A DNA stretch of 64,000 bases from NCBI GenBank assembly GCA_944368775.1, contig CALVXB010000010.1, positions 1 through 64,000 on the forward strand. Reading direction: 5' to 3'. Below, piece after piece: positions 1 to 64,000 of this stretch. This DNA is from an uncultured Clostridia bacterium (GTDB lineage: Bacteria; Bacillota; Clostridia; Christensenellales; Borkfalkiaceae). Position 1 is the stretch's first letter; each line of letters opens with the position of its first letter. The position numbers were made by a program, and so were the translations under genes. Under the pieces are notes generated by a model, which saw only the letters and a program-made list of their open reading frames with translations, was not told where the DNA came from and searched no databases.

Positions 1-3000
1 CCCGAACCGGAACCCGAGCCGGAGCCCGAACCGGAGCCCGAACCCGAACCGGAGCCCGAGCCCGAACCCGAGCCGGAGCCCGAGCCGGAGCCCGACCCCG
101 AGCCCGAACCGCACGAGCATGACTTCGGCGAATGGGTGGTAACTATCCCCGCGACTTGCACGGAAGAAGGCGAGGAGCAGCGCACCTGCGCATGCGGCGA
201 GACGGAGACGCGCCCGATCAATGCGACAGGTCATACCGTAGTGATCGACGCCGCCGTCGACCCGACATGTACAGAGACAGGGCTGACCGAGGGCAGCCAC
301 TGCTCCACCTGCGGCGAAGTGCTCGTTGAGCAGGAAGTTGTCCCCGCAACGGAACATGCCTATTCAGGTACAGTCACTAAGCAGCCGACGTGTACAGAAA
401 CGGGCGTGTGTACCTATACTTGCACGCACTGTGGCGATCAATATACCGCATTTATTGCGGCGTTTGGGCACGATTATGTAAGCAAAGTGGAACACGGCGC
501 TACTTGTACGCAGACGGGGTCGATTCTATATACCTGCACGCGCTGTGGTAACAGCTATCGAGTAACGACGTATGCCAATCACGATTATCGGCTTATAGAG
601 ACGGTTGCGGCCACTTGCACGCAGCCCGGGTATCAACTTTTTCGTTGTTCTGTCTGCGGGGATGAGTATAAAATCGATATCCCTGCAGAAGCCGGGCACA
701 ATTATGTGGGCGTCGTTACAGTTGCTCCTACGACAGAGCGTGAAGGTATTATGACTTATACCTGTACGGTCTGCGGAGATTCTTACACCGTGCCTTTGGC
801 AAAATTGAACAGCGGGGATGGTTATGTCCTGTTGATTCAAGACAGACTCCCTTGGACCACCGACAACAACGCCGTCATCCTTAACTATCTTACGGATACG
901 CGGCAGATCGACGGGTGGGAACTCGTGACTACGGCAGAAGCAGCATCGGTGGACTTTGCCGACTATGACGTCGTCTATATTGCCAACGATCAAACGACGG
1001 CAACGTATAACCGGTTAAAGGCACTTGACGATGAACTGACGCAGTTTGTGCAAGCCGGCGGCGTACTCATATACGGCGCGTGTGATCACGGCTGGGGCGC
1101 GGGCGATATTTCGTACGATCTCCCGGGCGGCGTGAGTATTGACAACTACTACTCAAACTATAATTATATCGTAGATGACGCGCACGACGTAATCACGGGA
1201 GTGTTGACGGGCGGCGTCAAGCTGACGAACGACATTTTGTACAGTACATACAGTAGCCATACGACCTTCCATGACCTGCCCGAAGACCACAATGTTATTT
1301 TGCAGGACGCGAAAGGCGATCCCACATTGGTGGAATATGCACTGGGCAATGGATATGTGATCGCGAGCGGACTCACATGGGAATATACTTACGAGCGCAC
1401 ATTTGTGAATGGTACATCTTTCGCAAAGGAGATCTACGACGACCTGTTCGTCTATGCGATGATGCTTGCCGACCCCTGCGAACATCAATATGAAAAAGGC
1501 GAGACGGTCGCGCCGATATGCATGGAAGACGGCTACACCGTATATACTTGCATGGTGTGCGGCAGAGAATATCACGGCGATTTGGTACCGGCATTGGGCC
1601 ACGCTTGGGACGATGGCAAGGTCACGACGCCCGCGACCTGCACGCAGGAAGGCGTAATGACCTACACCTGCGAGCGCTGCGGCGATACGAAGACGGAGCC
1701 GATCGCGATGAAGGAACATACCGTAGCGATCGACGCCGCCGTCGCACCGACCTGCACGGAAACGGGCTTGACCGAAGGCAAGCATTGCTCCGTCTGCAAC
1801 GAAGTTCTTGTCGAACAGGAAGTCGTCCCCGCAACGGAACATGCCTATTCAGGTACAGTCACTAAGCAGCCGACGTGTACAGAAACGGGCGTGTGTACCT
1901 ATACTTGCACGCACTGTGGCGATCAATATACCGCATTTATTGCGGCGTTTGGGCACGATTATGTAAGCAAAGTGGAACACGGCGCTACTTGTACGCAGAC
2001 GGGGTCGATTCTATATACCTGCACGCGCTGTGGTAACAGCTATCGAGTAACGACGTATGCCAATCACGATTATCGGCTTATAGAGACGGTTGCGGCCACT
2101 TGCACGCAGCCCGGGTATCAACTTTTTCGTTGTTCTGTCTGCGGGGATGAGTATAAAATCGATATCCCTGCAGAAGCCGGGCACAATTATGTGGGCGTCG
2201 TTACAGTTGCTCCTACGACAGAGCGTGAAGGTATTATGACTTATACCTGTACGGTCTGCGGAGATTCTTACACCGTGCCTTTGGCAAAATTGAACAGCGG
2301 GGATGGTTATGTCCTGTTGATTCAAGACAGACTCCCTTGGACCACCGACAACAACGCCGTCATCCTTAACTATCTTACGGATACGCGGCAGATCGACGGG
2401 TGGGAACTCGTGACTACGGCAGAAGCAGCATCGGTGGACTTTGCCGACTATGACGTCGTCTATATTGCCAACGATCAAACGACGGCAACGTATAACCGGT
2501 TAAAGGCACTTGACGATGAACTGACGCAGTTTGTGCAAGCCGGCGGCGTACTCATATACGGCGCGTGTGATCACGGCTGGGGCGCGGGCGATATTTCGTA
2601 TGACCTCCCGGGCGGCGTGCGTATCGACAACTACTACTCCAACTACAATTATATTGTGGATGACACGCACGACCTAATCACGGGCGTGTTGACGGGCGGC
2701 GTCAAGCTGACGAACGACATTTTGTACAGTACATACAGCAGCCATACGACCTTCCATGGCCTGCCCGAAGACCACGATATTATTTTGCAGGACGCGAAGG
2801 GCGATCCCACGTTGGTGGAATATGCGCTGGGCGATGGATATGTGATTGCAAGCGGACTCACCTGGGAATATACCTATGAGCGCACGTTTGTGGACGGTAC
2901 ATCTTTCGCAAAGGAGATCTACGACGACCTGTTCGTCTATGCGATGACGCTTGCCGACCCCTGCGAACATCAATATGAAGAAGGCGAGACGGTTGCGCCG

Positions 3001-4866
3001 ACATGCATGGAAGACGGCTACACCGTATATACTTGTATGGTGTGCGGCAGAGAGTATCACGGCGATTTGGTACCGGCATTGGGCCACGATTGGGACGAGG
3101 GCGAAGTCACGGCGCCCGCGACCTGCACGCAGGAAGGCGTGATGACCTACACCTGCACGCGCTGCGGCGATACCAGGACGGAGCCGATCGCGATGAAGGA
3201 ACATACCGTAGCGATCGACGCCGCCGTCGCGCCGACCTGCACGGAGACGGGACTGACGGAAGGCAAGCATTGCTCCTCCTGCGGCGAAGTTCTTGTCGAG
3301 CAGGAAGTCGTCCCCGCGCTCGGCCACGATTGGGACGAGGGCGAAGTCACGACGCCCGCGACCTGTACGCAAAAAGGCGTGATGACCTACACCTGCACGC
3401 GCTGCGGCGACACCAGGACGGAGACGATCGATCCGCTCGACCATGATTGGGATGAGGGCAAGGTCACGACGCCCGCGACCTGCACGCAGGAAGGCGTGAT
3501 GACCTACACCTGCGAGCGCTGCGGCGATACCGAGACGGAGCCGATCGCGATGAAGGAACACACCGTAGCGATCGACGCCGCCGTCGCGCCGACCTGCACG
3601 GAGACGGGTTTGACGGAAGGCAAACATTGCTCCGTCTGCGGAAAAGTACTTGTCGAGCAGGAAGTACTCCCCGCGCTCGACCATGATTGGGACGATGGCG
3701 AAGTCACGACGCCCGCGACCTGCACGCAGGAAGGCGTGATGACCTACACCTGCACGCGCTGCGGCGATACCAAGACGGAGCCGATCGCGGCGAAAGGTCA
3801 CACCGAAGTGATCGACGCCGCCGTCGCACCGACGTGTACGGAGACAGGTTTAACGGAAGGCAGCCATTGCTCCGTCTGCGAAAAAGTACTTGTCGAGCAG
3901 GAAGTCGTCCCCGCGCTCGACCATGATTGGGACGATGGCGAAGTCACGACGCCCGCGACCTGCACGCAGACCGGTGTGATGACCTACACCTGCACGCGCT
4001 GCGACGATACCAGGACGGAGACGATCGATGCGACAGGCCACACCGTAGCGATCGACGCCGCCGTCGCGCCGACCTGCACGGAGACGGGACTGACGGAAGG
4101 CAAGCATTGCTCCTCCTGCGGCGAAGTATTCGTCGCACAGGAAGTGCTCCAGACCATTCCTCACAATTATGTAAACGGCGTCTGCACGATGTGCGGCAAG
4201 CGAGATGAAAACTATGCGACGAAAGGACTTGTCTTTACCCTTTCGGATGACGGTACCTATTACAGCGTGACCGATTATACCGGCTCCGCTAAAGAGGTGT
4301 CCATCCCTTCCGTCCATCAAGGGCTGCCCGTCACTTCCATCGGGGAGGATGCGTTCAGGGGTTGCGAGAGTCTTACGAGCATCACCATCCCCGACAGCGT
4401 CACTTCCATCGGGGATTATGCGTTCTATATTTGCGACCTTACGAGCATCACCATCCCCGACAGCGTCACTTCCATCGGGTGGCAGGCGTTCTCTGATTGC
4501 TACAGCCTTACGAGCGTGACGATCGGTGACGGCGTCACTTCCATCGGGAATCTAGCGTTCTCCGGTTGCTCCAGTCTTACGAGCATTACGATTCCGGACA
4601 GCGTCAAGCTCATCGGGAATCATGCGTTCTGGAATTGCTCCGGCCTTACGAGCATCACGATCCCCGACAGCGTCACTTCCATCGAGAGTTCTGCGTTCTA
4701 TAATTGCACCAGCCTTACGAGCGTGACATTTGAAAACCCGAACGGGTGGAGCGCGAGCAATTATTATGGCAATTGGTCGCTTTCGGCAACAGACCTCTCC
4801 AATCCTGCGACGGCGGCGAGATATTTGCGCGATACTTATGATATTTATGACTGGACCCGCAAATAA
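1..4866 (+). CDS. Giant Cys-module / BspA leucine-rich repeat surface protein (5' end outside window)
   Basis: The frame is open from base 1, so the start and any signal peptide lie upstream. The visible part opens with about 37 residues of Pro-Glu repeat (a wall-spanning type spacer), then HEHDFGEW. About 23 modules of about 35-45 residues follow, each with one Cys in a TCTxxG motif and a CxxCG pair, usually with a His at the module edge. A domain with Rossmann/class-I-amidotransferase-like features (hydrophobic strands, IYGACDHG elbow) occurs twice, at roughly 810-1470 and 2295-2955. A half-module (VCTMCGK) caps the array. The last part, from about 4210, is BspA-type LRR (repeats of TSIGxxAFxxCxSL), ending DLSNPA...YDWTRK with no membrane anchor. 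The family role is adhesion or protein binding; no ligand can be assigned. A terminator follows directly. Confidence 0.85.
340..3309 (+). repeat. Two tandem 1485-bp units inside the surface-protein gene
   Basis: Positions 340-1824 and 1825-3309 align at a constant offset of 1485 bp (495 codons), keeping the frame. Reading both copies I see no difference over 340-1115 versus 1825-2600. Scattered substitutions begin at 1116/2601 (for example tacgat versus tatgac). The identical half is visibly more AT-rich than the flanking Cys modules. Confidence 0.9.
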
Positions 4867-4878
4867 GTAAAAAAGAGT

Positions 4879-4915
4879 GGGCCTTCCGCCGAATGGCGGA
4901 AGGCCCCTTTTCTTT
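4879..4915 (+). terminator. Rho-independent terminator of the surface-protein gene
   Basis: A perfect 12-bp stem (gggccttccgcc / ggcggaaggccc) with a GAAT loop is followed by cttttcttt, 12 bases after the stop codon. A related stem follows the BspA lipoprotein gene at 30001. Confidence 0.9.
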
Positions 4916-5005
4916 GTTCGGACGGGGCGGGGGGAAGGGCGTATGCCGCGGGCGGCGCGCCCGGCGGAAAACCTTCTTCCCCAAACGATACAAGGCGCGG
5001 GCGCT

Positions 5006-7381
5006 TTACAGCGTCGGCACTTCTTCGCCCCCCTCAAAGAGATAGCGGGCGATCTTGACGTCGGCGTTGGCGTCCTTGCAGTACCAGTCGGCGCCGATCT
5101 TTTTGGCAAAGCCGGCGGTCAGCACCGCGCCGCCCACCATCACGCGGCAGCCGGGGCAGCGCTCGCGCAGCAGGCGGATGGTCTGCTCCATCGCGGGCAC
5201 GGTGGTCGTCATCAGCGCGGAGAGGCCGCACAGCTTCGCGCCCTCGCGCGCGCACGCCTCGGCGACCGCCTCGGGCGGCACGTTTTTGCCGAGGTCGATC
5301 ACCTTGTAGCCGTAGTTTTCGAGCACGGTGCGCGCGATGTTTTTGCCGATGTCGTGGATGTCGCCCTTGACGGTCGCCAGCACGATCTTGCCGCGCGCCG
5401 CGCCGCCGCCGGGCAGCCGCTTTTTCACCTCGTCAAAGCACAGCTTGGCGCTCTCCGCCGCCGCGATCAGCTGGGGCAGGAAGAGCACGCCCTTTTCGTA
5501 GTCGTCGCCCACCTCGTTGAGCGCGGGGATCAGGCTGTCGTTGACGACGTCGAGGGGGGCATTCGTTTCGAGCAGCTGCGCGCAGGCGGCGGCCGCCTGC
5601 GGCAGCCCGCGGCGGATGCAGCGGAACAGCTCGGCGCGCGCGTCGCCCGCCTTTTCCTGCGTCGGCTGCGGGGCGGCGGCGGGGATGTTGCCGTAGCGCG
5701 CGGTGTAGTCGGCGCAGTTTTTGTCCTCGCCGCTCAGCGTCTTCCACGCCCGCACCGCCTGCATCATTTCGGGTACGTTGGGGTTTATGATGGGCGCGTC
5801 CAGCCCCGCCGCCAGCGCCGCCGTCAAAAAGGCGGTGTTCACGATGCGCCGCTCGGGCAGGCCGAAGGAGATGTTGCTCACCCCCAGCACCGTCTTGACG
5901 CGGTACCTGCGCTTGAGCGCGCGCATGGCGTTCAAAGTTTCCCGCGCCTGCCCCTGCTCGGCGCTGACCGTCAGCGTCAGGCAGTCGATGAGGATGTCCT
6001 CCTGCGGGATGCCGTATTCTGCGCAGGCGGATATGATCTTTTCTGCGATGCGCACACGCTCGGCGGCGGTGCGCGGGATGCCCCGCTCGTCCGTCGTCAG
6101 CCCGACGACGGCCGCGCCGTACTTTTTGACGATGGGCAAAATGGCGCGCAGCGTCTGTTCCTCGCCGTTCACCGAGTTTACGATCGCCTTGCCGCAGCAG
6201 CGGCGCAGCGCCGCCTCGATGGCCTCCGGCTTGCCGCAGTCGATCTGCAGCGGCAGGTCGCACACCGCCTGCACTTCGGATACCAGCCGCACGAGCGCCT
6301 GCCGTTCGTCGATGTCGGGCAGGCCCGCGTTGACGTCGAGGATGTCCGCGCCCGCCTCCGCTTGCTCGATCGCCTGCCCCTGCACGAAGGCGTAGTCCCC
6401 CTCGCGCAGCGCCTGCTTCATCGCCTTTTTGCCCGTCGGGTTGATGCGCTCGCCGATGACGCGCACCCCGTCCAAAAACACCGCCTTGGTGCCCGAGCAA
6501 ACGGCGGATATAGGATGATGTTTGCGCGCGTGCACCTTCGTTCCGTCCGCGAGGGCGCGCAGTTTGCGGATGTGTGCGGGCGTCGTGCCGCAGCACCCGC
6601 CGATGATGCGCACCCCCTCGCGCACGAAGGTGCGGTAAGCGGCGGCAAACTCTTCCGGCCCCACGCCGTAGTGCATCTGTTCGTCGGGCAGCCCCGCGTT
6701 CGCCTGCACGAGCACGGGCTTGTCGCTGTAGCGCAGCAGCGCGCGCACGACGGGCAGCAGCTTGTCCGGCCCCAGCGAGCAGTTCACGCCGACGGCGTCG
6801 GCGAGGGGAGAGGCGGTCAGCGCGTAGCATACGGGGTCGCATCCGGCAAAGGTGCGGCCGTTTTCTTCAAAGGTCATCGAGCACAGCACGGGCAGCGAGG
6901 TGTGTTCGCGCGCCGCCAGCACCGCCGCGCGCAGCTCCTGCAAGTCTGCCATCGTCTCGATGAGGATGAGGTCCGCCCCCGCCTGCGCGCCCGCTATCGC
7001 CTGCCGCGCAAAGGCGTCGTACGCCTCGTCGAAGGAGAGGCTCCCCATCGGCGCGAGCAGCCTGCCCGTCGGGCCGATGTCCAGCGCGACGTACTTGCCC
7101 GGCGCAGCTTTTTTTGCGAGCGCCACGCCCGCGCGGATGAGCGTCTCCGCCTCTTCCCGCCCGTTCGTCTTAAATTCGTTCGCGCCGAAGGTGTTTGCCG
7201 TGATCACGTCCGCCCCCGCAAGCGCGTAGTCGCGGTGGATGCCCTCGATGACGTCGGGGCGCTCGATATTCCACCGCTCGGGCACCGTGCCCACCGGGCC
7301 GCCCGCCCGCTGCTGCAGCATGGTGCCGAACGCGCCGTCAAACACGGCGATATGTTCGCGGATAAAGTCTGTAAAGCGCAT
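5006..7381 (-). CDS. metH: Cobalamin-dependent methionine synthase, short form (no activation domain)
   Basis: It transfers methyl from 5-methyl-tetrahydrofolate to homocysteine through cobalamin. The 791-residue protein has an N-terminal homocysteine methyltransferase barrel with the GGCCGTTP zinc-binding cysteines (about residue 270), a pterin-binding barrel (GERINPTGKK and DVNAGLPD), a B12 cap helix region, and a Rossmann B12 domain with GDIHDIGKNI carrying the cobalt-ligand His. It stops about where the SAM-dependent reactivation domain would begin in E. coli MetH (about 1200 residues). That function is supplied by the gene immediately upstream in the operon, 3 bp away. This split arrangement is common in Clostridia. 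Confidence 0.95.
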   Translation of the reverse strand: MRFTDFIREHIAVFDGAFGTMLQQRAGGPVGTVPERWNIERPDVIEGIHRDYALAGADVITANTFGANEFKTNGREEAETLIRAGVALAKKAAPGKYVALDIGPTGRLLAPMGSLSFDEAYDAFARQAIAGAQAGADLILIETMADLQELRAAVLAAREHTSLPVLCSMTFEENGRTFAGCDPVCYALTASPLADAVGVNCSLGPDKLLPVVRALLRYSDKPVLVQANAGLPDEQMHYGVGPEEFAAAYRTFVREGVRIIGGCCGTTPAHIRKLRALADGTKVHARKHHPISAVCSGTKAVFLDGVRVIGERINPTGKKAMKQALREGDYAFVQGQAIEQAEAGADILDVNAGLPDIDERQALVRLVSEVQAVCDLPLQIDCGKPEAIEAALRRCCGKAIVNSVNGEEQTLRAILPIVKKYGAAVVGLTTDERGIPRTAAERVRIAEKIISACAEYGIPQEDILIDCLTLTVSAEQGQARETLNAMRALKRRYRVKTVLGVSNISFGLPERRIVNTAFLTAALAAGLDAPIINPNVPEMMQAVRAWKTLSGEDKNCADYTARYGNIPAAAPQPTQEKAGDARAELFRCIRRGLPQAAAACAQLLETNAPLDVVNDSLIPALNEVGDDYEKGVLFLPQLIAAAESAKLCFDEVKKRLPGGGAARGKIVLATVKGDIHDIGKNIARTVLENYGYKVIDLGKNVPPEAVAEACAREGAKLCGLSALMTTTVPAMEQTIRLLRERCPGCRVMVGGAVLTAGFAKKIGADWYCKDANADVKIARYLFEGGEEVPTL

Positions 7382-7384
7382 GGG

Positions 7385-8029
7385 TCAGCTCCTTTTGCGG
7401 AAGGCGCAGCCGGTATGCCCGCAGGCGGCGCAGTTTCCGCATCCCTTTTTTTCTGTGCGCGCGGGCGGCTCGTCGGCGATGCCGATGACCGCCGTCACCG
7501 ACTTGCGCGGCGTCAGCAGGCAGCTCTCGTCGCAGCACAGCCCGATGGCGGTGTCCGTGCGCAGCAGGCGGCAGATGTCCGGCTGGGCTTCGAGCGGAAA
7601 GTCGCCGTACCCGCACGAAAAACGGGGCAGCAGCCGCTTGTCGCAGCCCTTTTGCAAGTCGTCGCACACGTCGTCGCAGTAGCTCTCGATCGCGCACGAG
7701 CAGGCGGTGTCGAACAGCAGCGCCTCGTAGGCGCTGCGCGCGTTCAGCTTTGCCAGCTCGCGCTCGGCGGCGGCGCCCAGCGTCGCCGCAAACAGGTACA
7801 CTTCGCGGCAGCCGGCGAGGTGGGCGCGGATGTCCTCCCCCTCGAGGCAGAAGCCGCTCGCGCCCAGCTCCCACCGCTCATTGAGGGGGAAGCGCCGCAC
7901 CGTCGAACGCGGGGCTGCGATATCGAGGCAGCGCTTGGCCGCCTCGTCCAGCTTTTCTAAAAGAACGTCGTCCGTCTCCTGCCCCCGCCAGCCGAGGTAG
8001 CGCAAAAACTCGGCGCGGTCAACCTGCAT
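7385..8029 (-). CDS. Methionine synthase activation-domain protein
   Basis: This 214-residue protein matches the stand-alone form of the MetH reactivation domain. It has the GASGFCLEGEDI, CREVYLFAATLG, ALLFDTACSCAIE and RFSCGYGDFPLEAQ blocks typical of clostridial vitamin-B12-dependent methionine synthase activation proteins, where the RxxxGYG region binds S-adenosylmethionine. It ends in a Cys-rich tail (CGNCAACGHTGC) that could bind a metal. It sits between metF, which overlaps it by 11 bp, and metH, 3 bp downstream, so translation is probably coupled. Its expected role is reductive methylation of oxidised cob(II)alamin on MetH. Confidence 0.88.
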   Translation of the reverse strand: MQVDRAEFLRYLGWRGQETDDVLLEKLDEAAKRCLDIAAPRSTVRRFPLNERWELGASGFCLEGEDIRAHLAGCREVYLFAATLGAAAERELAKLNARSAYEALLFDTACSCAIESYCDDVCDDLQKGCDKRLLPRFSCGYGDFPLEAQPDICRLLRTDTAIGLCCDESCLLTPRKSVTAVIGIADEPPARTEKKGCGNCAACGHTGCAFRKRS

Positions 8030-8894
8030 GGTTGATCTCCGCCAGCACCCCGCCGATGCTCTCGGTGATGCGCCGCGCGACGGTCGGGTTGTTCATCACG
8101 TACAGGTGGATGCCCTGCACGCCCGAAGCGAGCAGGTCGACGATCTGGTCGACGGCGTAGGCGATGCCCGCCTCCATCAGCGCCTCCGGCTTGTCGTAAA
8201 AGCGCGCGATGGCGCGCGAAATTTTAGAGGGGATCTTCGCGCCCGAAAGGGCGATGGTGCGGTCGACGTGGCTCTTTCTCACCAGCGGCATGATGCCCGC
8301 CTGCACGGGCACGTCGATGCCCGCCGCCGCCAGCAGGTCGCGGAAGCGGTAAAAGTCGTCGTTGTCAAAAAACAGCTGGGTGTTCAGGTGCGTCACGCCC
8401 GCGTCCACCTTCTTTTTCAAATTGCGCACGTCCTCGGCGAGAGAAGCGCTTTCGGGGTGCCCCTCGGGGTAGCACGCCCCCGCCACGTCAAAGCCGCCGC
8501 GCGCGCGGATGTACGCGGCGAGGTCGGAGGCGTGGGGGAAGTCTGCGCACTCCTGCGCCCCCGCGATGCGGTCGCCGCGCAGGGCGAGCACGTTTTCGAT
8601 GCCCATGTTTTGCAACGTGTCCAGCGTGCCGTCGATGGCGGCGCGGCTCGCGTGGATGCAGGTCAGGTGCGCCAGCGGCTCGACGCCGCAGCGCTTGACC
8701 AGCTGCGAGATCTCCGGCGTGCGCGCGTTGCCCGAGCCGCCCGCGCTGCACGTCACAGAGATGTAGTCGGGCCCCAGCGCAGACAGCGCCTCGATGGTGC
8801 CGCGCACCGCCGCTACGTCCGCCGTCGGCTTGGGGGGAAAGATCTCAAAGGAGTACACCGCCTTTTTTTGGCGGAAGAGGTCTGAAATAAACAT
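8019..8894 (-). CDS. metF: 5,10-methylenetetrahydrofolate reductase
   Basis: It reduces 5,10-methylene-THF to 5-methyl-THF, the methyl donor for MetH. The 291-residue FAD barrel has the YSFEIFPPK start motif, YISVTCSAGGSG, LAHLTCIHASR and LALRGDR (flavin and folate contacts), and NTQLFFDNDDF. The ATG at 8894 is chosen because the protein begins MFISDLFRQKKAVYSFE, as in homologues, and gagga lies about nine bases upstream. Upstream codons (to 9092) have no family similarity. It is first in the metF-activation-metH operon. Confidence 0.94.
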   Translation of the reverse strand: MFISDLFRQKKAVYSFEIFPPKPTADVAAVRGTIEALSALGPDYISVTCSAGGSGNARTPEISQLVKRCGVEPLAHLTCIHASRAAIDGTLDTLQNMGIENVLALRGDRIAGAQECADFPHASDLAAYIRARGGFDVAGACYPEGHPESASLAEDVRNLKKKVDAGVTHLNTQLFFDNDDFYRFRDLLAAAGIDVPVQAGIMPLVRKSHVDRTIALSGAKIPSKISRAIARFYDKPEALMEAGIAYAVDQIVDLLASGVQGIHLYVMNNPTVARRITESIGGVLAEINHAG

Positions 8895-8955
8895 AGGCGC
8901 ACCGTCCTCATAAAATTGGGCAGCCCTCCCGCCGCGGCGGGGGAAGAAGCCTATC

Positions 8956-8961
8956 ATTATA
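8956..8961 (-). promoter_or_regulatory. -10 box of the metF operon
   Basis: The minus strand carries a consensus TATAAT about 62 bases upstream of metF. No -35 sits at the ideal 17 bp (TTGCAC lies 20 bp away), so promoter strength is uncertain. No S-box, T-box or cobalamin riboswitch is recognisable in the short leader. Confidence 0.45.
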
Positions 8962-9078
8962 TTACAACAAATCGGGCAAAGGTGCAAACATTTTGGCAAG
9001 TTTTTTGAATTTCCGTTCTGAAAGCCCCCCTCCGCGCATAGGATAGAGTACAGTTCAAACGCAAAGGGAGGCACGCCC

Positions 9079-9834
9079 ATGAACGATACCATCGACTACG
9101 CCGAAATGCTCGAGATACCCGTCAACACCCTCAACGTCACCAAAAAGCGCAGCAAAAAGCGGCGCGAGGAGGAGGACCTCAAAGAGCGCGTGCTCGATTC
9201 CGTCAACGAAAAGATGGACGCGCAGCCGCAGGAGGGGGCGCAGGAAGAAAACGTCGTCGACTACGGCGCCCCGCCCGAAGAGCCGCCGCAGCCCGCGCCG
9301 CAAAAGCGCTTCCTTGAAAACAAGCTGCTGCTCGGCGAGTTCATCGCCGTCTGCGCGCTGTGCGCGACCATCCTTTTGACCAACCTGTTCTGGCAGGAGA
9401 GCGCCATCAACACCTTTTTCCGCTCCCTCATCACCGAGGATACGCCCGCCGCCGCGCCCGACGAGCGCAGCTATGCCGAGCTGACGGCGGGCAGCGTCGT
9501 CGCCGATGCAGACATCGCCTGCGCTGTCTCCGAAACGGGCGTGCTCTCCTTTACGGGCGAGTGCAGCGTCTACCCGCCCTGCGGCGGGGTGGTGGAAAGC
9601 GTCGCAGAGGGCGAGGGCGGCTACGCCGTCGAGATCCGCCACACCTCCAGCTTTTCTACCGTCATCGCCGGGCTGACCTACGCCTACGCGGCGGCGGGGG
9701 AACCCGTATACGCGACCATCCCCGTCGGCTTTACAGACGGCGCTTCCGCCGTCACCGTCTCCCTCTACGACGGCGACGCGCTCATCCGCGCCTACTCCCT
9801 CGACGAAAACAACGACATCGTCTGGAATGTCTGA
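9079..9834 (+). CDS. spoIVFA: SpoIVFA-like membrane protein with degenerate LytM (M23) domain
   Basis: A 251-residue protein with a charged cytosolic N-terminus (residues 1-80, rich in Lys, Arg and Glu), one membrane helix at about 83-106, and a C-terminal beta domain. That domain resembles the M23/LytM fold (GGVVESVAEGEGGYAVEIRH) but lacks its zinc ligands. In Bacillus, SpoIVFA anchors and restrains the SpoIVFB protease in the outer forespore membrane. Its overlap by 8 bp with the following M50 protease gene supports this identity. GGAGG precedes the ATG. Confidence 0.8.
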   Translation: MNDTIDYAEMLEIPVNTLNVTKKRSKKRREEEDLKERVLDSVNEKMDAQPQEGAQEENVVDYGAPPEEPPQPAPQKRFLENKLLLGEFIAVCALCATILLTNLFWQESAINTFFRSLITEDTPAAAPDERSYAELTAGSVVADADIACAVSETGVLSFTGECSVYPPCGGVVESVAEGEGGYAVEIRHTSSFSTVIAGLTYAYAAAGEPVYATIPVGFTDGASAVTVSLYDGDALIRAYSLDENNDIVWNV

Positions 9835-10786
9835 CGCGCCCCGTTTGCCCGCCGCCCGCCCCGCGGCCGCGGGGCGGGCGGCGGCAGGGCGGGCGCGCTC
9901 CTTCCGCGCCCGCCTGCGGCGCAGGCGAAAGGGGGAAAAGGCCCCCGGCAGAGAGCGGTTCACGGTCTCCGTGCATCCGCTCTTTGTGCTGTACGGGGCG
10001 TACTGCTGCCTGCGCGGGCAGCTGTTTGCCTTCCTCGCCGCCACCGTCTGCGCCGTCATGCACGAGTGCGGCCACGCTTGGTACGCCGCGCGCATCGGCT
10101 GCCGCCTGCGCCGCCTCTGCCTGCTCCCCGGCGGCGCGCTCGTGCAGGGGGATATCGAGGGCATCTCCCTCGCAGACGAAGTCCGCCTCGCCCTCGCCGG
10201 CCCCGCCGTCAACGCGGTATCTGCCGCGCTCTTTGCCGCGCTTTGGTGGCTCGCGCCCGAAACGTACCCCTATACCGAAGCCGCCGCACTCACCTCCTTT
10301 TCTCTGTTTGCCGTCAACCTGCTGCCCGCATACCCGCTCGACGGCGGTCGCGTGCTCTATTGCGCCCTCGCGCGGCTGCGCGGCGAGCCCTTCGCGCAAA
10401 GGGCGATGCGCGTCGTCGGCGTCCTGCTCGCCTTAGCCTGCGCAGCCCTCTTCGCCCTCGGCTGCGTTTGGGGGGAGTGGAATTTTTCGCTGCTCTTTTA
10501 CGCTTCCTTCATCCTCGGCGGCACCTTCGGCGGCAAAGACTGCCGCTACGAGCGCATCCGCTACGACCTCGCCCCCCGCCTCGCGCGCGGCATGGAGGTG
10601 CGCCGCGTCGCCCTCTCGGCGGCCTGCCCCGTCAAAAAGGCGCTCGCCTATTTCGAGCGCGGCCGCTGGCTCGAACTGCTGCTCTTCGACGGGCAGGGGC
10701 GCTTTTTGTGCGCCCTCTCGCAGGCGCAGCTGTATGAGATCGCCGAGCGGGCGGACATCTACCGCCCCCTCTCCGACTACATTTAG
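9827..10786 (+). CDS. spoIVFB: SpoIVFB-like site-2 intramembrane metalloprotease (M50)
   Basis: This polytopic protein of 319 residues has the M50 zinc motif HECGH (His79, Glu80, His83) in a membrane helix and the distal NLLPAYPLDGGR motif (Asp172 is the third ligand). After the membrane part comes a cytosolic tail (about 235-319) with a CBS-like region ending in SQAQLYEIAERAD. In Bacillus, SpoIVFB cleaves pro-sigma-K during sporulation. The partner gene just upstream and the DGGR signature make this a confident match; the substrate here is inferred. A basic N-terminal extension (about 50 residues) is longer than in Bacillus. Confidence 0.87.
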   Translation: MSDAPRLPAARPAAAGRAAAGRARSFRARLRRRRKGEKAPGRERFTVSVHPLFVLYGAYCCLRGQLFAFLAATVCAVMHECGHAWYAARIGCRLRRLCLLPGGALVQGDIEGISLADEVRLALAGPAVNAVSAALFAALWWLAPETYPYTEAAALTSFSLFAVNLLPAYPLDGGRVLYCALARLRGEPFAQRAMRVVGVLLALACAALFALGCVWGEWNFSLLFYASFILGGTFGGKDCRYERIRYDLAPRLARGMEVRRVALSAACPVKKALAYFERGRWLELLLFDGQGRFLCALSQAQLYEIAERADIYRPLSDYI

Positions 10787-10859
10787 CGCAAAAGGCATGG
10801 TTTTTTTCATTTTTATGCAAATTTCAGAAAATTTTTCGTAAAAAAATTGCATTTGCCCC

Positions 10860-10888
10860 TTGCAAAAGCCGATATTTTATGCTAAAAT
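10860..10888 (+). promoter_or_regulatory. Sigma-A promoter for the RNase G/E gene
   Basis: TTGCAA (10860-10865), 17-bp spacer, TAAAAT (10883-10888). The AT-rich stretch 10797-10860 just upstream can form a weak hairpin (ATGCAAATTT with AAATTGCAT), and a short ttccccgcggggaa palindrome lies in the leader at 10939-10952. Confidence 0.75.
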
Positions 10889-10974
10889 AAAAAAAGCAAT
10901 GCAAAAATTGCGTGTTCACCGATCAATTTTTTGTCGTTTTCCCCGCGGGGAAGGCGTACGGGTCTATATATACA

Positions 10975-12459
<1,485 letters not shown>

Positions 12460-12561
12460 ACGGGCCGCATCCGCGCCTTGTCGGACAACGCCCGGCTTCT
12501 CTATTGAACGCACCCGCGCCCGCGCCCGCCGCGCGGCGGAAAAACCCGAAATAAATACAGC

Positions 12562-12593
12562 GGCCCTGCGGCGTAATGCCGCGGGGCCTTCTT
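12562..12593 (+). terminator. Terminator of rng
   Basis: A stem of ggccctgcggc and gccgcggggcc with a GTAAT loop is followed by ttctta. Confidence 0.8.
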
Positions 12594-12649
12594 ATGTCGT
12601 CACGCGCGCGCCCTTTCAGCAGTAAAGGCCCGCGCATGTCGTTTTTTTG

Positions 12650-13375
12650 TTATAAGCTCTCGCCGATGTCGGCGAGGGCGGCGTGCAGCACTTCTTCTTC
12701 GCCCGTCTCCAGCTGCAGGTTGTACTTGTAATCGCCCGCCTCAAAGTAGACGTACGCGCACGTCTCCTCCGTGCGCAGGCTGAATTCGACGCCCCCCGCG
12801 CTGTGCCGCTCGGGCAGCTTTTTGAACTCTCCCAAGGAGAGCAGGCACACGTTCGACTTTTCCACATACACCGTCGCGCTCACCTCGTCCGCGCGGTATT
12901 CCACGCGGTAGAGCACGGGCTCGCCGCCCGCCGCGCCCTTCTGCAAGGTATAAGTGCGGCAGCAGACGATCTCCTCGTCCTCCACCCAGGGCAGGCAGGC
13001 GGGGCACTCGGCGCCGCCGTCTTCATGCGTGCTCTGCTGCAGCGCGCTCTCCGAAACGTACGTCGTCCCGTCGGCGAGCAGCAGCATGCCGGGCAGCGGA
13101 CTCTCCTGCAGCCGCCACAAAAACAGCCCGACGATTAGCACGAGCAGGCAGGCGGCCGTCGTCAAAACGATCGCGGTGCGCCGCTCCGCTTTTTTTTGCG
13201 CGTCCGCCCCGCCTTGCACGGTACCGCCCGCGCCCGCCGCGGCGGGCGCGGCCTCGGCCTGCTTTGCGCGCAGCTGCTCTTTGGCAGGCAGCGTCACCGC
13301 GGGCGAGGGCTGCTCGCCGCCCTCCGTATAGGGGCGCAGCGCCCGCTCGAGTTCGCGATCTTTTCGTTCTTTCAT
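12650..13375 (-). CDS. Putative membrane anti-sigma factor
   Basis: 241 residues: a soluble N-terminus of about 70 residues with a Pro/Ala/Gln-rich linker, one membrane helix (IVLTTAACLLVLIVGLFLW, about 73-91), and an extracytoplasmic domain of about 150 residues with two closely spaced Cys pairs (ECPAC, VCC). It starts 16 bp after the ECF sigma gene and is surely co-transcribed. The topology and position are those of an anti-sigma factor that holds the sigma at the membrane, but no zinc (HxxxCxxC) anti-sigma motif is seen, so this is inferred from context. The signal sensed is unknown. Confidence 0.65.
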   Translation of the reverse strand: MKERKDRELERALRPYTEGGEQPSPAVTLPAKEQLRAKQAEAAPAAAGAGGTVQGGADAQKKAERRTAIVLTTAACLLVLIVGLFLWRLQESPLPGMLLLADGTTYVSESALQQSTHEDGGAECPACLPWVEDEEIVCCRTYTLQKGAAGGEPVLYRVEYRADEVSATVYVEKSNVCLLSLGEFKKLPERHSAGGVEFSLRTEETCAYVYFEAGDYKYNLQLETGEEEVLHAALADIGESL

Positions 13376-13391
13376 GGTTCGTCCTCTCGCT

Positions 13392-13946
13392 TTAATAACT
13401 GCCGCGCCCGTCCGTTTGTCCGCGCTCGCGCAAAAAATTCCGCATCTGTTCTTCCGCGCGGGCGATCTCCTTGTGTATGTACGACTTCGACTTGCCCGCC
13501 TCCGCCGCGATGGCGCGCACCGTCATGTCCAAAAAGTACTTGCAGTAGACGAGGTGCCGCCGCTCGGGGGAGAGGGATGCGAGCAGGCTTTCTGCCAGCA
13601 GCCGGTCGGCGGCGCGCTCCTCGCCGTCCTCGGCGGGGGCGAGGGCAGAAAAGTCGTCCGTCAGCGCGACGCGCTTGTCGGGCAGCCGGTCGACGGCGGC
13701 GTTGCGCACGATGCGCAGCACCCACGCCCGCCCGTTGGTGCCCGGTCGGTAGCCGCGTATGCCCCGCACGACGCGCAAAAACGCCTCCTGCACGGCGTCC
13801 TCGGCGGCAAAGCGGTCGTGCAGCACCGCCGTCGCCGCAGCCAGCATGGCCGCGCCGAGGCACTCGTACAGCGCGTCTACGCCCGCCGCGTCGCCCGCGG
13901 CGATGCGCCGCAGCGCCTCTTCCGTCCGTTGTTGTCCTTCGTTCAT
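13392..13946 (-). CDS. ECF-subfamily RNA polymerase sigma factor
   Basis: A 184-residue sigma-70 family protein with only regions 2 and 4. Region 2 reads FAAEDAVQEAFLRVVRGI followed by NGRAWVLRIVRNAAVD. Region 4 reads LSPERRHLVYCKYFLDMTV followed by a helix-turn-helix (AIAAEAGKSKSYIHKEIARAE). It is followed by the probable membrane anti-sigma gene. The start at 13946 has agaggg upstream. The promoter in front looks sigma-A-like rather than autoregulated. Confidence 0.9.
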   Translation of the reverse strand: MNEGQQRTEEALRRIAAGDAAGVDALYECLGAAMLAAATAVLHDRFAAEDAVQEAFLRVVRGIRGYRPGTNGRAWVLRIVRNAAVDRLPDKRVALTDDFSALAPAEDGEERAADRLLAESLLASLSPERRHLVYCKYFLDMTVRAIAAEAGKSKSYIHKEIARAEEQMRNFLRERGQTDGRGSY

Positions 13947-13972
13947 ACCCGTTCCCTCTGCCGATTTGCAGT

Positions 13973-14001
13973 ACTATACCACAATCGCGCGCAAAAGTAA
14001 A
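13973..14001 (-). promoter_or_regulatory. Promoter of the ECF sigma operon
   Basis: On the minus strand: TTTACT (13996-14001), 17 bp, TATAGT (13973-13978), about 27 bases before the sigma start codon. The 14002-14218 gap beyond it holds two direct copies (near 14087 and 14163) of gggaagaaggttcgc in a GC-rich run and no gene. Confidence 0.55.
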
Positions 14002-14218
14002 GCCGCCGCGCGCAGCCCGCCCGCGTGCGGCAAAAAATTTCCCCGCCCTTTCACATTCCTTTCGCCCGCCCGCCATGCAGGGGAGGGGAAGAAGGTTCGC
14101 CTCCGTGCGCGCTTGCGCCCCTTGCCCGCGCCCGCCGCTTCCCCCGCCGCGCGGGGGAGGGGGAAGAAGGTTCGCTTCCGCGCGCTTGCGCACTTGTGCA
14201 CGCGCGCTCACCGCCCGC

Positions 14219-14662
14219 CTATACCAGCCGCTTTTGCAGCAGGATGTGCGGGCAACCCTCCTCGTCGAAGGGCGCGCCGCAGGCGGTATAGCCGACCTTT
14301 TCGTAAAATCCGCGCGCGCGGACCTGCGCGGCGAGCGCGGCGGCAGCAAAGCCCATCTCCCGCGCCGCCTCCTCCGCCGCCGCGAGCAGCATCCCGCCCG
14401 CGCCCTGCCCGCGCAGGGCGCGGCGCACCGCCACCCGCCCGATGTGCGCCCTGCCGCCCTCGGCAAACACGCGGCAGGTGCCCGCGGGTTCGCCGCCGCG
14501 GTACAGCACGACGTGCACGGCGCGCCCGTCGATGTCGTCAAATTCGTTCACAAAGCCCTGCTCGCGCACAAACACCTCTTCGCGGATGGCGCGCGCTTCG
14601 GGGGGCAGCGAGGTGGAGATATGCGCCCTCCACGCCCCGCCGCAGTCAAATCTTTCTTCCAC
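14219..14662 (-). CDS. GNAT-family N-acetyltransferase
   Basis: About 147 residues of GCN5-related acetyltransferase fold: REEVFVREQGF (N-terminal motif), HIGRVAVRRALRGQGAGGMLL (acetyl-CoA pyrophosphate loop RGQGAG), and ARGFYEKVGY near the C-terminus. It is close to the ElaA/YjcF type that acetylates small molecules; the substrate is unknown. Start choice: the first in-frame TTG at 14680 lies upstream of the -10 box, so GTG 14662 is preferred. That codon falls where transcription should start, suggesting a leaderless message. Confidence 0.8.
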   Translation of the reverse strand: MEERFDCGGAWRAHISTSLPPEARAIREEVFVREQGFVNEFDDIDGRAVHVVLYRGGEPAGTCRVFAEGGRAHIGRVAVRRALRGQGAGGMLLAAAEEAAREMGFAAAALAAQVRARGFYEKVGYTACGAPFDEEGCPHILLQKRLV

Positions 14663-14668
14663 GCTTTC

Positions 14669-14697
14669 AGTATAGCACAAACGGCGGAAAATGGAAA
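14669..14697 (-). promoter_or_regulatory. Promoter of the GNAT gene
   Basis: Minus strand TTTCCA (14692-14697), 17 bp, TATACT (14669-14674). The predicted transcription start (about 14662) coincides with the GTG start codon. Confidence 0.65.
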
Positions 14698-14737
14698 GTT
14701 TGTGAAAAAATTTTTCGCAAATATACGCGCGTTGCGG

Positions 14738-14768
14738 TGGACAAAGGGGCGGGTGGTGGTGTTATAAT
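14738..14768 (+). promoter_or_regulatory. Promoter of the membrane GT2-like gene
   Basis: TGGACA (14738-14743), 19 bp, TATAAT (14763-14768); a long spacer but a consensus -10. Confidence 0.5.
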
Positions 14769-14855
14769 GGTAAAAAGGGTATATTCCGCGCGCCCCGCCG
14801 CCCGCTCTTGCTGCGGGCAGCATCGCGGGCCGCCGCGGCGGTTTGAGGAAGAACA

Positions 14856-16286
14856 ATGCGTAAACGAGTCATCTTTTGGGTCGCGGCGATCGCCGCATGG
14901 GCGCCCTTTGCGGCGCTGTTTTTGATAGGCGCGGGCTTTTTGCTCCCCGGCGCGGCCGCCCTCGGCGGGGCGGCGGGGGTGCTCGCCTGCATCGCGCTGT
15001 GCGCGGGCGCGGTGGCGCTGTCGGGCGCGTGGCTGGTCGTAGCCCGCCGCCTCGCCTTTGCCGCGGCCATGCTGCGCCCGGGCGCCTCCCTCCCGCAGCC
15101 CGCCCCCGCCGAGGGCGCGCGCGTGCTGCTCGTGTGGGATACGGCGGGCGGGTTCGACGCGACCGCCCTCGCCCTTTCGCGGCGGCAAAACTACCCGCTG
15201 CTGCGCACGGTCATCGTCGACGACGGCACAGACGCCGCCCGCCGCCGCGCCGTGCAGAGCTTCGCCATCCGCCACAACAACGTCGAGGTCTTTGCCGCCA
15301 TGCCCGGCGGCGCGGGGCTGAATACGCTCTTGCTGGGGCGCAGCGACTACGACTTCTGCGTCTTCGGCGGCGAGGACTTGCTACTCCCCGCCGACTTCGT
15401 CCGCCGCGCCCTCGATTACTTTGCAGAAGGGGCGTGCGGCGGCGTGCAGGGGCGCATCGCCGAGGTCGGCACGGGGCTCATCGCCCGCGTCAGCGCCTCC
15501 GCCTCCGCCGTCGCCGCCGCCGAGCGGGCGGTATGCGAGCGCTACGGCGAGGACACGCTGTGCGCCGCGGGCGGGGTCATGTTCTCGCGCGCCTGCATCG
15601 AAGGTTCTGGCGGCTTCCCGTACGTTCCTGCGCCCCTCCCGTCCTTCGCCGCCGACGTGTGCGGCGCCGGCTTTGCCATCCGCTTCGCACCCGATATCGC
15701 CGTGCTGCGCGCCCCGCGCACCCTGCCCGCGCGGCGGGCAGAAAACGCCCGCCTCGCCGCCTCCGCGCGCGAGTACGCCCGCACCTGCGCGCGCACCGAA
15801 ACGCGCTTCCCCCGCGGCGGGGCGCAGCGGGCAGACGCCTTTTTTACCGCCCTCGACCGCGCCGTATGGCCGCTGACGCTGCTCGCGTCGCTATGCGCCG
15901 CCGCCCTCGCCTCGGCAAACTACTTCGTCTGGCAGGGGGTGCTGCTCGTGCTGCTGACCGGCCTGCTGCTGTACGCCGCGGCCGCGGCGGAGGCGCTCGC
16001 CGCCGACCGCGCCGACCCGCCCGCCGCTCTCCTGTACGCGCTCGCGCGGTTCGCGCTCGACTTCGGCGGCCCGCTCGCGGTGCCGCGCACCCCGTCTCTG
16101 CAGTCAGCCGCCGTGCGCGCGGGCATCTGCATCGCCGCGGGCATCGCGCTGCTGCTGCTTGCGGGGTTCGTGTGCGGCAACGCATGGCCGCTCTTTTGCA
16201 CGGCGCTCGGCTGCTTCCTTTCGCCCGCCGCCGTCTGCCTGCCCCTCGCGTACTACTCCGCGCCGCAGGGTGGAGAGGAAGAATAA
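14856..16286 (+). CDS. Membrane protein with GT2-like glycosyltransferase domain
   Basis: 476 residues. Two N-terminal membrane helices (about 5-65) are followed by a soluble domain with GT-A features: [10 protein letters not shown] (nucleotide-binding DDG), a [12 protein letters not shown] acidic motif and a [13 protein letters not shown] block. Three to four helices close the protein (about 335-475). The layout resembles processive BcsA/hyaluronan-synthase-type transferases, but the QxxRW motif is not visible, so it may be degenerate. Start: gaggaagaac just before the ATG. It has its own promoter and terminator. Product unknown. Confidence 0.65.
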
Positions 16287-16298
16287 AGCGATCCTCCC

Positions 16299-16341
16299 GC
16301 CCCGTCCGCAAGATTTTCTCGCGGGCGGGGCTCATTTTCTT
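16299..16341 (+). terminator. Terminator after the GT2-like gene
   Basis: An 11-bp stem (gccccgtccgc / gcgggcggggc, one G-U pair) with an 11-base loop and a tcattttctt tail. Confidence 0.6.
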
Positions 16342-16368
16342 GTAAAAAAGACAAAATTGCGCTATAAT
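16340..16368 (+). promoter_or_regulatory. glyA promoter
   Basis: TTGTAA (16340-16345), 17 bp, TATAAT (16363-16368). The Shine-Dalgarno aggg lies at 16391. Confidence 0.85.
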
Positions 16369-16404
16369 AGAGCGGAAAAGAATAAATCGCAGGGAGAAAA
16401 TCCA

Positions 16405-17655
16405 ATGATCGATCTTACGACTGTGAAAAACGCCGACCCCGAAGTGTTCGAGGCGATGAATGCAGAGCTTGCCCGCCAGCGCGGCAACATCGAGCTGATC
16501 GCGAGCGAAAACTTCGTATCGCCCGCCGTCATGGCGGCCGTCGGCTCGCACCTGACCAATAAATACGCCGAAGGGCTGCCCGGCAAGCGCTACTACGGCG
16601 GCTGCCAATACGTCGACGTCGTCGAAAACCTCGCCATCGACCGCTGCAAGCAGCTGTTCGGGTGCGACCACGCCAACGTGCAGCCGCACAGCGGCGCGCA
16701 GGCCAACACCGCCGTCTACTTCGCGCTTTTGCAGCCGGGCGACACCATTCTGGGCATGAACCTCTCGCACGGCGGCCACCTCACCCACGGCTCGCCCGTC
16801 AACATTTCGGGCAAATACTTCAAGATCGTCCCTTACGGCGTGTCCGAAAAGGACGAGCGCATCGACTACGACGCCCTCGAGCAGATCGCCCTTGAAAACA
16901 AGCCCAAAATGATCGTCGCGGGCGCTTCCGCCTACCCGCGCATCATCGACTTCCCCCGCCTGCGCGCCATCGCAGACAAGGTCGGCGCCTACCTGATGGT
17001 AGACATCGCGCACATCGCGGGCCTCGTTGCGGCGGGGCTGCACCCCTCGCCCGTGCCGTATGCAGACGTGGTCACCACCACCACGCATAAGACGCTGCGC
17101 GGCCCCCGCGGCGGCGTCATCATGTGCAAAGAGCAGTACGCCAAGGCCATCGACAAGGCCGTCTTCCCCGGCATCCAGGGCGGCCCGCTCATGCACGTCA
17201 TCGCGGGCAAGGCGGTCGCCTTCAAAGAGGCGCTCTCGCCCGCATTCAAAGCGTATCAGGCGCAGGTCGTCAAAAACGCTGCGGCGATGGCAGACGAATT
17301 CACCAAAAACGGCGTGCGCCTCGTCTCCGGCGGCACCGACAACCACCTCATGCTCGTCGACCTGCGCGACAAGGGCATGACGGGCAAAGAGCTGGAAAAG
17401 ATGCTCGACGAGGTCAACATCACCGTCAACAAGAACACCATCCCGTTTGAAACGACCAGCCCCTTCGTCACCAGCGGCATCCGCCTCGGCACGCCCAGCA
17501 TCACCTCCCGCGGGTTCGGCGAGGAGGACGCCCGCCATATCGCCCGCCTCATCGTGCGCGTCATCAACGAAAAGGAGGCCTGCTACGACGCCGTCCGCGC
17601 CGAGGTCAAGGCGCTGTGCGACAAGTACCCGCTGTACGCGGCAGACATCCTGTAA
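16405..17655 (+). CDS. glyA: Serine hydroxymethyltransferase
   Basis: A PLP enzyme that converts serine and THF to glycine and 5,10-methylene-THF, which feeds MetF in the upstream operon. The 416-residue length is standard. Visible motifs are [46 protein letters not shown] and [14 protein letters not shown], where the Lys after TTTTH forms the PLP Schiff base. The ATG at 16405 is set by agggag eight bases upstream and the MIDLTTV start. It has a near-perfect promoter of its own. Confidence 0.97.
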
Positions 17656-17687
17656 GCCGCCGCTTCGGATTTTTTGAAACAAAAACA

Positions 17688-17716
17688 GGGGGCCCTCTCC
17701 GCGCGAGGGGGCCCTT
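17688..17716 (+). terminator. Probable glyA terminator
   Basis: A stem of gggggccctc with gagggggccc, followed only by ttt; a weak or leaky terminator. The remaining gap to 17878 holds GC-rich sequence with a small hairpin (cgccccgc / gcggggcg) just before the next ribosome site. Confidence 0.5.
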
Positions 17717-17878
17717 TCGGCTGGGTACCCCCCTCCGCGAGGGGAGGGCAAAACGGGCGGCGCGCCCGCGCCGCCGGAACAGAACGCGCCCCGCGCCGCG
17801 GGGATCGTAAGGACGCCCCGCGCTTGGCGGGTGCAAAATGGAGCGCCCCGCAGACGGCGGGGCGGAGGAGTGAGAGAG

Positions 17879-19036
17879 ATGGAAGAGTCGGGCGCATCCC
17901 TGCACGGCTTCAAAAAATTTGCCGCCGCGCTCGCGCACGTTTTAAAGAGCAGCGTCGTGCTCATCGTGGCGCTCGTTGCGGCGGGCATCACCTGCTTTTT
18001 CGTGCCCTTTGACGAAGAATACCTCGGCTATTTCGATTGGCAGACGCTCGCCTGCCTGTTCTGCACCCTCGCCGTCGTCGCCGCCTTTAAGGACATCAAG
18101 TTCTTCGTCTGGCTGGCAGACATCATCGTGCGGCGGTTCAAAAACATGCGCAACATCGTGCTCGCGCTCGTGTTCGTTACCTACTTCGGGTCGATGATCA
18201 TGGCCAACGACATGGCGCTGGTCACCTTTCTGCCCCTCGGCTACTTCGTGCTCGAGTCTTGCGGCAACAAAAAGCTGACCGCCTTCACCTTCATCATGCA
18301 GAACATCGCCGCCAACCTCGGCGGCATGCTCACCCCTTTCGGCAACCCGCAAAACCTCTACCTGTACTCCTACTTTTCCATCCCGACGGGGGAGTTCTTC
18401 GCGATCATGGCGCTGCCCTTCGCGGCGGCGTTCGTGCTCATCCTCGCCGTCTGCCTGTTCGTAAAGCCGCAGCCCGCGTCGCTCACCTCCCGCCCTAAAA
18501 ACGCGCCGCCCGCATGGCGCATCGCAGCCTACTCGCTTTTGTTCGCGCTGTCCGTGCTCATCGTATTCCGCGTCTTCCCGTACTATTGGGGGCTGCTCGC
18601 GGTCGTCGTCTGTCTGCTCGTGCTCGACTTCCGCTCGCTGCTGCGCGTCGACTACGGCCTGCTGCTCACCTTCTGCGCCTTCTTCGTCTTTTCGGGCAAC
18701 CTCGCGCGCATCCCCGCCGTGCAGAGCTTTTTGAGCGGCCTCATCGCCCTCGACCCGCTCGCATTCGGCGTGCTCTCCTGCCAGGTCATCTCCAACGTCC
18801 CTTCCTCGGTGCTGCTCTCCAAGTTCACGACCGACTACGCCTCCCTGCTCATCGCCGTCAACATCGGCGGCCTCGGCACGCCCATCGCCTCGCTCGCCAG
18901 CCTCATCACCCTCAACACCTACCGCCGCGTGCAGCCGGGGCGCACCGCCCGCTACATCGGGCTGTTTTCGCTGCTCAACTTCTCCTTTCTCGCCGTTCTG
19001 CTCGGCGTGGGGTATTTGACCGTGCTTCTGTTTTAG
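17879..19036 (+). CDS. ArsB/NhaD-superfamily (SLC13-like) membrane transporter
   Basis: 385 residues with about ten membrane helices. The family blocks are NIVLALVFVTYFGSMIMANDMALVTFLPL and AANLGGMLTPFGNPQNLYLY (first half), and VISNVPSSVLLSKFT with NIGGLGTPIASLASLI (second half), the paired N-x-P/GxP hairpins of the ion-transporter superfamily that includes ArsB, CitM and NhaD. The substrate (citrate-like anion, arsenite or Na+) cannot be told from sequence. ATG 17879 follows ggaggag. It stands alone between terminators. Confidence 0.78.
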   Translation: MEESGASLHGFKKFAAALAHVLKSSVVLIVALVAAGITCFFVPFDEEYLGYFDWQTLACLFCTLAVVAAFKDIKFFVWLADIIVRRFKNMRNIVLALVFVTYFGSMIMANDMALVTFLPLGYFVLESCGNKKLTAFTFIMQNIAANLGGMLTPFGNPQNLYLYSYFSIPTGEFFAIMALPFAAAFVLILAVCLFVKPQPASLTSRPKNAPPAWRIAAYSLLFALSVLIVFRVFPYYWGLLAVVVCLLVLDFRSLLRVDYGLLLTFCAFFVFSGNLARIPAVQSFLSGLIALDPLAFGVLSCQVISNVPSSVLLSKFTTDYASLLIAVNIGGLGTPIASLASLITLNTYRRVQPGRTARYIGLFSLLNFSFLAVLLGVGYLTVLLF

Positions 19037-19117
19037 AAGGATCGCCCCCGCGCCGCCCCGCATTGCCGCCTTTGCCCGCCCGCGGGCTGCCTTCTTCACA
19101 AAACCAAAAAGAAATGG

Positions 19118-19147
19118 GATGCGCCCGCGCGGCGCATCTTTTGTTTT
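19118..19147 (+). terminator. Terminator after the transporter gene
   Basis: The stem gatgcgcc / ggcgcatc is followed by ttttgttttt. Confidence 0.8.
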
Positions 19148-19212
19148 TGCGGCGGCTTTTGCCGAAACGACGCCCTGCGCCCGCCTTCGCCCTTTTTCGG
19201 CGAACTTTCCTC

Positions 19213-19241
19213 TTGCGCGCGGGCGGCGGGTGTGCTATACT
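19213..19241 (+). promoter_or_regulatory. Promoter of the small BspA lipoprotein
   Basis: TTGCGC (19213-19218), 17 bp, TATACT (19236-19241). Confidence 0.7.
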
Positions 19242-19305
19242 CGCTGTGCCGCGGGCGAAGGGTCCGTTTGTCGGCCGCGGCAAGTTTTTTTGGGAGGAGA
19301 ATGGC

Positions 19306-20256
19306 ATGAAGAGCAAACTTCGCATCTTACTGATGACGGCGCTCTGCCTCGCCTGCCTGTTCGCCTTTTCGGCGTGCGGCAGCGGCGTGCAGATCGGTGA
19401 AAACGGAAACTGGTACATAGACGGCAAGGATACCGGCGTATCCGCATCCGGCGCGTCCGTCGCCATCGGCCCGGACGGGCACTGGTACATCGACGGCGAG
19501 GACACCGGCGTCTCGGCGACCGCCCCATCGGGCGCGCCCGTCGAGATCGGCGATAACGGAAATTGGTTCGTAAACGGCGAGGACACCGGCGTCTCGGCGG
19601 CGGGGGAGGACGGCTCCGTCGTCACCGTCGGCGGCAACGGCCATTGGTATATCGACGGCGAGGACACCGGCATCTCCGCGGGCGGCAGCGCGTACGACCC
19701 GCAGGGGCTTGAGTTCTGCCCGCTGGCAGACGGCAGCTACGCCGTCGCCATCGGCAGCGCCCGCTACCTGCGCGAGATCGAGGTGCCCGCCTCCTTCAAC
19801 GGCAAGCCGGTCACGGCGGTGGGGGAGGGCGGCTTTGCGGGCGCGCCCTCGCTCGAGCGCATCGCTCTGCCCGAGGGGCTCACCTGCGTCGGCGCGTCCG
19901 CCTTCGCCGGGTGCGAAAACCTGGTCGAGGTCGTCCTGCCCGCCACCCTCGAAGAGATCGGCGGCGCCGCCTTTGAAAACTGCGCCGCCCTCGCAGAGGT
20001 CGCCCTGCCCGCCGCATTGCAGGGCATCGGCGCGTCCGCCTTCGCGGGGTGCGACAGCCTCGCGCGCGCCGCGTTCGCGCAGCCGGAGGGCTGGGAGGCG
20101 GCCGCGGGCGGCGGGCAGCCGCTGCCCGTCTCGGGCACAGACCTCGCCAGCGGGGTCATCGCTGCGCAGATGCTCACCGACACCCGGTGCGACTATCTCT
20201 GGAGCAAGCCCGTCTCCGCGGGGGAGGAAGCGGAAGTACCGCCCGCAAACAGTTGA
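19306..20256 (+). CDS. Lipoprotein with WYIDGEDTG repeats and BspA-type LRR
   Basis: 316 residues. A type II signal peptide ends at the lipobox FSAC (Cys22). Four repeats of about 25-35 residues follow, each built on an NGxWYIDGEDTGVSA core (about 26-125). Three or four BspA-like LRR units (VGASAFAGCENLVEVVLPATL) come next. The C-terminus (GWEA...GTDLAS...YLWSK) parallels the ends of the two larger BspA proteins in this window. Probably an outward-facing binding protein tethered to the membrane. The Shine-Dalgarno gggagg lies seven bases before ATG 19306. Its stop codon is embedded in the -35 box of the next promoter. Confidence 0.82.
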   Translation: MKSKLRILLMTALCLACLFAFSACGSGVQIGENGNWYIDGKDTGVSASGASVAIGPDGHWYIDGEDTGVSATAPSGAPVEIGDNGNWFVNGEDTGVSAAGEDGSVVTVGGNGHWYIDGEDTGISAGGSAYDPQGLEFCPLADGSYAVAIGSARYLREIEVPASFNGKPVTAVGEGGFAGAPSLERIALPEGLTCVGASAFAGCENLVEVVLPATLEEIGGAAFENCAALAEVALPAALQGIGASAFAGCDSLARAAFAQPEGWEAAAGGGQPLPVSGTDLASGVIAAQMLTDTRCDYLWSKPVSAGEEAEVPPANS

Positions 20257-20281
20257 CATTCTTTCACAAAAGCGGTATAAT
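20253..20281 (+). promoter_or_regulatory. Consensus promoter of the FMN riboswitch/ribU unit
   Basis: Perfect TTGACA (20253-20258), 17 bp, perfect TATAAT (20276-20281). The -35 overlaps the TGA stop of the preceding gene. Confidence 0.93.
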
Positions 20282-20294
20282 AGCGCCGAAATCG

Positions 20295-20409
20295 ATTCTT
20301 TGGGGCGGGGTGTAATTCCCCACCGGCAGTATAGTCTGCGAAGGGCCGCTTCGGCCCCCGAGCGGGTGCAATTCCCGCACCGACGGTATAGTCCGGACAG
20401 GAAAAGAAT
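20295..20409 (+). ncRNA. FMN riboswitch (RFN element)
   Basis: The conserved RFN landmarks are present: ggggcggggtg, aattccccaccggc, agtatagtc, cgagcgggtgcaattcccgcaccgac, ggtatagtccggac, and the closing P1 pair ATTCTT (20295) with AAGAAT (20404). It senses flavin mononucleotide. With the terminator at 20463 it should shut off ribU when FMN is plentiful. Confidence 0.95.
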
Positions 20410-20462
20410 GTTTTTCGGAATGAGCGGCGGGCGTTGCCCGCGCGCGAGCATTTCAAAAAACC

Positions 20463-20488
20463 GCCCCGCATTTTTTGCGGGGCTTTTC
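20463..20488 (+). terminator. Riboswitch-controlled terminator
   Basis: The stem gccccgc / gcggggc with a T-rich loop is followed by ttttcttt, lying between the RFN aptamer and the ribU start. Confidence 0.85.
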
Positions 20489-20525
20489 TTTCCCCCTTGG
20501 AAAATATATTTTTCGAGGTGTTTGT

Positions 20526-21242
20526 ATGGAAGAAAGACGCACGCAGGGGCAGCCCGCCCTTGCCGCAGCCGCGGCGGGGCCCGCCGCGCAGGATGTTGCA
20601 AAGAGTGCGCCGCAGGGCGTGCAGAACGCGCAGAACGCGCCAAACGGCGCGCAGGGCGCGCCGAGCGGAACGCAGGCGCAAAATAAACCCGCGCGCAGGC
20701 GGGGCAAGGCGTACTTTACCGCATCGCGCATCGCCAAGATCGCGCTGCTCACCGCCCTCGCCTACGCCGTCACCTTTTTAGAGTTCCCCATCTTCCCGGG
20801 CGCGCCCTTCTTGCAGCTTGACTTTTCTAACGTATTCGTGCTGCTGGGCGGCTTTATGTACGGCCCGCTCGCGTCCGTGCTCATCAGCGGCATCAAAGAG
20901 GTGCTCTCGCTGCTCGATTCGGGCACCGTCGGCGTGGGGGAGATCGCAAACTTCATCATGACGCTCGCCTTTGTGCTCGTTCCCGTCACCGTGTACCGCT
21001 TCAAAAAGGGGCTGGGCGTCGTGATACTGACGCTGGCCATCGGCACGCTGCTCGCGGCGGCGGTGGCGCTGCCCGTCAACCGCTTCATCAACTTCCCGCT
21101 GTTCGCGCCCGACTCGTACGAGCAGCTGTTCGAGGCGACGTGGTGGTATGTGCTGCTGTTCAACCTCATCAAGGGGGTGGCGGTCAGCCTTGTCACCGTG
21201 CTGCTGTACAAGAGAATTTCTTGGCTTTTCAACAAGTTTTAA
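20526..21242 (+). CDS. ribU: Riboflavin transporter, ECF S component RibU
   Basis: Substrate-binding membrane subunit of an energy-coupling-factor riboflavin importer. About 180 residues of polytopic RibU fold (FLEFPIFPGAPFLQLDFSNV; GPLASVLISGIKEVLSLL; NRFINFPLFAP) follow an unusual hydrophilic N-terminal extension of about 60 residues rich in Ala, Gln, Asn and Gly. The RFN riboswitch confirms the vitamin. ATG 20526 follows gaggtg. The shared ATPase and EcfT module is not in this window. Confidence 0.93.
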   Translation: MEERRTQGQPALAAAAAGPAAQDVAKSAPQGVQNAQNAPNGAQGAPSGTQAQNKPARRRGKAYFTASRIAKIALLTALAYAVTFLEFPIFPGAPFLQLDFSNVFVLLGGFMYGPLASVLISGIKEVLSLLDSGTVGVGEIANFIMTLAFVLVPVTVYRFKKGLGVVILTLAIGTLLAAAVALPVNRFINFPLFAPDSYEQLFEATWWYVLLFNLIKGVAVSLVTVLLYKRISWLFNKF

Positions 21243-21271
21243 TTGCAAAAGAAGGGCGATTATATTATAAT
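21243..21271 (+). promoter_or_regulatory. Promoter of the tsaE-tsaB-rimI operon
   Basis: TTGCAA (21243-21248), 17 bp, TATAAT (21266-21271). Confidence 0.85.
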
Positions 21272-21321
21272 AAGAGAGGCGTGCAATGCGCCTCTTTTGT
21301 ATTTTTATGGCGGAGAAGAGT

Positions 21322-21720
21322 ATGATCGCAAAAAGCGCGCGCGAAACGCAGGCGTTCGCGCAAAATTACGCCGCTTCGCTGCGCCCCGGCGACGTCGTGC
21401 TGCTGTACGGGGAGATGGGCGCGGGCAAAACGGAGTTCGTCAAGGGCCTCGCCAAGGGGCTGGGCATCGAGGAAGAGATCACCTCGCCCACCTACGCCTA
21501 CATGAACGACTACGGCGGCAAGCTGTACCACTTCGATTGCTACCGCCTTGCGGGCGGGGCGCAGGCGGAGGCGCTGGGGCTGACCGACTATTTTGACGCC
21601 GGCGGCATCTGTGTGCTCGAGTGGCCGCAGAACATCGCCGATGTGCTGCCCGCCGGCTGCAAGCGGGTCGAGATCCGCAAGCTGGGCGAAGAAGAACGGG
21701 AGATCGTCTGCGATGGGTAA
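21322..21720 (+). CDS. tsaE: tRNA t6A threonylcarbamoyltransferase ATPase subunit TsaE
   Basis: A 132-residue P-loop ATPase of the TsaBDE complex that installs N6-threonylcarbamoyl on A37 of ANN-decoding tRNAs. Walker A GEMGAGKTEFVKG, then ITSPTYAYMNDY and the YHFDCYRL block are diagnostic. ATG 21322 is preferred over the in-frame ATGs at 21286 and 21307 because ggagaag lies eight bases upstream and homologues begin near here. It overlaps tsaB by 8 bp. Confidence 0.93.
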   Translation: MIAKSARETQAFAQNYAASLRPGDVVLLYGEMGAGKTEFVKGLAKGLGIEEEITSPTYAYMNDYGGKLYHFDCYRLAGGAQAEALGLTDYFDAGGICVLEWPQNIADVLPAGCKRVEIRKLGEEEREIVCDG

Positions 21721-22333
21721 ATTTTTGGCGCTGGATACGACGGGCAATTACCTGACCGTCATCGCCGCCGACGGCGACAGGGTGAACGTGCTGTTTGAAG
21801 AGGACTGCGCCATGCAGCACTCGGTGCGGCTGATGCCCGCCGTCGAGCAGGCGCTGCGCGGGGCAGGCATGACCCCCGCGGACTGCGATTTTTTCTGCGC
21901 CGTCACCGGCCCCGGCTCGTTCACGGGCATCCGCATCGGCATCGCGGCGGTCAAAGGGCTGTGCGCGGCGGCGGGCAAGCCGTCGCTCGGGCGCACCTCG
22001 CTGCAAGTTTTGGCATATAATGCACGGAGCAGGGCGCTGGCGGCCATCCCCGCGGGGCGGGGCAACTTTTATGTGTACGCGCGCGGCGACGACGGGCAGG
22101 AGGCGCTCCCTCCCGCCTGCGTGGGGGAGGACACCCTGCGCCGCCTCGCGGCGGAGTACCCCGTGTACGGGTACGCCCCGCTGCCCGTGCCGTACACCAA
22201 GGCAGACCCCGCCGCGGGGCTGCTGGCGGCGGTGCGCGCGGCGGGGGAGGCAGACTTCGGCCCCCTCTCGGCGCTGTATCTGCGCCGCAGCCAGGCGGAG
22301 GAGGAGCGGCTCGCCCGCGGAGGGCAGGCATGA
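21713..22333 (+). CDS. tsaB: tRNA t6A biosynthesis protein TsaB
   Basis: 206 residues; an ASKHA-fold scaffold partner of TsaD in t6A synthesis. Recognisable by FLALDTTGNYLTV at the N-terminus, HSVRLMPAVEQAL, and VTGPGSFTGIRIGIAAVKGL. It starts inside the stop of tsaE (ATGGGTAA) and overlaps rimI by ATGA, so the three are translationally coupled. The shorter C-terminal half is typical of Bacillota. Confidence 0.93.
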   Translation: MGKFLALDTTGNYLTVIAADGDRVNVLFEEDCAMQHSVRLMPAVEQALRGAGMTPADCDFFCAVTGPGSFTGIRIGIAAVKGLCAAAGKPSLGRTSLQVLAYNARSRALAAIPAGRGNFYVYARGDDGQEALPPACVGEDTLRRLAAEYPVYGYAPLPVPYTKADPAAGLLAAVRAAGEADFGPLSALYLRRSQAEEERLARGGQA

Positions 22334-22776
22334 CCTTCCGCCCGTGGACATATGAGGACGTCTACGCCGTCGCCGCGCTCGAAAAGCAGTGCTTTTCCGA
22401 CCCGTGGACCTTCCGTATGCTGGCAGACTCTTTCTTTTCCGAAAACACGCGCACCCTCGCCGCCGAGGAGGGGGGCGAGCTCGCCGGCTACGCCATCCTC
22501 TCCGTCCTCTTCGAGGACGCAGAGCTGGCCGACATCGCCGTTTCCCCCAAATTCCGCCGCCGCGGCCTCGCCGACGAGATGCTCGCGCGGCTGGAAGGGG
22601 AGGCGCTTGCCGCGGGCGCCGAGCGGGTGCTGCTCGAGGTGCGCGTGTCCAACGCGCCCGCCATGCGGCTGTACTTGAAGCGCGGGTACGTCGGCTGCGG
22701 CGTGCGCCCCCGCTACTATGCGGACGGCGAAGACGCCCTCATCATGCAAAAGCGGCTGGCGGGAGCAAATTCGTAA
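22330..22776 (+). CDS. rimI: Ribosomal protein S18-alanine N-acetyltransferase RimI
   Basis: A 148-residue GNAT enzyme that acetylates the N-terminal Ala of S18. It has the RimI pattern IAVSPKFRRRGLADEML (acetyl-CoA loop), LLEVRVSNAPAMRLYLKRGY and a YYADGEDALIM C-terminus. The tsaB-rimI neighbourhood is conserved across Bacillota, which supports the assignment. Confidence 0.92.
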   Translation: MTFRPWTYEDVYAVAALEKQCFSDPWTFRMLADSFFSENTRTLAAEEGGELAGYAILSVLFEDAELADIAVSPKFRRRGLADEMLARLEGEALAAGAERVLLEVRVSNAPAMRLYLKRGYVGCGVRPRYYADGEDALIMQKRLAGANS

Positions 22777-22797
22777 CGCCGCCGCGAGGAGGCGCAT

Positions 22798-23547
22798 TTG
22801 TCTGAACGGGAAGCCGTCTCTCTCGTGCAGGCGGGCGCGGGGCAAGACCTCGTGCTGCTGCACGGCTACCTCTCCTGCAAGGAGAGCTTCTACTACCAGA
22901 TTGAGCATCTCTCCGCCTTTTATCGGGTGACCGCTTTCGATTTTTGGGGGATGGGCCGGAGCGCGCCCCTGCCCGCCGCGTGGTCTGTCTCCGACTACGC
23001 CGCCCATACCCGGGCGCTGCTCGGAGAGCTGGGCATCCGCCGCGCGCTGCTGCTCGCCCATTCCTTCGGCGGGCGGGTTGCGCTCAAGCTGCTGGCAGAA
23101 GGGGATACCTTTTCGCACGCGCTGCTCACCGGCTGCGCGGGCGTGCCGCCGCGGCGGGGCGTCGCTTATAAGGCGCGGGTGGGGGCGTACCGCGCGGTGC
23201 GCCGCGTCGCACCCCGCTTTGCCGAGCGGCACTTCGGCTCGGCGGAGTACCGCACACTCTCCCCGCTCATGAAGGAGAGCTACAAAAAGATCGTCAACGA
23301 GGACCTGACCCCCTGCCTCGCGCACATCCGCGCGCGCGTGCTGTACGTGTTCGGCGCGCGCGATGCCGCCACGCCGCCCTACATGGCGCGCGTTCTGCAC
23401 GCGGGCACGGCGGGCTCGCAGCTCCTCTTTCTGCGCGGCTGCACGCACTTTTGCTTCTGCGAGCAGCCCGCGCGCTTCAACGCCGTCGCGCGGGAGTTCT
23501 TTCCGCTGCGGCGAGCACCATCGCGAGAGGAAGAAAGCAATGTTTGA
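22798..23547 (+). CDS. Alpha/beta-hydrolase
   Basis: 249 residues with the canonical fold. Oxyanion HGYLS is near residue 22, nucleophile Ser89 sits in HSFGG, acid Asp189 in GARDAATPP, and His217 in GCTHFCF. Specificity is unknown. The start is TTG 22798, supported by gaggagg eight bases upstream. It lies 21 bp after rimI and overlaps the Mur ligase gene by 8 bp, so it probably belongs to the same operon. Confidence 0.85.
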   Translation: MSEREAVSLVQAGAGQDLVLLHGYLSCKESFYYQIEHLSAFYRVTAFDFWGMGRSAPLPAAWSVSDYAAHTRALLGELGIRRALLLAHSFGGRVALKLLAEGDTFSHALLTGCAGVPPRRGVAYKARVGAYRAVRRVAPRFAERHFGSAEYRTLSPLMKESYKKIVNEDLTPCLAHIRARVLYVFGARDAATPPYMARVLHAGTAGSQLLFLRGCTHFCFCEQPARFNAVAREFFPLRRAPSREEESNV

Positions 23548-25165
23548 ATGGTATCGCATCGTCGAATACGCGGGCGTCGCGCTGGGCGCCGCGCTGCTGT
23601 ACGCGCTGTGCGCGGGCAGGTCTTTGGGCGCGCTGCAGCAGGCGGGCTATAACGGCAAAAAGTACGCCGCGTGGGTGCGGCGCAAGGGCAACATGGTGCG
23701 CTCGCGCAACACCCTGCTCGCCTTTCTCATCGCCCTCTCTATGCTCGTGCTGGGCGTCTGCTTCTCCTTCGCGGGCAGGTGGGCGGCGTACATCGCGCTC
23801 GCGCCCATCCTCCTCTTTACGGTCATCTTCTGCATCGCCGACCGCCGCGCCCTCAAGGTGCCCCTCGTGCGGACCGCGCGCGCCGCGCGCATCCAAGTGC
23901 TGGACGCATTCGTCCTCTTCGTCTGCGCGGCCGCCCTCGCCGTCGGCGCAAACGCCCTCTGGATCGAAGTCTGGCCGCAGGTCGAGCTGGTCGAGCACCT
24001 GCGCTACCTGCCCCTCGCCGTGCTGCCGCTGCTCTTCCCCGAGCTGCTGCGCCTCGCCAACCTGCTCGAAAGACCCTTCTCCGCCGCCAAAAACCGCCGC
24101 TACCTCGCGGCGGCGAAAAAGCAGCTGCTCACCGCCCCCTGCGTTAAGATCGCCGTCACGGGCAGCTGCGGCAAAACGAGCGTCAAAAACTTCCTCGCCG
24201 GCATCCTCGGCGAGCGCTGGCGCGTCTTTGCGACGCCCGCCTCCTACAACACGCCGCTCGGCATCGCCAAGGCGATCGAGGGCGTCGACCTCTCGCAGTA
24301 TGACTGTTTCATCGCCGAGATGGGCGCGCGGCATAAGGGAGACATCGCCGAGCTGTGCGAGCTGGTCCGCCCCGACCACTGCATCGTCACCGGCATCTGT
24401 CCGCAGCACCTCGAAACGTTCGGCACCGTCGAGGGCATCGTCGCGGCCAAGGGTGAAATTTTGCGCGGTACCAAGCGGGGCGGCTTTGCCGTCATCGGGC
24501 AGGACGAATACACCGACCGCCTCGACCCCGCCGCGGCGGGGCTGAAAAAGGTCGCCGTCGGCGAGCACGGCGAGTTCGGCGCGCTGGGCGTGTTCTGCTC
24601 GCCAGAGGGCATCGACTTCGACCTCGCGCTCGGCATTTTGCAGATGCCCGTACACGCCCGCCTGCTGGGCGCGCACAACGCGCAAAACATCGCGCTCGCG
24701 GCGGCGCTCGCCGCAAAGCTGGGCATGGAAAAGGAGGAGATCGCCGCGGGCATCGCCAAGCTCGACTTCGTGCCCCACCGCCTGCAGCCCATCTACGCGG
24801 GCGGGGTGGTCATCCTCGACGACGCCTACAACGCCAACGTGCGCGGGGCGGCTGCCGCGCTCGACGTGCTGCGCCTGTACGGCGGGCGCAAGTTCGTCGT
24901 CACCCCCGGCCTCGTCGAGCTGGGCGTGCTCGAGGAGGGCGAAAACGCCGCCCTCGGCGAAAAGATGGTCGGGTTGGACGGCATCCTGTTGGTCGGCTCC
25001 ACCCTCGTCACCGCCGTGCGCCGCGGCTACCTCGCGGCGGGCGGCATCGAGGGGCGCGTCGCCGTCTATCCGACGCTCGACGCCGCCAAAGAGGCGCTCG
25101 CGGCCGAGCTGATGCCCGGCGACGCCGTCCTCTTCCTCAACGACCTGCCCGACATCGATATGTGA
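23540..25165 (+). CDS. murF: MurF-like Mur ligase with N-terminal membrane domain
   Basis: 541 residues. The N-terminal 190 residues hold four to five hydrophobic helices. Then comes a Mur ligase core: ATP loop VTGSCGKTSVKNF, FIAEMGARHKGDI, HLLGAHNAQNI-type central motif and ILDDAYNANVRG in the C-terminal domain. MurF adds D-Ala-D-Ala to UDP-MurNAc-tripeptide. The ddl gene directly downstream supplies that dipeptide, supporting this over other Mur ligases. The membrane-fused form is known in Clostridia but differs from the soluble enzyme of Bacillus. Confidence 0.82.
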   Translation: MFEWYRIVEYAGVALGAALLYALCAGRSLGALQQAGYNGKKYAAWVRRKGNMVRSRNTLLAFLIALSMLVLGVCFSFAGRWAAYIALAPILLFTVIFCIADRRALKVPLVRTARAARIQVLDAFVLFVCAAALAVGANALWIEVWPQVELVEHLRYLPLAVLPLLFPELLRLANLLERPFSAAKNRRYLAAAKKQLLTAPCVKIAVTGSCGKTSVKNFLAGILGERWRVFATPASYNTPLGIAKAIEGVDLSQYDCFIAEMGARHKGDIAELCELVRPDHCIVTGICPQHLETFGTVEGIVAAKGEILRGTKRGGFAVIGQDEYTDRLDPAAAGLKKVAVGEHGEFGALGVFCSPEGIDFDLALGILQMPVHARLLGAHNAQNIALAAALAAKLGMEKEEIAAGIAKLDFVPHRLQPIYAGGVVILDDAYNANVRGAAAALDVLRLYGGRKFVVTPGLVELGVLEEGENAALGEKMVGLDGILLVGSTLVTAVRRGYLAAGGIEGRVAVYPTLDAAKEALAAELMPGDAVLFLNDLPDIDM

Positions 25166-25281
25166 ACAAGTGCGCATGTGCGAGCGGGCGCATAGCCCCC
25201 GCCCTTCTGCGCGGCGGGCCTTATCAAAAGAAGAAGAAAAAAGGCACCAAAGCAAAGAATCTGTTGCGGAGGTGTTTTTTT

Positions 25282-26424
25282 ATGCAAAAAAACGTGGCGG
25301 TGCTGTTCGGCGGCATCTCCTGCGAAAACGAGATCTCCGTCATCACGGGGGTGATGGCGGCAAACCTGCTCGATGCGTCGCGCTACGCCGTGTACCCCGT
25401 GTATATCGCGCAGGACGGCGAGTGGTACACGGGCAGGCAGCTTTTAGACACGGCTGCGTACGCGGGCAGCCGCGCCAAGTGGCCGCGCGCCCTGCTTGCG
25501 GGCGGCGTACTGTACGAGCGGCGGGGCAAAAAGCTGCGCCCGCTGTGCAAGCTCGACTGCGCGCTCAACTGCTGCCACGGCGCGCGGGGAGAGGACGGCG
25601 CGGTCGCGGGGATCCTCGACCTCAACCGCATCCCCTGCGCCTCCCCCGGCATCGCCCCCTCCGCCGTGTGCATGGATAAGTGCCTGACAAAGCTCGTCGC
25701 CCGCGCCCTCAACATCCCCACGCTCCCCTGGCTGCGCATCGCGGAGGATGACTTCCGCAAACGGGGCGCCTTCGCCGTCCGCTGCATCGAAGAGCGCCTC
25801 GGCTACCCCGTCATCGTCAAGCCGGCGCGGCAGGGCAGCAGCATCGGCGTCGCCGTCGCCGAGGACCGCGCCCGCCTGCAGCTCGCCATCCGCGCGGGCT
25901 TCGCTTACGACACCGTCCTCCTCGCCGAAAAGTACCTCGCCGACCGCCGCGAGATCAACTGCGCCGCCTACCGCCGCGGGGAAGAGATCGTGCTCTCCCC
26001 CTGCGAGGAGCCCAAAACGGCGCACAAATTCCTCACCTTCGCCGACAAGTATGCCGAAAACGCCAAGGGCGCGCGCAGCGAGTTCCCCGCAAAGCTGGCA
26101 AAGGAGACGGCAGCGCGGGTGCAGGGGTACACAAAGCTGCTGTACCGCCGCCTCGGCATGGTGGGCGTCGTGCGGGCAGACTTCCTGCTCGGCGGGGGCG
26201 AGGTGTACTTCAATGAACTCAACACCGTGCCCGGGGCGCTCGCGTGGTACCTCTTTTCGGAAAAGCTCGCAGACTTCGGCGGGGTGCTGACCGCCCTCGT
26301 CGAGCAGGGCATCTGTTCTGAACGCGCCCGCGCCGAAAAAAAGCTGCTCTCCGGCTGCGGCGTGCTGCGCGCCGCGCGCGGCAAGGGGCAAAAGGCGCGC
26401 TCCGCCCCGCCCGCCCGTTCTTAA
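25282..26424 (+). CDS. ddl: D-alanine--D-alanine ligase
   Basis: An ATP-grasp enzyme of 380 residues that makes the D-Ala-D-Ala dipeptide for peptidoglycan. Family motifs are VAVLFGGISCENEISVITG (N-terminal, EHEVS-type), HGARGEDGAVAGIL, PVIVKPARQGSSIGV and FNELNTVPGALAWYLF. ATG 25282 follows gcggaggt. The C-terminal about 35 residues are basic and low complexity, beyond the usual end of the fold. It follows the MurF-like gene by 116 bp. Confidence 0.94.
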   Translation: MQKNVAVLFGGISCENEISVITGVMAANLLDASRYAVYPVYIAQDGEWYTGRQLLDTAAYAGSRAKWPRALLAGGVLYERRGKKLRPLCKLDCALNCCHGARGEDGAVAGILDLNRIPCASPGIAPSAVCMDKCLTKLVARALNIPTLPWLRIAEDDFRKRGAFAVRCIEERLGYPVIVKPARQGSSIGVAVAEDRARLQLAIRAGFAYDTVLLAEKYLADRREINCAAYRRGEEIVLSPCEEPKTAHKFLTFADKYAENAKGARSEFPAKLAKETAARVQGYTKLLYRRLGMVGVVRADFLLGGGEVYFNELNTVPGALAWYLFSEKLADFGGVLTALVEQGICSERARAEKKLLSGCGVLRAARGKGQKARSAPPARS

Positions 26425-26516
26425 AAGGCGGCTCGCCCGCACCGCAATGCCCGCCCCGCGCGGGGCAGCCTGCCCCCGCGCTTGCGGGCGTTTTGCGCGG
26501 CGGCGGGGGCAAACGC

Positions 26517-26545
26517 TTGTCATTTCTTCGTTTTTTTGCTATAAT
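26517..26545 (+). promoter_or_regulatory. icd promoter
   Basis: TTGTCA (26517-26522), 17 bp, TATAAT (26540-26545). A weak hairpin (cccgc/gcggg then cgtttt) ends the ddl unit near 26474-26495. Confidence 0.85.
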
Positions 26546-26577
26546 AAAAAGAAAAAACAGCAACCGAGGAGATCCCC

Positions 26578-27786
26578 ATGGCAAAAATTGCGATGAAAAA
26601 CCCCGTCGTCGAGATGGACGGGGATGAGATGACCCGCGTTCTGTGGCAGTGGATCAAAGAGGACCTGATCTGCCCGTACGTCGATTTGAAGACGGAGTAC
26701 TACGACCTCGGCCTCGTCAACCGCGACAAGACGGACGACCAAGTGACCGTGCAGGCGGCGGAGGCCAATAAAAAGTACAAGGTGGGCGTCAAGTGCGCGA
26801 CCATCACCCCCAACGCCCAGCGCGTGGAGGAGTACAACCTCAAGCAGATGTGGAAGAGCCCCAACGGCACCATCCGCCGCATCCTCGACGGCACGGTGTT
26901 CCGCGCGCCCATCCTCGCCAAGGGCATCACCCCGTATATCCCCGGCTGGACCAAGCCCATCGTGCTCGCCCGTCACGCCTACGGCGACGTGTACGCGGGC
27001 GTCGAAACGCGCGCCGCGCAGGGCGACAGGGCCTACCTCGTCGTCGAGGGGGCAGACGGCTCCGTCAAAGAAAAGCTGCTCGTGCAGGACTTTTCTAAGG
27101 GAGACGGCATCGTGCAGGCGGTGCACAACATGGACGCCTCCATCGCATCCTTCGCGCGCTCCTGCTTCAACTACGCGCTCGACGTCAAGATGCCCCTGTG
27201 GTTCGCCACCAAGGACACCATCTCCAAAAAGTACGACCACCGCTTCAAGGACATCTTCGCCGAGATCTTCGAGGCGGAGTACAAGGATAAGTTCGCCGCC
27301 GCCGGCATCGAATATATGTACACCCTCATCGACGACGCCGTCGCGCGCGTGGTGCGCTCGTCGGGCGGCATCGTGTGGGCGTGCAAAAACTACGACGGCG
27401 ACGTGATGAGCGACATGGTCGCCACCGCCTACGGCTCGCTCGGTTTGATGAGCTCGGTGCTCGTCTCGCCGGACGGCAACTACGAGTTCGAGGCGGCGCA
27501 CGGCACCGTCACCCGCCACTACTACAAGCACCGCAAAGGCGAGGAGACCTCCACCAACTCGGTCGCGACCATCTTCGCGTGGACGGGCGCGCTCGCCAAG
27601 CGCGGCGAGCTGGACGGCACCCCCGAGCTCGTCGCCTTCGCCAAAAAGCTCGAGCAGGCGACCGTCTCCACCATCGAGGCGGGCGAGATGACGGGCGACC
27701 TCATCCCCCTCTTCCACGCCGAGGGCGTTGCGCCCAAAAAGCTCAACTCGCGCGAATTTCTGCGCGCCGTCGCCTCCCGCTTATAA
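26578..27786 (+). CDS. icd: NADP-dependent isocitrate dehydrogenase (eukaryotic-like subclass)
   Basis: 402 residues. It oxidises isocitrate to 2-oxoglutarate, the carbon skeleton used by glutamate synthase. The sequence is of the homodimeric subclass also found in eukaryotes: [17 protein letters not shown] at the start, [33 protein letters not shown] (substrate-binding Ser-Asn-Gly and Arg), [24 protein letters not shown] and [11 protein letters not shown] near the NADP site. It is monocistronic, with no citrate synthase or aconitase gene beside it. Confidence 0.95.
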
Positions 27787-27808
27787 GCGGAAGGCCGATG
27801 CGGATTTT

Positions 27809-27856
27809 TACGAGCGGGGCGGCAGAGAAAACTCTGCCTCCCCGCTCGTATTTTTC
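27809..27856 (+). terminator. Strong icd terminator
   Basis: A 19-base arm pair from 27809 to 27850 (tacgagcggggcggcagag paired with ctctgcctccccgctcgta, one unpaired position) is followed by tttttc. Confidence 0.92.
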
Positions 27857-27918
27857 ATGCGGCGCTTTTCGCCGCCGGGCCTTTTATGCCGCGTATCGGC
27901 CCAAAGGAGTATCTTCTC

Positions 27919-27947
27919 TTGCAAAACGGGCAGATGAGTGTTATACT
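27919..27947 (+). promoter_or_regulatory. Promoter of the 666-residue BspA lipoprotein
   Basis: TTGCAA (27919-27924), 17 bp, TATACT (27942-27947). Confidence 0.8.
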
Positions 27948-27982
27948 GAAAGCGTAAAATTTGTCAAATAGGAGGAGATGTG

Positions 27983-29983
27983 ATGAAAAAATTTTTGATC
28001 GCCACGTTCTTGGCGGCGTTCGCTCTCGCCTGCATGGTCGGATTTGCTGCCTGTACGGAGGATCCGGACGGCCCGGATACGCCGCACGAGCATGCCTTCG
28101 GCGCGTGGGAGACGGTCACCGCCGCGACCTGCACGGAGGCGGGCGAGGAGGAGCGCGTCTGCACGGAATGCGGCGCGAAGGAGACGCGTGCTGTCGCCCC
28201 GCGCGGGCATCGCTTTGAGGGCAGGATCCTGTCCGCCGCGACCTGCACCGAGGCGGGCGAGGAGGAGCGCGTCTGCACGGAATGCGGCGCAAAGGAGACG
28301 GCCGCCGTCGCCCCGCTCGGGCACGATGTCGCGGAGGGGATCTGCGCGCTCTGCGGGGAGACATTTGAGGCGACGGATGCCGACTGTTTTTCCTTCCGCG
28401 AATTGGAGGACGGCAGCTATGCGATCTCCGACGTCGCGCCGGGCGCTTCGCTCCCAGCCGACGTCGTCATCCCGTGGGAATACAACGGGAAGCCGGTCAC
28501 GGCGATCGACGATATGGTCGGCTATGAAGACGCCTCCGCGCGGACGCTCCTCATCCCCGCGGGGATCGTGTCGGTCGGGGATGCCGTGTTCGCGATGTGT
28601 AAAGAACTCGAGAGCGTCACGCTCGGGCGGGATGTGGCGGAGTTCGGGAAGTCCGCTTTCCGCGGCAGCCCCGCGCTCGCGTCGCTGGCGGTCGCGCAGA
28701 GCAATCCCGTCTTTCACGGCGCGGGCAACTGCATCATCGAGACGCAGGGCAAGGTGCTGCGCGTCGGCTGCAAGGAGAGCGTCATCCCCGCCGACGGCAG
28801 CGTGACGCAGATCGCAGAGTATGCGTTTTATTTCGCCACGGGGCTGCAGCATATCGAGTTCCCGCAGGGGCTCACTTCCATCGGGGACAGCGCCTTCAAT
28901 CAGTGCAGGGGATTGACCGAGCTCGTCATTCCGGAGAGCGTGACGCAGATCGGTATAGCGGCCTTCTGCTATTGCAGCGGGCTGGAGAGCGTCTCTCTCC
29001 CCGCCGGGCTGTCCGCCATCGGGTGGACGGCGTTCCACGGCTGCACCTCCCTGCAAGAGATCTCCCTGCCGGCGGGGCTGGAGACGGTCGAGGCGGGGCT
29101 GTTCGCCTTTTGCAGCGCGTTGGAGAGGGTCTCCCTGCCGGAGAGCATCACGTCCATCGGCTGGGGCGCCTTTTACGGCTGTACCGCGCTGCGGGAGATC
29201 GAACTTCCCGCAAACCTTGCGCAGATCGAGCAGCAGGCGTTTGAAAACTGCTCCGGCTTAGAGAGCATCGTCATTCCGGAGGGCGTGACGCAGATCGGGG
29301 AGCGGGCGTTCCAGGATTGCGCTTCGCTCGAGAGCATCGTCATACCGGATCGTATGACGCGAATCGAGGCTCTAACCTTCTTTCGTTGCAGCAGTCTGAA
29401 GAGAGTTTTCATCGGAAAGAATATAACAGAGATCGTGTTTACTGCGTTTTCCGAGTGCGAACTTACGGAGCTGACGGTCGCAGAGGAGAACACTGTATAT
29501 CATAGTATGAATAATTGTATCATCGAGACGCAGAGCAAGACGCTGTGTTTGGGCTGTAATACAAGCGTGATCCCGGACGACGGCAGCGTGACGCAGATTG
29601 GTGACGGAGCGTTTTCGTATTGCAGCAGTTTGACGGAGGTTGTTATTCCAGACTGCGTAACGGCGATTGGTGATGGAGCGTTTTCGTATTGCAGCAGCTT
29701 GACGGACGTTATTATTCCGGACGGCGTGACGCGGATCGGAAACGGGATGTTTCGTTCCTGTACAAGTTTGCAGCATATCGTTATTCCGGACAGCGTGACG
29801 CAGATCGGCCTTGCGGCGTTTGAAGGTTGCCAAAGCCTGCAAAGCGCCGTGTTTGAAAGTCCGAACGGTTGGAGCTGTATCGGTATATGGCCGCCGATCG
29901 CAGCGGAAGATTTGTCCGACCCCGCGAAGGCGGCACAGTGCCTGACGGATGAATATGTTTGGTATGATTGGGTTCGTGAATAG
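27983..29983 (+). CDS. Cys-module / BspA leucine-rich repeat lipoprotein
   Basis: 666 residues. A signal peptide with lipobox FAAC (Cys24) is followed by DxPDTPHEHAFGAWE, two full Cys modules (TCTEAGEEERVCTECG) and a half-module cap (GICALCGE). About fifteen BspA-type LRRs occupy residues 140-610 (VTQIGxxAFxxCxSLExVVIPxS). Some are interrupted by inserts NCIIETQ(G/S)K, present twice. The C-terminus (PNGWS...AEDLSDPAKAA...YDWVRE) matches that of the protein at 1-4866. It is a compact version of that architecture with a lipid anchor. The Shine-Dalgarno ggaggag lies six bases before ATG 27983. Confidence 0.9.
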   Translation: MKKFLIATFLAAFALACMVGFAACTEDPDGPDTPHEHAFGAWETVTAATCTEAGEEERVCTECGAKETRAVAPRGHRFEGRILSAATCTEAGEEERVCTECGAKETAAVAPLGHDVAEGICALCGETFEATDADCFSFRELEDGSYAISDVAPGASLPADVVIPWEYNGKPVTAIDDMVGYEDASARTLLIPAGIVSVGDAVFAMCKELESVTLGRDVAEFGKSAFRGSPALASLAVAQSNPVFHGAGNCIIETQGKVLRVGCKESVIPADGSVTQIAEYAFYFATGLQHIEFPQGLTSIGDSAFNQCRGLTELVIPESVTQIGIAAFCYCSGLESVSLPAGLSAIGWTAFHGCTSLQEISLPAGLETVEAGLFAFCSALERVSLPESITSIGWGAFYGCTALREIELPANLAQIEQQAFENCSGLESIVIPEGVTQIGERAFQDCASLESIVIPDRMTRIEALTFFRCSSLKRVFIGKNITEIVFTAFSECELTELTVAEENTVYHSMNNCIIETQSKTLCLGCNTSVIPDDGSVTQIGDGAFSYCSSLTEVVIPDCVTAIGDGAFSYCSSLTDVIIPDGVTRIGNGMFRSCTSLQHIVIPDSVTQIGLAAFEGCQSLQSAVFESPNGWSCIGIWPPIAAEDLSDPAKAAQCLTDEYVWYDWVRE

Positions 29984-30000
29984 GCAAAGCAACAGCAAAA

Positions 30001-30038
30001 GGGCCTTCCGCCGTTCGGCAGAAGGCCCGATATTTTTT
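30001..30038 (+). terminator. Terminator after the BspA lipoprotein
   Basis: The stem gggccttccgcc...ggcagaaggccc is followed by gatatttttt. It strongly resembles the terminator at 4879. Confidence 0.88.
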
Positions 30039-30045
30039 GGAGTAG

Positions 30046-30606
30046 TCACACCGTAAATTTTTGGCGGGAGCGCAGCGCGTTCCACAGGATGAGCATGGCG
30101 GCGGAGCCGACGCAGCTTGCCGCGAGGTAGATGCCGCCGACCAGGTCTTCGACGGTATAGGTGCGCACTTCAACGACCGTGTATACGCCTTCACTTTCTG
30201 TAAAGCGGTACTGCACGTCGACGGGGATGGATACCATGCCGCCCAGGCCCATATCCCCGTAGCGCACGTTGTACACCGCGCGGCCGTCCGCCGTGTAGCC
30301 GAGGAAGGGGGCGGAAAGGATGATCTGCCGGATCTGCACGTCGGAGGAAATCGTGCTTTCTCCCCCTTCGGGGAGGGAGGCCTCACTGTCGGAAGCGAAG
30401 ATCCAGGCTTCGTTTTCCAGCCTCTGCGCCCAGAACCCGCTGCCGACGGGCGTCGGCTCCTCTTCGCGGATGCCGCTCAGATCGAGCACATATTCGCCCG
30501 CGGGGATATCGGTATCGAGATGGAGATTGTACTCTTCCTCCCATACGAGGGTGTGCATATGTGTGAGGACTTCCTGCGCGCTTCCCGAAACGAGGGGAGT
30601 GCTCAC
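30046..30606 (-). CDS. Exported, C-terminally membrane-anchored protein of unknown family, start codon apparently lost
   Basis: The first usable start is GTG 30606, giving 186 residues. But the frame continues upstream as KKSAYKKSGGAAALLIAAC..., a clear signal-peptide pattern, with no ATG, GTG or TTG before it. The frame stays open back to the stop of the PurF-like gene at 30787. A beta-rich domain (about 10-140) and one C-terminal helix (GGIYLAASCVGSAAMLILW) before a basic tail suggest a type I membrane protein. No Shine-Dalgarno precedes GTG 30606. Either the 5' end was lost in the rearrangement that made the 24-bp repeat at 30686-30733, or translation starts unusually. No family recognised. 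Confidence 0.55.
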   Translation of the reverse strand: MSTPLVSGSAQEVLTHMHTLVWEEEYNLHLDTDIPAGEYVLDLSGIREEEPTPVGSGFWAQRLENEAWIFASDSEASLPEGGESTISSDVQIRQIILSAPFLGYTADGRAVYNVRYGDMGLGGMVSIPVDVQYRFTESEGVYTVVEVRTYTVEDLVGGIYLAASCVGSAAMLILWNALRSRQKFTV

Positions 30607-30685
30607 GGTCGGGTGGGCGGGGACGAGGATGCAGGCGGCGATCAGCAGGGCAGCCGCCCCGCCGCTCTTTTTGTAAGCTGATTTT

Positions 30686-30733
30686 TTATAAAAGGACGGG
30701 CGCGCCGTGTTATAAAAGGACGGGCGCGCCGTG
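30686..30733. repeat. Perfect 24-bp tandem duplication including a terminator arm
   Basis: 30686-30709 and 30710-30733 are identical (ttataaaaggacgggcgcgc plus cgtg). On the minus strand each copy contains the 3' arm and T-tract of the terminator of the PurF-like gene. Confidence 0.95.
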
Positions 30734-30745
30734 CGGCGCGCCCGT
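30711..30745 (-). terminator. Terminator of the PurF-like gene
   Basis: On the minus strand an 11-bp stem (acgggcgcgcc / ggcgcgcccgt, GCAC loop) is followed by ccttttata. Confidence 0.8.
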
Positions 30746-30786
30746 AGCGTATTCTTCTTTTCTCCCGCTGCGGCTGCGGGGGCGGC

Positions 30787-32190
30787 TCACTTTTTGCCGT
30801 TCCAGCAGTAGGTGCAGCACTTGCAGGCGGGCAGGCCGGTCGCTTCGAGCATGTCGTCGAGGCGGTGGTAGCGCAGCGAGGTGAAGCGCAGGTCGGCGCG
30901 GATCTTTTCGATCATCGCGGCGTACTCGGCAGAGTCGGGGTCGGTATAGGCGGCCAGCCGCTCGGCGGTCATTTCCCCCTCCAGCTCGGCGATCTTGCGC
31001 CGCGCGATCAGCTCCATCTCCGTCGTCGAGCGTGAAAAGTTGAGGTAGGGGCAGCCGTACAGCAGGGGCGGGCAGGCGAGGCGGATGTGCAGCTCCTTTG
31101 CGCCCGTTCCGTACAAAAACTGCGCCGTGCCGCGAAGCTGCGTGCCGCGCACGAGCGAGTCGTCGATGAGTACGAGGCGCTTGCCTTTGATGAGCGAGGC
31201 GATGGGCACCAGCTTCATGTGCGCGATGAGGTCGCGCTTGCTCTGCGTGGGCGGCATAAAGGAGCGCGGCCACGTCGGCGTGTATTTGACGAAGGGGCGG
31301 GAGAGGGGAATGCCCGAGCTGTTGGCGTAGCCGACGGCGTGCGCCGTGCCCGAGTCGGGCAGGCCCGCAACGCTGTCTGCGGAGACGTCGTCGCGGCGGG
31401 CGAGCGCGTCGCCGCAGCGGTAGCGCATCTCCTCGACGTTCAGCCCCTCGTAGCAGGAGGCGGTATAGCCGTAGTAGATCCACAAAAAGGTGCAGATCTT
31501 GGTCTCGCTGCCCGGCGGGCTGATCTGCTCGACCCCCTCGGGGGTGATGAACACGATCTCGCCGGGGCCGAGCTCGCGGTCGGGCTCGTAGCCGAGGTTG
31601 AGGTAGGCGAAGGACTCGAAGGTGACGCACCGCGCGTCCGCCTTGCGCCCGAGCACGACGGGCGTGCGGCCCATGCGGTCGCGCGCGGCGTAGATGCCGC
31701 CCGGCACGAGGATGAGGATAGACATGGATCCGTCGATCACGCTCTGGGCGTAGCGGATGCCCTCGGGGATGCTGTCTCTGCGGTTGATGAGCGCCGCCAC
31801 CAGCTCCGTCGCGTTGATGCTGCCGCCGCTCATCTCGAGGAAGTGCGTCGTGCCCGCCTCAAACTCGTCTTTGACGAGCGCGTCCATGTTGTTGATGCGC
31901 CCGACCGTCACGATGGCGAAGTTGCCCAGGTGCGAGCGCACCAAAAGGGGCTGCGGCTCGCTGTCAGAGATGCAGCCGATGCCGACGCTTCCGTGCATCT
32001 CCAAAAAGTCCCGCTCGAACTTGGTGCGGAAGGGGGAGTTTTCGATGTTGTGGATGGCGCGGTCGAATCCCTTTTCGCCGTACACCGCCATGCCGCCGCG
32101 GCGGGTGCCGAGGTGCGAGTGGTAGTCGGTGCCGAAAAACAGGTCGAACACGCAGTCTTGTTTGGAAGCCACGCCGAAGAAACCGCTCAA
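30787..32190 (-). CDS. Amidophosphoribosyltransferase-like protein lacking the N-terminal catalytic Cys
   Basis: 467 residues with an Ntn-hydrolase glutaminase domain (about 1-230) and a type I phosphoribosyltransferase domain carrying the PRPP loop LVLIDDSLVRGTQLRG. In genuine PurF the mature protein begins Cys-Gly-(I/V). Here it begins Met-Ser-Gly-Phe-Phe-Gly, with Ser where the nucleophile should be. The start is TTG 32190, set by GGGAGG ten bases upstream and by the SGFFGV motif; codons further upstream look non-coding. A Cys-rich C-terminus (CKCCTYCW) could hold a metal cluster. It stands alone, away from purine genes. It may be an ammonia-dependent or repurposed paralogue. Confidence 0.8.
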   Translation of the reverse strand: MSGFFGVASKQDCVFDLFFGTDYHSHLGTRRGGMAVYGEKGFDRAIHNIENSPFRTKFERDFLEMHGSVGIGCISDSEPQPLLVRSHLGNFAIVTVGRINNMDALVKDEFEAGTTHFLEMSGGSINATELVAALINRRDSIPEGIRYAQSVIDGSMSILILVPGGIYAARDRMGRTPVVLGRKADARCVTFESFAYLNLGYEPDRELGPGEIVFITPEGVEQISPPGSETKICTFLWIYYGYTASCYEGLNVEEMRYRCGDALARRDDVSADSVAGLPDSGTAHAVGYANSSGIPLSRPFVKYTPTWPRSFMPPTQSKRDLIAHMKLVPIASLIKGKRLVLIDDSLVRGTQLRGTAQFLYGTGAKELHIRLACPPLLYGCPYLNFSRSTTEMELIARRKIAELEGEMTAERLAAYTDPDSAEYAAMIEKIRADLRFTSLRYHRLDDMLEATGLPACKCCTYCWNGKK

Positions 32191-32260
32191 AGTATGTTTG
32201 CCTCCCGATATGTTTTTCTTTGGTTCCCGCCCGCCGCAAGGGGCATAGCGGAATGGCAAT

Positions 32261-32289
32261 AGTATAGCATAAACGCGCGCAAATGTCAG
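32261..32289 (-). promoter_or_regulatory. Promoter of the PurF-like gene
   Basis: Minus strand CTGACA (32284-32289), 17 bp, TATACT (32261-32266). Confidence 0.75.
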
Positions 32290-32512
32290 CCGTTTTGGCC
32301 TCCTTCCCGCCGAAAAGCCCGCCCGCCGCGCAAAAATTTTCCGCTCTCACAGGCGCCTGCCGCGCAATTTTTTCCGCCCCCGCCGCCGCAGAGCGCGCCC
32401 CTCGCCCGCCCGCACCGCGCCGCGCGCGCGGCCTCGCGCGGGCAATTCTTTTATCCAATTACAGGCGCGCTCATATGCGCCGCGGCTATGCAAAATAATG
32501 CAAAAGAGATAT

Positions 32513-32542
32513 TTGACAAAACGTATTCGGCGGGTTTATAAT
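32513..32542 (+). promoter_or_regulatory. Promoter of the flavodoxin-like / aldo-keto reductase operon
   Basis: Perfect TTGACA (32513-32518), 18 bp, perfect TATAAT (32537-32542). The 32290-32512 stretch between the divergent promoters is Cys/Gly-poor GC-rich filler with no gene. Confidence 0.88.
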
Positions 32543-32598
32543 GATAACAGATATGGTGCGGCGTGCCGCCGCACAGACAGATCGGGAGGTCAAAAATC

Positions 32599-33216
32599 AT
32601 GAAAGTACTGCTTGTCAACGGGAGCCCGCACGAGGCGGGCTGCACGGCGGCGGCGCTCGCCGAAGTCGAGCGCGCGCTGCACGAGGAAAATATCCAGACG
32701 GAGCGCTTCTTCATCGGCAACAAGCCGGTCGCAGACTGCATCGGCTGCGGCAAATGTCGCGAGACAGGCCGCTGCGTCTTTGACGACGTCGTCAACCGGC
32801 TTTGCGAAGAGGCCGCTTCCTGCGACGGCTTCATCTTCGGCTCGCCCGTCTACTACGCCCACCCCAGCGCCCGCCTGCTCGCGGTGATGGACCGCGCCTT
32901 CTATTCGGGCGGCAAAAACTTTATGTTCAAGCCCGCCGCCGCCGTGCTCAGCGCCCGCCGCGCCGGCCAGCCCGCCTCGATGGACGTGATCAACAAGCAC
33001 TTTTCCATCTGCTCGATGCCCATCGTTTCTTCCACCTATTGGAACCACGTGTTCGGCAACACGCCCGCAGAGGTCGCGCAGGACAAAGAGGGGCTGATGA
33101 CCATGTACAATCTCGGCAAAAACATGGCGTGGCTGCTGCGCTGCATTGCGCTCGGCAAAGAAAACGGCGTCAATGCCCCGCACAACGAAAAGGTCAAGAC
33201 CAACTTTGCAAGGTGA
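32599..33216 (+). CDS. Flavodoxin-fold NAD(P)H-dependent FMN oxidoreductase
   Basis: 205 residues. The FMN phosphate loop is LVNGSPHEAGCTAAAL at the N-terminus, and GSPVYYAHPSARL contacts the isoalloxazine. A CIGCGKCRETGRC motif (about residues 48-60) is typical of the iron-sulfur flavoprotein/azoreductase-like group and may bind a 4Fe-4S cluster. It is followed after 11 bp by an iron-sulfur aldo/keto reductase gene, suggesting a joint redox function. ATG 32599 follows gggagg. Confidence 0.85.
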   Translation: MKVLLVNGSPHEAGCTAAALAEVERALHEENIQTERFFIGNKPVADCIGCGKCRETGRCVFDDVVNRLCEEAASCDGFIFGSPVYYAHPSARLLAVMDRAFYSGGKNFMFKPAAAVLSARRAGQPASMDVINKHFSICSMPIVSSTYWNHVFGNTPAEVAQDKEGLMTMYNLGKNMAWLLRCIALGKENGVNAPHNEKVKTNFAR

Positions 33217-33227
33217 GGGAGGGCGCG

Positions 33228-34367
33228 ATGATCTATAAAGCCTTCCAAAACGAAAAGCTGTCCGCGCTCGGCTTCGGATCGATGCGCCTGCCCGTCAAGG
33301 GGGGCGTGTACGCGGATATCGACGAGCGCGCGACGGCGGAGATGGTCGACTACGCGATGGCGCACGGCGTCAACTACTTCGACACCGCCTGGGGCTACCA
33401 CGACGGCGCCTCCGAGCGGGTGATGGGAAAGATCCTCTCCGCCTACCCGCGCACGAGCTACAACCTCGCCTCCAAATTCCCCGGCTACGACCTTAGCAAC
33501 ATGGGCAAGGTCGAGGCCATCTTCGAGGAGCAGCTCAAAAAGTGCGGCGTCGAGTACTTCGACTTCTATCTCTTCCACAACGTGTGCGAGATGAACATCG
33601 ACGCCTACCTCGACGACGCCCGCTACGGCATCTATACATACCTCAAAAAGCAGAAGGAGAATGGCCGCATCCGCCACCTCGGCTTTTCGGCGCACGGCGC
33701 GTACGGCGTCAACGAGCGCTTTTTGCAGGCGTACGGCAAGGATATGGAGTTCTGTCAGCTGCAGCTCAACTACCTCGACTGGACCTTCCAGGACGCCAAG
33801 CGCAAGGTCGAGTTGGTGCGCAGCTACGGCCTGCCCGTGTGGGTGATGGAGCCGCTGCGCGGCGGCAAGCTCGCCAGCCTTCCCGCCGAGGCGGAAAAAA
33901 CGCTCAGGGCGCTCCGCCCGGGCGAGAGCATCCCCGCCTGGGCATTCCGCTTTTTGCAGACGCTGCCCGAGGTGTGCGTCACCCTCTCGGGCATGTCGAA
34001 TTTCGCGCAGGTCAAAGAGAACATCGACATCTTCTCCGTCGACCGCCCGCTGAGCAAGGAGGAGTGGAACGCTCTGCAGGGCATCGCCCGCGCGATGACG
34101 GGCAAGGGCACGCTGCCCTGCACCGGCTGCCGCTACTGCACCAGCCACTGCCCCAAGGGGCTGGATATCCCCAAGCTGATCGAGCAGTACAACGAGCACA
34201 GCTTTACGGGCGGCGGCTTCCTCGCGCCCATGTATATCGGCACCCTGCCCGAGGACAAGCGCCCGAGCGCCTGCATCGGCTGCCGCAGCTGCGAAAAGGT
34301 GTGCCCGCAGCAGATCAAAATTTCTGAAATGATGAAGGATTTCGCCGCCCGCCTGCAGCAGGCGTAA
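33228..34367 (+). CDS. Aldo/keto reductase with C-terminal 4Fe-4S ferredoxin motifs
   Basis: 379 residues. The N-terminal barrel (LGFGSMRLPV, NYFDTAWGYHDG with the catalytic Asp and Tyr) is followed by a C-terminal domain with two cluster motifs, CTGCRYCTSHCP (about 305) and CIGCRSCEKVCP (about 350). This is the common clostridial ferredoxin-linked aldo/keto reductase class; the substrate is unknown. Its ribosome site gagggagg overlaps the end of the preceding gene's stop region. Confidence 0.9.
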   Translation: MIYKAFQNEKLSALGFGSMRLPVKGGVYADIDERATAEMVDYAMAHGVNYFDTAWGYHDGASERVMGKILSAYPRTSYNLASKFPGYDLSNMGKVEAIFEEQLKKCGVEYFDFYLFHNVCEMNIDAYLDDARYGIYTYLKKQKENGRIRHLGFSAHGAYGVNERFLQAYGKDMEFCQLQLNYLDWTFQDAKRKVELVRSYGLPVWVMEPLRGGKLASLPAEAEKTLRALRPGESIPAWAFRFLQTLPEVCVTLSGMSNFAQVKENIDIFSVDRPLSKEEWNALQGIARAMTGKGTLPCTGCRYCTSHCPKGLDIPKLIEQYNEHSFTGGGFLAPMYIGTLPEDKRPSACIGCRSCEKVCPQQIKISEMMKDFAARLQQA

Positions 34368-34498
34368 GCGGCCCCGCAGACAGGTTGCCCCTCTTTTTGC
34401 AATAAAAGAGAAGAAGGGCCGCGCGCGGCCGCGCCGGGCGCCCTTGTTCCGCGCCCTTGCCTCGCGCCATAAAAACCGTGAAGGAGAACAAAGAAAAC

Positions 34499-35074
34499 AT
34501 GATCGAAAATATCTTGCAACAGAGAAGCGTCCGCGCCCGCACCCGCATCACCGTCAAAACGGTGCTCGCGGCGGGGCTGGTCGCGCTGGCGGTGCTGCTG
34601 CCCCAGCTCGTCCACGTCGCGCTGGGCGCGCCGGGCGGCGTGCGCTGGCTGCCCATGTACCTGCCCGTGCTGCTCGCCGGCTGCCTGCTCGGCCCCGCGT
34701 GGGGGCTGGGCGTGGGGGTGCTCTCCTCGCTGTGCAGCTTCGCGCTGACCTCCCTTTGGGGGGCGGCGATGCCCGCCGCCGCCCGCCTGCCGTACATGGT
34801 CGTCGAGCTCGCCGTGTTTGCGGCGGTGTCCGGCGCATTCTCCAAAAAGATCGCCGAAAACGCATGGGCCGCCTTCCCTGCCGTGCTGCTCGCGCAGGTC
34901 GCGGGCAGGCTGGTATTCCTCGCCGTCGCCGCCGTATTCCAAAGCGTATCCTCGCTGTCTGCCGCGCTCGTGTGGTCGCAGATCGAGACCGGCCTCGTCG
35001 GGCTCGTATTGCAGGCGGTCGTCGCCCCGCTGCTCGTCATCGGCGTGCGCGCCCTGCTCCGCCGCGAACGGTGA
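34499..35074 (+). CDS. ECF transporter S component, substrate unknown
   Basis: 191 residues with five to six hydrophobic helices after a basic N-terminus. The block WLPMYLPVLLAGCLLGPAWGLGVGVLSSL and the Ala/Gly-rich helices are typical of small vitamin-binding S subunits of energy-coupling-factor importers. No riboswitch or pathway gene nearby reveals the ligand. ATG 34499 has aaggag twelve bases upstream. A strong terminator follows. Confidence 0.75.
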   Translation: MIENILQQRSVRARTRITVKTVLAAGLVALAVLLPQLVHVALGAPGGVRWLPMYLPVLLAGCLLGPAWGLGVGVLSSLCSFALTSLWGAAMPAAARLPYMVVELAVFAAVSGAFSKKIAENAWAAFPAVLLAQVAGRLVFLAVAAVFQSVSSLSAALVWSQIETGLVGLVLQAVVAPLLVIGVRALLRRER

Positions 35075-35112
35075 GCGGAAGGGTGTAGCGCTTAAAAAAA
35101 ATACGTCCGCGT

Positions 35113-35151
35113 GCGCGCGGCGCTCTTTTGAGCGCCGCGCGCCTTTTGTTT
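35113..35151 (+). terminator. Terminator of the ECF S gene
   Basis: A perfect 13-bp stem (gcgcgcggcgctc / gagcgccgcgcgc) with a TTTT loop is followed by cttttgttt. Confidence 0.9.
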
Positions 35152-35312
35152 GCCCGCCGTTTTGCCCGCGGGCGGCGCGCAGTCGCCGCCCGCAGAAAGG
35201 GGAGCGGGGCGGCGGCGCGCCTTCTTCCCCCAAAAAGCGCATATTTTTGCGCCCTTTGCGGATACTGCGGCAGGAGGGGATGCCCTCATTTTACGATAGA
35301 GAGGTACCGCAA

Positions 35313-38300
35313 ATGCAAAATACATCCGCGGCGCGGCCGCTTGTGTCCGTCGTCGTGCCCGTGTTCAAGACGCAGGCGCTGCTGCCCCGCTGTTTAGACA
35401 GCCTGCTCGGACAGAGCCTGCAAGAGATCGAAGTCATCTGCGTGGACGACGCCAGCCCCGACGGCTGCGCCGCCATCCTCGCAGGTTACGCCGCGCGCGA
35501 TGCGCGCGTGCGCGTCGTCACCCACCAAAAGAACGAGGGGCTGTTCCGCGCCCGCATCAGCGGCATCCGCGCCGCCCGCGGCGAATACGTCGCCTTTGTC
35601 GACAGCGACGACTACGTCAATCTCGACTGCTACCGCGCCGCCCTCGACGCCGCCGCGGGCGCGGACATGACGGTGCTGCACACCGTGCACGAGGACGCGG
35701 CCGGCAGCCGCTACATCCACCCGCGCTACGCCTTTTACCGCTTCGACGACTGCGCCGGCGACCTGTTTTCTCGCTTCTTCGAGCAGCGGGGGCTGTGCTT
35801 TACATGGCACACCGTCTGGAACAAAGTGTACCGCCGCGCCCTGTTCGAGCGCGCGCTGCCCTACCTGGAGGCGCTCGAGGGGCACCTGATCATGGCGGAG
35901 GACCTGTGCTTTTCCGCCGTGCTCTTCTACTTCGCCCGCACCATTTCCTTTTCCGAGTACAGCTGGTACTTTTACTACCAGCACGCGGGCGCGAGCACTT
36001 CGCTCGCGGGCGGCTTTCATAAATACGTCAAAAACATCGACGACTTGCGCCGCGCCTTCGCCTTTACCGAAGATTTTTTGCACAAGGTGCGCGCTTCCGA
36101 AAAAATTTTTGAAGATTTTGTCGCGTGGCGGGGCCTCTACGGCAGGTTCTGGGCAGAAAACGTCAAAAACGGAAATTTAAGCGGGAACGAGCTGCGCGCC
36201 CTGCAGCCCCGCCTGCGCGCCGCCTTCGGCGAACAGCCGACGCTGCCCGCCCCGCACGAGTCCTTCTTTTACGGCAAAACGAGCCCCTTCGACGCCCGCT
36301 ACGTGCAGCTATCCGATTACCTCTGCACCCTCGGCGAGGGCGACTACGTCAGCTTCGACATCTTCGACACCCTGCTCGTGCGCCCCTTTTACGAGCCGAA
36401 GGACCTCTTCCGCCTGCTCGACGCCCCCTTCGCCGCCGATTTTGACTGCGACGTGCCCTTCCATGTGCTGCGCGTCAAAAGCGAGGAGATCGCGCGGCAG
36501 GCTGCGCTGGGGGAGGAGGTGGACATCGACGCCATCTACGACGCGATGGCAGACAGCTTCCGCCTCGACCGCGCCGCCCTGCAAAAGATGCAGGAAAAGG
36601 AGCTCGCCGCCGAGCTGCGCTTTTGCGCGCCCCGCCGCAGCGCGCGCAACCTCTTCCGTTTGCTCCGCCGCCGCGGCGCGCACATCCTGCTCATCTCCGA
36701 CATCTACCTGCCCCGCCCGTTCATGGAAAAATTGCTCGCGCGCAATGGCTATACGGGCTACGAAAAGCTCTTCCTCTCCTGCGAGAGCGGGGCGACCAAG
36801 CGCACGGGCAGCCTGTTCCGCGCCGCCGCCCTCGCCTGCGGCGTCGAGCCGGGGCGCATCCTGCACATCGGCGATAATTGGGAGAGCGACGTCCTGCGCG
36901 CCGAAGAGGCGGGCGTGCGCACCTTCTTTTTCGCGCGCACCGTCGACTGCCTGCTGCAGCGCATCTCCGACATCCCCTCCACCCCCATGTACCGCGACTT
37001 TCTGCACCCGTCTGGCACCGTCAACGGCTCGGTCGCGCTCGAGCGGCTGGGTGTGCGCTGCAGTCTCGCCGTCATCGCCAACCGCCTGTTCGACGACCCC
37101 TTCCGCAGCTACCCCGCCGGCTCCGTATTCGGGCACGACGCGCAGTTTTTCGGCTGCGCCGCGCTGGGCATGCACCTGCTCGCGCTGACGCAGTGGATCC
37201 GCCGCGAAGGGGGAGAAAAGGTGCGCTTCTTCGCGCGCGACGGCTACCTGCCCCTGCGCGCCTATCGCCTGCTGTACGGCGAGGAGGGAACGGACTACCT
37301 GCACCTCTCCCGCCGCGCCCTGCTGCCGCTGACGCTGCTGCTGGGCGGGGGCACCGCGCTGTTCGAGGCGAACGTCGCCCCGGGCGAAACGCCCCGCTCC
37401 CTCTGCGCGCTGCTGCGCCCGCTGCTCAAGCCCGCCTTCGCCCGCCGCGCGGCGGAGGGTCGCTTTGCGGAGGGGCGCTTGGCGGCGGGCGTCCGCTTCG
37501 AGGCGGACCGCCCCTTCGCGGGGGAGGGAGAGCTGCGCGCCTTCGTGTCCGCGGCGGTGCTTCCAAACCTCTCGCGCGGCGGCTGCGCCCGCTACCGCGC
37601 CGCACTCAAAACGTACTTTTCCGCGCGGCTGGAGGAGGGCATCGCCTGCTTCGACGTCGGCTACAGCGGCCGCACGCTGTATATCCTCGCCAAGCTGACC
37701 GGCCTGCCCCTGCGCGGGCTGTTCGTGCACGAGTACGGCGACGCGCCCCACCCGCTGCTCGCCGCGCGCGGCGTTTCCGTCAAGACATTCTACGAGTTCG
37801 CCCCCTCGGTGGCGGGGCACATCCGCGAGCTGCTCTTATCCGGCGTCGCCCCCTCCTGCATCGGCTACGCGGTGGGGGAGGGCGGCGCGCAGCCGGTGTT
37901 CGAGCCCGCCTACCTGCACTACGCGGCGGCGTTTACCCTGCGCTGCGTGCAGGAGGCCGCCCTCGGCTTCGTCGCCGATATGCGCCGCACCTTCGGGGAG
38001 GATCTTGAATTTCTCTCGCTGCGCCCGCTCGAGGCCTCCGCCCCGCTCGAGTACTGCCTGCTCTACGCCGCGGAGGAGGACAGGGCGCTCTTTTCCCCCG
38101 TCGCCTTTGAAGACAGGATGTACACCGGCAAAGAGCCCTCCCTGCTCGTCGACCTCTGGCGGCGGGACGTCGGCTTCTTCCTGCACAACGCGCCCGCGCA
38201 GGCACCCTTCGCACCGCCCGCCCCGCCCGCGCAGGCAGGTCCGCCCGCCGCGCTGCACGGCCAGCCGCGCTGGAAAAAGGCGGTCTACTATTGGCTGTTC

Positions 38301-38348
38301 GACAGAGATACCTTTCGCCGCAAGCTGCGCGGGGAGGATAAAAAGTGA
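35313..38348 (+). CDS. GT2 glycosyltransferase fused to HAD-like domain, polysaccharide synthesis
   Basis: 1011 residues. Residues about 8-300 form a GT-A family 2 transferase (VSVVVPVFKTQALLPRCLDSL; VDSDDY as the DxD motif; AEDLCFS). Residues about 345-560 are a HAD-like module (SFDIFDTLLVRP nucleophile Asp, LLISDIYLP, HIGDNWESDV). The C-terminal about 400 residues carry the VRFFARDGYLPLRAYRLL and FDVGYSGRTLYIL blocks found in capsule and rhamnan cluster proteins. ATG 35313 has gagaggt upstream; ATG 35280 is also in frame but sits right on a GGAGGGG. Its last codons overlap the next gene's GTG start. Confidence 0.83.
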   Translation: MQNTSAARPLVSVVVPVFKTQALLPRCLDSLLGQSLQEIEVICVDDASPDGCAAILAGYAARDARVRVVTHQKNEGLFRARISGIRAARGEYVAFVDSDDYVNLDCYRAALDAAAGADMTVLHTVHEDAAGSRYIHPRYAFYRFDDCAGDLFSRFFEQRGLCFTWHTVWNKVYRRALFERALPYLEALEGHLIMAEDLCFSAVLFYFARTISFSEYSWYFYYQHAGASTSLAGGFHKYVKNIDDLRRAFAFTEDFLHKVRASEKIFEDFVAWRGLYGRFWAENVKNGNLSGNELRALQPRLRAAFGEQPTLPAPHESFFYGKTSPFDARYVQLSDYLCTLGEGDYVSFDIFDTLLVRPFYEPKDLFRLLDAPFAADFDCDVPFHVLRVKSEEIARQAALGEEVDIDAIYDAMADSFRLDRAALQKMQEKELAAELRFCAPRRSARNLFRLLRRRGAHILLISDIYLPRPFMEKLLARNGYTGYEKLFLSCESGATKRTGSLFRAAALACGVEPGRILHIGDNWESDVLRAEEAGVRTFFFARTVDCLLQRISDIPSTPMYRDFLHPSGTVNGSVALERLGVRCSLAVIANRLFDDPFRSYPAGSVFGHDAQFFGCAALGMHLLALTQWIRREGGEKVRFFARDGYLPLRAYRLLYGEEGTDYLHLSRRALLPLTLLLGGGTALFEANVAPGETPRSLCALLRPLLKPAFARRAAEGRFAEGRLAAGVRFEADRPFAGEGELRAFVSAAVLPNLSRGGCARYRAALKTYFSARLEEGIACFDVGYSGRTLYILAKLTGLPLRGLFVHEYGDAPHPLLAARGVSVKTFYEFAPSVAGHIRELLLSGVAPSCIGYAVGEGGAQPVFEPAYLHYAAAFTLRCVQEAALGFVADMRRTFGEDLEFLSLRPLEASAPLEYCLLYAAEEDRALFSPVAFEDRMYTGKEPSLLVDLWRRDVGFFLHNAPAQAPFAPPAPPAQAGPPAALHGQPRWKKAVYYWLFDRDTFRRKLRGEDKK

Positions 38349-39502
38349 CGCGCGCGCAAAGGGCGCGCGGCCGTGCAGATATGCCGCGCGGGGAGGGGGA
38401 GCGCCCCCTCGTGCTCAGCGGGGGCGGCGGCCTGCTGCAAGACCCCTTCGACGCGCGCGACCCCGTCTGGTCGCTGGGGCAAAACACGGGCAACCTGCTG
38501 TTCATGAGCGCGCTGCGCCGCATCTTCCCCGCCGCCGTGTTCCCGCACGACTACCGCGCGCGCGGCATCGACGTCTCCGCCTTCCGCTATATCGTCACCT
38601 CCGATCTCATCTGGATCAACCCGAACGAGTGCTTTCCCGCCCTCGAGCAGCTGCTCGACGACACCGCCGCGCCCGTCATCCCCATTTCGGTCGGCCTGCA
38701 GTCGCCGAGTTACGATTTCCCCTTTCCGCTGCACCCGCGCACGGTGCGGCTGCTCTCTCGCCTGCAAGAGCGCGCGCTGCTCGGCGCGCGGGGAGAGTAC
38801 ACGGCGGAGGTGCTCGCCGCGCACGGCATCCGCAACGTGCAGCCGGTCGGCTGCCCCTCGCTGTATTGGCCGATGCGCCGCTCCTTCCGCGCCGAGTGCG
38901 GCGCAAATAAGCCGCGTTCGGGAGGGGAAGTTGGCGCGGGAGGGGAAGTTGGCGCGGGAGGGGAAGTTGGCGCGGGAGGGGAAGCGCTTTGCGCGGCGGC
39001 CAACTTCCGCACCTTTTACGGCAGCGCGACGTCCGCCGAGCGCGCCTTTCTGCGCTGGTGCGCCCGTTACGGTTTGCGCTTCGTCGAACAGACGCAGCTT
39101 CCCCTCACCGCCGACTTCTGGGGCGGGGAGGGGGAAGATTTCGCCCGCGTGCGCGCCTATCTCGATGTCCGCCGCGCGCTGTTTGCGGGCGAAAAGGAGT
39201 GGCGCGCCGCCATGGCCGCCTATCATTTTTCCATCGGCATGCGCTTCCACGGCAACGTGATGGCGGTGCGCGCGGGGGTGCCCGCCCTCTTTTTGCGGCA
39301 CGACGCGCGCACGGCGGAGATGATCGACTTCTTCCGCCTCCCCTCCATGGAGAGCGAGCGCTTCGACGAGGATCTCCCCATCGAAGCATATTACGAGCGC
39401 GCCGACTACCGCCCCTTCAACGCCGCCTACCCCGCCCGTTTCGATGCCTTTTTGTCCTTTCTGCGCGCCAACGGCCTCGCCGTCCGCGCCGACGTCGACT
39501 GA
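38345..39502 (+). CDS. Polysaccharide pyruvyl transferase family protein
   Basis: 385 residues with the family's nucleotide-sugar fold: LSGGGGLLQDPF near the N-terminus, QNTGNLLFMSAL, IPISVGLQSP, and SIGMRFHGNVMAVRAGVPAL in the C-terminal domain (His and Arg of the SxRxHG-type motif). These enzymes add ketal pyruvate to surface glycans. The GTG start at 38345 overlaps the previous TGA. Residues about 193-213 are an in-frame 18-bp minisatellite (GGEVGA x3) inserted between the two halves. Confidence 0.82.
   Translation: MTRAQRARGRADMPRGEGERPLVLSGGGGLLQDPFDARDPVWSLGQNTGNLLFMSALRRIFPAAVFPHDYRARGIDVSAFRYIVTSDLIWINPNECFPALEQLLDDTAAPVIPISVGLQSPSYDFPFPLHPRTVRLLSRLQERALLGARGEYTAEVLAAHGIRNVQPVGCPSLYWPMRRSFRAECGANKPRSGGEVGAGGEVGAGGEVGAGGEALCAAANFRTFYGSATSAERAFLRWCARYGLRFVEQTQLPLTADFWGGEGEDFARVRAYLDVRRALFAGEKEWRAAMAAYHFSIGMRFHGNVMAVRAGVPALFLRHDARTAEMIDFFRLPSMESERFDEDLPIEAYYERADYRPFNAAYPARFDAFLSFLRANGLAVRADVD
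38921..38985 (+). repeat. In-frame 18-bp minisatellite in the pyruvyl transferase gene
   Basis: Three full units of ggaggggaagttggcgcg and a partial fourth. The unit is a multiple of three and encodes Gly-Gly-Glu-Val-Gly-Ala. Confidence 0.92.
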
Positions 39503-39629
39503 CCGAGTGAATAAGGGGAGGGGAAGAAGGGCCCGCCGCGCTCCCGCCTTCTATTTGCGGGCGCCCGGCGGCGGGCGCCCGAAGCCATGCAAAAGGCATG
39601 CCAAAAGCCGTGCAAAAAGCATAAAAATA

Positions 39630-39660
39630 CGCGCGCGCGCGAATTTTTCGCGCGCGCGCG
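39630..39660. repeat. Perfect (CG)6 inverted repeat
   Basis: Two 12-base alternating CG arms flank an AATTTTT loop, 20 bp upstream of the -10 box of the next gene. There is no T-tract after it, so it is a poor terminator; alternating CG can adopt Z-form. Confidence 0.85.
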
Positions 39661-39680
39661 GCCATATTTTCATAAAGCCG

Positions 39681-39689
39681 TGGTATAAT
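39681..39689 (+). promoter_or_regulatory. Extended -10 promoter of the DUF3810 gene
   Basis: TGGTATAAT is an extended -10 (TGN plus consensus TATAAT at 39684-39689). No clear -35 is seen. Transcription would begin at or near the ATG at 39696. Confidence 0.7.
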
Positions 39690-39695
39690 GGGTGC

Positions 39696-40787
39696 ATGAA
39701 GCCGCTGTATCCCGCCCGCCGCCCCGCCCGCCTGCGCACGCTGTGCGCCCTCGCGCTCGCCGCCGCGCTCCTCTTTTTACTCGCCGATATCCCCGTCCTC
39801 GCCGAATATGTATTCGCGCGCGGCGTCACCCGCTTTCTGTCGTGGTTCATCGCCTGCGTCACGAGCCTCCTTCCCTTCTCGCTGTACGAGGTCACCGCCG
39901 TCGCGCTCATTTTGCTCGCGATCTTCGTCGCCGTCGGGCTCATCGCGCTGCTCTGCCGCCGCGCCTTCGCGCGCGTCCGCACATGGCTGTACCGCCTCGC
40001 CGTCGCGGCGCTGTCGGTGCTCATCGCCTTCGGCGCGCTGTACGCCCCGCTGTACGCGCGCAGCTCCGTCACCGGCGCGCTCGGCCTGCCCGCAGTCACC
40101 GTCACCGACGCGCTCGCCTGCGAGGCGGCCGCCTACTATGTGGGGGAGCTCAACGCGCTGGCGGAGGTCATGCCGCGGGATGAAGAGGGCGACGTCCTCA
40201 TCCCGTACTCCTTCGATGAGATGGCAGATAAGCTCAACGCCGCCTATGCGCAGGTCGGGGGCGGGTACTTCGCCTTCTACTCGGTGCGGCCCAAGCAGGT
40301 CGCGCTGTCCGTCGGCATGGCGGCGCTGGGCATCACGGGCATCTACTTCCCCTTCTATGCCGAGGCCAACGTCAGCACCCTCGTCGCCCCGTACGACGTC
40401 GGCTGCACCCTCGCGCACGAGCTCGCGCACGCGCACGGCGTCGCGCAGGAGGGGGAGGCCAACGTCGCCGCCTACGCCCTCTGCCTGCGTTCGGAAGATC
40501 CTTACCTGCGCTACAGCGGCCTGATGCGCGCGGCGAGCGCCATGCTCAACTCCCTCGACGATGCGTCTTTTGAAACATTATACGCTTCCGTCAGCCCCGC
40601 CGTCATCGCCGAGTGGCGCAACGCGAGCGCGCTGTACGCCCGCTACGACGGCTGGCTGAATGCCCTCTCTTCGTGGATCAACGATTTGTTTTTGAAGGCA
40701 AACGGCGTGCCCGGCGGCGTGCGCAGCTACGGGCAGACGGCGCACAGCCTCGTCGCCTTGTACTTGCAGGAAACCGGCCAAATGTAG
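39696..40787 (+). CDS. DUF3810-type membrane metalloprotease-like protein
   Basis: 363 residues with three N-terminal membrane helices (about 11-30, 52-90, 100-120), then a soluble domain with LAHELAHAHGV, an HExxH zinc motif, followed by QEGEANVAAY where the Glu could be the third ligand. This matches the DUF3810 family of uncharacterised zincin-like membrane proteins. ATG 39696 lies seven bases after the -10 box, so the message is probably leaderless, and no Shine-Dalgarno is present. Its function may concern envelope proteins, given the flanking glycan genes. Confidence 0.8.
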   Translation: MKPLYPARRPARLRTLCALALAAALLFLLADIPVLAEYVFARGVTRFLSWFIACVTSLLPFSLYEVTAVALILLAIFVAVGLIALLCRRAFARVRTWLYRLAVAALSVLIAFGALYAPLYARSSVTGALGLPAVTVTDALACEAAAYYVGELNALAEVMPRDEEGDVLIPYSFDEMADKLNAAYAQVGGGYFAFYSVRPKQVALSVGMAALGITGIYFPFYAEANVSTLVAPYDVGCTLAHELAHAHGVAQEGEANVAAYALCLRSEDPYLRYSGLMRAASAMLNSLDDASFETLYASVSPAVIAEWRNASALYARYDGWLNALSSWINDLFLKANGVPGGVRSYGQTAHSLVALYLQETGQM

Positions 40788-40938
40788 GGCAGGGGAGCGC
40801 CCCGCCGCCAAAAGCGCCCGCGCCGCCGCGCCAAACGTCGCCCTTGCGCCCGCTTCTAAGCGGCGGCGGGGGAGAGGGAGCGCCCCGCCCCGCCGCAGCA
40901 AGCCCCGCCGCAACAGGGCAGGGGGCGCGCCGTTTGGT

Positions 40939-40967
40939 TTGCCTTTTTGCCGCACTTCTGCTATAAT
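40939..40967 (+). promoter_or_regulatory. Promoter of the M16-like peptidase gene
   Basis: TTGCCT (40939-40944), 17 bp, TATAAT (40962-40967). The preceding 150 bases after the DUF3810 stop are GC-rich with no gene. Confidence 0.82.
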
Positions 40968-41006
40968 AAGGTGAAAATACCCGAAAACCACTTTACGGAG
41001 GTCGCT

Positions 41007-42200
41007 ATGGACAAGTCTGCCGAGCGGCGCGGCCGCCTCGAAAACGGCGCCGAACTCGTCGCCTTCTGCGCGCCGCACCTGCATTCCGTCGCCTTTTCCG
41101 TCGTGCTGCCCTTCACGCCCGAGTGCACGCCCGGCGTGTACCACCTCGTCGAGCATATGTTTTTCGAGCGGGCGGGCGAGCGCCGCGCCGACGCCATCAA
41201 CGCCGAAATGACCGCCCGCGGCAGCGAGATCATGGGCTACACCGCCATCAACTATATGTGCTTCAGCTTCACCTGCCGGCCGGAGGTCTTTGTGCCCCAG
41301 CTCGAGCTGCTCTTTTCCATGCTCTCGCAGCGCGAGTACGAGCGGGAGGACTTTGAAAAGGTGCTGCCCGTCATCCGCAACGAAATTTTTGAAGCCGCCT
41401 TCTACGACGCCCGCTCGTCGGATATCCTGCGCGATCTGTGGTTCGATTCGCGCTACATCGCGCCCGTGCTCGGCAATGCAGACGTCCTCTCGCGGCTGGA
41501 CCCGCAGGAGATCGCCGCGGCGCGCGCCTCGCTGTTCAACCGCGGCATGTGCCTCTTCCTCGCGGGCGCGTTCACGCCCGAACACGAGCGCCGCGTGCTC
41601 GACACCTTCGGCACCATCCCCCTGCGCCGCCGCGAGCGCACCGCCCCGCCCGCCGAGGAAAAGGTCACGCGCGAGATCAACCGCGTCGGCCGCGGCTACG
41701 AGATGCAGGCGCTGGTCACCTACCACGTCGAGCGCGCCGACCTCGAGCTCAAGCTCGCCGCCCATTGGCTGCGCAGCGGCCTGTTCGACGGCCTCGACGC
41801 CGCCTTTTTCCGCTTTTTCGGCGACCACGGCTTCCAATTTTATTCGGTGGACGGCATCTACAACATCCGCGGCGACGAGCTCGTCTTCTCCTACCTCGCG
41901 CACATCACCAAAAAGGAAAAAAAGAAGTTCGAGCCGCTCATCGACGCCTTCGAGGAGGAGGCCGCCCGTACAGACTTCATGGGCCTGGTCAAGCCCTACC
42001 TCTACGACAACGCCCCCTTCCTCTACGACAGCCCCGAGCGGCTGTGCGGGCACTACGTCGACACCTGGGCAGACCTCTCCGCGCCCCTCACCCTGCGCGA
42101 GGAGCTCGAATACGTCGGCGGCTTCACCAACGCCCGCCTCGCCGCCTGCTGGGAGCGCATCGCCACCTCCCTGCGCCGCATCTTCTACATCGGCCGCTGA
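41007..42200 (+). CDS. M16 (pitrilysin/MPP) family zinc peptidase
   Basis: 397 residues, a single M16 unit of about half pitrilysin length. The inverted zinc motif HxxEH is His46-Leu-Val-Glu49-His50, and RNEIFEAAF some 75 residues later carries the third ligand. Bacterial relatives (PqqL or YmxG/YmfF types) act as paired half-enzymes. No adjacent partner subunit is seen, so it may be a homodimer. ATG 41007 follows cggaggt. No signal peptide, so it is cytosolic. Confidence 0.82.
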   Translation: MDKSAERRGRLENGAELVAFCAPHLHSVAFSVVLPFTPECTPGVYHLVEHMFFERAGERRADAINAEMTARGSEIMGYTAINYMCFSFTCRPEVFVPQLELLFSMLSQREYEREDFEKVLPVIRNEIFEAAFYDARSSDILRDLWFDSRYIAPVLGNADVLSRLDPQEIAAARASLFNRGMCLFLAGAFTPEHERRVLDTFGTIPLRRRERTAPPAEEKVTREINRVGRGYEMQALVTYHVERADLELKLAAHWLRSGLFDGLDAAFFRFFGDHGFQFYSVDGIYNIRGDELVFSYLAHITKKEKKKFEPLIDAFEEEAARTDFMGLVKPYLYDNAPFLYDSPERLCGHYVDTWADLSAPLTLREELEYVGGFTNARLAACWERIATSLRRIFYIGR

Positions 42201-42251
42201 TTTTTTTGGGTTTAGAAGGGGAAGGCTTTCCCCCTTTTTGCGCGCAATGCA

Positions 42252-42300
42252 GCGCCGCCCCTTTTCCGCAACGGGAAAAGGGGCGGCGCCCGTTTTTTTT
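42252..42300 (+). terminator. Strong terminator after the M16 gene
   Basis: A long perfect stem (gcgccgccccttttcc paired with ggaaaaggggcggcgc around a short loop) is followed by eight T residues. A weaker ggggaa/ttcccc hairpin precedes it at about 42215. Confidence 0.93.
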
Positions 42301-42391
42301 GCGCGGTTCGCGCGGTTTTTCAGCGCCCGCCGCGGGCGCTCTCTCGTTTTTGCGGCGCGTTTTTGCGCCCGCGCGGCTTTTTGTGCGGCGT

Positions 42392-42829
42392 TTACAGGTA
42401 CTCTTTGAGCGTCTGTTCGCAGCTCTGTTCAAAGGCGAGCAGCTCGCCCGCCACCGCGCGCACGGGCGCGTCCGCGTCCTCGCTCTCGCGGATAGAGCGG
42501 ATCAGCGCGGTGATGCCCATCACCGTGCCCTGCGTCATCATCTCCGCGATGTGCGCGCGCGAGCCGTCTTTGAGAGCGTTCATCTTCACCGAGCCCCACA
42601 GCATCGCCCGCTTGAGGGGGTTGGGCTCCTTCAGCTCGATGCCGCGCTCGTGCGCGCACGCCGCCGCCTTGCCTGCGATGCGCTCGTATTCGCCGTGCAT
42701 GCGCACGAGTTCCTCTTTCAGCGCCCCTTCCTCCGTCGCGGGCAAAATGTCTGCGATGGACGCGAGCGCGTAGTGGGTGTTGCGGTACACTTCGGCGAGC
42801 AGTTCCTCGCCCGATTTCTTTGCTTCCAT
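42392..42829 (-). CDS. Small alpha-helical protein of unknown function
   Basis: 145 residues, predicted almost fully helical, with regular heptad-like hydrophobics (LLAEVYRNTHYALASIADIL; ELVRMHGEYERIAGKAAACAHERGIEL; IAEMMTQGTVMGITALIRSI). The pattern suggests a four-helix bundle, possibly ferritin-like, with several Glu and His residues but no diagnostic di-iron motif. The start at 42829 follows ggaggaagag. Convergent with the M16 gene; no recognised family. Confidence 0.7.
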   Translation of the reverse strand: MEAKKSGEELLAEVYRNTHYALASIADILPATEEGALKEELVRMHGEYERIAGKAAACAHERGIELKEPNPLKRAMLWGSVKMNALKDGSRAHIAEMMTQGTVMGITALIRSIRESEDADAPVRAVAGELLAFEQSCEQTLKEYL

Positions 42830-42943
42830 TCTCTTCCTCCCGCCGCGCCGCACGCGGCGCGGCCAAGAGCAGTATGGGCGGGGGCGGGCAAAAGTATGCG
42901 CCGCCGCGTACGCGCGGCGGCGCAGAGAGAGGGATCTGAAGTC

Positions 42944-42977
42944 AAAAAAATCGCGCGCGGCTGTATGCCGCGCGCGA
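42944..42977 (-). terminator. Terminator of the glycan export operon
   Basis: Minus strand 11-bp stem tcgcgcgcggc / gccgcgcgcga followed by seven T residues just after the glf stop. A second GC hairpin (gcgccgccgcg / cgcggcggcgc) lies at 42898-42923. Confidence 0.92.
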
Positions 42978-42993
42978 AAGCGGAAACTGCGCC

Positions 42994-44097
42994 TTATCGC
43001 AGCCCTTCTTTTTTACACAGTTCAAAGGCGCTGGCGATGACCTTGTCCATGTCGTAGTACTTGTACTCGCCCAAGCGCCCGCCGAACACGACGTCCGGCC
43101 GCTCCGCCTTGAGCGCTTCGTACTTTTGCATGAGCGCGCCGTTCTTTTCGTCGTTGACGGGGTAGTACGCCTCCATGCCCTCCGCGTACTCGGCGGGGTA
43201 CTCGCGCGAGATGATGGTCTTGGGCTGCTTGCCGAAGTTGAAGTGCTTGTGCTCGATGATGCGCGTGTAGGGCACCTCGTACTCGGTGTAGTTGACGACG
43301 GCGCCCCCCTGGTAGTCGGGGATGTCTAAAACCTCCGTTTCGAAGCGCACGGTGCGGTACTCGAGGCGGCCGAAGCGGTAGCCGAAAAACTCGTCGGGCA
43401 TGCCGGTGAATACCGTCTTGCCGAAGGTATCGCCCGTCTGTTTGATAAAGTCGAAGTAGTCGGTATTTGTCAGCACCTTTGCGCCTGCAAACAGCTTTTC
43501 GGCGAGGGCGGTGTACCCCTCCTCGGGGATGCCCTGGTGCGGGTCGTTGAAGTAGTTGTCGTCGTAGGTGAAGCGCAGGGGCAGGCGGCGGATGATGAAG
43601 GCGGGCAGCTCCTTGCACGGCCTTCCCCACTGCTTTTCGGTATAGCCCTTGACGAGCGTCTTGTACACGTCGGTGCCCACGAGGCCGATCGCCTGCTCTT
43701 CGAGGTTTTGCGGCGTCTTTCCGCCGAGGGAGGCGCGCTGGCCGTCGATGATCGCCTTGGCCTCCTCCGCCGTCTTCACCCCCCAAAGCTGCTCGAAGGT
43801 GTACATATTGAAGGGCATGCTGTACAGCTTCCCTTTATAATTGGCGCGCACGCGGTTGACAAAGCCGTTGAACTTGGCGAATTTGTTGACATATTCCCAA
43901 ACTTCTTCGTCGGAGGTGTGAAAGATGTGCGCGCCGTACACGTGCACGTCGATGCCCTCCCGCTTTTCGGTGTAGATGTTGCCCGCGATGTGATCTCTGC
44001 GCTCGACGACGAGGCAGCTTTTGCCCGCGCGCACGGCGTGCTCGCAGAACACGGCGTTGTACAGCCCGGCTCCTACCAGCAGATAGTCGTAATGCAT
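42994..44097 (-). CDS. glf: UDP-galactopyranose mutase
   Basis: A 367-residue FAD enzyme that converts UDP-galactopyranose to UDP-galactofuranose. The dinucleotide-binding YLLVGAGLYNAVFCEHA start, ERRDHIAGNIYTE, HVYGAHIFHTS, and EKQWGRPCKELPAFIIRRLP with substrate-binding Arg are typical. ATG 44097 follows aaggag. It ends the minus-strand operon behind an ABC exporter, so the exported glycan very likely contains galactofuranose. Confidence 0.96.
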   Translation of the reverse strand: MHYDYLLVGAGLYNAVFCEHAVRAGKSCLVVERRDHIAGNIYTEKREGIDVHVYGAHIFHTSDEEVWEYVNKFAKFNGFVNRVRANYKGKLYSMPFNMYTFEQLWGVKTAEEAKAIIDGQRASLGGKTPQNLEEQAIGLVGTDVYKTLVKGYTEKQWGRPCKELPAFIIRRLPLRFTYDDNYFNDPHQGIPEEGYTALAEKLFAGAKVLTNTDYFDFIKQTGDTFGKTVFTGMPDEFFGYRFGRLEYRTVRFETEVLDIPDYQGGAVVNYTEYEVPYTRIIEHKHFNFGKQPKTIISREYPAEYAEGMEAYYPVNDEKNGALMQKYEALKAERPDVVFGGRLGEYKYYDMDKVIASAFELCKKEGLR

Positions 44098-44129
44098 GGT
44101 CTTCTCCTTGACAATGGTATTTCGTTCGT

Positions 44130-44903
44130 TTACGCGCCCTGTTCGGGGTGCATCATGGCGTTCGCGTAGCGGTCGAAGATCTCGCCCGCCGGCCCGTCGG
44201 CGATCACGTGCCCGCGCTCGATCCAGATGGCGCGGTCGCACAGGCTGCGCACCGCGTCCCCGTGCGACACGATGAGGAAGGTCAGCCCCTTTTTGCGCAG
44301 TTCGGCGAGGCGGTCGTAGCACTTTTTTTGGAAGGCGATGTCCCCCACGGCGAGGATCTCGTCGATGAGCATGATCTCCGCGTCCATCGTGATGGCGATG
44401 GAAAAGCCCAGCCGCGCCAGCATACCGGAGGAGTACGCCTTGACGGGGGTGTGGATAAAGTCGCCCAGCTCGGCAAAGGCGAGGATATCGGGCAGCTTTG
44501 CGTCGATCTCCTTTTTGGTGTAGCCCATGATGGCGGCGTTGAGGTAGATGTTTTCGATGCCCGTCGCGTTGCCGTCAAAGCCCGCGCCAAGCTGCAGCAG
44601 GGGAGAGATGCGCCCGTTGCAGTGCGCCCAGCCGGAAGTCGGCTTGAGGATGCCGGATACGATCTTGAGCAGCGTGCTCTTGCCCACGCCGTTGCGGCCG
44701 ATGACGGCCACCGCCTCTCCCTTATGGATCTTGAAGCTGACGTTCTCTAAGCAGACGAACTTTTCCCGCTTTAGGTCGCGGCGGAAGGCGCGCACCACCA
44801 ACTCTTTGAGGGAGTTGACGCCCACGTCGTAGCGGGTGAACTTCATGGTCACCTCGTGCGCTTCGAGCAGGCAGTCGGGGTCGGGTTGGATCTTTTGTCG
44901 CAT
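44130..44903 (-). CDS. Polysaccharide ABC exporter ATP-binding protein (Wzt/TagH type, short form)
   Basis: 257 residues. Walker A is GRNGVGKSTLLKI, signature YSSGMLARLGFS, Walker B EIMLIDEILAVGD, switch His in VSHGD. The N-terminal NSLKELVVRAF region and the GxGFDGNATGIENIYLN block mark the O-antigen/teichoic-acid exporter subfamily. The C-terminal carbohydrate-recognition domain of long Wzt proteins is absent. It begins 10 bp after the permease stop, with ggaggg before the ATG. Confidence 0.92.
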   Translation of the reverse strand: MRQKIQPDPDCLLEAHEVTMKFTRYDVGVNSLKELVVRAFRRDLKREKFVCLENVSFKIHKGEAVAVIGRNGVGKSTLLKIVSGILKPTSGWAHCNGRISPLLQLGAGFDGNATGIENIYLNAAIMGYTKKEIDAKLPDILAFAELGDFIHTPVKAYSSGMLARLGFSIAITMDAEIMLIDEILAVGDIAFQKKCYDRLAELRKKGLTFLIVSHGDAVRSLCDRAIWIERGHVIADGPAGEIFDRYANAMMHPEQGA

Positions 44904-44913
44904 AGCTCCCTCC

Positions 44914-45714
44914 TTACAGGTTGGCGGCGATGTGGTTGCGCACCGCGCGCATGAACAGGTACCCGACCGCAAACGACGCGATCGCAAATCCGTAGCAGAA
45001 CAGGTGTTCCATCCCCGAGGGGATGTCGCCCGCAAGAAGGGTGCGGAAGTATTCGACGTAGTGGTACATGGGGTTGAGGTTCATGATCTTTTTGATCAGG
45101 GCGCTGCCTAAGCGTTCGACGGTGTAGAAGAGGGGGGTCAGGTAGGTCCACAGCGTCAATATCACCGAGTACAGGTGCTCGATGTCGCGGAAAAAGACGT
45201 ACAGCGCGCTCAAAAAGTAAGAAATTCCCAGAGAAAAGAGTGCGATGGCGGGCAGCAGCACGACGATGAGCACGATGTGCCAGGAGAGCGTGTAGCCGAC
45301 CATAAAGTAGCGCACCAGCGCCACGATGAGCAGCGCGACGAAGGAGAAGAGGAAGGTCACCAGCGAGGAGAGCACGTTCGCCGTCGGGAAGAGGGCGATG
45401 GAGACGCGCGTCTTCTGCAGCATGTCCCGCTGCCGCACCAGGCAGGGGAGGGAGCCGCTCGTCGAGGTGCGCATGATGTTGAAGATGATGTTGCCCGAGA
45501 GGATATAAATAGGATAGTCGAGCATCAGCGTTGGATCGTCGCCGAATAGTTTGGAGAACACGAGCGTCATCACCAGCATATTGAGTAGCGGGTTGAGCAC
45601 CGTCCACAGCACGCCGATAAAGGAGCGGTAGTATTGGTTTTTGATGTTGCGGCGCACGAGCAGGCGCAGCAGGTACGCCTGCTGCAGCGGCCGCCGCAGT
45701 TTTTCTTTGATCAT
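44914..45714 (-). CDS. Polysaccharide ABC exporter permease (Wzm/TagG type)
   Basis: A 266-residue ABC-2 type permease with six membrane helices. Family marks are RRNIKNQYYRSFIGVLWTVLNPLLNMLV near the N-terminus, SALYVFFRDIEHLY and LTPLFYTVERL, and NPMYHYVEYFR. With the adjacent ATPase it should export a lipid-linked glycan across the membrane. Its start overlaps the end of the upstream transferase gene by 4 bp (ATGA). Confidence 0.93.
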   Translation of the reverse strand: MIKEKLRRPLQQAYLLRLLVRRNIKNQYYRSFIGVLWTVLNPLLNMLVMTLVFSKLFGDDPTLMLDYPIYILSGNIIFNIMRTSTSGSLPCLVRQRDMLQKTRVSIALFPTANVLSSLVTFLFSFVALLIVALVRYFMVGYTLSWHIVLIVVLLPAIALFSLGISYFLSALYVFFRDIEHLYSVILTLWTYLTPLFYTVERLGSALIKKIMNLNPMYHYVEYFRTLLAGDIPSGMEHLFCYGFAIASFAVGYLFMRAVRNHIAANL

Positions 45715-46811
45715 ACTCTCTCCTCGCCCTCGCGCAGGGCGCTTTCGTACAGTGCGGGCAGCCGCGCCGCCGCGGCGCGGATGTCAAAGCCCGCCCGCCG
45801 CAGCGTATCGGCGTTGCTCGCCTTTTCAGGCAGTTCGCCCGCCATCGCATCCGCCCACGCCTCCCTTTGCAGCGGCAAAAAGGCTGCGCCGCCGCAGATG
45901 TCCGCCTCCCGCGTCACCTTGTCTGAAAACAGGCAGGGCAGCCCCGCCGCCTGCGCCTCCACCGCCACCACGGGGAACCCCTCGTAGCGGGAGGGCAGCA
46001 CGAATGCGTCCGCCGCCGCGTAGTGCGGGGCGGGGTCTCCCTGCGGCAAAAACTGCACGCTCCCCGCGAGGTCGGGCATGGCAGCCCGCGCCCGCAATGC
46101 GCCCTCCTCCTCGCCCGCGCCCATCAAAAGCAGCGTCATCGGGCGTTTGGCGCGCGCCAGGGCGAAGGCGTCCAGCAAAAAGTGCAGGTTCTTCTGCGGG
46201 CAAAACCTGCCCACGAACAGCAGCCGCCGCCCTCCGCTTCGGCTGCCCGCGCCCGGCGCAAAGCGCGTAAGGTCGATGGCGTTCGGCAAAATAGCCGCCT
46301 CTTCCGCCCTTTTCCCGTACAAATTTTGCGCGGCGAGCTTGCCGCAGGCGGCGAGCACGGTCGCGTCCCGCGCGGCGAACGGCCGCAGCGCCGCCTTGAT
46401 GAGGTAGTGGTCGCTGTCGCGGTCGAAGGTGCTGTGCGCGTGGCACACCCGCACGGGCACGCCCGCCTTTTTCGCCGCCCGCAGCGCAAAGGCGGAGAGG
46501 GTGGTCATGTGCGCATGTGCGACGGCGTACCCGCCCTCGGCCAGCTGCCTTTTTAAGGCGCGCATCGCGCCGAGTGGGTCGCGGTCGAGGCGGGGGATGG
46601 TCAGCACCCGCGCGGCGGGGTCTACGGCGCGCACCGCCTCGTCGAAATCGCAGTGCTCGTAGACGAAAAAGTCAAACCGCCAGCGCGACCTGTCCATGAA
46701 TTTGTAGTAGTTGAGCACGCAGGAGACGACGCCGCCGATGCGGGCGTTGCCGATAATTTGCGCGGCCTTGCGCCGCCCGTCCTCCGTGCGCTGCAAAAGC
46801 AGGTGCTTCAT
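45711..46811 (-). CDS. GT4-family glycosyltransferase
   Basis: 366 residues of GT-B fold. The N-terminal IGNARIGGVVSCVLNYY glycine loop binds acceptor. The C-terminal block LLFVGRFCPQKNLHFLLDAF and the catalytic EX7E region PSRYEGFPVVAVEAQAAGLP are clear. It lies between the initiating sugar transferase and the exporter, so it should extend the repeat unit. Donor sugar not predictable. Confidence 0.9.
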   Translation of the reverse strand: MKHLLLQRTEDGRRKAAQIIGNARIGGVVSCVLNYYKFMDRSRWRFDFFVYEHCDFDEAVRAVDPAARVLTIPRLDRDPLGAMRALKRQLAEGGYAVAHAHMTTLSAFALRAAKKAGVPVRVCHAHSTFDRDSDHYLIKAALRPFAARDATVLAACGKLAAQNLYGKRAEEAAILPNAIDLTRFAPGAGSRSGGRRLLFVGRFCPQKNLHFLLDAFALARAKRPMTLLLMGAGEEEGALRARAAMPDLAGSVQFLPQGDPAPHYAAADAFVLPSRYEGFPVVAVEAQAAGLPCLFSDKVTREADICGGAAFLPLQREAWADAMAGELPEKASNADTLRRAGFDIRAAAARLPALYESALREGEERV

Positions 46812-46837
46812 CGTTTACTTCGCTCTCTCCCGCCCGT

Positions 46838-47518
46838 TCATTCCGCGCGCAGCGCCGCGCGCGTCTCGGGCGGCACGGTGTAGCCGCGCTTGACCTCCCG
46901 CCGCAGGGCGCGGTGCTGCGCCTGCGTCACGGGCAGTAAAAACTTCTTTTCGCCGAACAGCACGACGCCGATCGTCTTAAAAAAGATCTTCACGTCCAGT
47001 CCGAAGGAGAGGTGCATCGCGTAGTAGGCGTCGTAATATTTTCTGTCGTATGTGTTCAGGTACCCGTTGCCGCGCACCTGCCCCAGGCCGGTCAGCCCCG
47101 GGCGCAGCTCAAACTTGACCATCTCCCAATCCTCGTAGTCGCGGTCGAACGCCGGCAGCAGCGGCCGCGGGCCGATGATGCTCATATCCCCCTTGAGGAT
47201 GTTGAACAGCTGGGGCAGCTCGTCGATCTTCAGCTTGCGGATCACCCGCCCCACCTTGGTCACGTTGGGGTTTTCGTCCGCGATGACCCGCTTGTGCTTG
47301 TTGTAGCGCACCTTTGCGCTGGTCATCGAGCGGAATTTATAACAGTAAAACTTTTTGCCGCCCCGCCCCGTCCGCTTCTGGCGGAAGATGACCTCGCCCC
47401 CGTCCTCCAGCTTGATGGCCGCCGCCACGAGCAGCAGCAGGGGAGAGAGCAGGATGACGGCCAGCAGCGCGGCGCAAAAATCCATCGTATATTTCAGATA
47501 CAGGTATCCCCGGTGCAT
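46838..47518 (-). CDS. Initiating undecaprenyl-phosphate sugar-1-phosphate transferase
   Basis: A 226-residue WcaJ/WbaP-type short bacterial sugar transferase. One membrane helix (about 11-33) precedes the catalytic domain: EVIFRQKRTGRGGKKFYCYKFRSM, KVGRVIRKLKIDELPQLFNILKGDMSIIGPRP and LRPGLTGLGQVRG. It loads the first sugar phosphate onto the lipid carrier. The ATG at 47518 follows ggagg; the in-frame ATG at 47563 falls within the -10 box and cannot be used. First gene of the five-gene glycan operon. Confidence 0.93.
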   Translation of the reverse strand: MHRGYLYLKYTMDFCAALLAVILLSPLLLLVAAAIKLEDGGEVIFRQKRTGRGGKKFYCYKFRSMTSAKVRYNKHKRVIADENPNVTKVGRVIRKLKIDELPQLFNILKGDMSIIGPRPLLPAFDRDYEDWEMVKFELRPGLTGLGQVRGNGYLNTYDRKYYDAYYAMHLSFGLDVKIFFKTIGVVLFGEKKFLLPVTQAQHRALRREVKRGYTVPPETRAALRAE

Positions 47519-47561
47519 GGCCCTCCGCCTCGCCGCGCGCGCGGCGCACTCGTTTTCCTGC

Positions 47562-47590
47562 ATTATAGCACAGATGTGCGCCCGTTGCAA
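47562..47590 (-). promoter_or_regulatory. Promoter of the glycan export operon
   Basis: Minus strand TTGCAA (47585-47590), 17 bp, TATAAT (47562-47567). Confidence 0.87.
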
Positions 47591-47741
47591 TCAAAACGCC
47601 CGTATCCGCGCATTTTGGGGTCGGAAAGTGCCGCCGCGCCGCCTCGCGCGCCGCTTTTGCGGGCGGGATGCCCCCGCCCGCCTTAGTTTGCGGCCGATGG
47701 CGCACGCTTATACCTCGCCTCCCCGCGCGCCCGCGCAAAAT

Positions 47742-47868
47742 GGGGAGGGCGCGCAAAGAGGGGAGGGCGCGCAAAAAGGGGAGGGCGCGCAAAGAGGGGA
47801 GGGCGCGCAAAAAGGGGAGGGCGCGCAAAGAGGGGAGGGCGCGCAAAAGGGGAGGGCGCGCAAAATGG
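47742..47868. repeat. 18-bp tandem array between two minus-strand genes
   Basis: Seven contiguous units of ggggagggcgcgcaaa(g/a)a. The first five alternate between the aaaga and aaaaa endings, forming a 36-bp higher-order unit; the sixth is 17 bp. There are no spacers. The array lies in the 400-bp gap 47519-47922, next to a terminator. Confidence 0.93.
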
Positions 47869-47899
47869 GGCGCCCCGCGTGCTTTGCACGCGGGGCGCC
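47869..47899 (-). terminator. Terminator of the polytopic membrane protein gene
   Basis: A perfect 14-bp stem (ggcgccccgcgtgc / gcacgcggggcgcc) with a 3-base loop, then ccatttt on the minus strand. Confidence 0.75.
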
Positions 47900-47922
47900 T
47901 TTCGTATTGGGAGGAATGTACT

Positions 47923-48792
47923 TTATTTCGATCCGGCCGCGCCGCAGGCGGGCACGCCCGCCGCTTCGCCCGCGGCCTTGCCCGCGGGCGCGCCGCCCAG
48001 GTATTCGCCGAGGGCGTCGCCGCGCACCCGCTCGGCGTTGTTCTCTTCCAGCCGCCGCAGCAGGGGCAGCGGCTCCCGCCGCCGGCGCAGCCGCTCGGTA
48101 AAGCGGGCAGAAAAGGCGAGGAAGATGAGGTAGATGTACGGCATGCCGAGGTTGGTTTCGAGCAGCGAGTTGGTGACCAGCGTCAGGATCTTGTCAGAAA
48201 AGTCTGTAAACCCCGCGCTGCGGATGCCGCCCAAAAGCAGGCCGGCTTCCCAACCGAACTGCACCAGCACGCCGATGGCGAGCAGCCACGGGATATCGAT
48301 GCGGCGGCTCTTTTGCTTTTGCGACAAATTCCAGACGATCAGCCCGAGATAGCCGACGAACAGCATGATCGCCATATACCCGTGGTAGCCGCCCGTCGTG
48401 CGCTGGATGACGATGGGCTCGCAGCTGCCGAAGGTCGCCGCGATCATGGGCGCGCACAGCCACCAAAAGAGGATGAGCGCCGACCACTCGAACAGCCGCT
48501 TGTCCTTCGAGATCCACAGCCAGATCCACGCGAAGTTGGTGAAGCCGTAGCTCATCGACATCCAAAGCAGCACCCAAAACAGGCTGTATCCCTCCGAGAT
48601 GGTGCGCGCATGGAACACGAGGTGGAACAGCCCGTAGTCGACGGCAAAATATACCAGCCCGAAAAACAGCCCGACGAGCACGGTCATGTACTTCCTTTTC
48701 CAAAGCAGCAGCCCTGCCAGCACCAGCAAAAAGGCGATGTCCAGCCAGATGTACAGCGGGTCGAACTGCCGCCGCGCGATGATGTCGTCCAT
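47923..48792 (-). CDS. Polytopic membrane protein of unknown function
   Basis: 289 residues with about seven or eight membrane helices, unusually rich in Trp and aromatic residues (GFTNFAWIWLWISKDKR; ALILFWWLCAPMIA). The C-terminal 50 residues are charged then Ala/Gly-rich. A conserved-looking loop CEPIVIQRTTGGYHGY separates helices. The ATG at 48792 gives MDDIIARRQFDPLYIW; the ribosome site is weak (gggggc). A perfect promoter lies upstream. No recognised family. Confidence 0.75.
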   Translation of the reverse strand: MDDIIARRQFDPLYIWLDIAFLLVLAGLLLWKRKYMTVLVGLFFGLVYFAVDYGLFHLVFHARTISEGYSLFWVLLWMSMSYGFTNFAWIWLWISKDKRLFEWSALILFWWLCAPMIAATFGSCEPIVIQRTTGGYHGYMAIMLFVGYLGLIVWNLSQKQKSRRIDIPWLLAIGVLVQFGWEAGLLLGGIRSAGFTDFSDKILTLVTNSLLETNLGMPYIYLIFLAFSARFTERLRRRREPLPLLRRLEENNAERVRGDALGEYLGGAPAGKAAGEAAGVPACGAAGSK

Positions 48793-48840
48793 AGCGCCCC
48801 CGTTTTGTAATAGTATGTCATGGTTTTTTGTGACACATTT

Positions 48841-48869
48841 ATTATAAAGAAAAGCGCGCCCGCTGTCAA
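48841..48869 (-). promoter_or_regulatory. Promoter of the polytopic membrane protein gene
   Basis: Minus strand TTGACA (48864-48869), 17 bp, TATAAT (48841-48846). Confidence 0.92.
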
Positions 48870-48995
48870 CCCTTCCGCAAACAATGTTGAAAAAAGGCCG
48901 CGCAACTTTGCCCGCGGGGCAGAAAAGCGGGGGCGGCGGCCGCATATATCGGCAAAAGTTGGGTATTTTGGCAGATAAATTTTAAGACCGAGTGA

Positions 48996-49024
48996 TTGAC
49001 AGAAAAAAATCGATGTGTTACAAT
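48996..49024 (+). promoter_or_regulatory. Promoter of lepB and downstream two-component genes
   Basis: TTGACA (48996-49001), 17 bp, TACAAT (49019-49024). About 120 bases of leader follow before lepB. Confidence 0.85.
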
Positions 49025-49143
49025 GTGATAAGATATCATGCCCCATTTTGTAAATTTTTGGCCGCGGACCGCGCATTTTGCAGGTTTGCGGGGTGCGGGC
49101 GGGCGAGCCGATCGCCGCGCACGCGCCGCACAGAGAAGGTCGT

Positions 49144-49773
49144 ATGCGTACATCGGATGAACAGAAAAGGGATACAAAGAACGTTTTGCTGCGCGCCGTA
49201 AATATCGCGCTGACGGCGATCCTCGCGCTGCTGCTGTGCTTTGTCCTCCTGAAATTATTTTTCATTACATGGGTCACGGTGGACCAATCCTCCATGTACC
49301 CCACCTACGAGGACGGCGAAAGGGTGTTCGTCAACAGAAACGGCGGCGTTGCGCGCGGAGAGGTGGTCGTCTTTTATGACGCAGACGTATCCGTGCCGCG
49401 GCTGTCCTCTGCCTTCGGCCTGTTTGCGGGGGACGCCAAGCTGCTTATCAAGCGCGTCGTCGCAAAAGAGGGGGACGAGATCTGGCTTGAAGAGCTGGGC
49501 GGCGGCGAATATGCGCTGCGGATCGGCTGTGCAGACACCGGCGAGGTCATCGGGGAGGAATACTTCGATGCCGAAGGCGCGCCGGTGACGCTGGCGCCGA
49601 TCACCCTCTCGCCGGACACCGCCGGGGTGCTCTATGCTACGACCCGCCTGGATCCGTACGTCGTCGGCGAGGGCTGCATCTTCGTGATGGGCGACAATCG
49701 CGGCGGGTCCGTCGATTCGCGCGCGTTCGGCGACGTGCCGCTCTCGCGCGTGATCGGCACGGCGATGAATTGA
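49144..49773 (+). CDS. lepB: Signal peptidase I
   Basis: A 209-residue membrane serine peptidase that cleaves signal peptides. One N-terminal membrane helix (about 17-40), catalytic Ser50 in DQSSMYPT, Lys103 in LIKRVVAKEGD, and the GDNRGGSVDSRAFGDV box E are all present. The Bacillota type, with a single membrane helix. Its substrates would include the exported proteins encoded here. The TGA stop is the first triplet of a tandem repeat unit. Confidence 0.95.
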   Translation: MRTSDEQKRDTKNVLLRAVNIALTAILALLLCFVLLKLFFITWVTVDQSSMYPTYEDGERVFVNRNGGVARGEVVVFYDADVSVPRLSSAFGLFAGDAKLLIKRVVAKEGDEIWLEELGGGEYALRIGCADTGEVIGEEYFDAEGAPVTLAPITLSPDTAGVLYATTRLDPYVVGEGCIFVMGDNRGGSVDSRAFGDVPLSRVIGTAMN

Positions 49774-49880
49774 GGCCGCCCCGCTTTTTGTGGTGAGGCC
49801 GCCGCGTTTCTTTGTGGTGAGGCCGCCGCGCTTTTTGTGGTGAGGCCGCCGCGTTTCTTTGTGGTGAGGCCGCCGCGCCG
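49771..49880. repeat. 23/24-bp tandem array starting at the lepB stop codon
   Basis: Four units (tgaggccgccgcg + ctttttgtgg or tttctttgtgg alternating) and a partial fifth that ends in a ggccgc/gcggcc inverted repeat. The first unit begins with the TGA stop of lepB. Confidence 0.93.
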
Positions 49881-49918
49881 TGCGGCCGGCAGATACAGGC
49901 ACCGGGAAGGGAGGAAAG

Positions 49919-50671
49919 ATGTATAAAGTAAGCATCGTAGATGACGAAAGCGCGGCGTGCGACGCGATCGAAAAGCAGCTGCTCGAATACGGCAGCGAGC
50001 ACGACGTCGAGTTTTCGGCCGAGCGTTACCTCGGGGCGGAGGCCTACATGGCGGCGCACGACGAGGACAGCGACATCATATTTTTAGACATCGATATGCC
50101 CGGGATCAACGGCATGGACCTCGCGCGGGAGATCCGCAAGACGAGGCCGAACGTGATCCTGATCTTCTGCACCAATCTCGAGCAGTTCGCCCTGAACGGG
50201 TACGAGGTGGAGGCGTGCGGCTATATCATCAAGCCCGTCCGCAAGTATTCCTTCGATTTTTACATGGACAAGTCGCTCAAATGGCTTTGGCGCAAGCGGA
50301 AGACGGACGCAGACGGCGAGGCGAAGATCTACGTCAAGGCGGTGGACGGGCGCAGAAAGGTGTGCGTGCGCGACATCTGCTATGTGGAGGTCGGCCGGCA
50401 CAAGCTGTTCTACCACGTCTACAAAAACGGCGCGCCCGCCGAGGTGATCCAGGCGCGCGGCTCGATGCAGGAGACGGAGGCGCAGCTCGCGCCCTTCGGC
50501 TTCGTCAGAAGCAGCATCAGCTACCTCGTCAACCTCGCCTACATAACGGAGATCCGCGGCAACGAGGTGTATCTGCCGGAGATGGTCTTATTTATGAGCC
50601 GCAACTATAAAAAGCCTTTCATCGAAGCATTTATGCGGTCGGTCTCGGAGGATGGGGTAGCCGTAAAATGA
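49919..50671 (+). CDS. LytTR-family response regulator
   Basis: 250 residues. Receiver domain (1-120) with acidic pocket VDDE, phospho-Asp in IIFLDIDMPGING, and Lys in GYIIKPVRK. The C-terminal LytTR DNA-binding domain (about 140-245) has YVEVGRHKLFYHVY and FVRSSISYLVNLAYITEI. These regulators usually control surface or quorum functions. It overlaps the histidine kinase gene by ATGA. ATG 49919 follows gggaggaaag. No separate promoter is obvious, so it may be read from lepB through the repeat array. Confidence 0.93.
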   Translation: MYKVSIVDDESAACDAIEKQLLEYGSEHDVEFSAERYLGAEAYMAAHDEDSDIIFLDIDMPGINGMDLAREIRKTRPNVILIFCTNLEQFALNGYEVEACGYIIKPVRKYSFDFYMDKSLKWLWRKRKTDADGEAKIYVKAVDGRRKVCVRDICYVEVGRHKLFYHVYKNGAPAEVIQARGSMQETEAQLAPFGFVRSSISYLVNLAYITEIRGNEVYLPEMVLFMSRNYKKPFIEAFMRSVSEDGVAVK

Positions 50672-51954
50672 TCGCGGTCGAGTTTATTTTGCGCAATCAG
50701 ATCATGATCGGGATGTTGGGGGCGCTCTTCCTGTTCGTATCGCTGCGGCAGCGCAGAAAGCTGTTTTGGCTGCTTATGCCCTGTTCGGCCGCGGCTGCCG
50801 TCGCCTTTTCGGCGCTGGTGCCCATCCCCATGCCCTTCAACTTCCTCGCCTACTTCGCGGCGATCGCCCTCGTCGTCGCTTTGTGCTTTAAGGGCGGCTG
50901 GAAGCAGGTGCTCTTTTCCACCACCTGCGCCTACTGCGTGCAGCATATGACCAGCAAGATCGTCTACCTGCTGCTCATGTTCTGGGCACAGTTCCAATAC
51001 GGGTACGTCACCTGCAATATCGAGCTGCTCAGCCTCGCGCTGCTGCTGCTGGCAAACGCGCTCGTGTGCATCCCCATCTACTGCATCTGGACGCGGCGCG
51101 TCATCCGCAGCGGCGCGCTCAAGTTCGACAACTTCAAAACGATCATCTACACCGCCGTCTTTATCCTCTGCGCCGTGTTCCTCTGCTTTTTGGCCGAGTG
51201 CGCGCTGGACGCGGGCTCGCCCTTCTTCGCGGCGGGGTACATCTGTCTGAACGCGCTGTGCGCGCTGTTCGCGTGGATGGTCTTGATGATGAACTTCACG
51301 AACAGCCGCGGCGAGTTCCTCACCGAAGAAAAGCGCACGTTGGAGCAGCTTCTCAAAAAGGACAAGCAGCAGTACGAGACGGCGCGGCAGAACATGGAGC
51401 GCATCAACATCCATTATCACGACATCAAAAAGCGCCGCGTGTTGGCGATGGACCCCGAAGAAGCGCGGCGGCTGGACGAAGAGCTGAAAAAAATCCAGCG
51501 ATTGTACTACACCGGCAACGAGGTGGTGGATATCACCCTCTCCGAAAAGGCCGCGCTGTGCGCGGAGGAGGGCATCCAATTCATCTGCTCGGTCGACGGC
51601 AGCCGCCTGAACATGATCAAGCCCTACCAGATCTACTCGCTGCTCGGCAACGCGGTCGACAACGCCGTCGAATCTCTGCGCGCCGTCGACGACGCCGATA
51701 AAAAGGTCATCCGCCTGGATATTTTCGGCAGGGGGAATATGTCTGTCATCCGCGTCGAAAACTACCTCGCGAGCGAGCCGAAAAAGGTAGACGGCATGCC
51801 GGTGACGACCAAGCCGGACAAGGAGAACCACGGCTTCGGGCTCAAGAGCATCAAGAGCATCGCCGAGGAATACGGCGGCATGATCCGCATCGGCACGGAA
51901 GATCACCAATTCACGCTCGTCGTCGCCATCCCGAACGGCCCGCAGAAAAAATGA
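50668..51954 (+). CDS. AgrC-like GHKL sensor histidine kinase
   Basis: 428 residues. Six or seven N-terminal membrane helices (about 10-215) form the sensor, then a coiled-coil dimerisation segment, the phospho-acceptor region INIHYHDIKKRR (about 250), the N box LLGNAVDNAVESL and the G box HGFGLKSIKSIAEEYGG of a GHKL ATPase. This is the HPK10-type partner of LytTR regulators. No autoinducing-peptide precursor (AgrD) or AgrB gene is adjacent, so the ligand is unknown. Confidence 0.92.
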   Translation: MIAVEFILRNQIMIGMLGALFLFVSLRQRRKLFWLLMPCSAAAAVAFSALVPIPMPFNFLAYFAAIALVVALCFKGGWKQVLFSTTCAYCVQHMTSKIVYLLLMFWAQFQYGYVTCNIELLSLALLLLANALVCIPIYCIWTRRVIRSGALKFDNFKTIIYTAVFILCAVFLCFLAECALDAGSPFFAAGYICLNALCALFAWMVLMMNFTNSRGEFLTEEKRTLEQLLKKDKQQYETARQNMERINIHYHDIKKRRVLAMDPEEARRLDEELKKIQRLYYTGNEVVDITLSEKAALCAEEGIQFICSVDGSRLNMIKPYQIYSLLGNAVDNAVESLRAVDDADKKVIRLDIFGRGNMSVIRVENYLASEPKKVDGMPVTTKPDKENHGFGLKSIKSIAEEYGGMIRIGTEDHQFTLVVAIPNGPQKK

Positions 51955-51975
51955 TAAAAAATGACACATTTTACG

Positions 51976-52017
51976 CCCGAAAGCGTCCGTTTCAGACGCT
52001 TTCGGGTTATTTTTTTG
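51976..52017 (+). terminator. Terminator of the two-component operon
   Basis: A perfect 12-bp stem (cccgaaagcgtc / gacgctttcggg) is followed by ttattttttt. Confidence 0.95.
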
Positions 52018-52093
52018 CAAAAAATTGCCGTGCGCGCGGCGGGCGGGCAAATTACCAAGGGGGGCGTTTTATGTGCGCACCGTGCCAAGGGTA

Positions 52094-52122
52094 TTGAAAT
52101 CTTGTGACGGCATTGTTATAAT
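52094..52122 (+). promoter_or_regulatory. Promoter of the GH3 gene cluster
   Basis: TTGAAA (52094-52099), 17 bp, TATAAT (52117-52122). Confidence 0.8.
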
Positions 52123-52129
52123 GACACGG

Positions 52130-52304
52130 AGAGAAGGATCGCATCGTGATGAAGCGGACAAAATTTTGTGATTTTTGAAACATTTTGTCCGGCCGCAAGT
52201 ATCCATGGATCCGCAGGCGAACGCTTGATCCCGGCGACCTTTTCTTTTACCCGATGGCCGGACTTGCCAACCCGGCGCATCAAAAATAAAACGGAGGTAA
52301 AAAG
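52130..52304 (+). promoter_or_regulatory. Long structured 5' leader of the GH3 cluster
   Basis: About 175 bases separate the promoter from the start codon. A perfect 10-bp hairpin (cggacaaaat 52155-52164 with attttgtccg 52182-52191) and further GC-rich complementary pieces (ggccgg / ccggc near 52254-52277) are visible. No known riboswitch consensus is recognised and no coding frame with a ribosome site is seen. Confidence 0.5.
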
Positions 52305-55300
52305 ATGAAGGCAACCAGTTTCAAGCGTATCGGCAAAAAGATCGGCGCAAAGTTACTTATGATCGTGCTTTGCGTTGCGATGCTCGTTTCGTCGGTATCG
52401 GCCTTTGCGATGCCGAAGATCGCAAAGGAAGAAAAGATGGGCTATGGCGATGACGGCATGGGCCATTACTATTCGGCGTTCTCCAGCAATGAAGAACTGA
52501 AGGAAGCGACCAAAGAAAAAAATATTGAGATCGCCAGCGAGGGCACGATCCTGCTCAAGAATGGCGGCGGCGTAGACGGCACGGAGGACAAGCTCCCGTA
52601 TACCGATATGAAGAATATCAGTATCTTCGGTATCAACTCCGACGCGTTCGGCTACGGCGGCACGGGTTCCGGTTCCGGTCAGCTCGAAAAAGGCGCAGAT
52701 ATCTACACCTCTTTCGAAGCGGAAGGCCTGAACATCAACCCGAAGCTGAAAGCTCTCTATCAGAGATATTCGGGCGGCTCCCTCAGCGCGGAAGCGAAGT
52801 GGACGACCCCTACATACGAAGACAAGGAGCTTTCCCTCGACTATTACACCCCCGCGATCGAAGCGACCTATGACCGCTACAGCGACGCGGCGTTCGTCGT
52901 CATCGGCCGTCTCGGCGGCGAAGGCGCTGACCTTGCGGTCGAGAACATCCAAAATCACGTCCGCCCGACGGGTGAAAACGGCGCGCTGGAAAAAGCTCCG
53001 CAGGATCATTACCTCGAGCTGACCTACAGAGAAGAACAGCTCATCGATTACGTTGCCGATAATTTTGAGAAGGTCGTCGTCCTCCTCAACTCCGGTAACA
53101 TCATCGAGTTCGGCGAGCTGGAAGAGAACCCCGAAGTCGATGCGATCGTTCACATCGGCCAGACGGGCGACTACGGCTTCCGCGGCTGCCTGCAGGTCCT
53201 CAAGGGCGATGTCAACCCCTCCGGCAGAACGGTGGACATCTACACGAGCGACTTCATGGTCGACCCCGTGATGCAGAACTTCGGCAACGGCGCACAGTAC
53301 GATGACAACTACAACAACACCCAGAACACGATGCTCATGCGCGGCAAAGACAGCGCAGGCCGTGCGACCATCGAGTATGAAGAGGGCATCTACCTCGGCT
53401 ACAAGTACTATGAGACCATGTACGCCGAGATCGCGGCGGGCAACGTCGATCTGTCGAGCAAAGAGGCGAAGGCAGTCCTCGAGACCGCCGACCTCAACGG
53501 CGAGGAAGGGAAAGACGGCTACTCCCCGTACACCGGCGCGGACGACTGGTATGACAGAAACGTCGTCTATCCGTTCGGCTACGGCCTGTCCTACACCACC
53601 TTCGAGTGGAGCGCCTTCTCCGTCGAGATGGAAGGCACGCTCGCTGCGGACACGCAGTTCACGGCTACCGTCACCGTCAAGAACACGGGCGACGTCGCCG
53701 GTAAGGACGTCGTGGAATTCTACGTCGAGGCTCCTTACACCAAGGGCGGCATCGAAAAGTCCAAGGTCAGCCTGCTGAACTTTGAAAAGACCAAACTCCT
53801 CCAGCCGGGCGAAAAGGTCACCATCAAGACCACCTGGGACGCGTACGACATGGCGTCTTGGGACTGGAAGGATGCGAACGGCAACGACAACACCGGCTAT
53901 GAGCTGGATGCGGGCGACTACGTCTTCTACGCTGCGAAGAACTCGCACGACTGGGCGAAGGACGCTCTGAGCGACACGATCACCCTGTCCGCTCTGCAGA
54001 TCAAGAATTCGCCGCACACCGGCGTCGCGATGGACAACGTGTTCACCGACCCCGACGACGACGAGGCTATCTACAACTACTCCACGATCAGCCCGACGAT
54101 GACCATCATGTCCCGTGCGAACTTCATCGGCACCTATCCCGAATCCCCGACGGCGGACGAGCGCGACCTGACGAAGAACGCCGAAGCGACCAACCCGATG
54201 CTGAATGGCATCGAGAACGGCGACGACTTCAAGATCACCAAGAAAGAGATCGACGACAAGCTCAAATGGGGCTATGTCTTCGGTACGGATGACGACTCGC
54301 ACGAGCTGTGGGCGACCGAGCTCGGCGAAGATTGGGCTCTCCCCGCAGACTGGACGCAGGCCAAAGATGATTCGGCAGCCGTCGAGATCCGTCTGCCCGA
54401 GATGATGAACTATGACCCGTATGACGAAGAGACGATCGTCAAGAGCGACAACGACGCGATCGACGGCCTGACCGCAGCCGCGGCATGGACGAAGTTCATG
54501 AACCAGCTCACCTATGAAGAGATGAAGGAGATCATCTCCATCGGCTTCTTCAAGACGGTCGGCAACGATCGTATCGGTAAGGAAGAGGCGGTCGACGCCG
54601 ACGGCCCTTGCACGATCGGCGGCCAGACGAAGGACGGTTACATCTCCGCCCGTGGTTCTTCGGGTACCCGTTACTGGTGCTCCGCACAGATGGTCACGGC
54701 GACCTGGAACAAGGAACTCGCACACGAGCAGGGCATCCTGATCGGTGAAGAGGGTATGTGGAACGGCTACAACGGCTGGTACGCACCTTCGATGAACACC
54801 CACCGCAGCCCGTTCTCCGGCCGTAACTTCGAGTATTACAGCCAGGACGGCGTGCTCGCGGGCCGCATCACCGCAGAGGTCCTCTCCGCGACCGGCTCCA
54901 GGGGCGTTTACTCCTACATCAAGCATTACTTCCTCAATGACCAGGAGCAGAACCGTAACAACGTTACGACCTGGGCAGACGAGCAGACGATGCGTGAGAT
55001 CTACATGAAGCCTTTCGAGTACGCAGTGGTCTCGGGCGGCTCCTGCGGCGTCATGACCGGCTTCAACTGCCTCGGCGTCGTGAACAACATCGAAAACTAT
55101 CCCGGCATGACCCAGGTCCTCCGCGAGGAGTGGGGCTTTGACGGCAACGTCGTCACCGACTACCAGGTCGGCACCGTCGGCGATGCAAAAGACAACCTCG
55201 AAGTCATGCACTATGCAGGCACGAACATCCGTCTCGGCGACATCAACGCGGAATCCCGTGGTTCCGGTACGTGGGATCCCGAGCTGCGCGGCGGCAAGGG

Positions 55301-56492
55301 CGGCGTCGTTGTTCCCGAGGGCGGCACCGACTTCGGCGACGGCTACACCGACCGTATGTACTACTATGTCCGCACCCGCGCGATGGAACTGCTGTACACG
55401 CACGTCCGTTCCAACGCGAATGACAACGGCGCAGACTTCCAGAAGAACTTCGTCGGCAGCACGATCGAAGTCCCCGCAGGCGTCCGTAACTTCAGCGTTC
55501 CGATCCCTGTCGGCTTCGCCGAGGATGCAGACGTGACGTACCAGGTCGGCTCCAACAACCTGCCCGCAGGCGTCACCTTCAATGCAAACAACATGGCGGT
55601 CGACGTCGACAATGCGGAAGTCGGCACCCGCGGCACGATCGGCATCAAGGCGTACTACAACGGCTGGGCCAACAAGGAAGTTGACTTCACCGTGAACGTC
55701 GTTGCCCCCGTCGCGTTCGACGGCGCAACGCAGCTCACCCCCGGCACCGCGTATGAAGCGACCGTTTCTCAGGACTTCTGGGAAGCGAACCCGAACCTCG
55801 GTTCGCAGGAGGCCGGTATCAAGTCCGTCGCGCTGAAGGCGGAAGGCCTGCCCGCAGGTCTGACCTTCGACGCCGCGACCGGCAAGATCTCCGGTACGCC
55901 TACGGCAGCCGGCGTCTATGACGTGAAGCTGTCCGTCGATGTCACCTCCCAGGTTGTAAACTGGTGGTGGGTCACGACGCGCACGGATACGTACACCAGC
56001 AACGTCACGCTGAATGTCGGCGAACTCGTCACCATCACCGTGAACGGCGTCGAGCAGCAGGTCGAAAAGGGTAAGCCGATGGCTGAACCCGCAGCGCCCG
56101 AAGCTCCGCTCGGCCAGCAGTTCGCAGGCTGGTACGTCGGCGACGAGAAGTTCGACTTCTCCACCCCGATCAACGAGTCCATCGAGCTGACCGCGAAGTT
56201 CGAGCTGATCCCCGATGACATCCAGTTCCGCGTCGAAAACGGCATGATCCAGGCGAGCATCAACGGCGGCGAATGGGTCGACGTGATCGCCGTCGAAGAC
56301 CTGACCGGCCCGCAGGGCCCGCAGGGCGAACAGGGCGAAAAGGGTCCGCAGGGCGAACCCGGTAAGGACGCTCCGGAACCCGAAGGCTGCGGCTCCACGA
56401 TCGGCGCCGGCACGGCCGTGATGGTCAGCGCATTGCTCGGCCTCGCTTGCATCAGCATCTTCGTCGTGAAGGCTGCTGCCAAGAGAAGATAA
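52305..56492 (+). CDS. Secreted, C-terminally anchored GH3 glycosidase with swapped domain order
   Basis: 1395 residues. Signal peptide (1-36). Domain order is reversed relative to common GH3: first the alpha/beta sandwich (LLKNGGG, FGINSDAFGYGGTGSGS), then a fibronectin-III-like part (FGYGLSYTTFEW), then the TIM barrel with nucleophile Asp952 in VVTDYQVG and KHYFLNDQE. Behind it are Ig-like modules (PAGLTFDAATGKISGTP), an InlB-type repeat, a short collagen-like Gly-Pro-Gln run, and GCGST plus a membrane helix and AAAKRR tail. Family activity is beta-glucosidase/xylosidase; the exact sugar is not predictable. Codon use favours CGT and GGT unlike neighbours. Reversed GH3 order is known from Ruminococcus albus and Butyrivibrio enzymes. 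Confidence 0.9.
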   Translation: MKATSFKRIGKKIGAKLLMIVLCVAMLVSSVSAFAMPKIAKEEKMGYGDDGMGHYYSAFSSNEELKEATKEKNIEIASEGTILLKNGGGVDGTEDKLPYTDMKNISIFGINSDAFGYGGTGSGSGQLEKGADIYTSFEAEGLNINPKLKALYQRYSGGSLSAEAKWTTPTYEDKELSLDYYTPAIEATYDRYSDAAFVVIGRLGGEGADLAVENIQNHVRPTGENGALEKAPQDHYLELTYREEQLIDYVADNFEKVVVLLNSGNIIEFGELEENPEVDAIVHIGQTGDYGFRGCLQVLKGDVNPSGRTVDIYTSDFMVDPVMQNFGNGAQYDDNYNNTQNTMLMRGKDSAGRATIEYEEGIYLGYKYYETMYAEIAAGNVDLSSKEAKAVLETADLNGEEGKDGYSPYTGADDWYDRNVVYPFGYGLSYTTFEWSAFSVEMEGTLAADTQFTATVTVKNTGDVAGKDVVEFYVEAPYTKGGIEKSKVSLLNFEKTKLLQPGEKVTIKTTWDAYDMASWDWKDANGNDNTGYELDAGDYVFYAAKNSHDWAKDALSDTITLSALQIKNSPHTGVAMDNVFTDPDDDEAIYNYSTISPTMTIMSRANFIGTYPESPTADERDLTKNAEATNPMLNGIENGDDFKITKKEIDDKLKWGYVFGTDDDSHELWATELGEDWALPADWTQAKDDSAAVEIRLPEMMNYDPYDEETIVKSDNDAIDGLTAAAAWTKFMNQLTYEEMKEIISIGFFKTVGNDRIGKEEAVDADGPCTIGGQTKDGYISARGSSGTRYWCSAQMVTATWNKELAHEQGILIGEEGMWNGYNGWYAPSMNTHRSPFSGRNFEYYSQDGVLAGRITAEVLSATGSRGVYSYIKHYFLNDQEQNRNNVTTWADEQTMREIYMKPFEYAVVSGGSCGVMTGFNCLGVVNNIENYPGMTQVLREEWGFDGNVVTDYQVGTVGDAKDNLEVMHYAGTNIRLGDINAESRGSGTWDPELRGGKGGVVVPEGGTDFGDGYTDRMYYYVRTRAMELLYTHVRSNANDNGADFQKNFVGSTIEVPAGVRNFSVPIPVGFAEDADVTYQVGSNNLPAGVTFNANNMAVDVDNAEVGTRGTIGIKAYYNGWANKEVDFTVNVVAPVAFDGATQLTPGTAYEATVSQDFWEANPNLGSQEAGIKSVALKAEGLPAGLTFDAATGKISGTPTAAGVYDVKLSVDVTSQVVNWWWVTTRTDTYTSNVTLNVGELVTITVNGVEQQVEKGKPMAEPAAPEAPLGQQFAGWYVGDEKFDFSTPINESIELTAKFELIPDDIQFRVENGMIQASINGGEWVDVIAVEDLTGPQGPQGEQGEKGPQGEPGKDAPEPEGCGSTIGAGTAVMVSALLGLACISIFVVKAAAKRR

Positions 56493-56562
56493 GAGCATCC
56501 GGATGAAACTGAAACACTTTTCGCTTCGGGCCGGCTGAAACCGGACGACGAAACTCCGTAGG

Positions 56563-56589
56563 TGTGGGGGAGGCTCTGCTTCCCCCACA
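56563..56589 (+). promoter_or_regulatory. Strong intergenic hairpin without T-tract
   Basis: A 12-bp stem (tgtgggggaggc with gcttcccccaca, one G-U) and a 3-base loop in the 295-bp gap after the first GH3 gene. Lacking a U-run, it more likely stabilises or processes the mRNA than terminates it. No promoter is evident before the next gene. Confidence 0.6.
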
Positions 56590-56787
56590 TATGGATTTCG
56601 CATTCCGCGGCGATCGCCGCAGAACGGAGCGATGCGTACCGCCCGCATTCGCGGGCAGACAAACTATGGGTAAGACGCTTCCCGTTTATGAACAGGGGGC
56701 GGAAGGTCCGGGCGCGCCCGGCGCGCGGCGGCTGCCGCGGCAGGGGCCCCGGTACACAATCATAGTAAACGGAGGAAATCGGAAAAC

Positions 56788-58455
56788 ATGAAAAAGCTGT
56801 TCAAAAAGCTGCATTTGCCGATCGTATTGATGCTGATCCTGTCGATCCTGCTGTCCGGCTGCGTCATGAGCCTGACGTGCATCAGCCACATCGACCGCGA
56901 TCGCAACGGCGAATGCGACAACTGCGGCATCGCGATGGAAGTCCCGCGGGAAGACATCGAAAAGATCGAGGTCACCACGCTTCCGACCAAGACGTACTAC
57001 GGCCGCAATGAAACTTTGGATGTGACCGGCGGCAAGATCACCGTCACCTATAACGACGGCAAGCCGGATGAAGAGATCGACATGACGGCCGAGGGCGTCA
57101 CCATCGTCGCGCCCGGCATGGGTGTCGACGGCAAAAAGAGCGTGCAGGTCAAATACGGCGGCTACAGCGCCACCTTCGTCATCGAAGTCGGCTCCGCACG
57201 CTACACCGTCTCCTTCGACCTCGGGTATGAAGGCGGCGAGATGGAATCGCAGTTCGTCACGCAGAACACCCTGATGGAAGAGCCCGCCGCGCCCGAACGC
57301 GAAGGCTACAGCTTCCTCGGCTGGTTCACCGACGAGGCTTGCACGCAGCGCTTCGACTTTGCATTGACCCCCGTCACCGCAGACATGACCCTGTATGCGG
57401 GCTGGGCGCAGATCTATATGGTCACCTATGACGCCAATTACGACGGCGGCGCCGACAAGACGGCAGAATCCGTCAACGGCCGCGCCGACACGAGCATCCG
57501 CCCGGACGACCGCGACGGCTGGCACTTCACCGGCTGGTATTCCGATCCCGAATGCACGCAGGCGTTTGACCCGAACACCATCCTGACCGGCGACATCACC
57601 CTGTACGCGGGCTGGGTCTCCTCTTCGACGGAGATGATCACCGTCACCTTCGACCCGAACTACGAGGGCGCCGAAGCGACGACGCAGCAGGTGCCGAGCG
57701 GCAGCCCCGTCAACGCACCCGCAACGCCCGAGCGCGCGAACGTCACCGAAAAGGGCCATCAGGCTTCCGGCTTCACCTTCGGCGGCTGGTACACCGATCC
57801 CGCCTGCACGACGGCGTATGACTTCTCGGCGGCTGTGACCGAGGCCATGACGCTGTATGCGAAGTGGACGGGCGAATATGTCTTCGAAGCTGAGCACATC
57901 GACCTGAGCGGCCCCGACGGCAACGGCCTGCAGGGCATGGGCGCTTCCGGCGGTTCGGTCGGCCCGAACATGGTCGACTCGGTACCTCCCGATTATGACT
58001 ACCTGATCGCCAGCAACGGCTATTACCTGACCTATCTCTATAAGACGATGCTCGAGATCGAATTCGTCATCGAGTCCGACCGCGCCGTGTCCGACGCGAC
58101 CATCGTCATCCGCGTCAGCGCCGAGACCGTGGGTTACGCGCTCAGCCCGAACAGGAACGACGGCACGACGGAGAACGGCACGCTGTATTCGATGTTCATG
58201 ATCACGCTCAATGATTCGCCGATCGAATACCCGACCATCGAGATGGAGGGCGGCCGCCCGCAGTTCGAGGACTTCACGCTGACCGTGAACGCCACGCTGA
58301 AGGAAGGCACCAACGTCATCAAGATGATAGTCGCGAACGATCACGGCATGGGCGGCACCATGCAGGCGACCGCGCCGGTCCTTGACTGCATCAAGGTCAC
58401 GACCTCGGCCGACCTGACCTGGAACCCGATCGTCAGCAACGAGAAAGGCCAGTAA
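56788..58455 (+). CDS. Lipoprotein with InlB-type repeats and CBM-like C-terminus
   Basis: 555 residues. Lipobox LLSGC (Cys25). An early segment HIDRDRNGECDNCG resembles a dockerin/zinc-like Cys loop. Then come an Ig-like domain (about 50-135, TLPTKTYYGRNETLDVTGG), three InlB/Listeria-Bacteroides repeats (FLGWFTDEACTQRFDF; FTGWYSDPECTQAF; FGGWYTDPACTTAYDF) and a C-terminal beta domain (about 365-545) that begins YVFEAEHIDLSG, as in CBM6/35 modules. It probably binds glycan at the cell surface for the flanking GH3 enzymes. ATG 56788 follows cggagg, with the ribosome site about 18 bases upstream. Confidence 0.82.
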   Translation: MKKLFKKLHLPIVLMLILSILLSGCVMSLTCISHIDRDRNGECDNCGIAMEVPREDIEKIEVTTLPTKTYYGRNETLDVTGGKITVTYNDGKPDEEIDMTAEGVTIVAPGMGVDGKKSVQVKYGGYSATFVIEVGSARYTVSFDLGYEGGEMESQFVTQNTLMEEPAAPEREGYSFLGWFTDEACTQRFDFALTPVTADMTLYAGWAQIYMVTYDANYDGGADKTAESVNGRADTSIRPDDRDGWHFTGWYSDPECTQAFDPNTILTGDITLYAGWVSSSTEMITVTFDPNYEGAEATTQQVPSGSPVNAPATPERANVTEKGHQASGFTFGGWYTDPACTTAYDFSAAVTEAMTLYAKWTGEYVFEAEHIDLSGPDGNGLQGMGASGGSVGPNMVDSVPPDYDYLIASNGYYLTYLYKTMLEIEFVIESDRAVSDATIVIRVSAETVGYALSPNRNDGTTENGTLYSMFMITLNDSPIEYPTIEMEGGRPQFEDFTLTVNATLKEGTNVIKMIVANDHGMGGTMQATAPVLDCIKVTTSADLTWNPIVSNEKGQ

Positions 58456-58531
58456 TCGACGGTACGCGGACGCGCAGCCGTCCGCGCGGGCGGCTGCGTG
58501 ATCCGAAAGTCAATACAAACAGGAGACAGAT

Positions 58532-61500
58532 ATGAAGTATATTAAAGCGATTTTTACACACGCGCGGACCCTCGTGTGGTTCATCGTGAGCGTTGTGCTG
58601 ATTGCGATCCTTATTACGGCTGCTGTGTTGTCCGAGACCGTTCTGTTCGAAGTGTTCCGAATGGCGCTCGGCAGCCGTAAGACCGAAACCTTCGGCGGCG
58701 GTCAGTTCTACGTGTCCGATTATGAGGATAAGGAAGATGCGCTGGAAAAGGCTAACGCCCTGAACGAGCGCATCAACGAGGAGGGCATCACCCTCCTGAA
58801 GAACGAGGGCAACGCCCTGCCGCTCGCGGAGGGCGCCAAGGTGTCCGTGTTCGGCAAGAACTCGGTCAACCTCGCCTACGGCGGCTCGGGTTCGGGCGCG
58901 TTCACCGTCACGGAGGACACCCCGACCCTGTACCAGAGCCTGAGAGACGCCGGGTTCGAGTACAACACCGTCATGTATGACTTCTACAAGAACAACGGCC
59001 AGTCCGGCGACGGCAGGCCCGCGTCCCCGACGATGGACAACGCCCGCGACACCATCCCCGGCTTCAAGACGGGCGAGACCCCTCTGGATCGCTATACCCA
59101 GGACGTCAAGGACAGCTACGCGGACTATAACGACGCGGCGCTCGTCGTGTTCACCCGTATCGGCGGCGAGTCCTTCGACCTCCCCCGTACGATGCAGAAT
59201 TCGGACGGCAGCCCGATCGACGGCGCGCTGGACGCGAACGACCATTACCTCGAGCTCGACAAGAACGAGCAGGATATGCTGGTCGAGGCGTGCAACAACT
59301 TCGATAAAGTCATCATCATCATCAACTCCTCCACCTCGATGGAGCTCGGCTTCCTCGACGGGGCGGACGACCACGACGAGACCCTCGTCGACGGCATGAA
59401 CGGCATCGCCGACAAGATCGATGCCTGCGTGTGGATCGGCGGCCCCGGGTACTCGGGCATCAACGCGCTCGGCAGAGTGCTCAACGGTTCGGTCAATCCT
59501 TCGGGCAAGACGGTCGACACCTATCGCCGTGACTTCACCCAGGATCCGACGTATCTCAACTTCTCCGACTACCTCGTTTCCCGCGGCAACCTGTATCGCG
59601 TTTCGGACGGCAATCAGCCCTCCGTTGCCGAGCACTATGTCGACTACGAGGAAGGCATCTATGTCGGCTATCGCTACTACGAGACCCGCGGCTTCACCGA
59701 CGGCGAAGAGTGGTATAACGACCAGGTCGTGTTCCCGTACGGCTACGGCCTCTCCTACACCACCTTCGATTGGGAAGTGACCGAAATGTCCTTTGAGGAC
59801 GGCGCGGACCTTTCGTGGGATGCGGACGAGGACATGCAGTTCTCCGTCACCGTCAGCGTCACCAACACCGGCGACGTCGCCGGCAAGGATGTCGTGCAGG
59901 TCTACATGACCGCTCCGTACACCGCGGGCGGCATCGAGAAGGCGCACGTCGCGCTCGTCGGCTTTGCCAAGACCGAGCTCATCGAGCCGGGCGACACCAA
60001 GGAAGTCACCGTCACCTTCAACGGCTACGATTTCGCCTCTTACGATTACAGCGACGCCAACGCCAACGGCTTCAAGGGCTACGAGCTGGATGCGGGCGAG
60101 TATGAAGTGAAGGTCATGCGCAACGCGCACGAGATGGAAGACTCCCGCACCTTCGAACTTTCCGAAGGCGTGCAGTATGCAAAAGACCCCGTCACCGACT
60201 ACGAAGTCGTGAACCGCTATGACGACGTCAGTGAATCCGAATACGGCATGGAAAGCGTCCTTTCGCGCAGCGATTGGGAAGGCACCTGGCCGAAGAACGA
60301 AGTGCTCGCGGGCTCGGATACCGAGCGCACGATCACGAGCGACGTCATGAACAACGTGATCAAGAGCACGGCGACGAACAACCCGATCGTCAACGACCCC
60401 ACCGTGCAGATGCCGACCGTCGCGGAAGTCAGCGCGCCGACGGGCACCATGCAGATCTATGACCTCGTCCAGATGAAGGAAGGCGTGGATCCGGATGCGG
60501 AAGAGATCAGCGCGGAAGACTACCTGCGCGACGAGCTCGGCACGACCATCGTCGATTACGACGACGAGCGCTGGGATGCTTACCTCGACCTGTTGACGGC
60601 GAATGAAATGATGTCCTTCACGATGAACGGCGCATTCCAGACGCAGGCGCTCAACAGCATCGGCCTGATGTCCTCGCTCGAATCGGACGGCCCTGTCGGC
60701 TTCGTCTACTTCATGGCGCAGATCGAGAGCGAGAACCCCGTCTACCAGACCTGCTCGTACGCGAGCGAATGCGTGATCGCGGCGACGTGGAACACCGAGC
60801 TCGCCTATCAGATGGGCCTCTCCATCGGCAACGAAGGCATCCTCGGCGACCAGCGCGGCCTCGGCCGTCCTTACTCCGGCTGGTATGCTCCGGCAGTCAA
60901 CATCCACCGCAGCCCGTTCGGCGGCCGTAACTTCGAGTATTACAGCGAAGACCCGCTCATGTCCGGCAAGCTCGCGGCGGAAGTCATCCAGGGCGCGCGC
61001 AGCAAGGGCGTCATCTGCTTCGTCAAGCACTTCGCGGTCAACGAACAGGAGACCAACCGCTCGGGCGTCTGCACCTGGCTGACCGAGCAGTCCCTGCGTG
61101 AGATCTATCTCAAGCCGTTCGAAATGGCGGTCAAAGAGGGCGGCACGATGGGCATGATGAGCTCCTTCAACCGTATCGGTACGACCTGGACGGGCGGCGA
61201 TTACAGGCTGCTCACCGAGATCCTCCGCAACGAGTGGGGCTTCCAGGGCATAGTCATCACCGACTTCAACACCGAGCCCTTCATGGATACCAAGCAGATG
61301 GCGTACGCCGGCGGCGACCTCAACCTCGCCACCACGCCGCACGATTGGGAGCCGGAGACCGCGGCCGATTACACCGTCCTGCGCACCAGCGTCAAGAACA
61401 TCCTCTACGCGCTGACCCGTTCCAACGCGATGAACGGCCACGGCGAGGGCGCGTACTACCTCACCTACTACGCTTGGTGGGAAGTCGCACTCTTCTTCGG

Positions 61501-61618
61501 CGGCATCGGTCTGATCGTCGTCCTGGCGGCTTGGGGCTTCTTCGTGATCTGGAGCGTCGTCAAACAAGTCAAGCGAGAAGAGGCTGTCGCTGCACAGACG
61601 GATAAGAAAAACGAGTAA
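58532..61618 (+). CDS. Membrane-anchored GH3 glycosidase with swapped domain order
   Basis: 1028 residues with one membrane helix near each end (about 10-38 and 975-1000), so the catalytic part faces outward on two anchors. The order again is sandwich domain first (LLKNEGNALPLAEGAKVSVFGKN), fibronectin-III-like (YGYGLSYTTFDW), then TIM barrel with VKHFAVNEQETNRSG and nucleophile Asp911 in IVITDFNTE. It is related throughout to the GH3 at 52305 but lacks the Ig/InlB/collagen tail. ATG 58532 follows aggagac. A hairpin (cgcagccg / cggctgcg) lies in the 76-bp gap before it. Confidence 0.9.
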   Translation: MKYIKAIFTHARTLVWFIVSVVLIAILITAAVLSETVLFEVFRMALGSRKTETFGGGQFYVSDYEDKEDALEKANALNERINEEGITLLKNEGNALPLAEGAKVSVFGKNSVNLAYGGSGSGAFTVTEDTPTLYQSLRDAGFEYNTVMYDFYKNNGQSGDGRPASPTMDNARDTIPGFKTGETPLDRYTQDVKDSYADYNDAALVVFTRIGGESFDLPRTMQNSDGSPIDGALDANDHYLELDKNEQDMLVEACNNFDKVIIIINSSTSMELGFLDGADDHDETLVDGMNGIADKIDACVWIGGPGYSGINALGRVLNGSVNPSGKTVDTYRRDFTQDPTYLNFSDYLVSRGNLYRVSDGNQPSVAEHYVDYEEGIYVGYRYYETRGFTDGEEWYNDQVVFPYGYGLSYTTFDWEVTEMSFEDGADLSWDADEDMQFSVTVSVTNTGDVAGKDVVQVYMTAPYTAGGIEKAHVALVGFAKTELIEPGDTKEVTVTFNGYDFASYDYSDANANGFKGYELDAGEYEVKVMRNAHEMEDSRTFELSEGVQYAKDPVTDYEVVNRYDDVSESEYGMESVLSRSDWEGTWPKNEVLAGSDTERTITSDVMNNVIKSTATNNPIVNDPTVQMPTVAEVSAPTGTMQIYDLVQMKEGVDPDAEEISAEDYLRDELGTTIVDYDDERWDAYLDLLTANEMMSFTMNGAFQTQALNSIGLMSSLESDGPVGFVYFMAQIESENPVYQTCSYASECVIAATWNTELAYQMGLSIGNEGILGDQRGLGRPYSGWYAPAVNIHRSPFGGRNFEYYSEDPLMSGKLAAEVIQGARSKGVICFVKHFAVNEQETNRSGVCTWLTEQSLREIYLKPFEMAVKEGGTMGMMSSFNRIGTTWTGGDYRLLTEILRNEWGFQGIVITDFNTEPFMDTKQMAYAGGDLNLATTPHDWEPETAADYTVLRTSVKNILYALTRSNAMNGHGEGAYYLTYYAWWEVALFFGGIGLIVVLAAWGFFVIWSVVKQVKREEAVAAQTDKKNE

Positions 61619-61682
61619 CTGGTTCTCCGTTTAAGCCGTGCCGACCGGCCGTTCGCAGAATGACCGTTCGGGCATGGCAGGC

Positions 61683-61717
61683 ATACCGCCGCAGAATTTT
61701 TCTGCGGCGGTATTTTT
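61683..61717 (+). terminator. Terminator of the GH3 cluster
   Basis: A perfect 13-bp stem (ataccgccgcaga / tctgcggcggtat) is followed by tttt. Confidence 0.92.
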
Positions 61718-61803
61718 ATGCCGCGCGCCGCGCCCCGCGCAAAATGGGGAAGCCCGCCCTGCCGCAAAGCAGCCCGCCGCGCGCCGCATACAAAAAAGAT
61801 GCC

Positions 61804-61887
61804 CGCAGCTCGCCTGCGGCTCCGTATGGGAGCCCCGCAGCCTGTGGCCGCATCGCCGCTGGGGAGGCCTCGCAGCTCGCCTGCGGC
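61804..61887. repeat. Spaced 17-bp direct repeats with internal hairpins
   Basis: cgcagctcgcctgcggc occurs at 61804-61820 and 61871-61887, each able to fold (CGCAG/CTGCG). No gene is seen in 61718-61933. Confidence 0.7.
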
Positions 61888-61933
61888 AGTATCGGCATCC
61901 GGATCCCCCGCAGCGTGCGGGAACAGAAAACAA

Positions 61934-61959
61934 GCCCCGCGGTATGCCGCGGGGCTTTT
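61934..61959 (+). terminator. Second hairpin terminator downstream of the GH3 cluster
   Basis: The stem gccccgcgg / ccgcggggc with a TATG loop is followed by tttt. No intact gene precedes it after the first terminator. Confidence 0.75.
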
Positions 61960-61970
61960 GCCGTAAAAAT

Positions 61971-62004
61971 TCCCCTTTCCTTATTATATAATAAGGAAAG
62001 GGGA
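61971..62004. promoter_or_regulatory. Perfect 34-bp palindrome containing a TATAAT box
   Basis: tcccctttccttattat is followed immediately by its reverse complement. TATAAT (61987-61992) lies at the centre on both strands. No good -35 is seen. It could be an operator over a promoter. Confidence 0.6.
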
Positions 62005-62025
62005 TCTTATCCGAGGAGGAGGGTC

Positions 62026-62082
62026 ATGCAGAAGTTATGGGCGCGCATATGGGCGCTGCAAAGGGGGCGTAAGGGGAGGTGA
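62026..62082 (+). CDS. Possible 18-residue peptide or remnant gene start
   Basis: ATG 62026, preceded by gaggaggag about six bases upstream, opens an 18-codon frame (MQKLWARIWALQRGRKGR) rich in Trp and Arg and ending TGA. A second gggagg then precedes GTG 62084, whose frame runs into the tandem repeats at 62130 and is not believable as a protein. Either this is a small leader peptide under the palindromic promoter, or the 5' remnant of a gene deleted when the repeats formed. Confidence 0.3.
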   Translation: MQKLWARIWALQRGRKGR

Positions 62083-62129
62083 AGTGCAGATCAGGGGGTC
62101 CAAGCGGCGCTTCCGTGCGGCTGCACGGC

Positions 62130-62312
62130 CTCACAGCTCGCCGAGGATGCGCAGGGCGGGCTCACAGCTCGCCGAGGATGCGCAGGGCGGGCTCACAGCT
62201 CGCCGAGGATGCGCAGGGCGGGCTCACAGCTCGCCGAGGATGCGCAGGGGGGCTCACAGTTCGCCGAGGATGCGCAGGGGGGGCTCACAGTTCGCCGAGG
62301 ATGCGCAGGGCG
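62130..62312. repeat. 31-bp tandem array copying the 3' end of the ANTAR gene
   Basis: Six contiguous units (one of 30 bp) of ctcacagctcgccgaggatg + cgcagggcggg. Read on the minus strand each encodes Leu-Arg-Ile-Leu-Gly-Glu-Leu-stop, the C-terminus of the ANTAR protein. The copy at 62284 is the functional one. Confidence 0.95.
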
Positions 62313-62965
62313 ACGGCGCGGCGGGGGAGCCGCTCGTCCATCGCCGTCTTTTCGATGTAGCGGTGCGCCTCGCCCTCGGTCATGCCCCGCCGTTCGACGA
62401 GCGCGACCTTCGCGCGCGCGACGAGCCGCTCGCAGTCTAACCGCTCGCGCAGGCGGCACACCTCGCGCGCGGCGGCGGCAAGCCGCTCGCCCGCTTTGGC
62501 GGCAGAGAGCAGCGCGCCCGCGAGCATGGCGGGGGATACGTCGGCGGCAAACACGCTCGCGCCGCGGCCGCGCAGCTTTTGTTCGGCGGCGGGCACGTCC
62601 TCCCGCCGCACCACGACGACGAGCCCGGCGCACAGGCTTTCGGCGAGGGAGATCGCCTCCTCCGCCCAGCCGCCCCGCCCCGTCTTGGGCACGCACAGCA
62701 GGGCGGCCTCCGCCCCTTCGTTTGCGGGGGAAGAACTTTCCCGCGCGGCGGGGCTCACTTCCGCTGCCTGCCCGCGCGCGCAGCTTGCCCCGCTAAGGGG
62801 CGGCGAGTCCGCCTCCCGCGCGTCGGGGAGAGGGGGATGCCCGCCCGCGGGCACTTCTTCCGCACCACTTTCGAGTATGGTGCAGGTAAAGCCGGCGCGC
62901 GTCAGTTTATCGATCAGCCGTTCGCGCGCGGCGTCGTAGTCGCAGCGCACAAATACGCGGGTCAT
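62285..62965 (-). CDS. ANTAR-domain regulator with receiver-like N-terminus
   Basis: 226 residues. The C-terminal about 55 residues form an ANTAR RNA-binding domain (ERLVARAKVALVERRGMTEGEAHRYIEKTAMDERL), which normally acts as a transcription antiterminator. The N-terminus resembles a receiver fold (VFVRCDYDAARERLIDKLTRAGF) but no phospho-acceptor Asp is visible, and about 55 residues of Pro/Ala/Ser/Glu-rich sequence (about 35-90) interrupt it. It is followed in the operon order by GOGAT pieces; such regulators in Clostridia often sit with nitrogen-assimilation genes. It starts 1 bp from the end of the GXGXG gene. Confidence 0.88.
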   Translation of the reverse strand: MTRVFVRCDYDAARERLIDKLTRAGFTCTILESGAEEVPAGGHPPLPDAREADSPPLSGASCARGQAAEVSPAARESSSPANEGAEAALLCVPKTGRGGWAEEAISLAESLCAGLVVVVRREDVPAAEQKLRGRGASVFAADVSPAMLAGALLSAAKAGERLAAAAREVCRLRERLDCERLVARAKVALVERRGMTEGEAHRYIEKTAMDERLPRRAVALRILGEL

Positions 62966-62966
62966 G

Positions 62967-63683
62967 TCAGTTCGCCGTGTACATCTGCCGGTACGGGTTT
63001 TCCGTATTCGGCGTCAGGCGGTAGTAGACGGCGCGCAGGTAGGGGGCGGGCTCGCGGCCGAATTTTTCGCACCACGCGCGCACGAGCGCCTCCGCATCCG
63101 CGCTGCCGGGGCCGTCGATGCGCTCCGCCTTGACCTGCGCGGGCAGGGCGGCGTCCAATTTGTCGCAGCGCAGTAAGATCTCCCCGCCGTGCATGCCCGT
63201 GCCGCAAAAATTGCCGACGATCGGCCCTTCGCCCTCTCCCAAAACGACGATGGTGCCGCCCGCCTGGTACTCGCCGAGGAAGCTCCCCGCCCGCCCGCCG
63301 ATGACGATGGCGGGGCGGTGGTCGCGGTACGCCTTCATGTGGATGCCGCAGCGGTAGCCGACGTCTCCCTCGATAAAGATCCTGCCCCCGCGCATGGCGT
63401 AGCCGGTGGCGTCGCCCGCGCGGCCGTGCACCTCGATGGTGCCGCCGTTCATGGTGTCGCCCGTCGCCTCCTGCGCGTTGCCCTCCACGACGATGCTCCC
63501 GCCCGAGAGGTACGCGCCCAGCGCGTTGCCGGGCGTGCCGTGCACGGTGATGTCCTTGCCCGCCATCCCCGCGCCGAGGTAGCGCTGGCCGATGCAGCCG
63601 TCGATCTCGACGGCGCGCTCGCCGCTTTGGCGCACCGCGTCGTTGAGTGCGGAATATTGCAGATTTGTCGCGTCGATGCGCAT
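62967..63683 (-). CDS. Stand-alone GXGXG (GltB C-terminal) glutamate synthase domain protein
   Basis: 238 residues forming the right-handed beta-helix of the glutamate synthase alpha subunit: repeated Gly-rich strands (GNALGAYLSGGSIVVEG; GDTMNGGTIEVHGRAGDATGYAMRGGRIFIEG; GGRAGSFLGEYQAGGTIVVLG; FCGTGMHGGEI). In archaeal-type split GOGAT this domain is a separate subunit that works with separate glutaminase, FMN-barrel and FAD proteins. ATG 63683 follows aaggaggtg, which lies inside the end of the upstream gene. Confidence 0.93.
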   Translation of the reverse strand: MRIDATNLQYSALNDAVRQSGERAVEIDGCIGQRYLGAGMAGKDITVHGTPGNALGAYLSGGSIVVEGNAQEATGDTMNGGTIEVHGRAGDATGYAMRGGRIFIEGDVGYRCGIHMKAYRDHRPAIVIGGRAGSFLGEYQAGGTIVVLGEGEGPIVGNFCGTGMHGGEILLRCDKLDAALPAQVKAERIDGPGSADAEALVRAWCEKFGREPAPYLRAVYYRLTPNTENPYRQMYTAN

Positions 63684-63684
63684 A

Positions 63685-64000
63685 TCACACCTCCTTCGTG
63701 AAGCGCGCCTTCCGCATCTCTGCGGGGAAGGCGTTCCACCCCGGCGAGCGTTTGAGCGACTCCGCATCCACCTGCGAGAGGGGGATGCGCTCGCGCAGCA
63801 TCGCCGTATATACGCCCGCCCGTTCGGGCAGGTCGATGAGGATAAACCCTTTGAGCAGGTCGTCCTTGCAAAAGAGCGCCTTGTACGTCTTTTCGCCCTT
63901 TTCGACGTACGCCTCCCCCTCGTACACGCCCGCGGTGAGCACGTGCATGCCGAAGAAGCCGATGGCGTTGAAGGGCGCGGCGTTGTCAAAGCGCTCGCTG
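63685..64000 (-). CDS. FAD-dependent NAD(P)H oxidoreductase, C-terminal part (5' end outside window)
   Basis: About 105 C-terminal residues are visible, and the frame runs off the window edge. FNAIGFFGMHVLTAG, YKALFCKDDLLKGFILIDLPERAGVYTAMLRERIPL match the C-terminal domain of NADH:rubredoxin/nitrite-reductase-like flavoproteins. Given the GXGXG gene 1 bp downstream, it is probably the electron-input subunit of a split glutamate synthase. The catalytic FAD and NAD motifs are outside the window. Confidence 0.82.
   Translation of the reverse strand, partial: SERFDNAAPFNAIGFFGMHVLTAGVYEGEAYVEKGEKTYKALFCKDDLLKGFILIDLPERAGVYTAMLRERIPLSQVDAESLKRSPGWNAFPAEMRKARFTKEV

Follow-up and report, generated by a model that had tools for sequence, protein, structure and literature searches.

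A probable sensor-controlled surface glycosidase module with permuted GH3 enzymes in Bacillota

What would two membrane-tethered GH3 enzymes and a lipoprotein do together, and what would switch them on? The question is raised by three + strand open reading frames at 52130–61618 of a 64,000-nucleotide stretch of DNA from an uncultured Clostridia bacterium (the window), which a first-pass annotation had read as a surface glycan-degrading unit with neither a transporter nor a local regulator. Our analysis of sequences and predicted structures points to a five-gene module of Bacillota, probably sensor-controlled, regulator-switched and sugar-releasing, that has no transporter of its own.

Domains, catalytic residues and anchors of the trio

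All three open reading frames were present as described and real, and GH3long, the lipoprotein and GH3m form a single + strand operon running from a promoter at 52094–52122 to an intrinsic terminator at 61683–61713 (+). As annotated, there is no transporter: none is encoded from the two-component pair up to the genes that follow the terminator. GH3long (52305–56492, +) begins with a signal peptide, followed by GH3_C (aa 82–366), Fn3-like (468–547) and GH3_N (776–977) domains, and continues through a He_PIG domain (1142–1235) and a collagen-like stalk to a C-terminal tail. GH3m (58532–61618, +) carries GH3_C (86–380), Fn3-like (453–530) and GH3_N (745–912). The Pfam order of GH3_C, then Fn3-like, then GH3_N bears out the proposal that both enzymes are of reversed order, and the proposed anchors could likewise be read from the sequence: one C-terminal helix in GH3long and, in GH3m and its relatives, one N-terminal and one C-terminal transmembrane helix.

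The best structural match of GH3long was the permuted GlyA1 (5k6l; E 7.5e-60), and the catalytic Glu and Asp of the window enzymes fall at GlyA1 positions. With this permuted GH3 subfamily (PDB 5K6L–5K6O; PMC5104943) they share the order of alpha/beta-sandwich, FnIII and barrel, the acid/base Glu on the first domain and nucleophile Asp on the last, and an occurrence in gut Firmicutes; they differ from GlyA1 in being membrane-tethered and in lying in an operon with a lipoprotein, a second GH3 and a two-component system (TCS). Among sequences covering the region, the nucleophile Asp was kept in 61/61 GH3long and 57/57 GH3m sequences, the acid/base Glu was found in 54/57 and 59/59, respectively, and a Lys-His pair was invariant; with the catalytic residues conserved, the idea of GH3long as a dead enzyme was rejected. 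A NagZ-type GH3 was likewise rejected: it is the sandwich domain that bears the acid/base Glu, and the nearest structural matches are beta-glucosidases. The Trp beside the nucleophile of known beta-glucosidases (Trp-710 in GlyA1) is absent, the residue after the nucleophile being Phe or Tyr in the GH3m family (Phe in the window) and mostly Ala, Met or Tyr in the GH3long family (Tyr in the window). This Trp is a pocket feature, one that membership of the permuted subfamily does not require, and since it is replaced, the substrate may differ from that of the known beta-glucosidases.

The lipoprotein (56788–58455, +) has an LLSGC lipobox and three InlB-type (List_Bact) repeats. Its C-terminal domain (57883–58452, +) was predicted to be a CBM35/CBM6-like beta-sandwich (AlphaFold pLDDT 96.8); Foldseek matched it to 2w3j (E 4.8e-5; TM 0.69 by target), and each of the ten best matches either was a CBM35 or contained one (E 4.8e-5 to 7.5e-4). 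Pfam gave no CBM match in the window lipoprotein at cut-off, and while the predicted fold is common to CBM35/CBM6 modules, the window domain differs from them in its length (~190 residues, inserts included) and its 8–17% identity to the best structures. The annotated combination of InlB repeats and a CBM-like domain agrees with these results.

Conservation and control of the operon

The first-pass annotation had held that genes unlinked in relatives and independently expressed would refute a unit. On linkage this is answered: the order GH3long-lipoprotein-GH3m was kept in 62 cases at 60 loci, mostly in Bacillota (a count from 80 loci fetched with a trio-type GH3m query, and so not an unbiased frequency). 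Blautia schinkii DSM 10518 is a cultured carrier (locus L127). The two GH3 types formed near-separate clades (4–5 changes versus ~43 when shuffled) and were co-inherited (Mantel r 0.78 versus ≤0.14 when permuted), so that repeated local duplication was rejected as the source of the enzyme pair. A phage or mobile-virus origin was also rejected, the viral-contig relatives amounting to one weak match (30%). With gene order kept and catalytic residues conserved, the reading of the three linked genes as a surface glycan-degrading unit is well supported at the level of sequence.

The supposed lack of a local regulator did not hold. Immediately upstream on the same strand lie a LytTR response regulator (49919–50671, +; receiver PF00072, E 2.3e-16; DNA-binding LytTR PF04397, E 7.8e-12; supported also by its coding score) and a GHKL sensor histidine kinase (50668–51954, +; PF14501, E 3.2e-24; H-box IHYHDIKKRR). 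In this 1.78-Mb genome, whose other modules were examined in stretches around matches, 8/8 GHKL kinases and 9/10 LytTR regulators adjoin permuted GH3 loci; with 17 GH3_C matches and at least 8 TCS-linked modules, the window trio is one unit within a paralogous expansion. Across the genus the pattern was all-or-none, strong GHKL matches occurring only in 6/25 genomes, those where such GH3 loci were found. Judged by this linkage, the LytTR/GHKL pair is dedicated to such GH3 loci and part of the unit.

Among the trios, the TCS was directly upstream in 32/62 and a contig end intervened in 10/62; the remaining 20/62 had room for a TCS but lacked one immediately ahead in the same orientation, at least one of them (L052) carrying it divergently. 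Exact 21-nt direct repeats were found upstream of modules in 28/108 regions, against a mean of 3.4 and a maximum of 8 in Markov shuffles, a peak with the geometry of LytTR operators, which consist of 9-bp repeats with 12-bp spacers (PMC6193735). In a LytTR-controlled promoter two such repeats would lie just ahead of the -35; at the C16 promoter the 21-nt repeats are perfect. The window promoter has repeats at 30 nt instead: its putative regulator site (52053–52091, +) holds TACCAAGGG and TGCCAAGGG at that spacing, and ACCGTGCCAAGGGTATTGAAA, adjoining the -35, is kept in orthologous loci. The promoter itself (52094–52122, +) is sigma-70-type (TTGAAA-17-TATAAT, TG-extended, 11/12 matches) and is kept in the orthologous loci L107, L109 and L110.

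If the TCS were an unrelated neighbour, the trio would be expressed constitutively from this strong promoter. An intrinsic terminator separates pair and trio (51975–52007, +), L107 has a trio 99% identical to the window's with no TCS, and codon use, as first annotated, points to high expression: CGT makes up 28% of Arg codons in the trio versus 2% in the 44 other window genes, GGT 11% versus 3%, and CGG, GGG and GTG are avoided, as they are in a close relative's ribosomal genes. The bias is real; however, the adjacency of every GHKL kinase of this genome to a GH3 module, the all-or-none pattern and the 21-nt repeat peak make an unrelated TCS improbable.

The promoter predicts a transcription start near 52129 and hence a leader of ~175 nt (52130–52304, +), with a ribosome-binding site, CGGAGGT, preceding the GH3long start. 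The first-pass annotation had a 175-base structured leader heading the unit, and the length stood, as did a moderate degree of structure. Folding against shuffles gave z -2.20 in the window (4/200 shuffles equally good) and -2.09, -1.90 and -0.49 in three orthologues; the window leader and the two orthologues with z near -2 have a similar shape, and 5' and 3' ends are kept. These features would suit a sugar-sensing riboswitch or attenuator as main controller, but Rfam gave no leader match at gathering score (the sole match in the window was an FMN riboswitch elsewhere), no terminator was found within the leader, and the consensus fold of the four orthologues had an unfavourable covariation term, so that a conserved RNA structure is suggested at most and a known RNA was rejected. 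Paralogous modules have unrelated leaders, some of them very short, and this leader is absent beyond its orthologues. Control by the leader is the least credible reading, and on these comparisons the leader does not mark the system as a whole but is a minor feature limited to its lineage.

A candidate sorting signal on GH3long

GH3long ends in a Cys-containing, sorting-signal-like tail (GCGS, transmembrane helix, KRR; 56385–56489, +). NCBIfam sorting-domain models (LPXTG, NPXTG, MYXO, Synergist) gave no match to it at curated cut-off. A degenerate DNA pattern for GCGS tails yielded fewer matches than its control and was replaced by a profile, which found 1–18 proteins per genome in 22/40 genus genomes and none in 18/40. 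An unnamed CPBP protease family was present in 21/40 (both in 18/40, neither in 15/40, tail without protease in 4, protease without tail in 3; Fisher p 7.9e-5, with losses clustered on the tree and too few contrasts for a phylogeny-aware test) and recurs in more distant genomes (G068, G088); the candidate intramembrane protease of this genome lies at G000:C17:7925-8749 (-).

We tentatively suggest, at clearly less than even odds, that GH3long is a substrate of an undescribed Bacillota C-terminal sorting system in which the Cys is lipidated and the tail cleaved by a dedicated CPBP protease. Such a system would be the Gram-positive analogue of the MYXO-CTERM/myxosortase pair. MYXO-CTERM, Synergist-CTERM and JDVT-CTERM, with their CPBP-family myxosortases (PMC11980579), share the invariant-Cys motif, transmembrane helix and basic end, the many substrates per genome and the co-occurring protease; they differ in phylum, and the candidate protease resembles MrtJ, MrtS and the Mrt core only weakly. 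The likeness of the tail to a Cys sorting signal, together with the co-occurring protease, is possibly a new point and, if true, would offer a lipid-anchoring route in Bacillota addressable with one protease and one substrate.

Proposed function and relation to known systems

We infer that the multi-helix GHKL kinase responds to a signal, one probably linked to a breakdown product or to a ligand carried on the envelope, and activates the LytTR regulator, which would bind the direct repeats upstream of the strong promoter and turn on the trio operon. All three products would act outside the cytoplasmic membrane and may assemble there into the complex first proposed. The lipoprotein would hold glycan through its CBM35-like domain, and GH3m would be tethered at both ends, which the permuted GlyA1 fold would allow, since its two termini come together in a single small sheet; GH3long may extend further outward on its collagen-like stalk, held by the Cys-containing tail. 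Both GH3s are predicted to be exo-acting retaining glycosidases, and the freed sugars would be imported by transporters encoded elsewhere.

Sensing of peptides and of the envelope is the best-known role of LytTR/GHKL pairs, and the N-terminal half of this kinase consists of membrane helices without an extracellular domain. An AgrC-like kinase could thus sense a peptide or the envelope state, with the GH3s trimming glycans on the surface of the cell itself or of a neighbour (capsule, exopolysaccharide or the sugars of teichoic acids) in envelope remodelling or competition. This would suit the homologous trios in Acholeplasmataceae and Izemoplasmatales MAGs, the MBOAT and AMP-ligase genes, known from operons for cell-surface acylation, that come after certain loci (the C11 trio of the same genome among them), and the lack of a transporter. 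However, the lipoprotein slot in sibling modules of this genome holds a GH16 enzyme (E 2.4e-41) or CBM6/CBM35 domains, typical of glycan degradation, the trio is distributed in gut and rumen, and GlyA1-type GH3s are plant-glycan beta-glycosidases (PMC5104943). We consider the envelope reading unlikely, if still the most serious rival to a sugar-releasing module.

The enzymes are known in kind, and earlier work appears to have touched on the five-gene unit only in passing. Our literature search found no paper joining the GH3 family, LytTR and GHKL. The same LytTR-GH3 association takes up one sentence of a 2010 paper on Butyrivibrio proteoclasticus B316 (PMC2914790), which places three LytTR regulators each near a secreted GH3 that has a C-terminal helix (PUL7, 21 and 33); a trio, a lipoprotein, an operator and any analysis of cross-family conservation or dedication are absent from that passage. 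The definition of Gram-positive polysaccharide utilisation loci (gpPULs) demands a transport system (PMC5320581). With gpPULs, of which Ros-7 lists RR[LytTR] and a kinase, the window locus shares a local transcriptional regulator and predicted glycan-active enzymes, its GH3s being exo-enzymes as judged by domain and residues; it differ­s in having no carbohydrate transport system, and transporter-based PUL definitions would miss such units. What recurs, in many mostly uncultured Bacillota that range from Borkfalkia-like gut bacteria to relatives of Acholeplasma, would be a sensor-linked surface glycosidase unit. Bacteroidetes PULs with hybrid two-component sensors likewise occur as numerous paralogues within a genome, each a surface glycan unit under local regulation, whereas the window locus has no SusC/SusD and its sensor is a separate GHKL kinase with no extracellular domain; because every module has a sensor and enzymes of its own, the specificity of GHKL/LytTR glycan sensing becomes testable.

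The trio operon and the adjoining two-component system

The first-pass annotation had described a GH3-lipoprotein-GH3 unit, and all three genes lie where it placed them on the + strand of the window: GH3long (52305-56492; 1395 aa), the lipoprotein (56788-58455; 555 aa) and GH3m (58532-61618; 1028 aa), hereafter the trio. GH3long consists of a signal peptide, GH3_C, a Fn3-like domain, GH3_N, He_PIG, a collagen-like stalk, GCGS, a helix and KRR, and GH3m has the same permuted core flanked by an N-terminal and a C-terminal helix. The lipoprotein has a lipobox (LLSGC), a set of three InlB-type repeats and, at its C terminus, a further domain. A TG-extended promoter ahead of the trio (52094-52122), a terminator before that promoter (51975-52007) and another after the last gene (61683-61713) delimit the trio as one operon. 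The proposed high-expression codon use also held: the trio is shifted toward ribosomal-gene usage for most codons, with CGT and GGT overshooting ribosomal genes (CGT, 28% of arginine codons versus 2% in other window genes; GGG, 2% of glycine codons versus 22%).

Contrary to the claim that no local regulator is present, two regulatory genes lie upstream of the trio promoter: 49919-50671 encodes a LytTR response regulator and 50668-51954 a GHKL kinase. This two-component pair (TCS) stops ~20 bases ahead of the terminator that precedes the promoter. The interval that separates the response regulator from a signal peptidase gene contains three near-identical, terminator-like copies of TGTGGTGAGGCCGCCGCG (49789-49853).

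The genome of the window (1.78 Mb, 95.5% complete) holds 17 GH3_C matches, 8 GHKL kinases and 10 LytTR domains, and gene calling around its GH3s showed that 8/8 kinases and 9/10 LytTR regulators adjoin a permuted GH3. It carries three trios (contigs C10, that of the window, C5 and C11), TCS-lipoprotein-GH3m modules on C16, C3, C10 (~75 kb) and C13 (two), and one TCS-GH3 locus on C22. C22 (L026) ends within a GH3 gene that resumes at the start of C5 (L018:1-588); thus these contigs appear adjacent, with the TCS-GH3 module directly preceding the C5 trio. Among 25 same-genus genomes, strong GHKL matches occur in only six (8 in the window's genome, 12 in G001, 16 in G018 and one each in G002, G016 and G022), and permuted, anchored GH3 loci were found in the same six. 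Kinases sit in GH3 loci in 12/12 cases in G001 and in 10/10 of those examined in G018.

Conserved order, joint inheritance and possible exchange

A profile built from trio-type GH3m, run against 84,980 species genomes, recovered 80 loci in taxa including Candidatus Borkfalkia and Protoclostridium (chicken gut), Blautia schinkii, Lachnospiraceae, Oscillospiraceae, Izemoplasmatales and Acholeplasmataceae. Together with the window genome's own loci and those of G018, these gave 62 lipoprotein domains flanked by two co-oriented GH3 genes, which are evidence of conserved order and not of frequency, since the query was trio-type GH3m. Upstream, a TCS was directly adjacent in 32, the contig ended in 10, and 20 had room without a same-strand TCS; the genomes are mostly MAGs, in which gene absence is weak evidence. 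A near-clean split of GH3long from GH3m in the tree, and the correlation of their distances (r = 0.78; permuted maximum 0.14), argue that the pair is old and inherited jointly.

Trio DNA of the window (52264-61581) is 97-99% identical to that of Candidatus Borkfalkia faecigallinarum (L107:3594-13050). The identity begins near the ribosome-binding site, and the L107 trio has an unlike promoter, unlike other flanks and no TCS upstream. This pattern suggests that the coding block was exchanged recently. GH3long of L107 bears an extra insert of ~46 residues. An IMG/VR contig classed as viral (L187) holds a TCS and two GH3 genes at ~30% identity; these may be cargo of a prophage, or the contig may be bacterial and wrongly classed.

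Leader and putative operators

The ~175-nt leader, previously proposed to be structured, folded with a z of -2.20 in the window and of -2.09, -1.90 and -0.49 in three orthologues, suggesting moderate structure in the window and two of the three. The consensus fold (23 pairs, 6 with two-sided changes) had an unfavourable net covariation term, the orthologues conserve both ends around a divergent middle, and leaders of paralogous modules are unrelated. The leader is a feature at the level of orthologues. Elsewhere in the window lies an FMN riboswitch (RF00050, 101.6 bits; 20292-20412).

LytTR operators pair two 9-bp direct repeats across a 12-bp spacer and usually lie ~10 bp ahead of the -35 (PMC6193735). 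We found a 9-mer repeated at exactly 21 nt (≤1 mismatch) in 28/108 distinct upstream regions, compared with ~4 at other spacings and a mean of 3.4 (maximum 8) in Markov shuffles. The C16 module, for example, has GTTGGGGCA twice, 21 nt apart. The letters vary from module to module, which would fit pair-specific regulators. The region upstream of the window's trio has TACCAAGGG and TGCCAAGGG at a 30-nt distance, and the block adjoining its -35 is kept in L107, L109 and L110, so its own operator is putative only.

Encoded proteins and comparison with known systems

The closest solved structure to GH3long is GlyA1 (5k6l, E 7.5e-60), on which the permuted GH3 subfamily was founded (PMC5104943). The nucleophile Asp and a Lys-His pair are invariant across the trio alignment, and the acid/base Glu almost so. 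At the position adjoining the nucleophile, where GlyA1 has Trp-710, GH3m carries Phe/Tyr and GH3long mostly Ala, Tyr or Met; the substrate of either enzyme therefore cannot be deduced from that of GlyA1. Segments from both ends of the GlyA1 chain join in one small sheet (PMC5104943); we infer that a similar joint sheet would permit a doubly anchored protein to fold.

The lipoprotein's C-terminal domain had no Pfam match. Its structure, predicted from 60 sequences (mean pLDDT 96.8), gave CBM35 structures as top matches (2w3j, E 4.8e-5, TM 0.69 by target). A lipobox-like start was present in 63/71 trio lipoproteins with enough upstream sequence. In sibling modules of the genome the lipoprotein slot holds a GH16 enzyme (C13b), Big_3 with CBM6/CBM35 (C16) or a weak GDSL-like hydrolase (C13a), and these contents are the best evidence that the system would act on glycans. 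At some loci (L019:7716-12496 on C11, L110, L111, L116, L122, L127, L136 and L186) the trio is followed by an LRR/InlB surface protein, a membrane protein, an MBOAT acyltransferase and an AMP-ligase, a set reminiscent of cell-surface acylation operons. Many C13a-type modules have a small multi-helix protein (~130-150 aa) of no assigned function after GH3m (L021:4459-4869, L060:6375-6773, L064:8788-9189 and others).

GH3long ends in GCGS-helix-KRR, and 34 tails of this form, GC[x][S/G/K/A], occur among the loci examined, nearly all on GH3long. The tail of the window's GH3long matched no NCBIfam model at cut-off. Our tail profile matches 1-18 otherwise unrelated proteins per genome in 22/40 genus genomes. 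In the window's genome, GCGS-helix-basic tails also end a metallophosphatase/Big_3 protein (L256:2349-4649, C6) and a choice-of-anchor I protein (L257:100-2568, C8). This genome has two CPBP intramembrane protease families, one of which (C17:7925-8749, - strand; L249, L260), distinct from its other CPBP protein and only weakly similar to named myxosortase relatives, tracks the tail distribution. Across the 40 genomes, 18 have both, 4 tails only, 3 the protease only and 15 neither (Fisher p 7.9e-5), with genomes lacking both mostly in two clades and independent-pairs contrasts too few for a firm test; we regard the association as a lead, not a finding.

A 2010 report on Butyrivibrio proteoclasticus B316 describes three LytTR regulators, each near a secreted GH3 that bears a helix at its C terminus (PMC2914790), so the LytTR-GH3 association is not wholly new. 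The definition of a gpPUL demands a transporter (PMC5320581); the five-gene locus has none and is therefore not a gpPUL by definition. What appears new here is the five-gene architecture, its breadth, its co-inheritance, the dedication of its TCS and its operator geometry.
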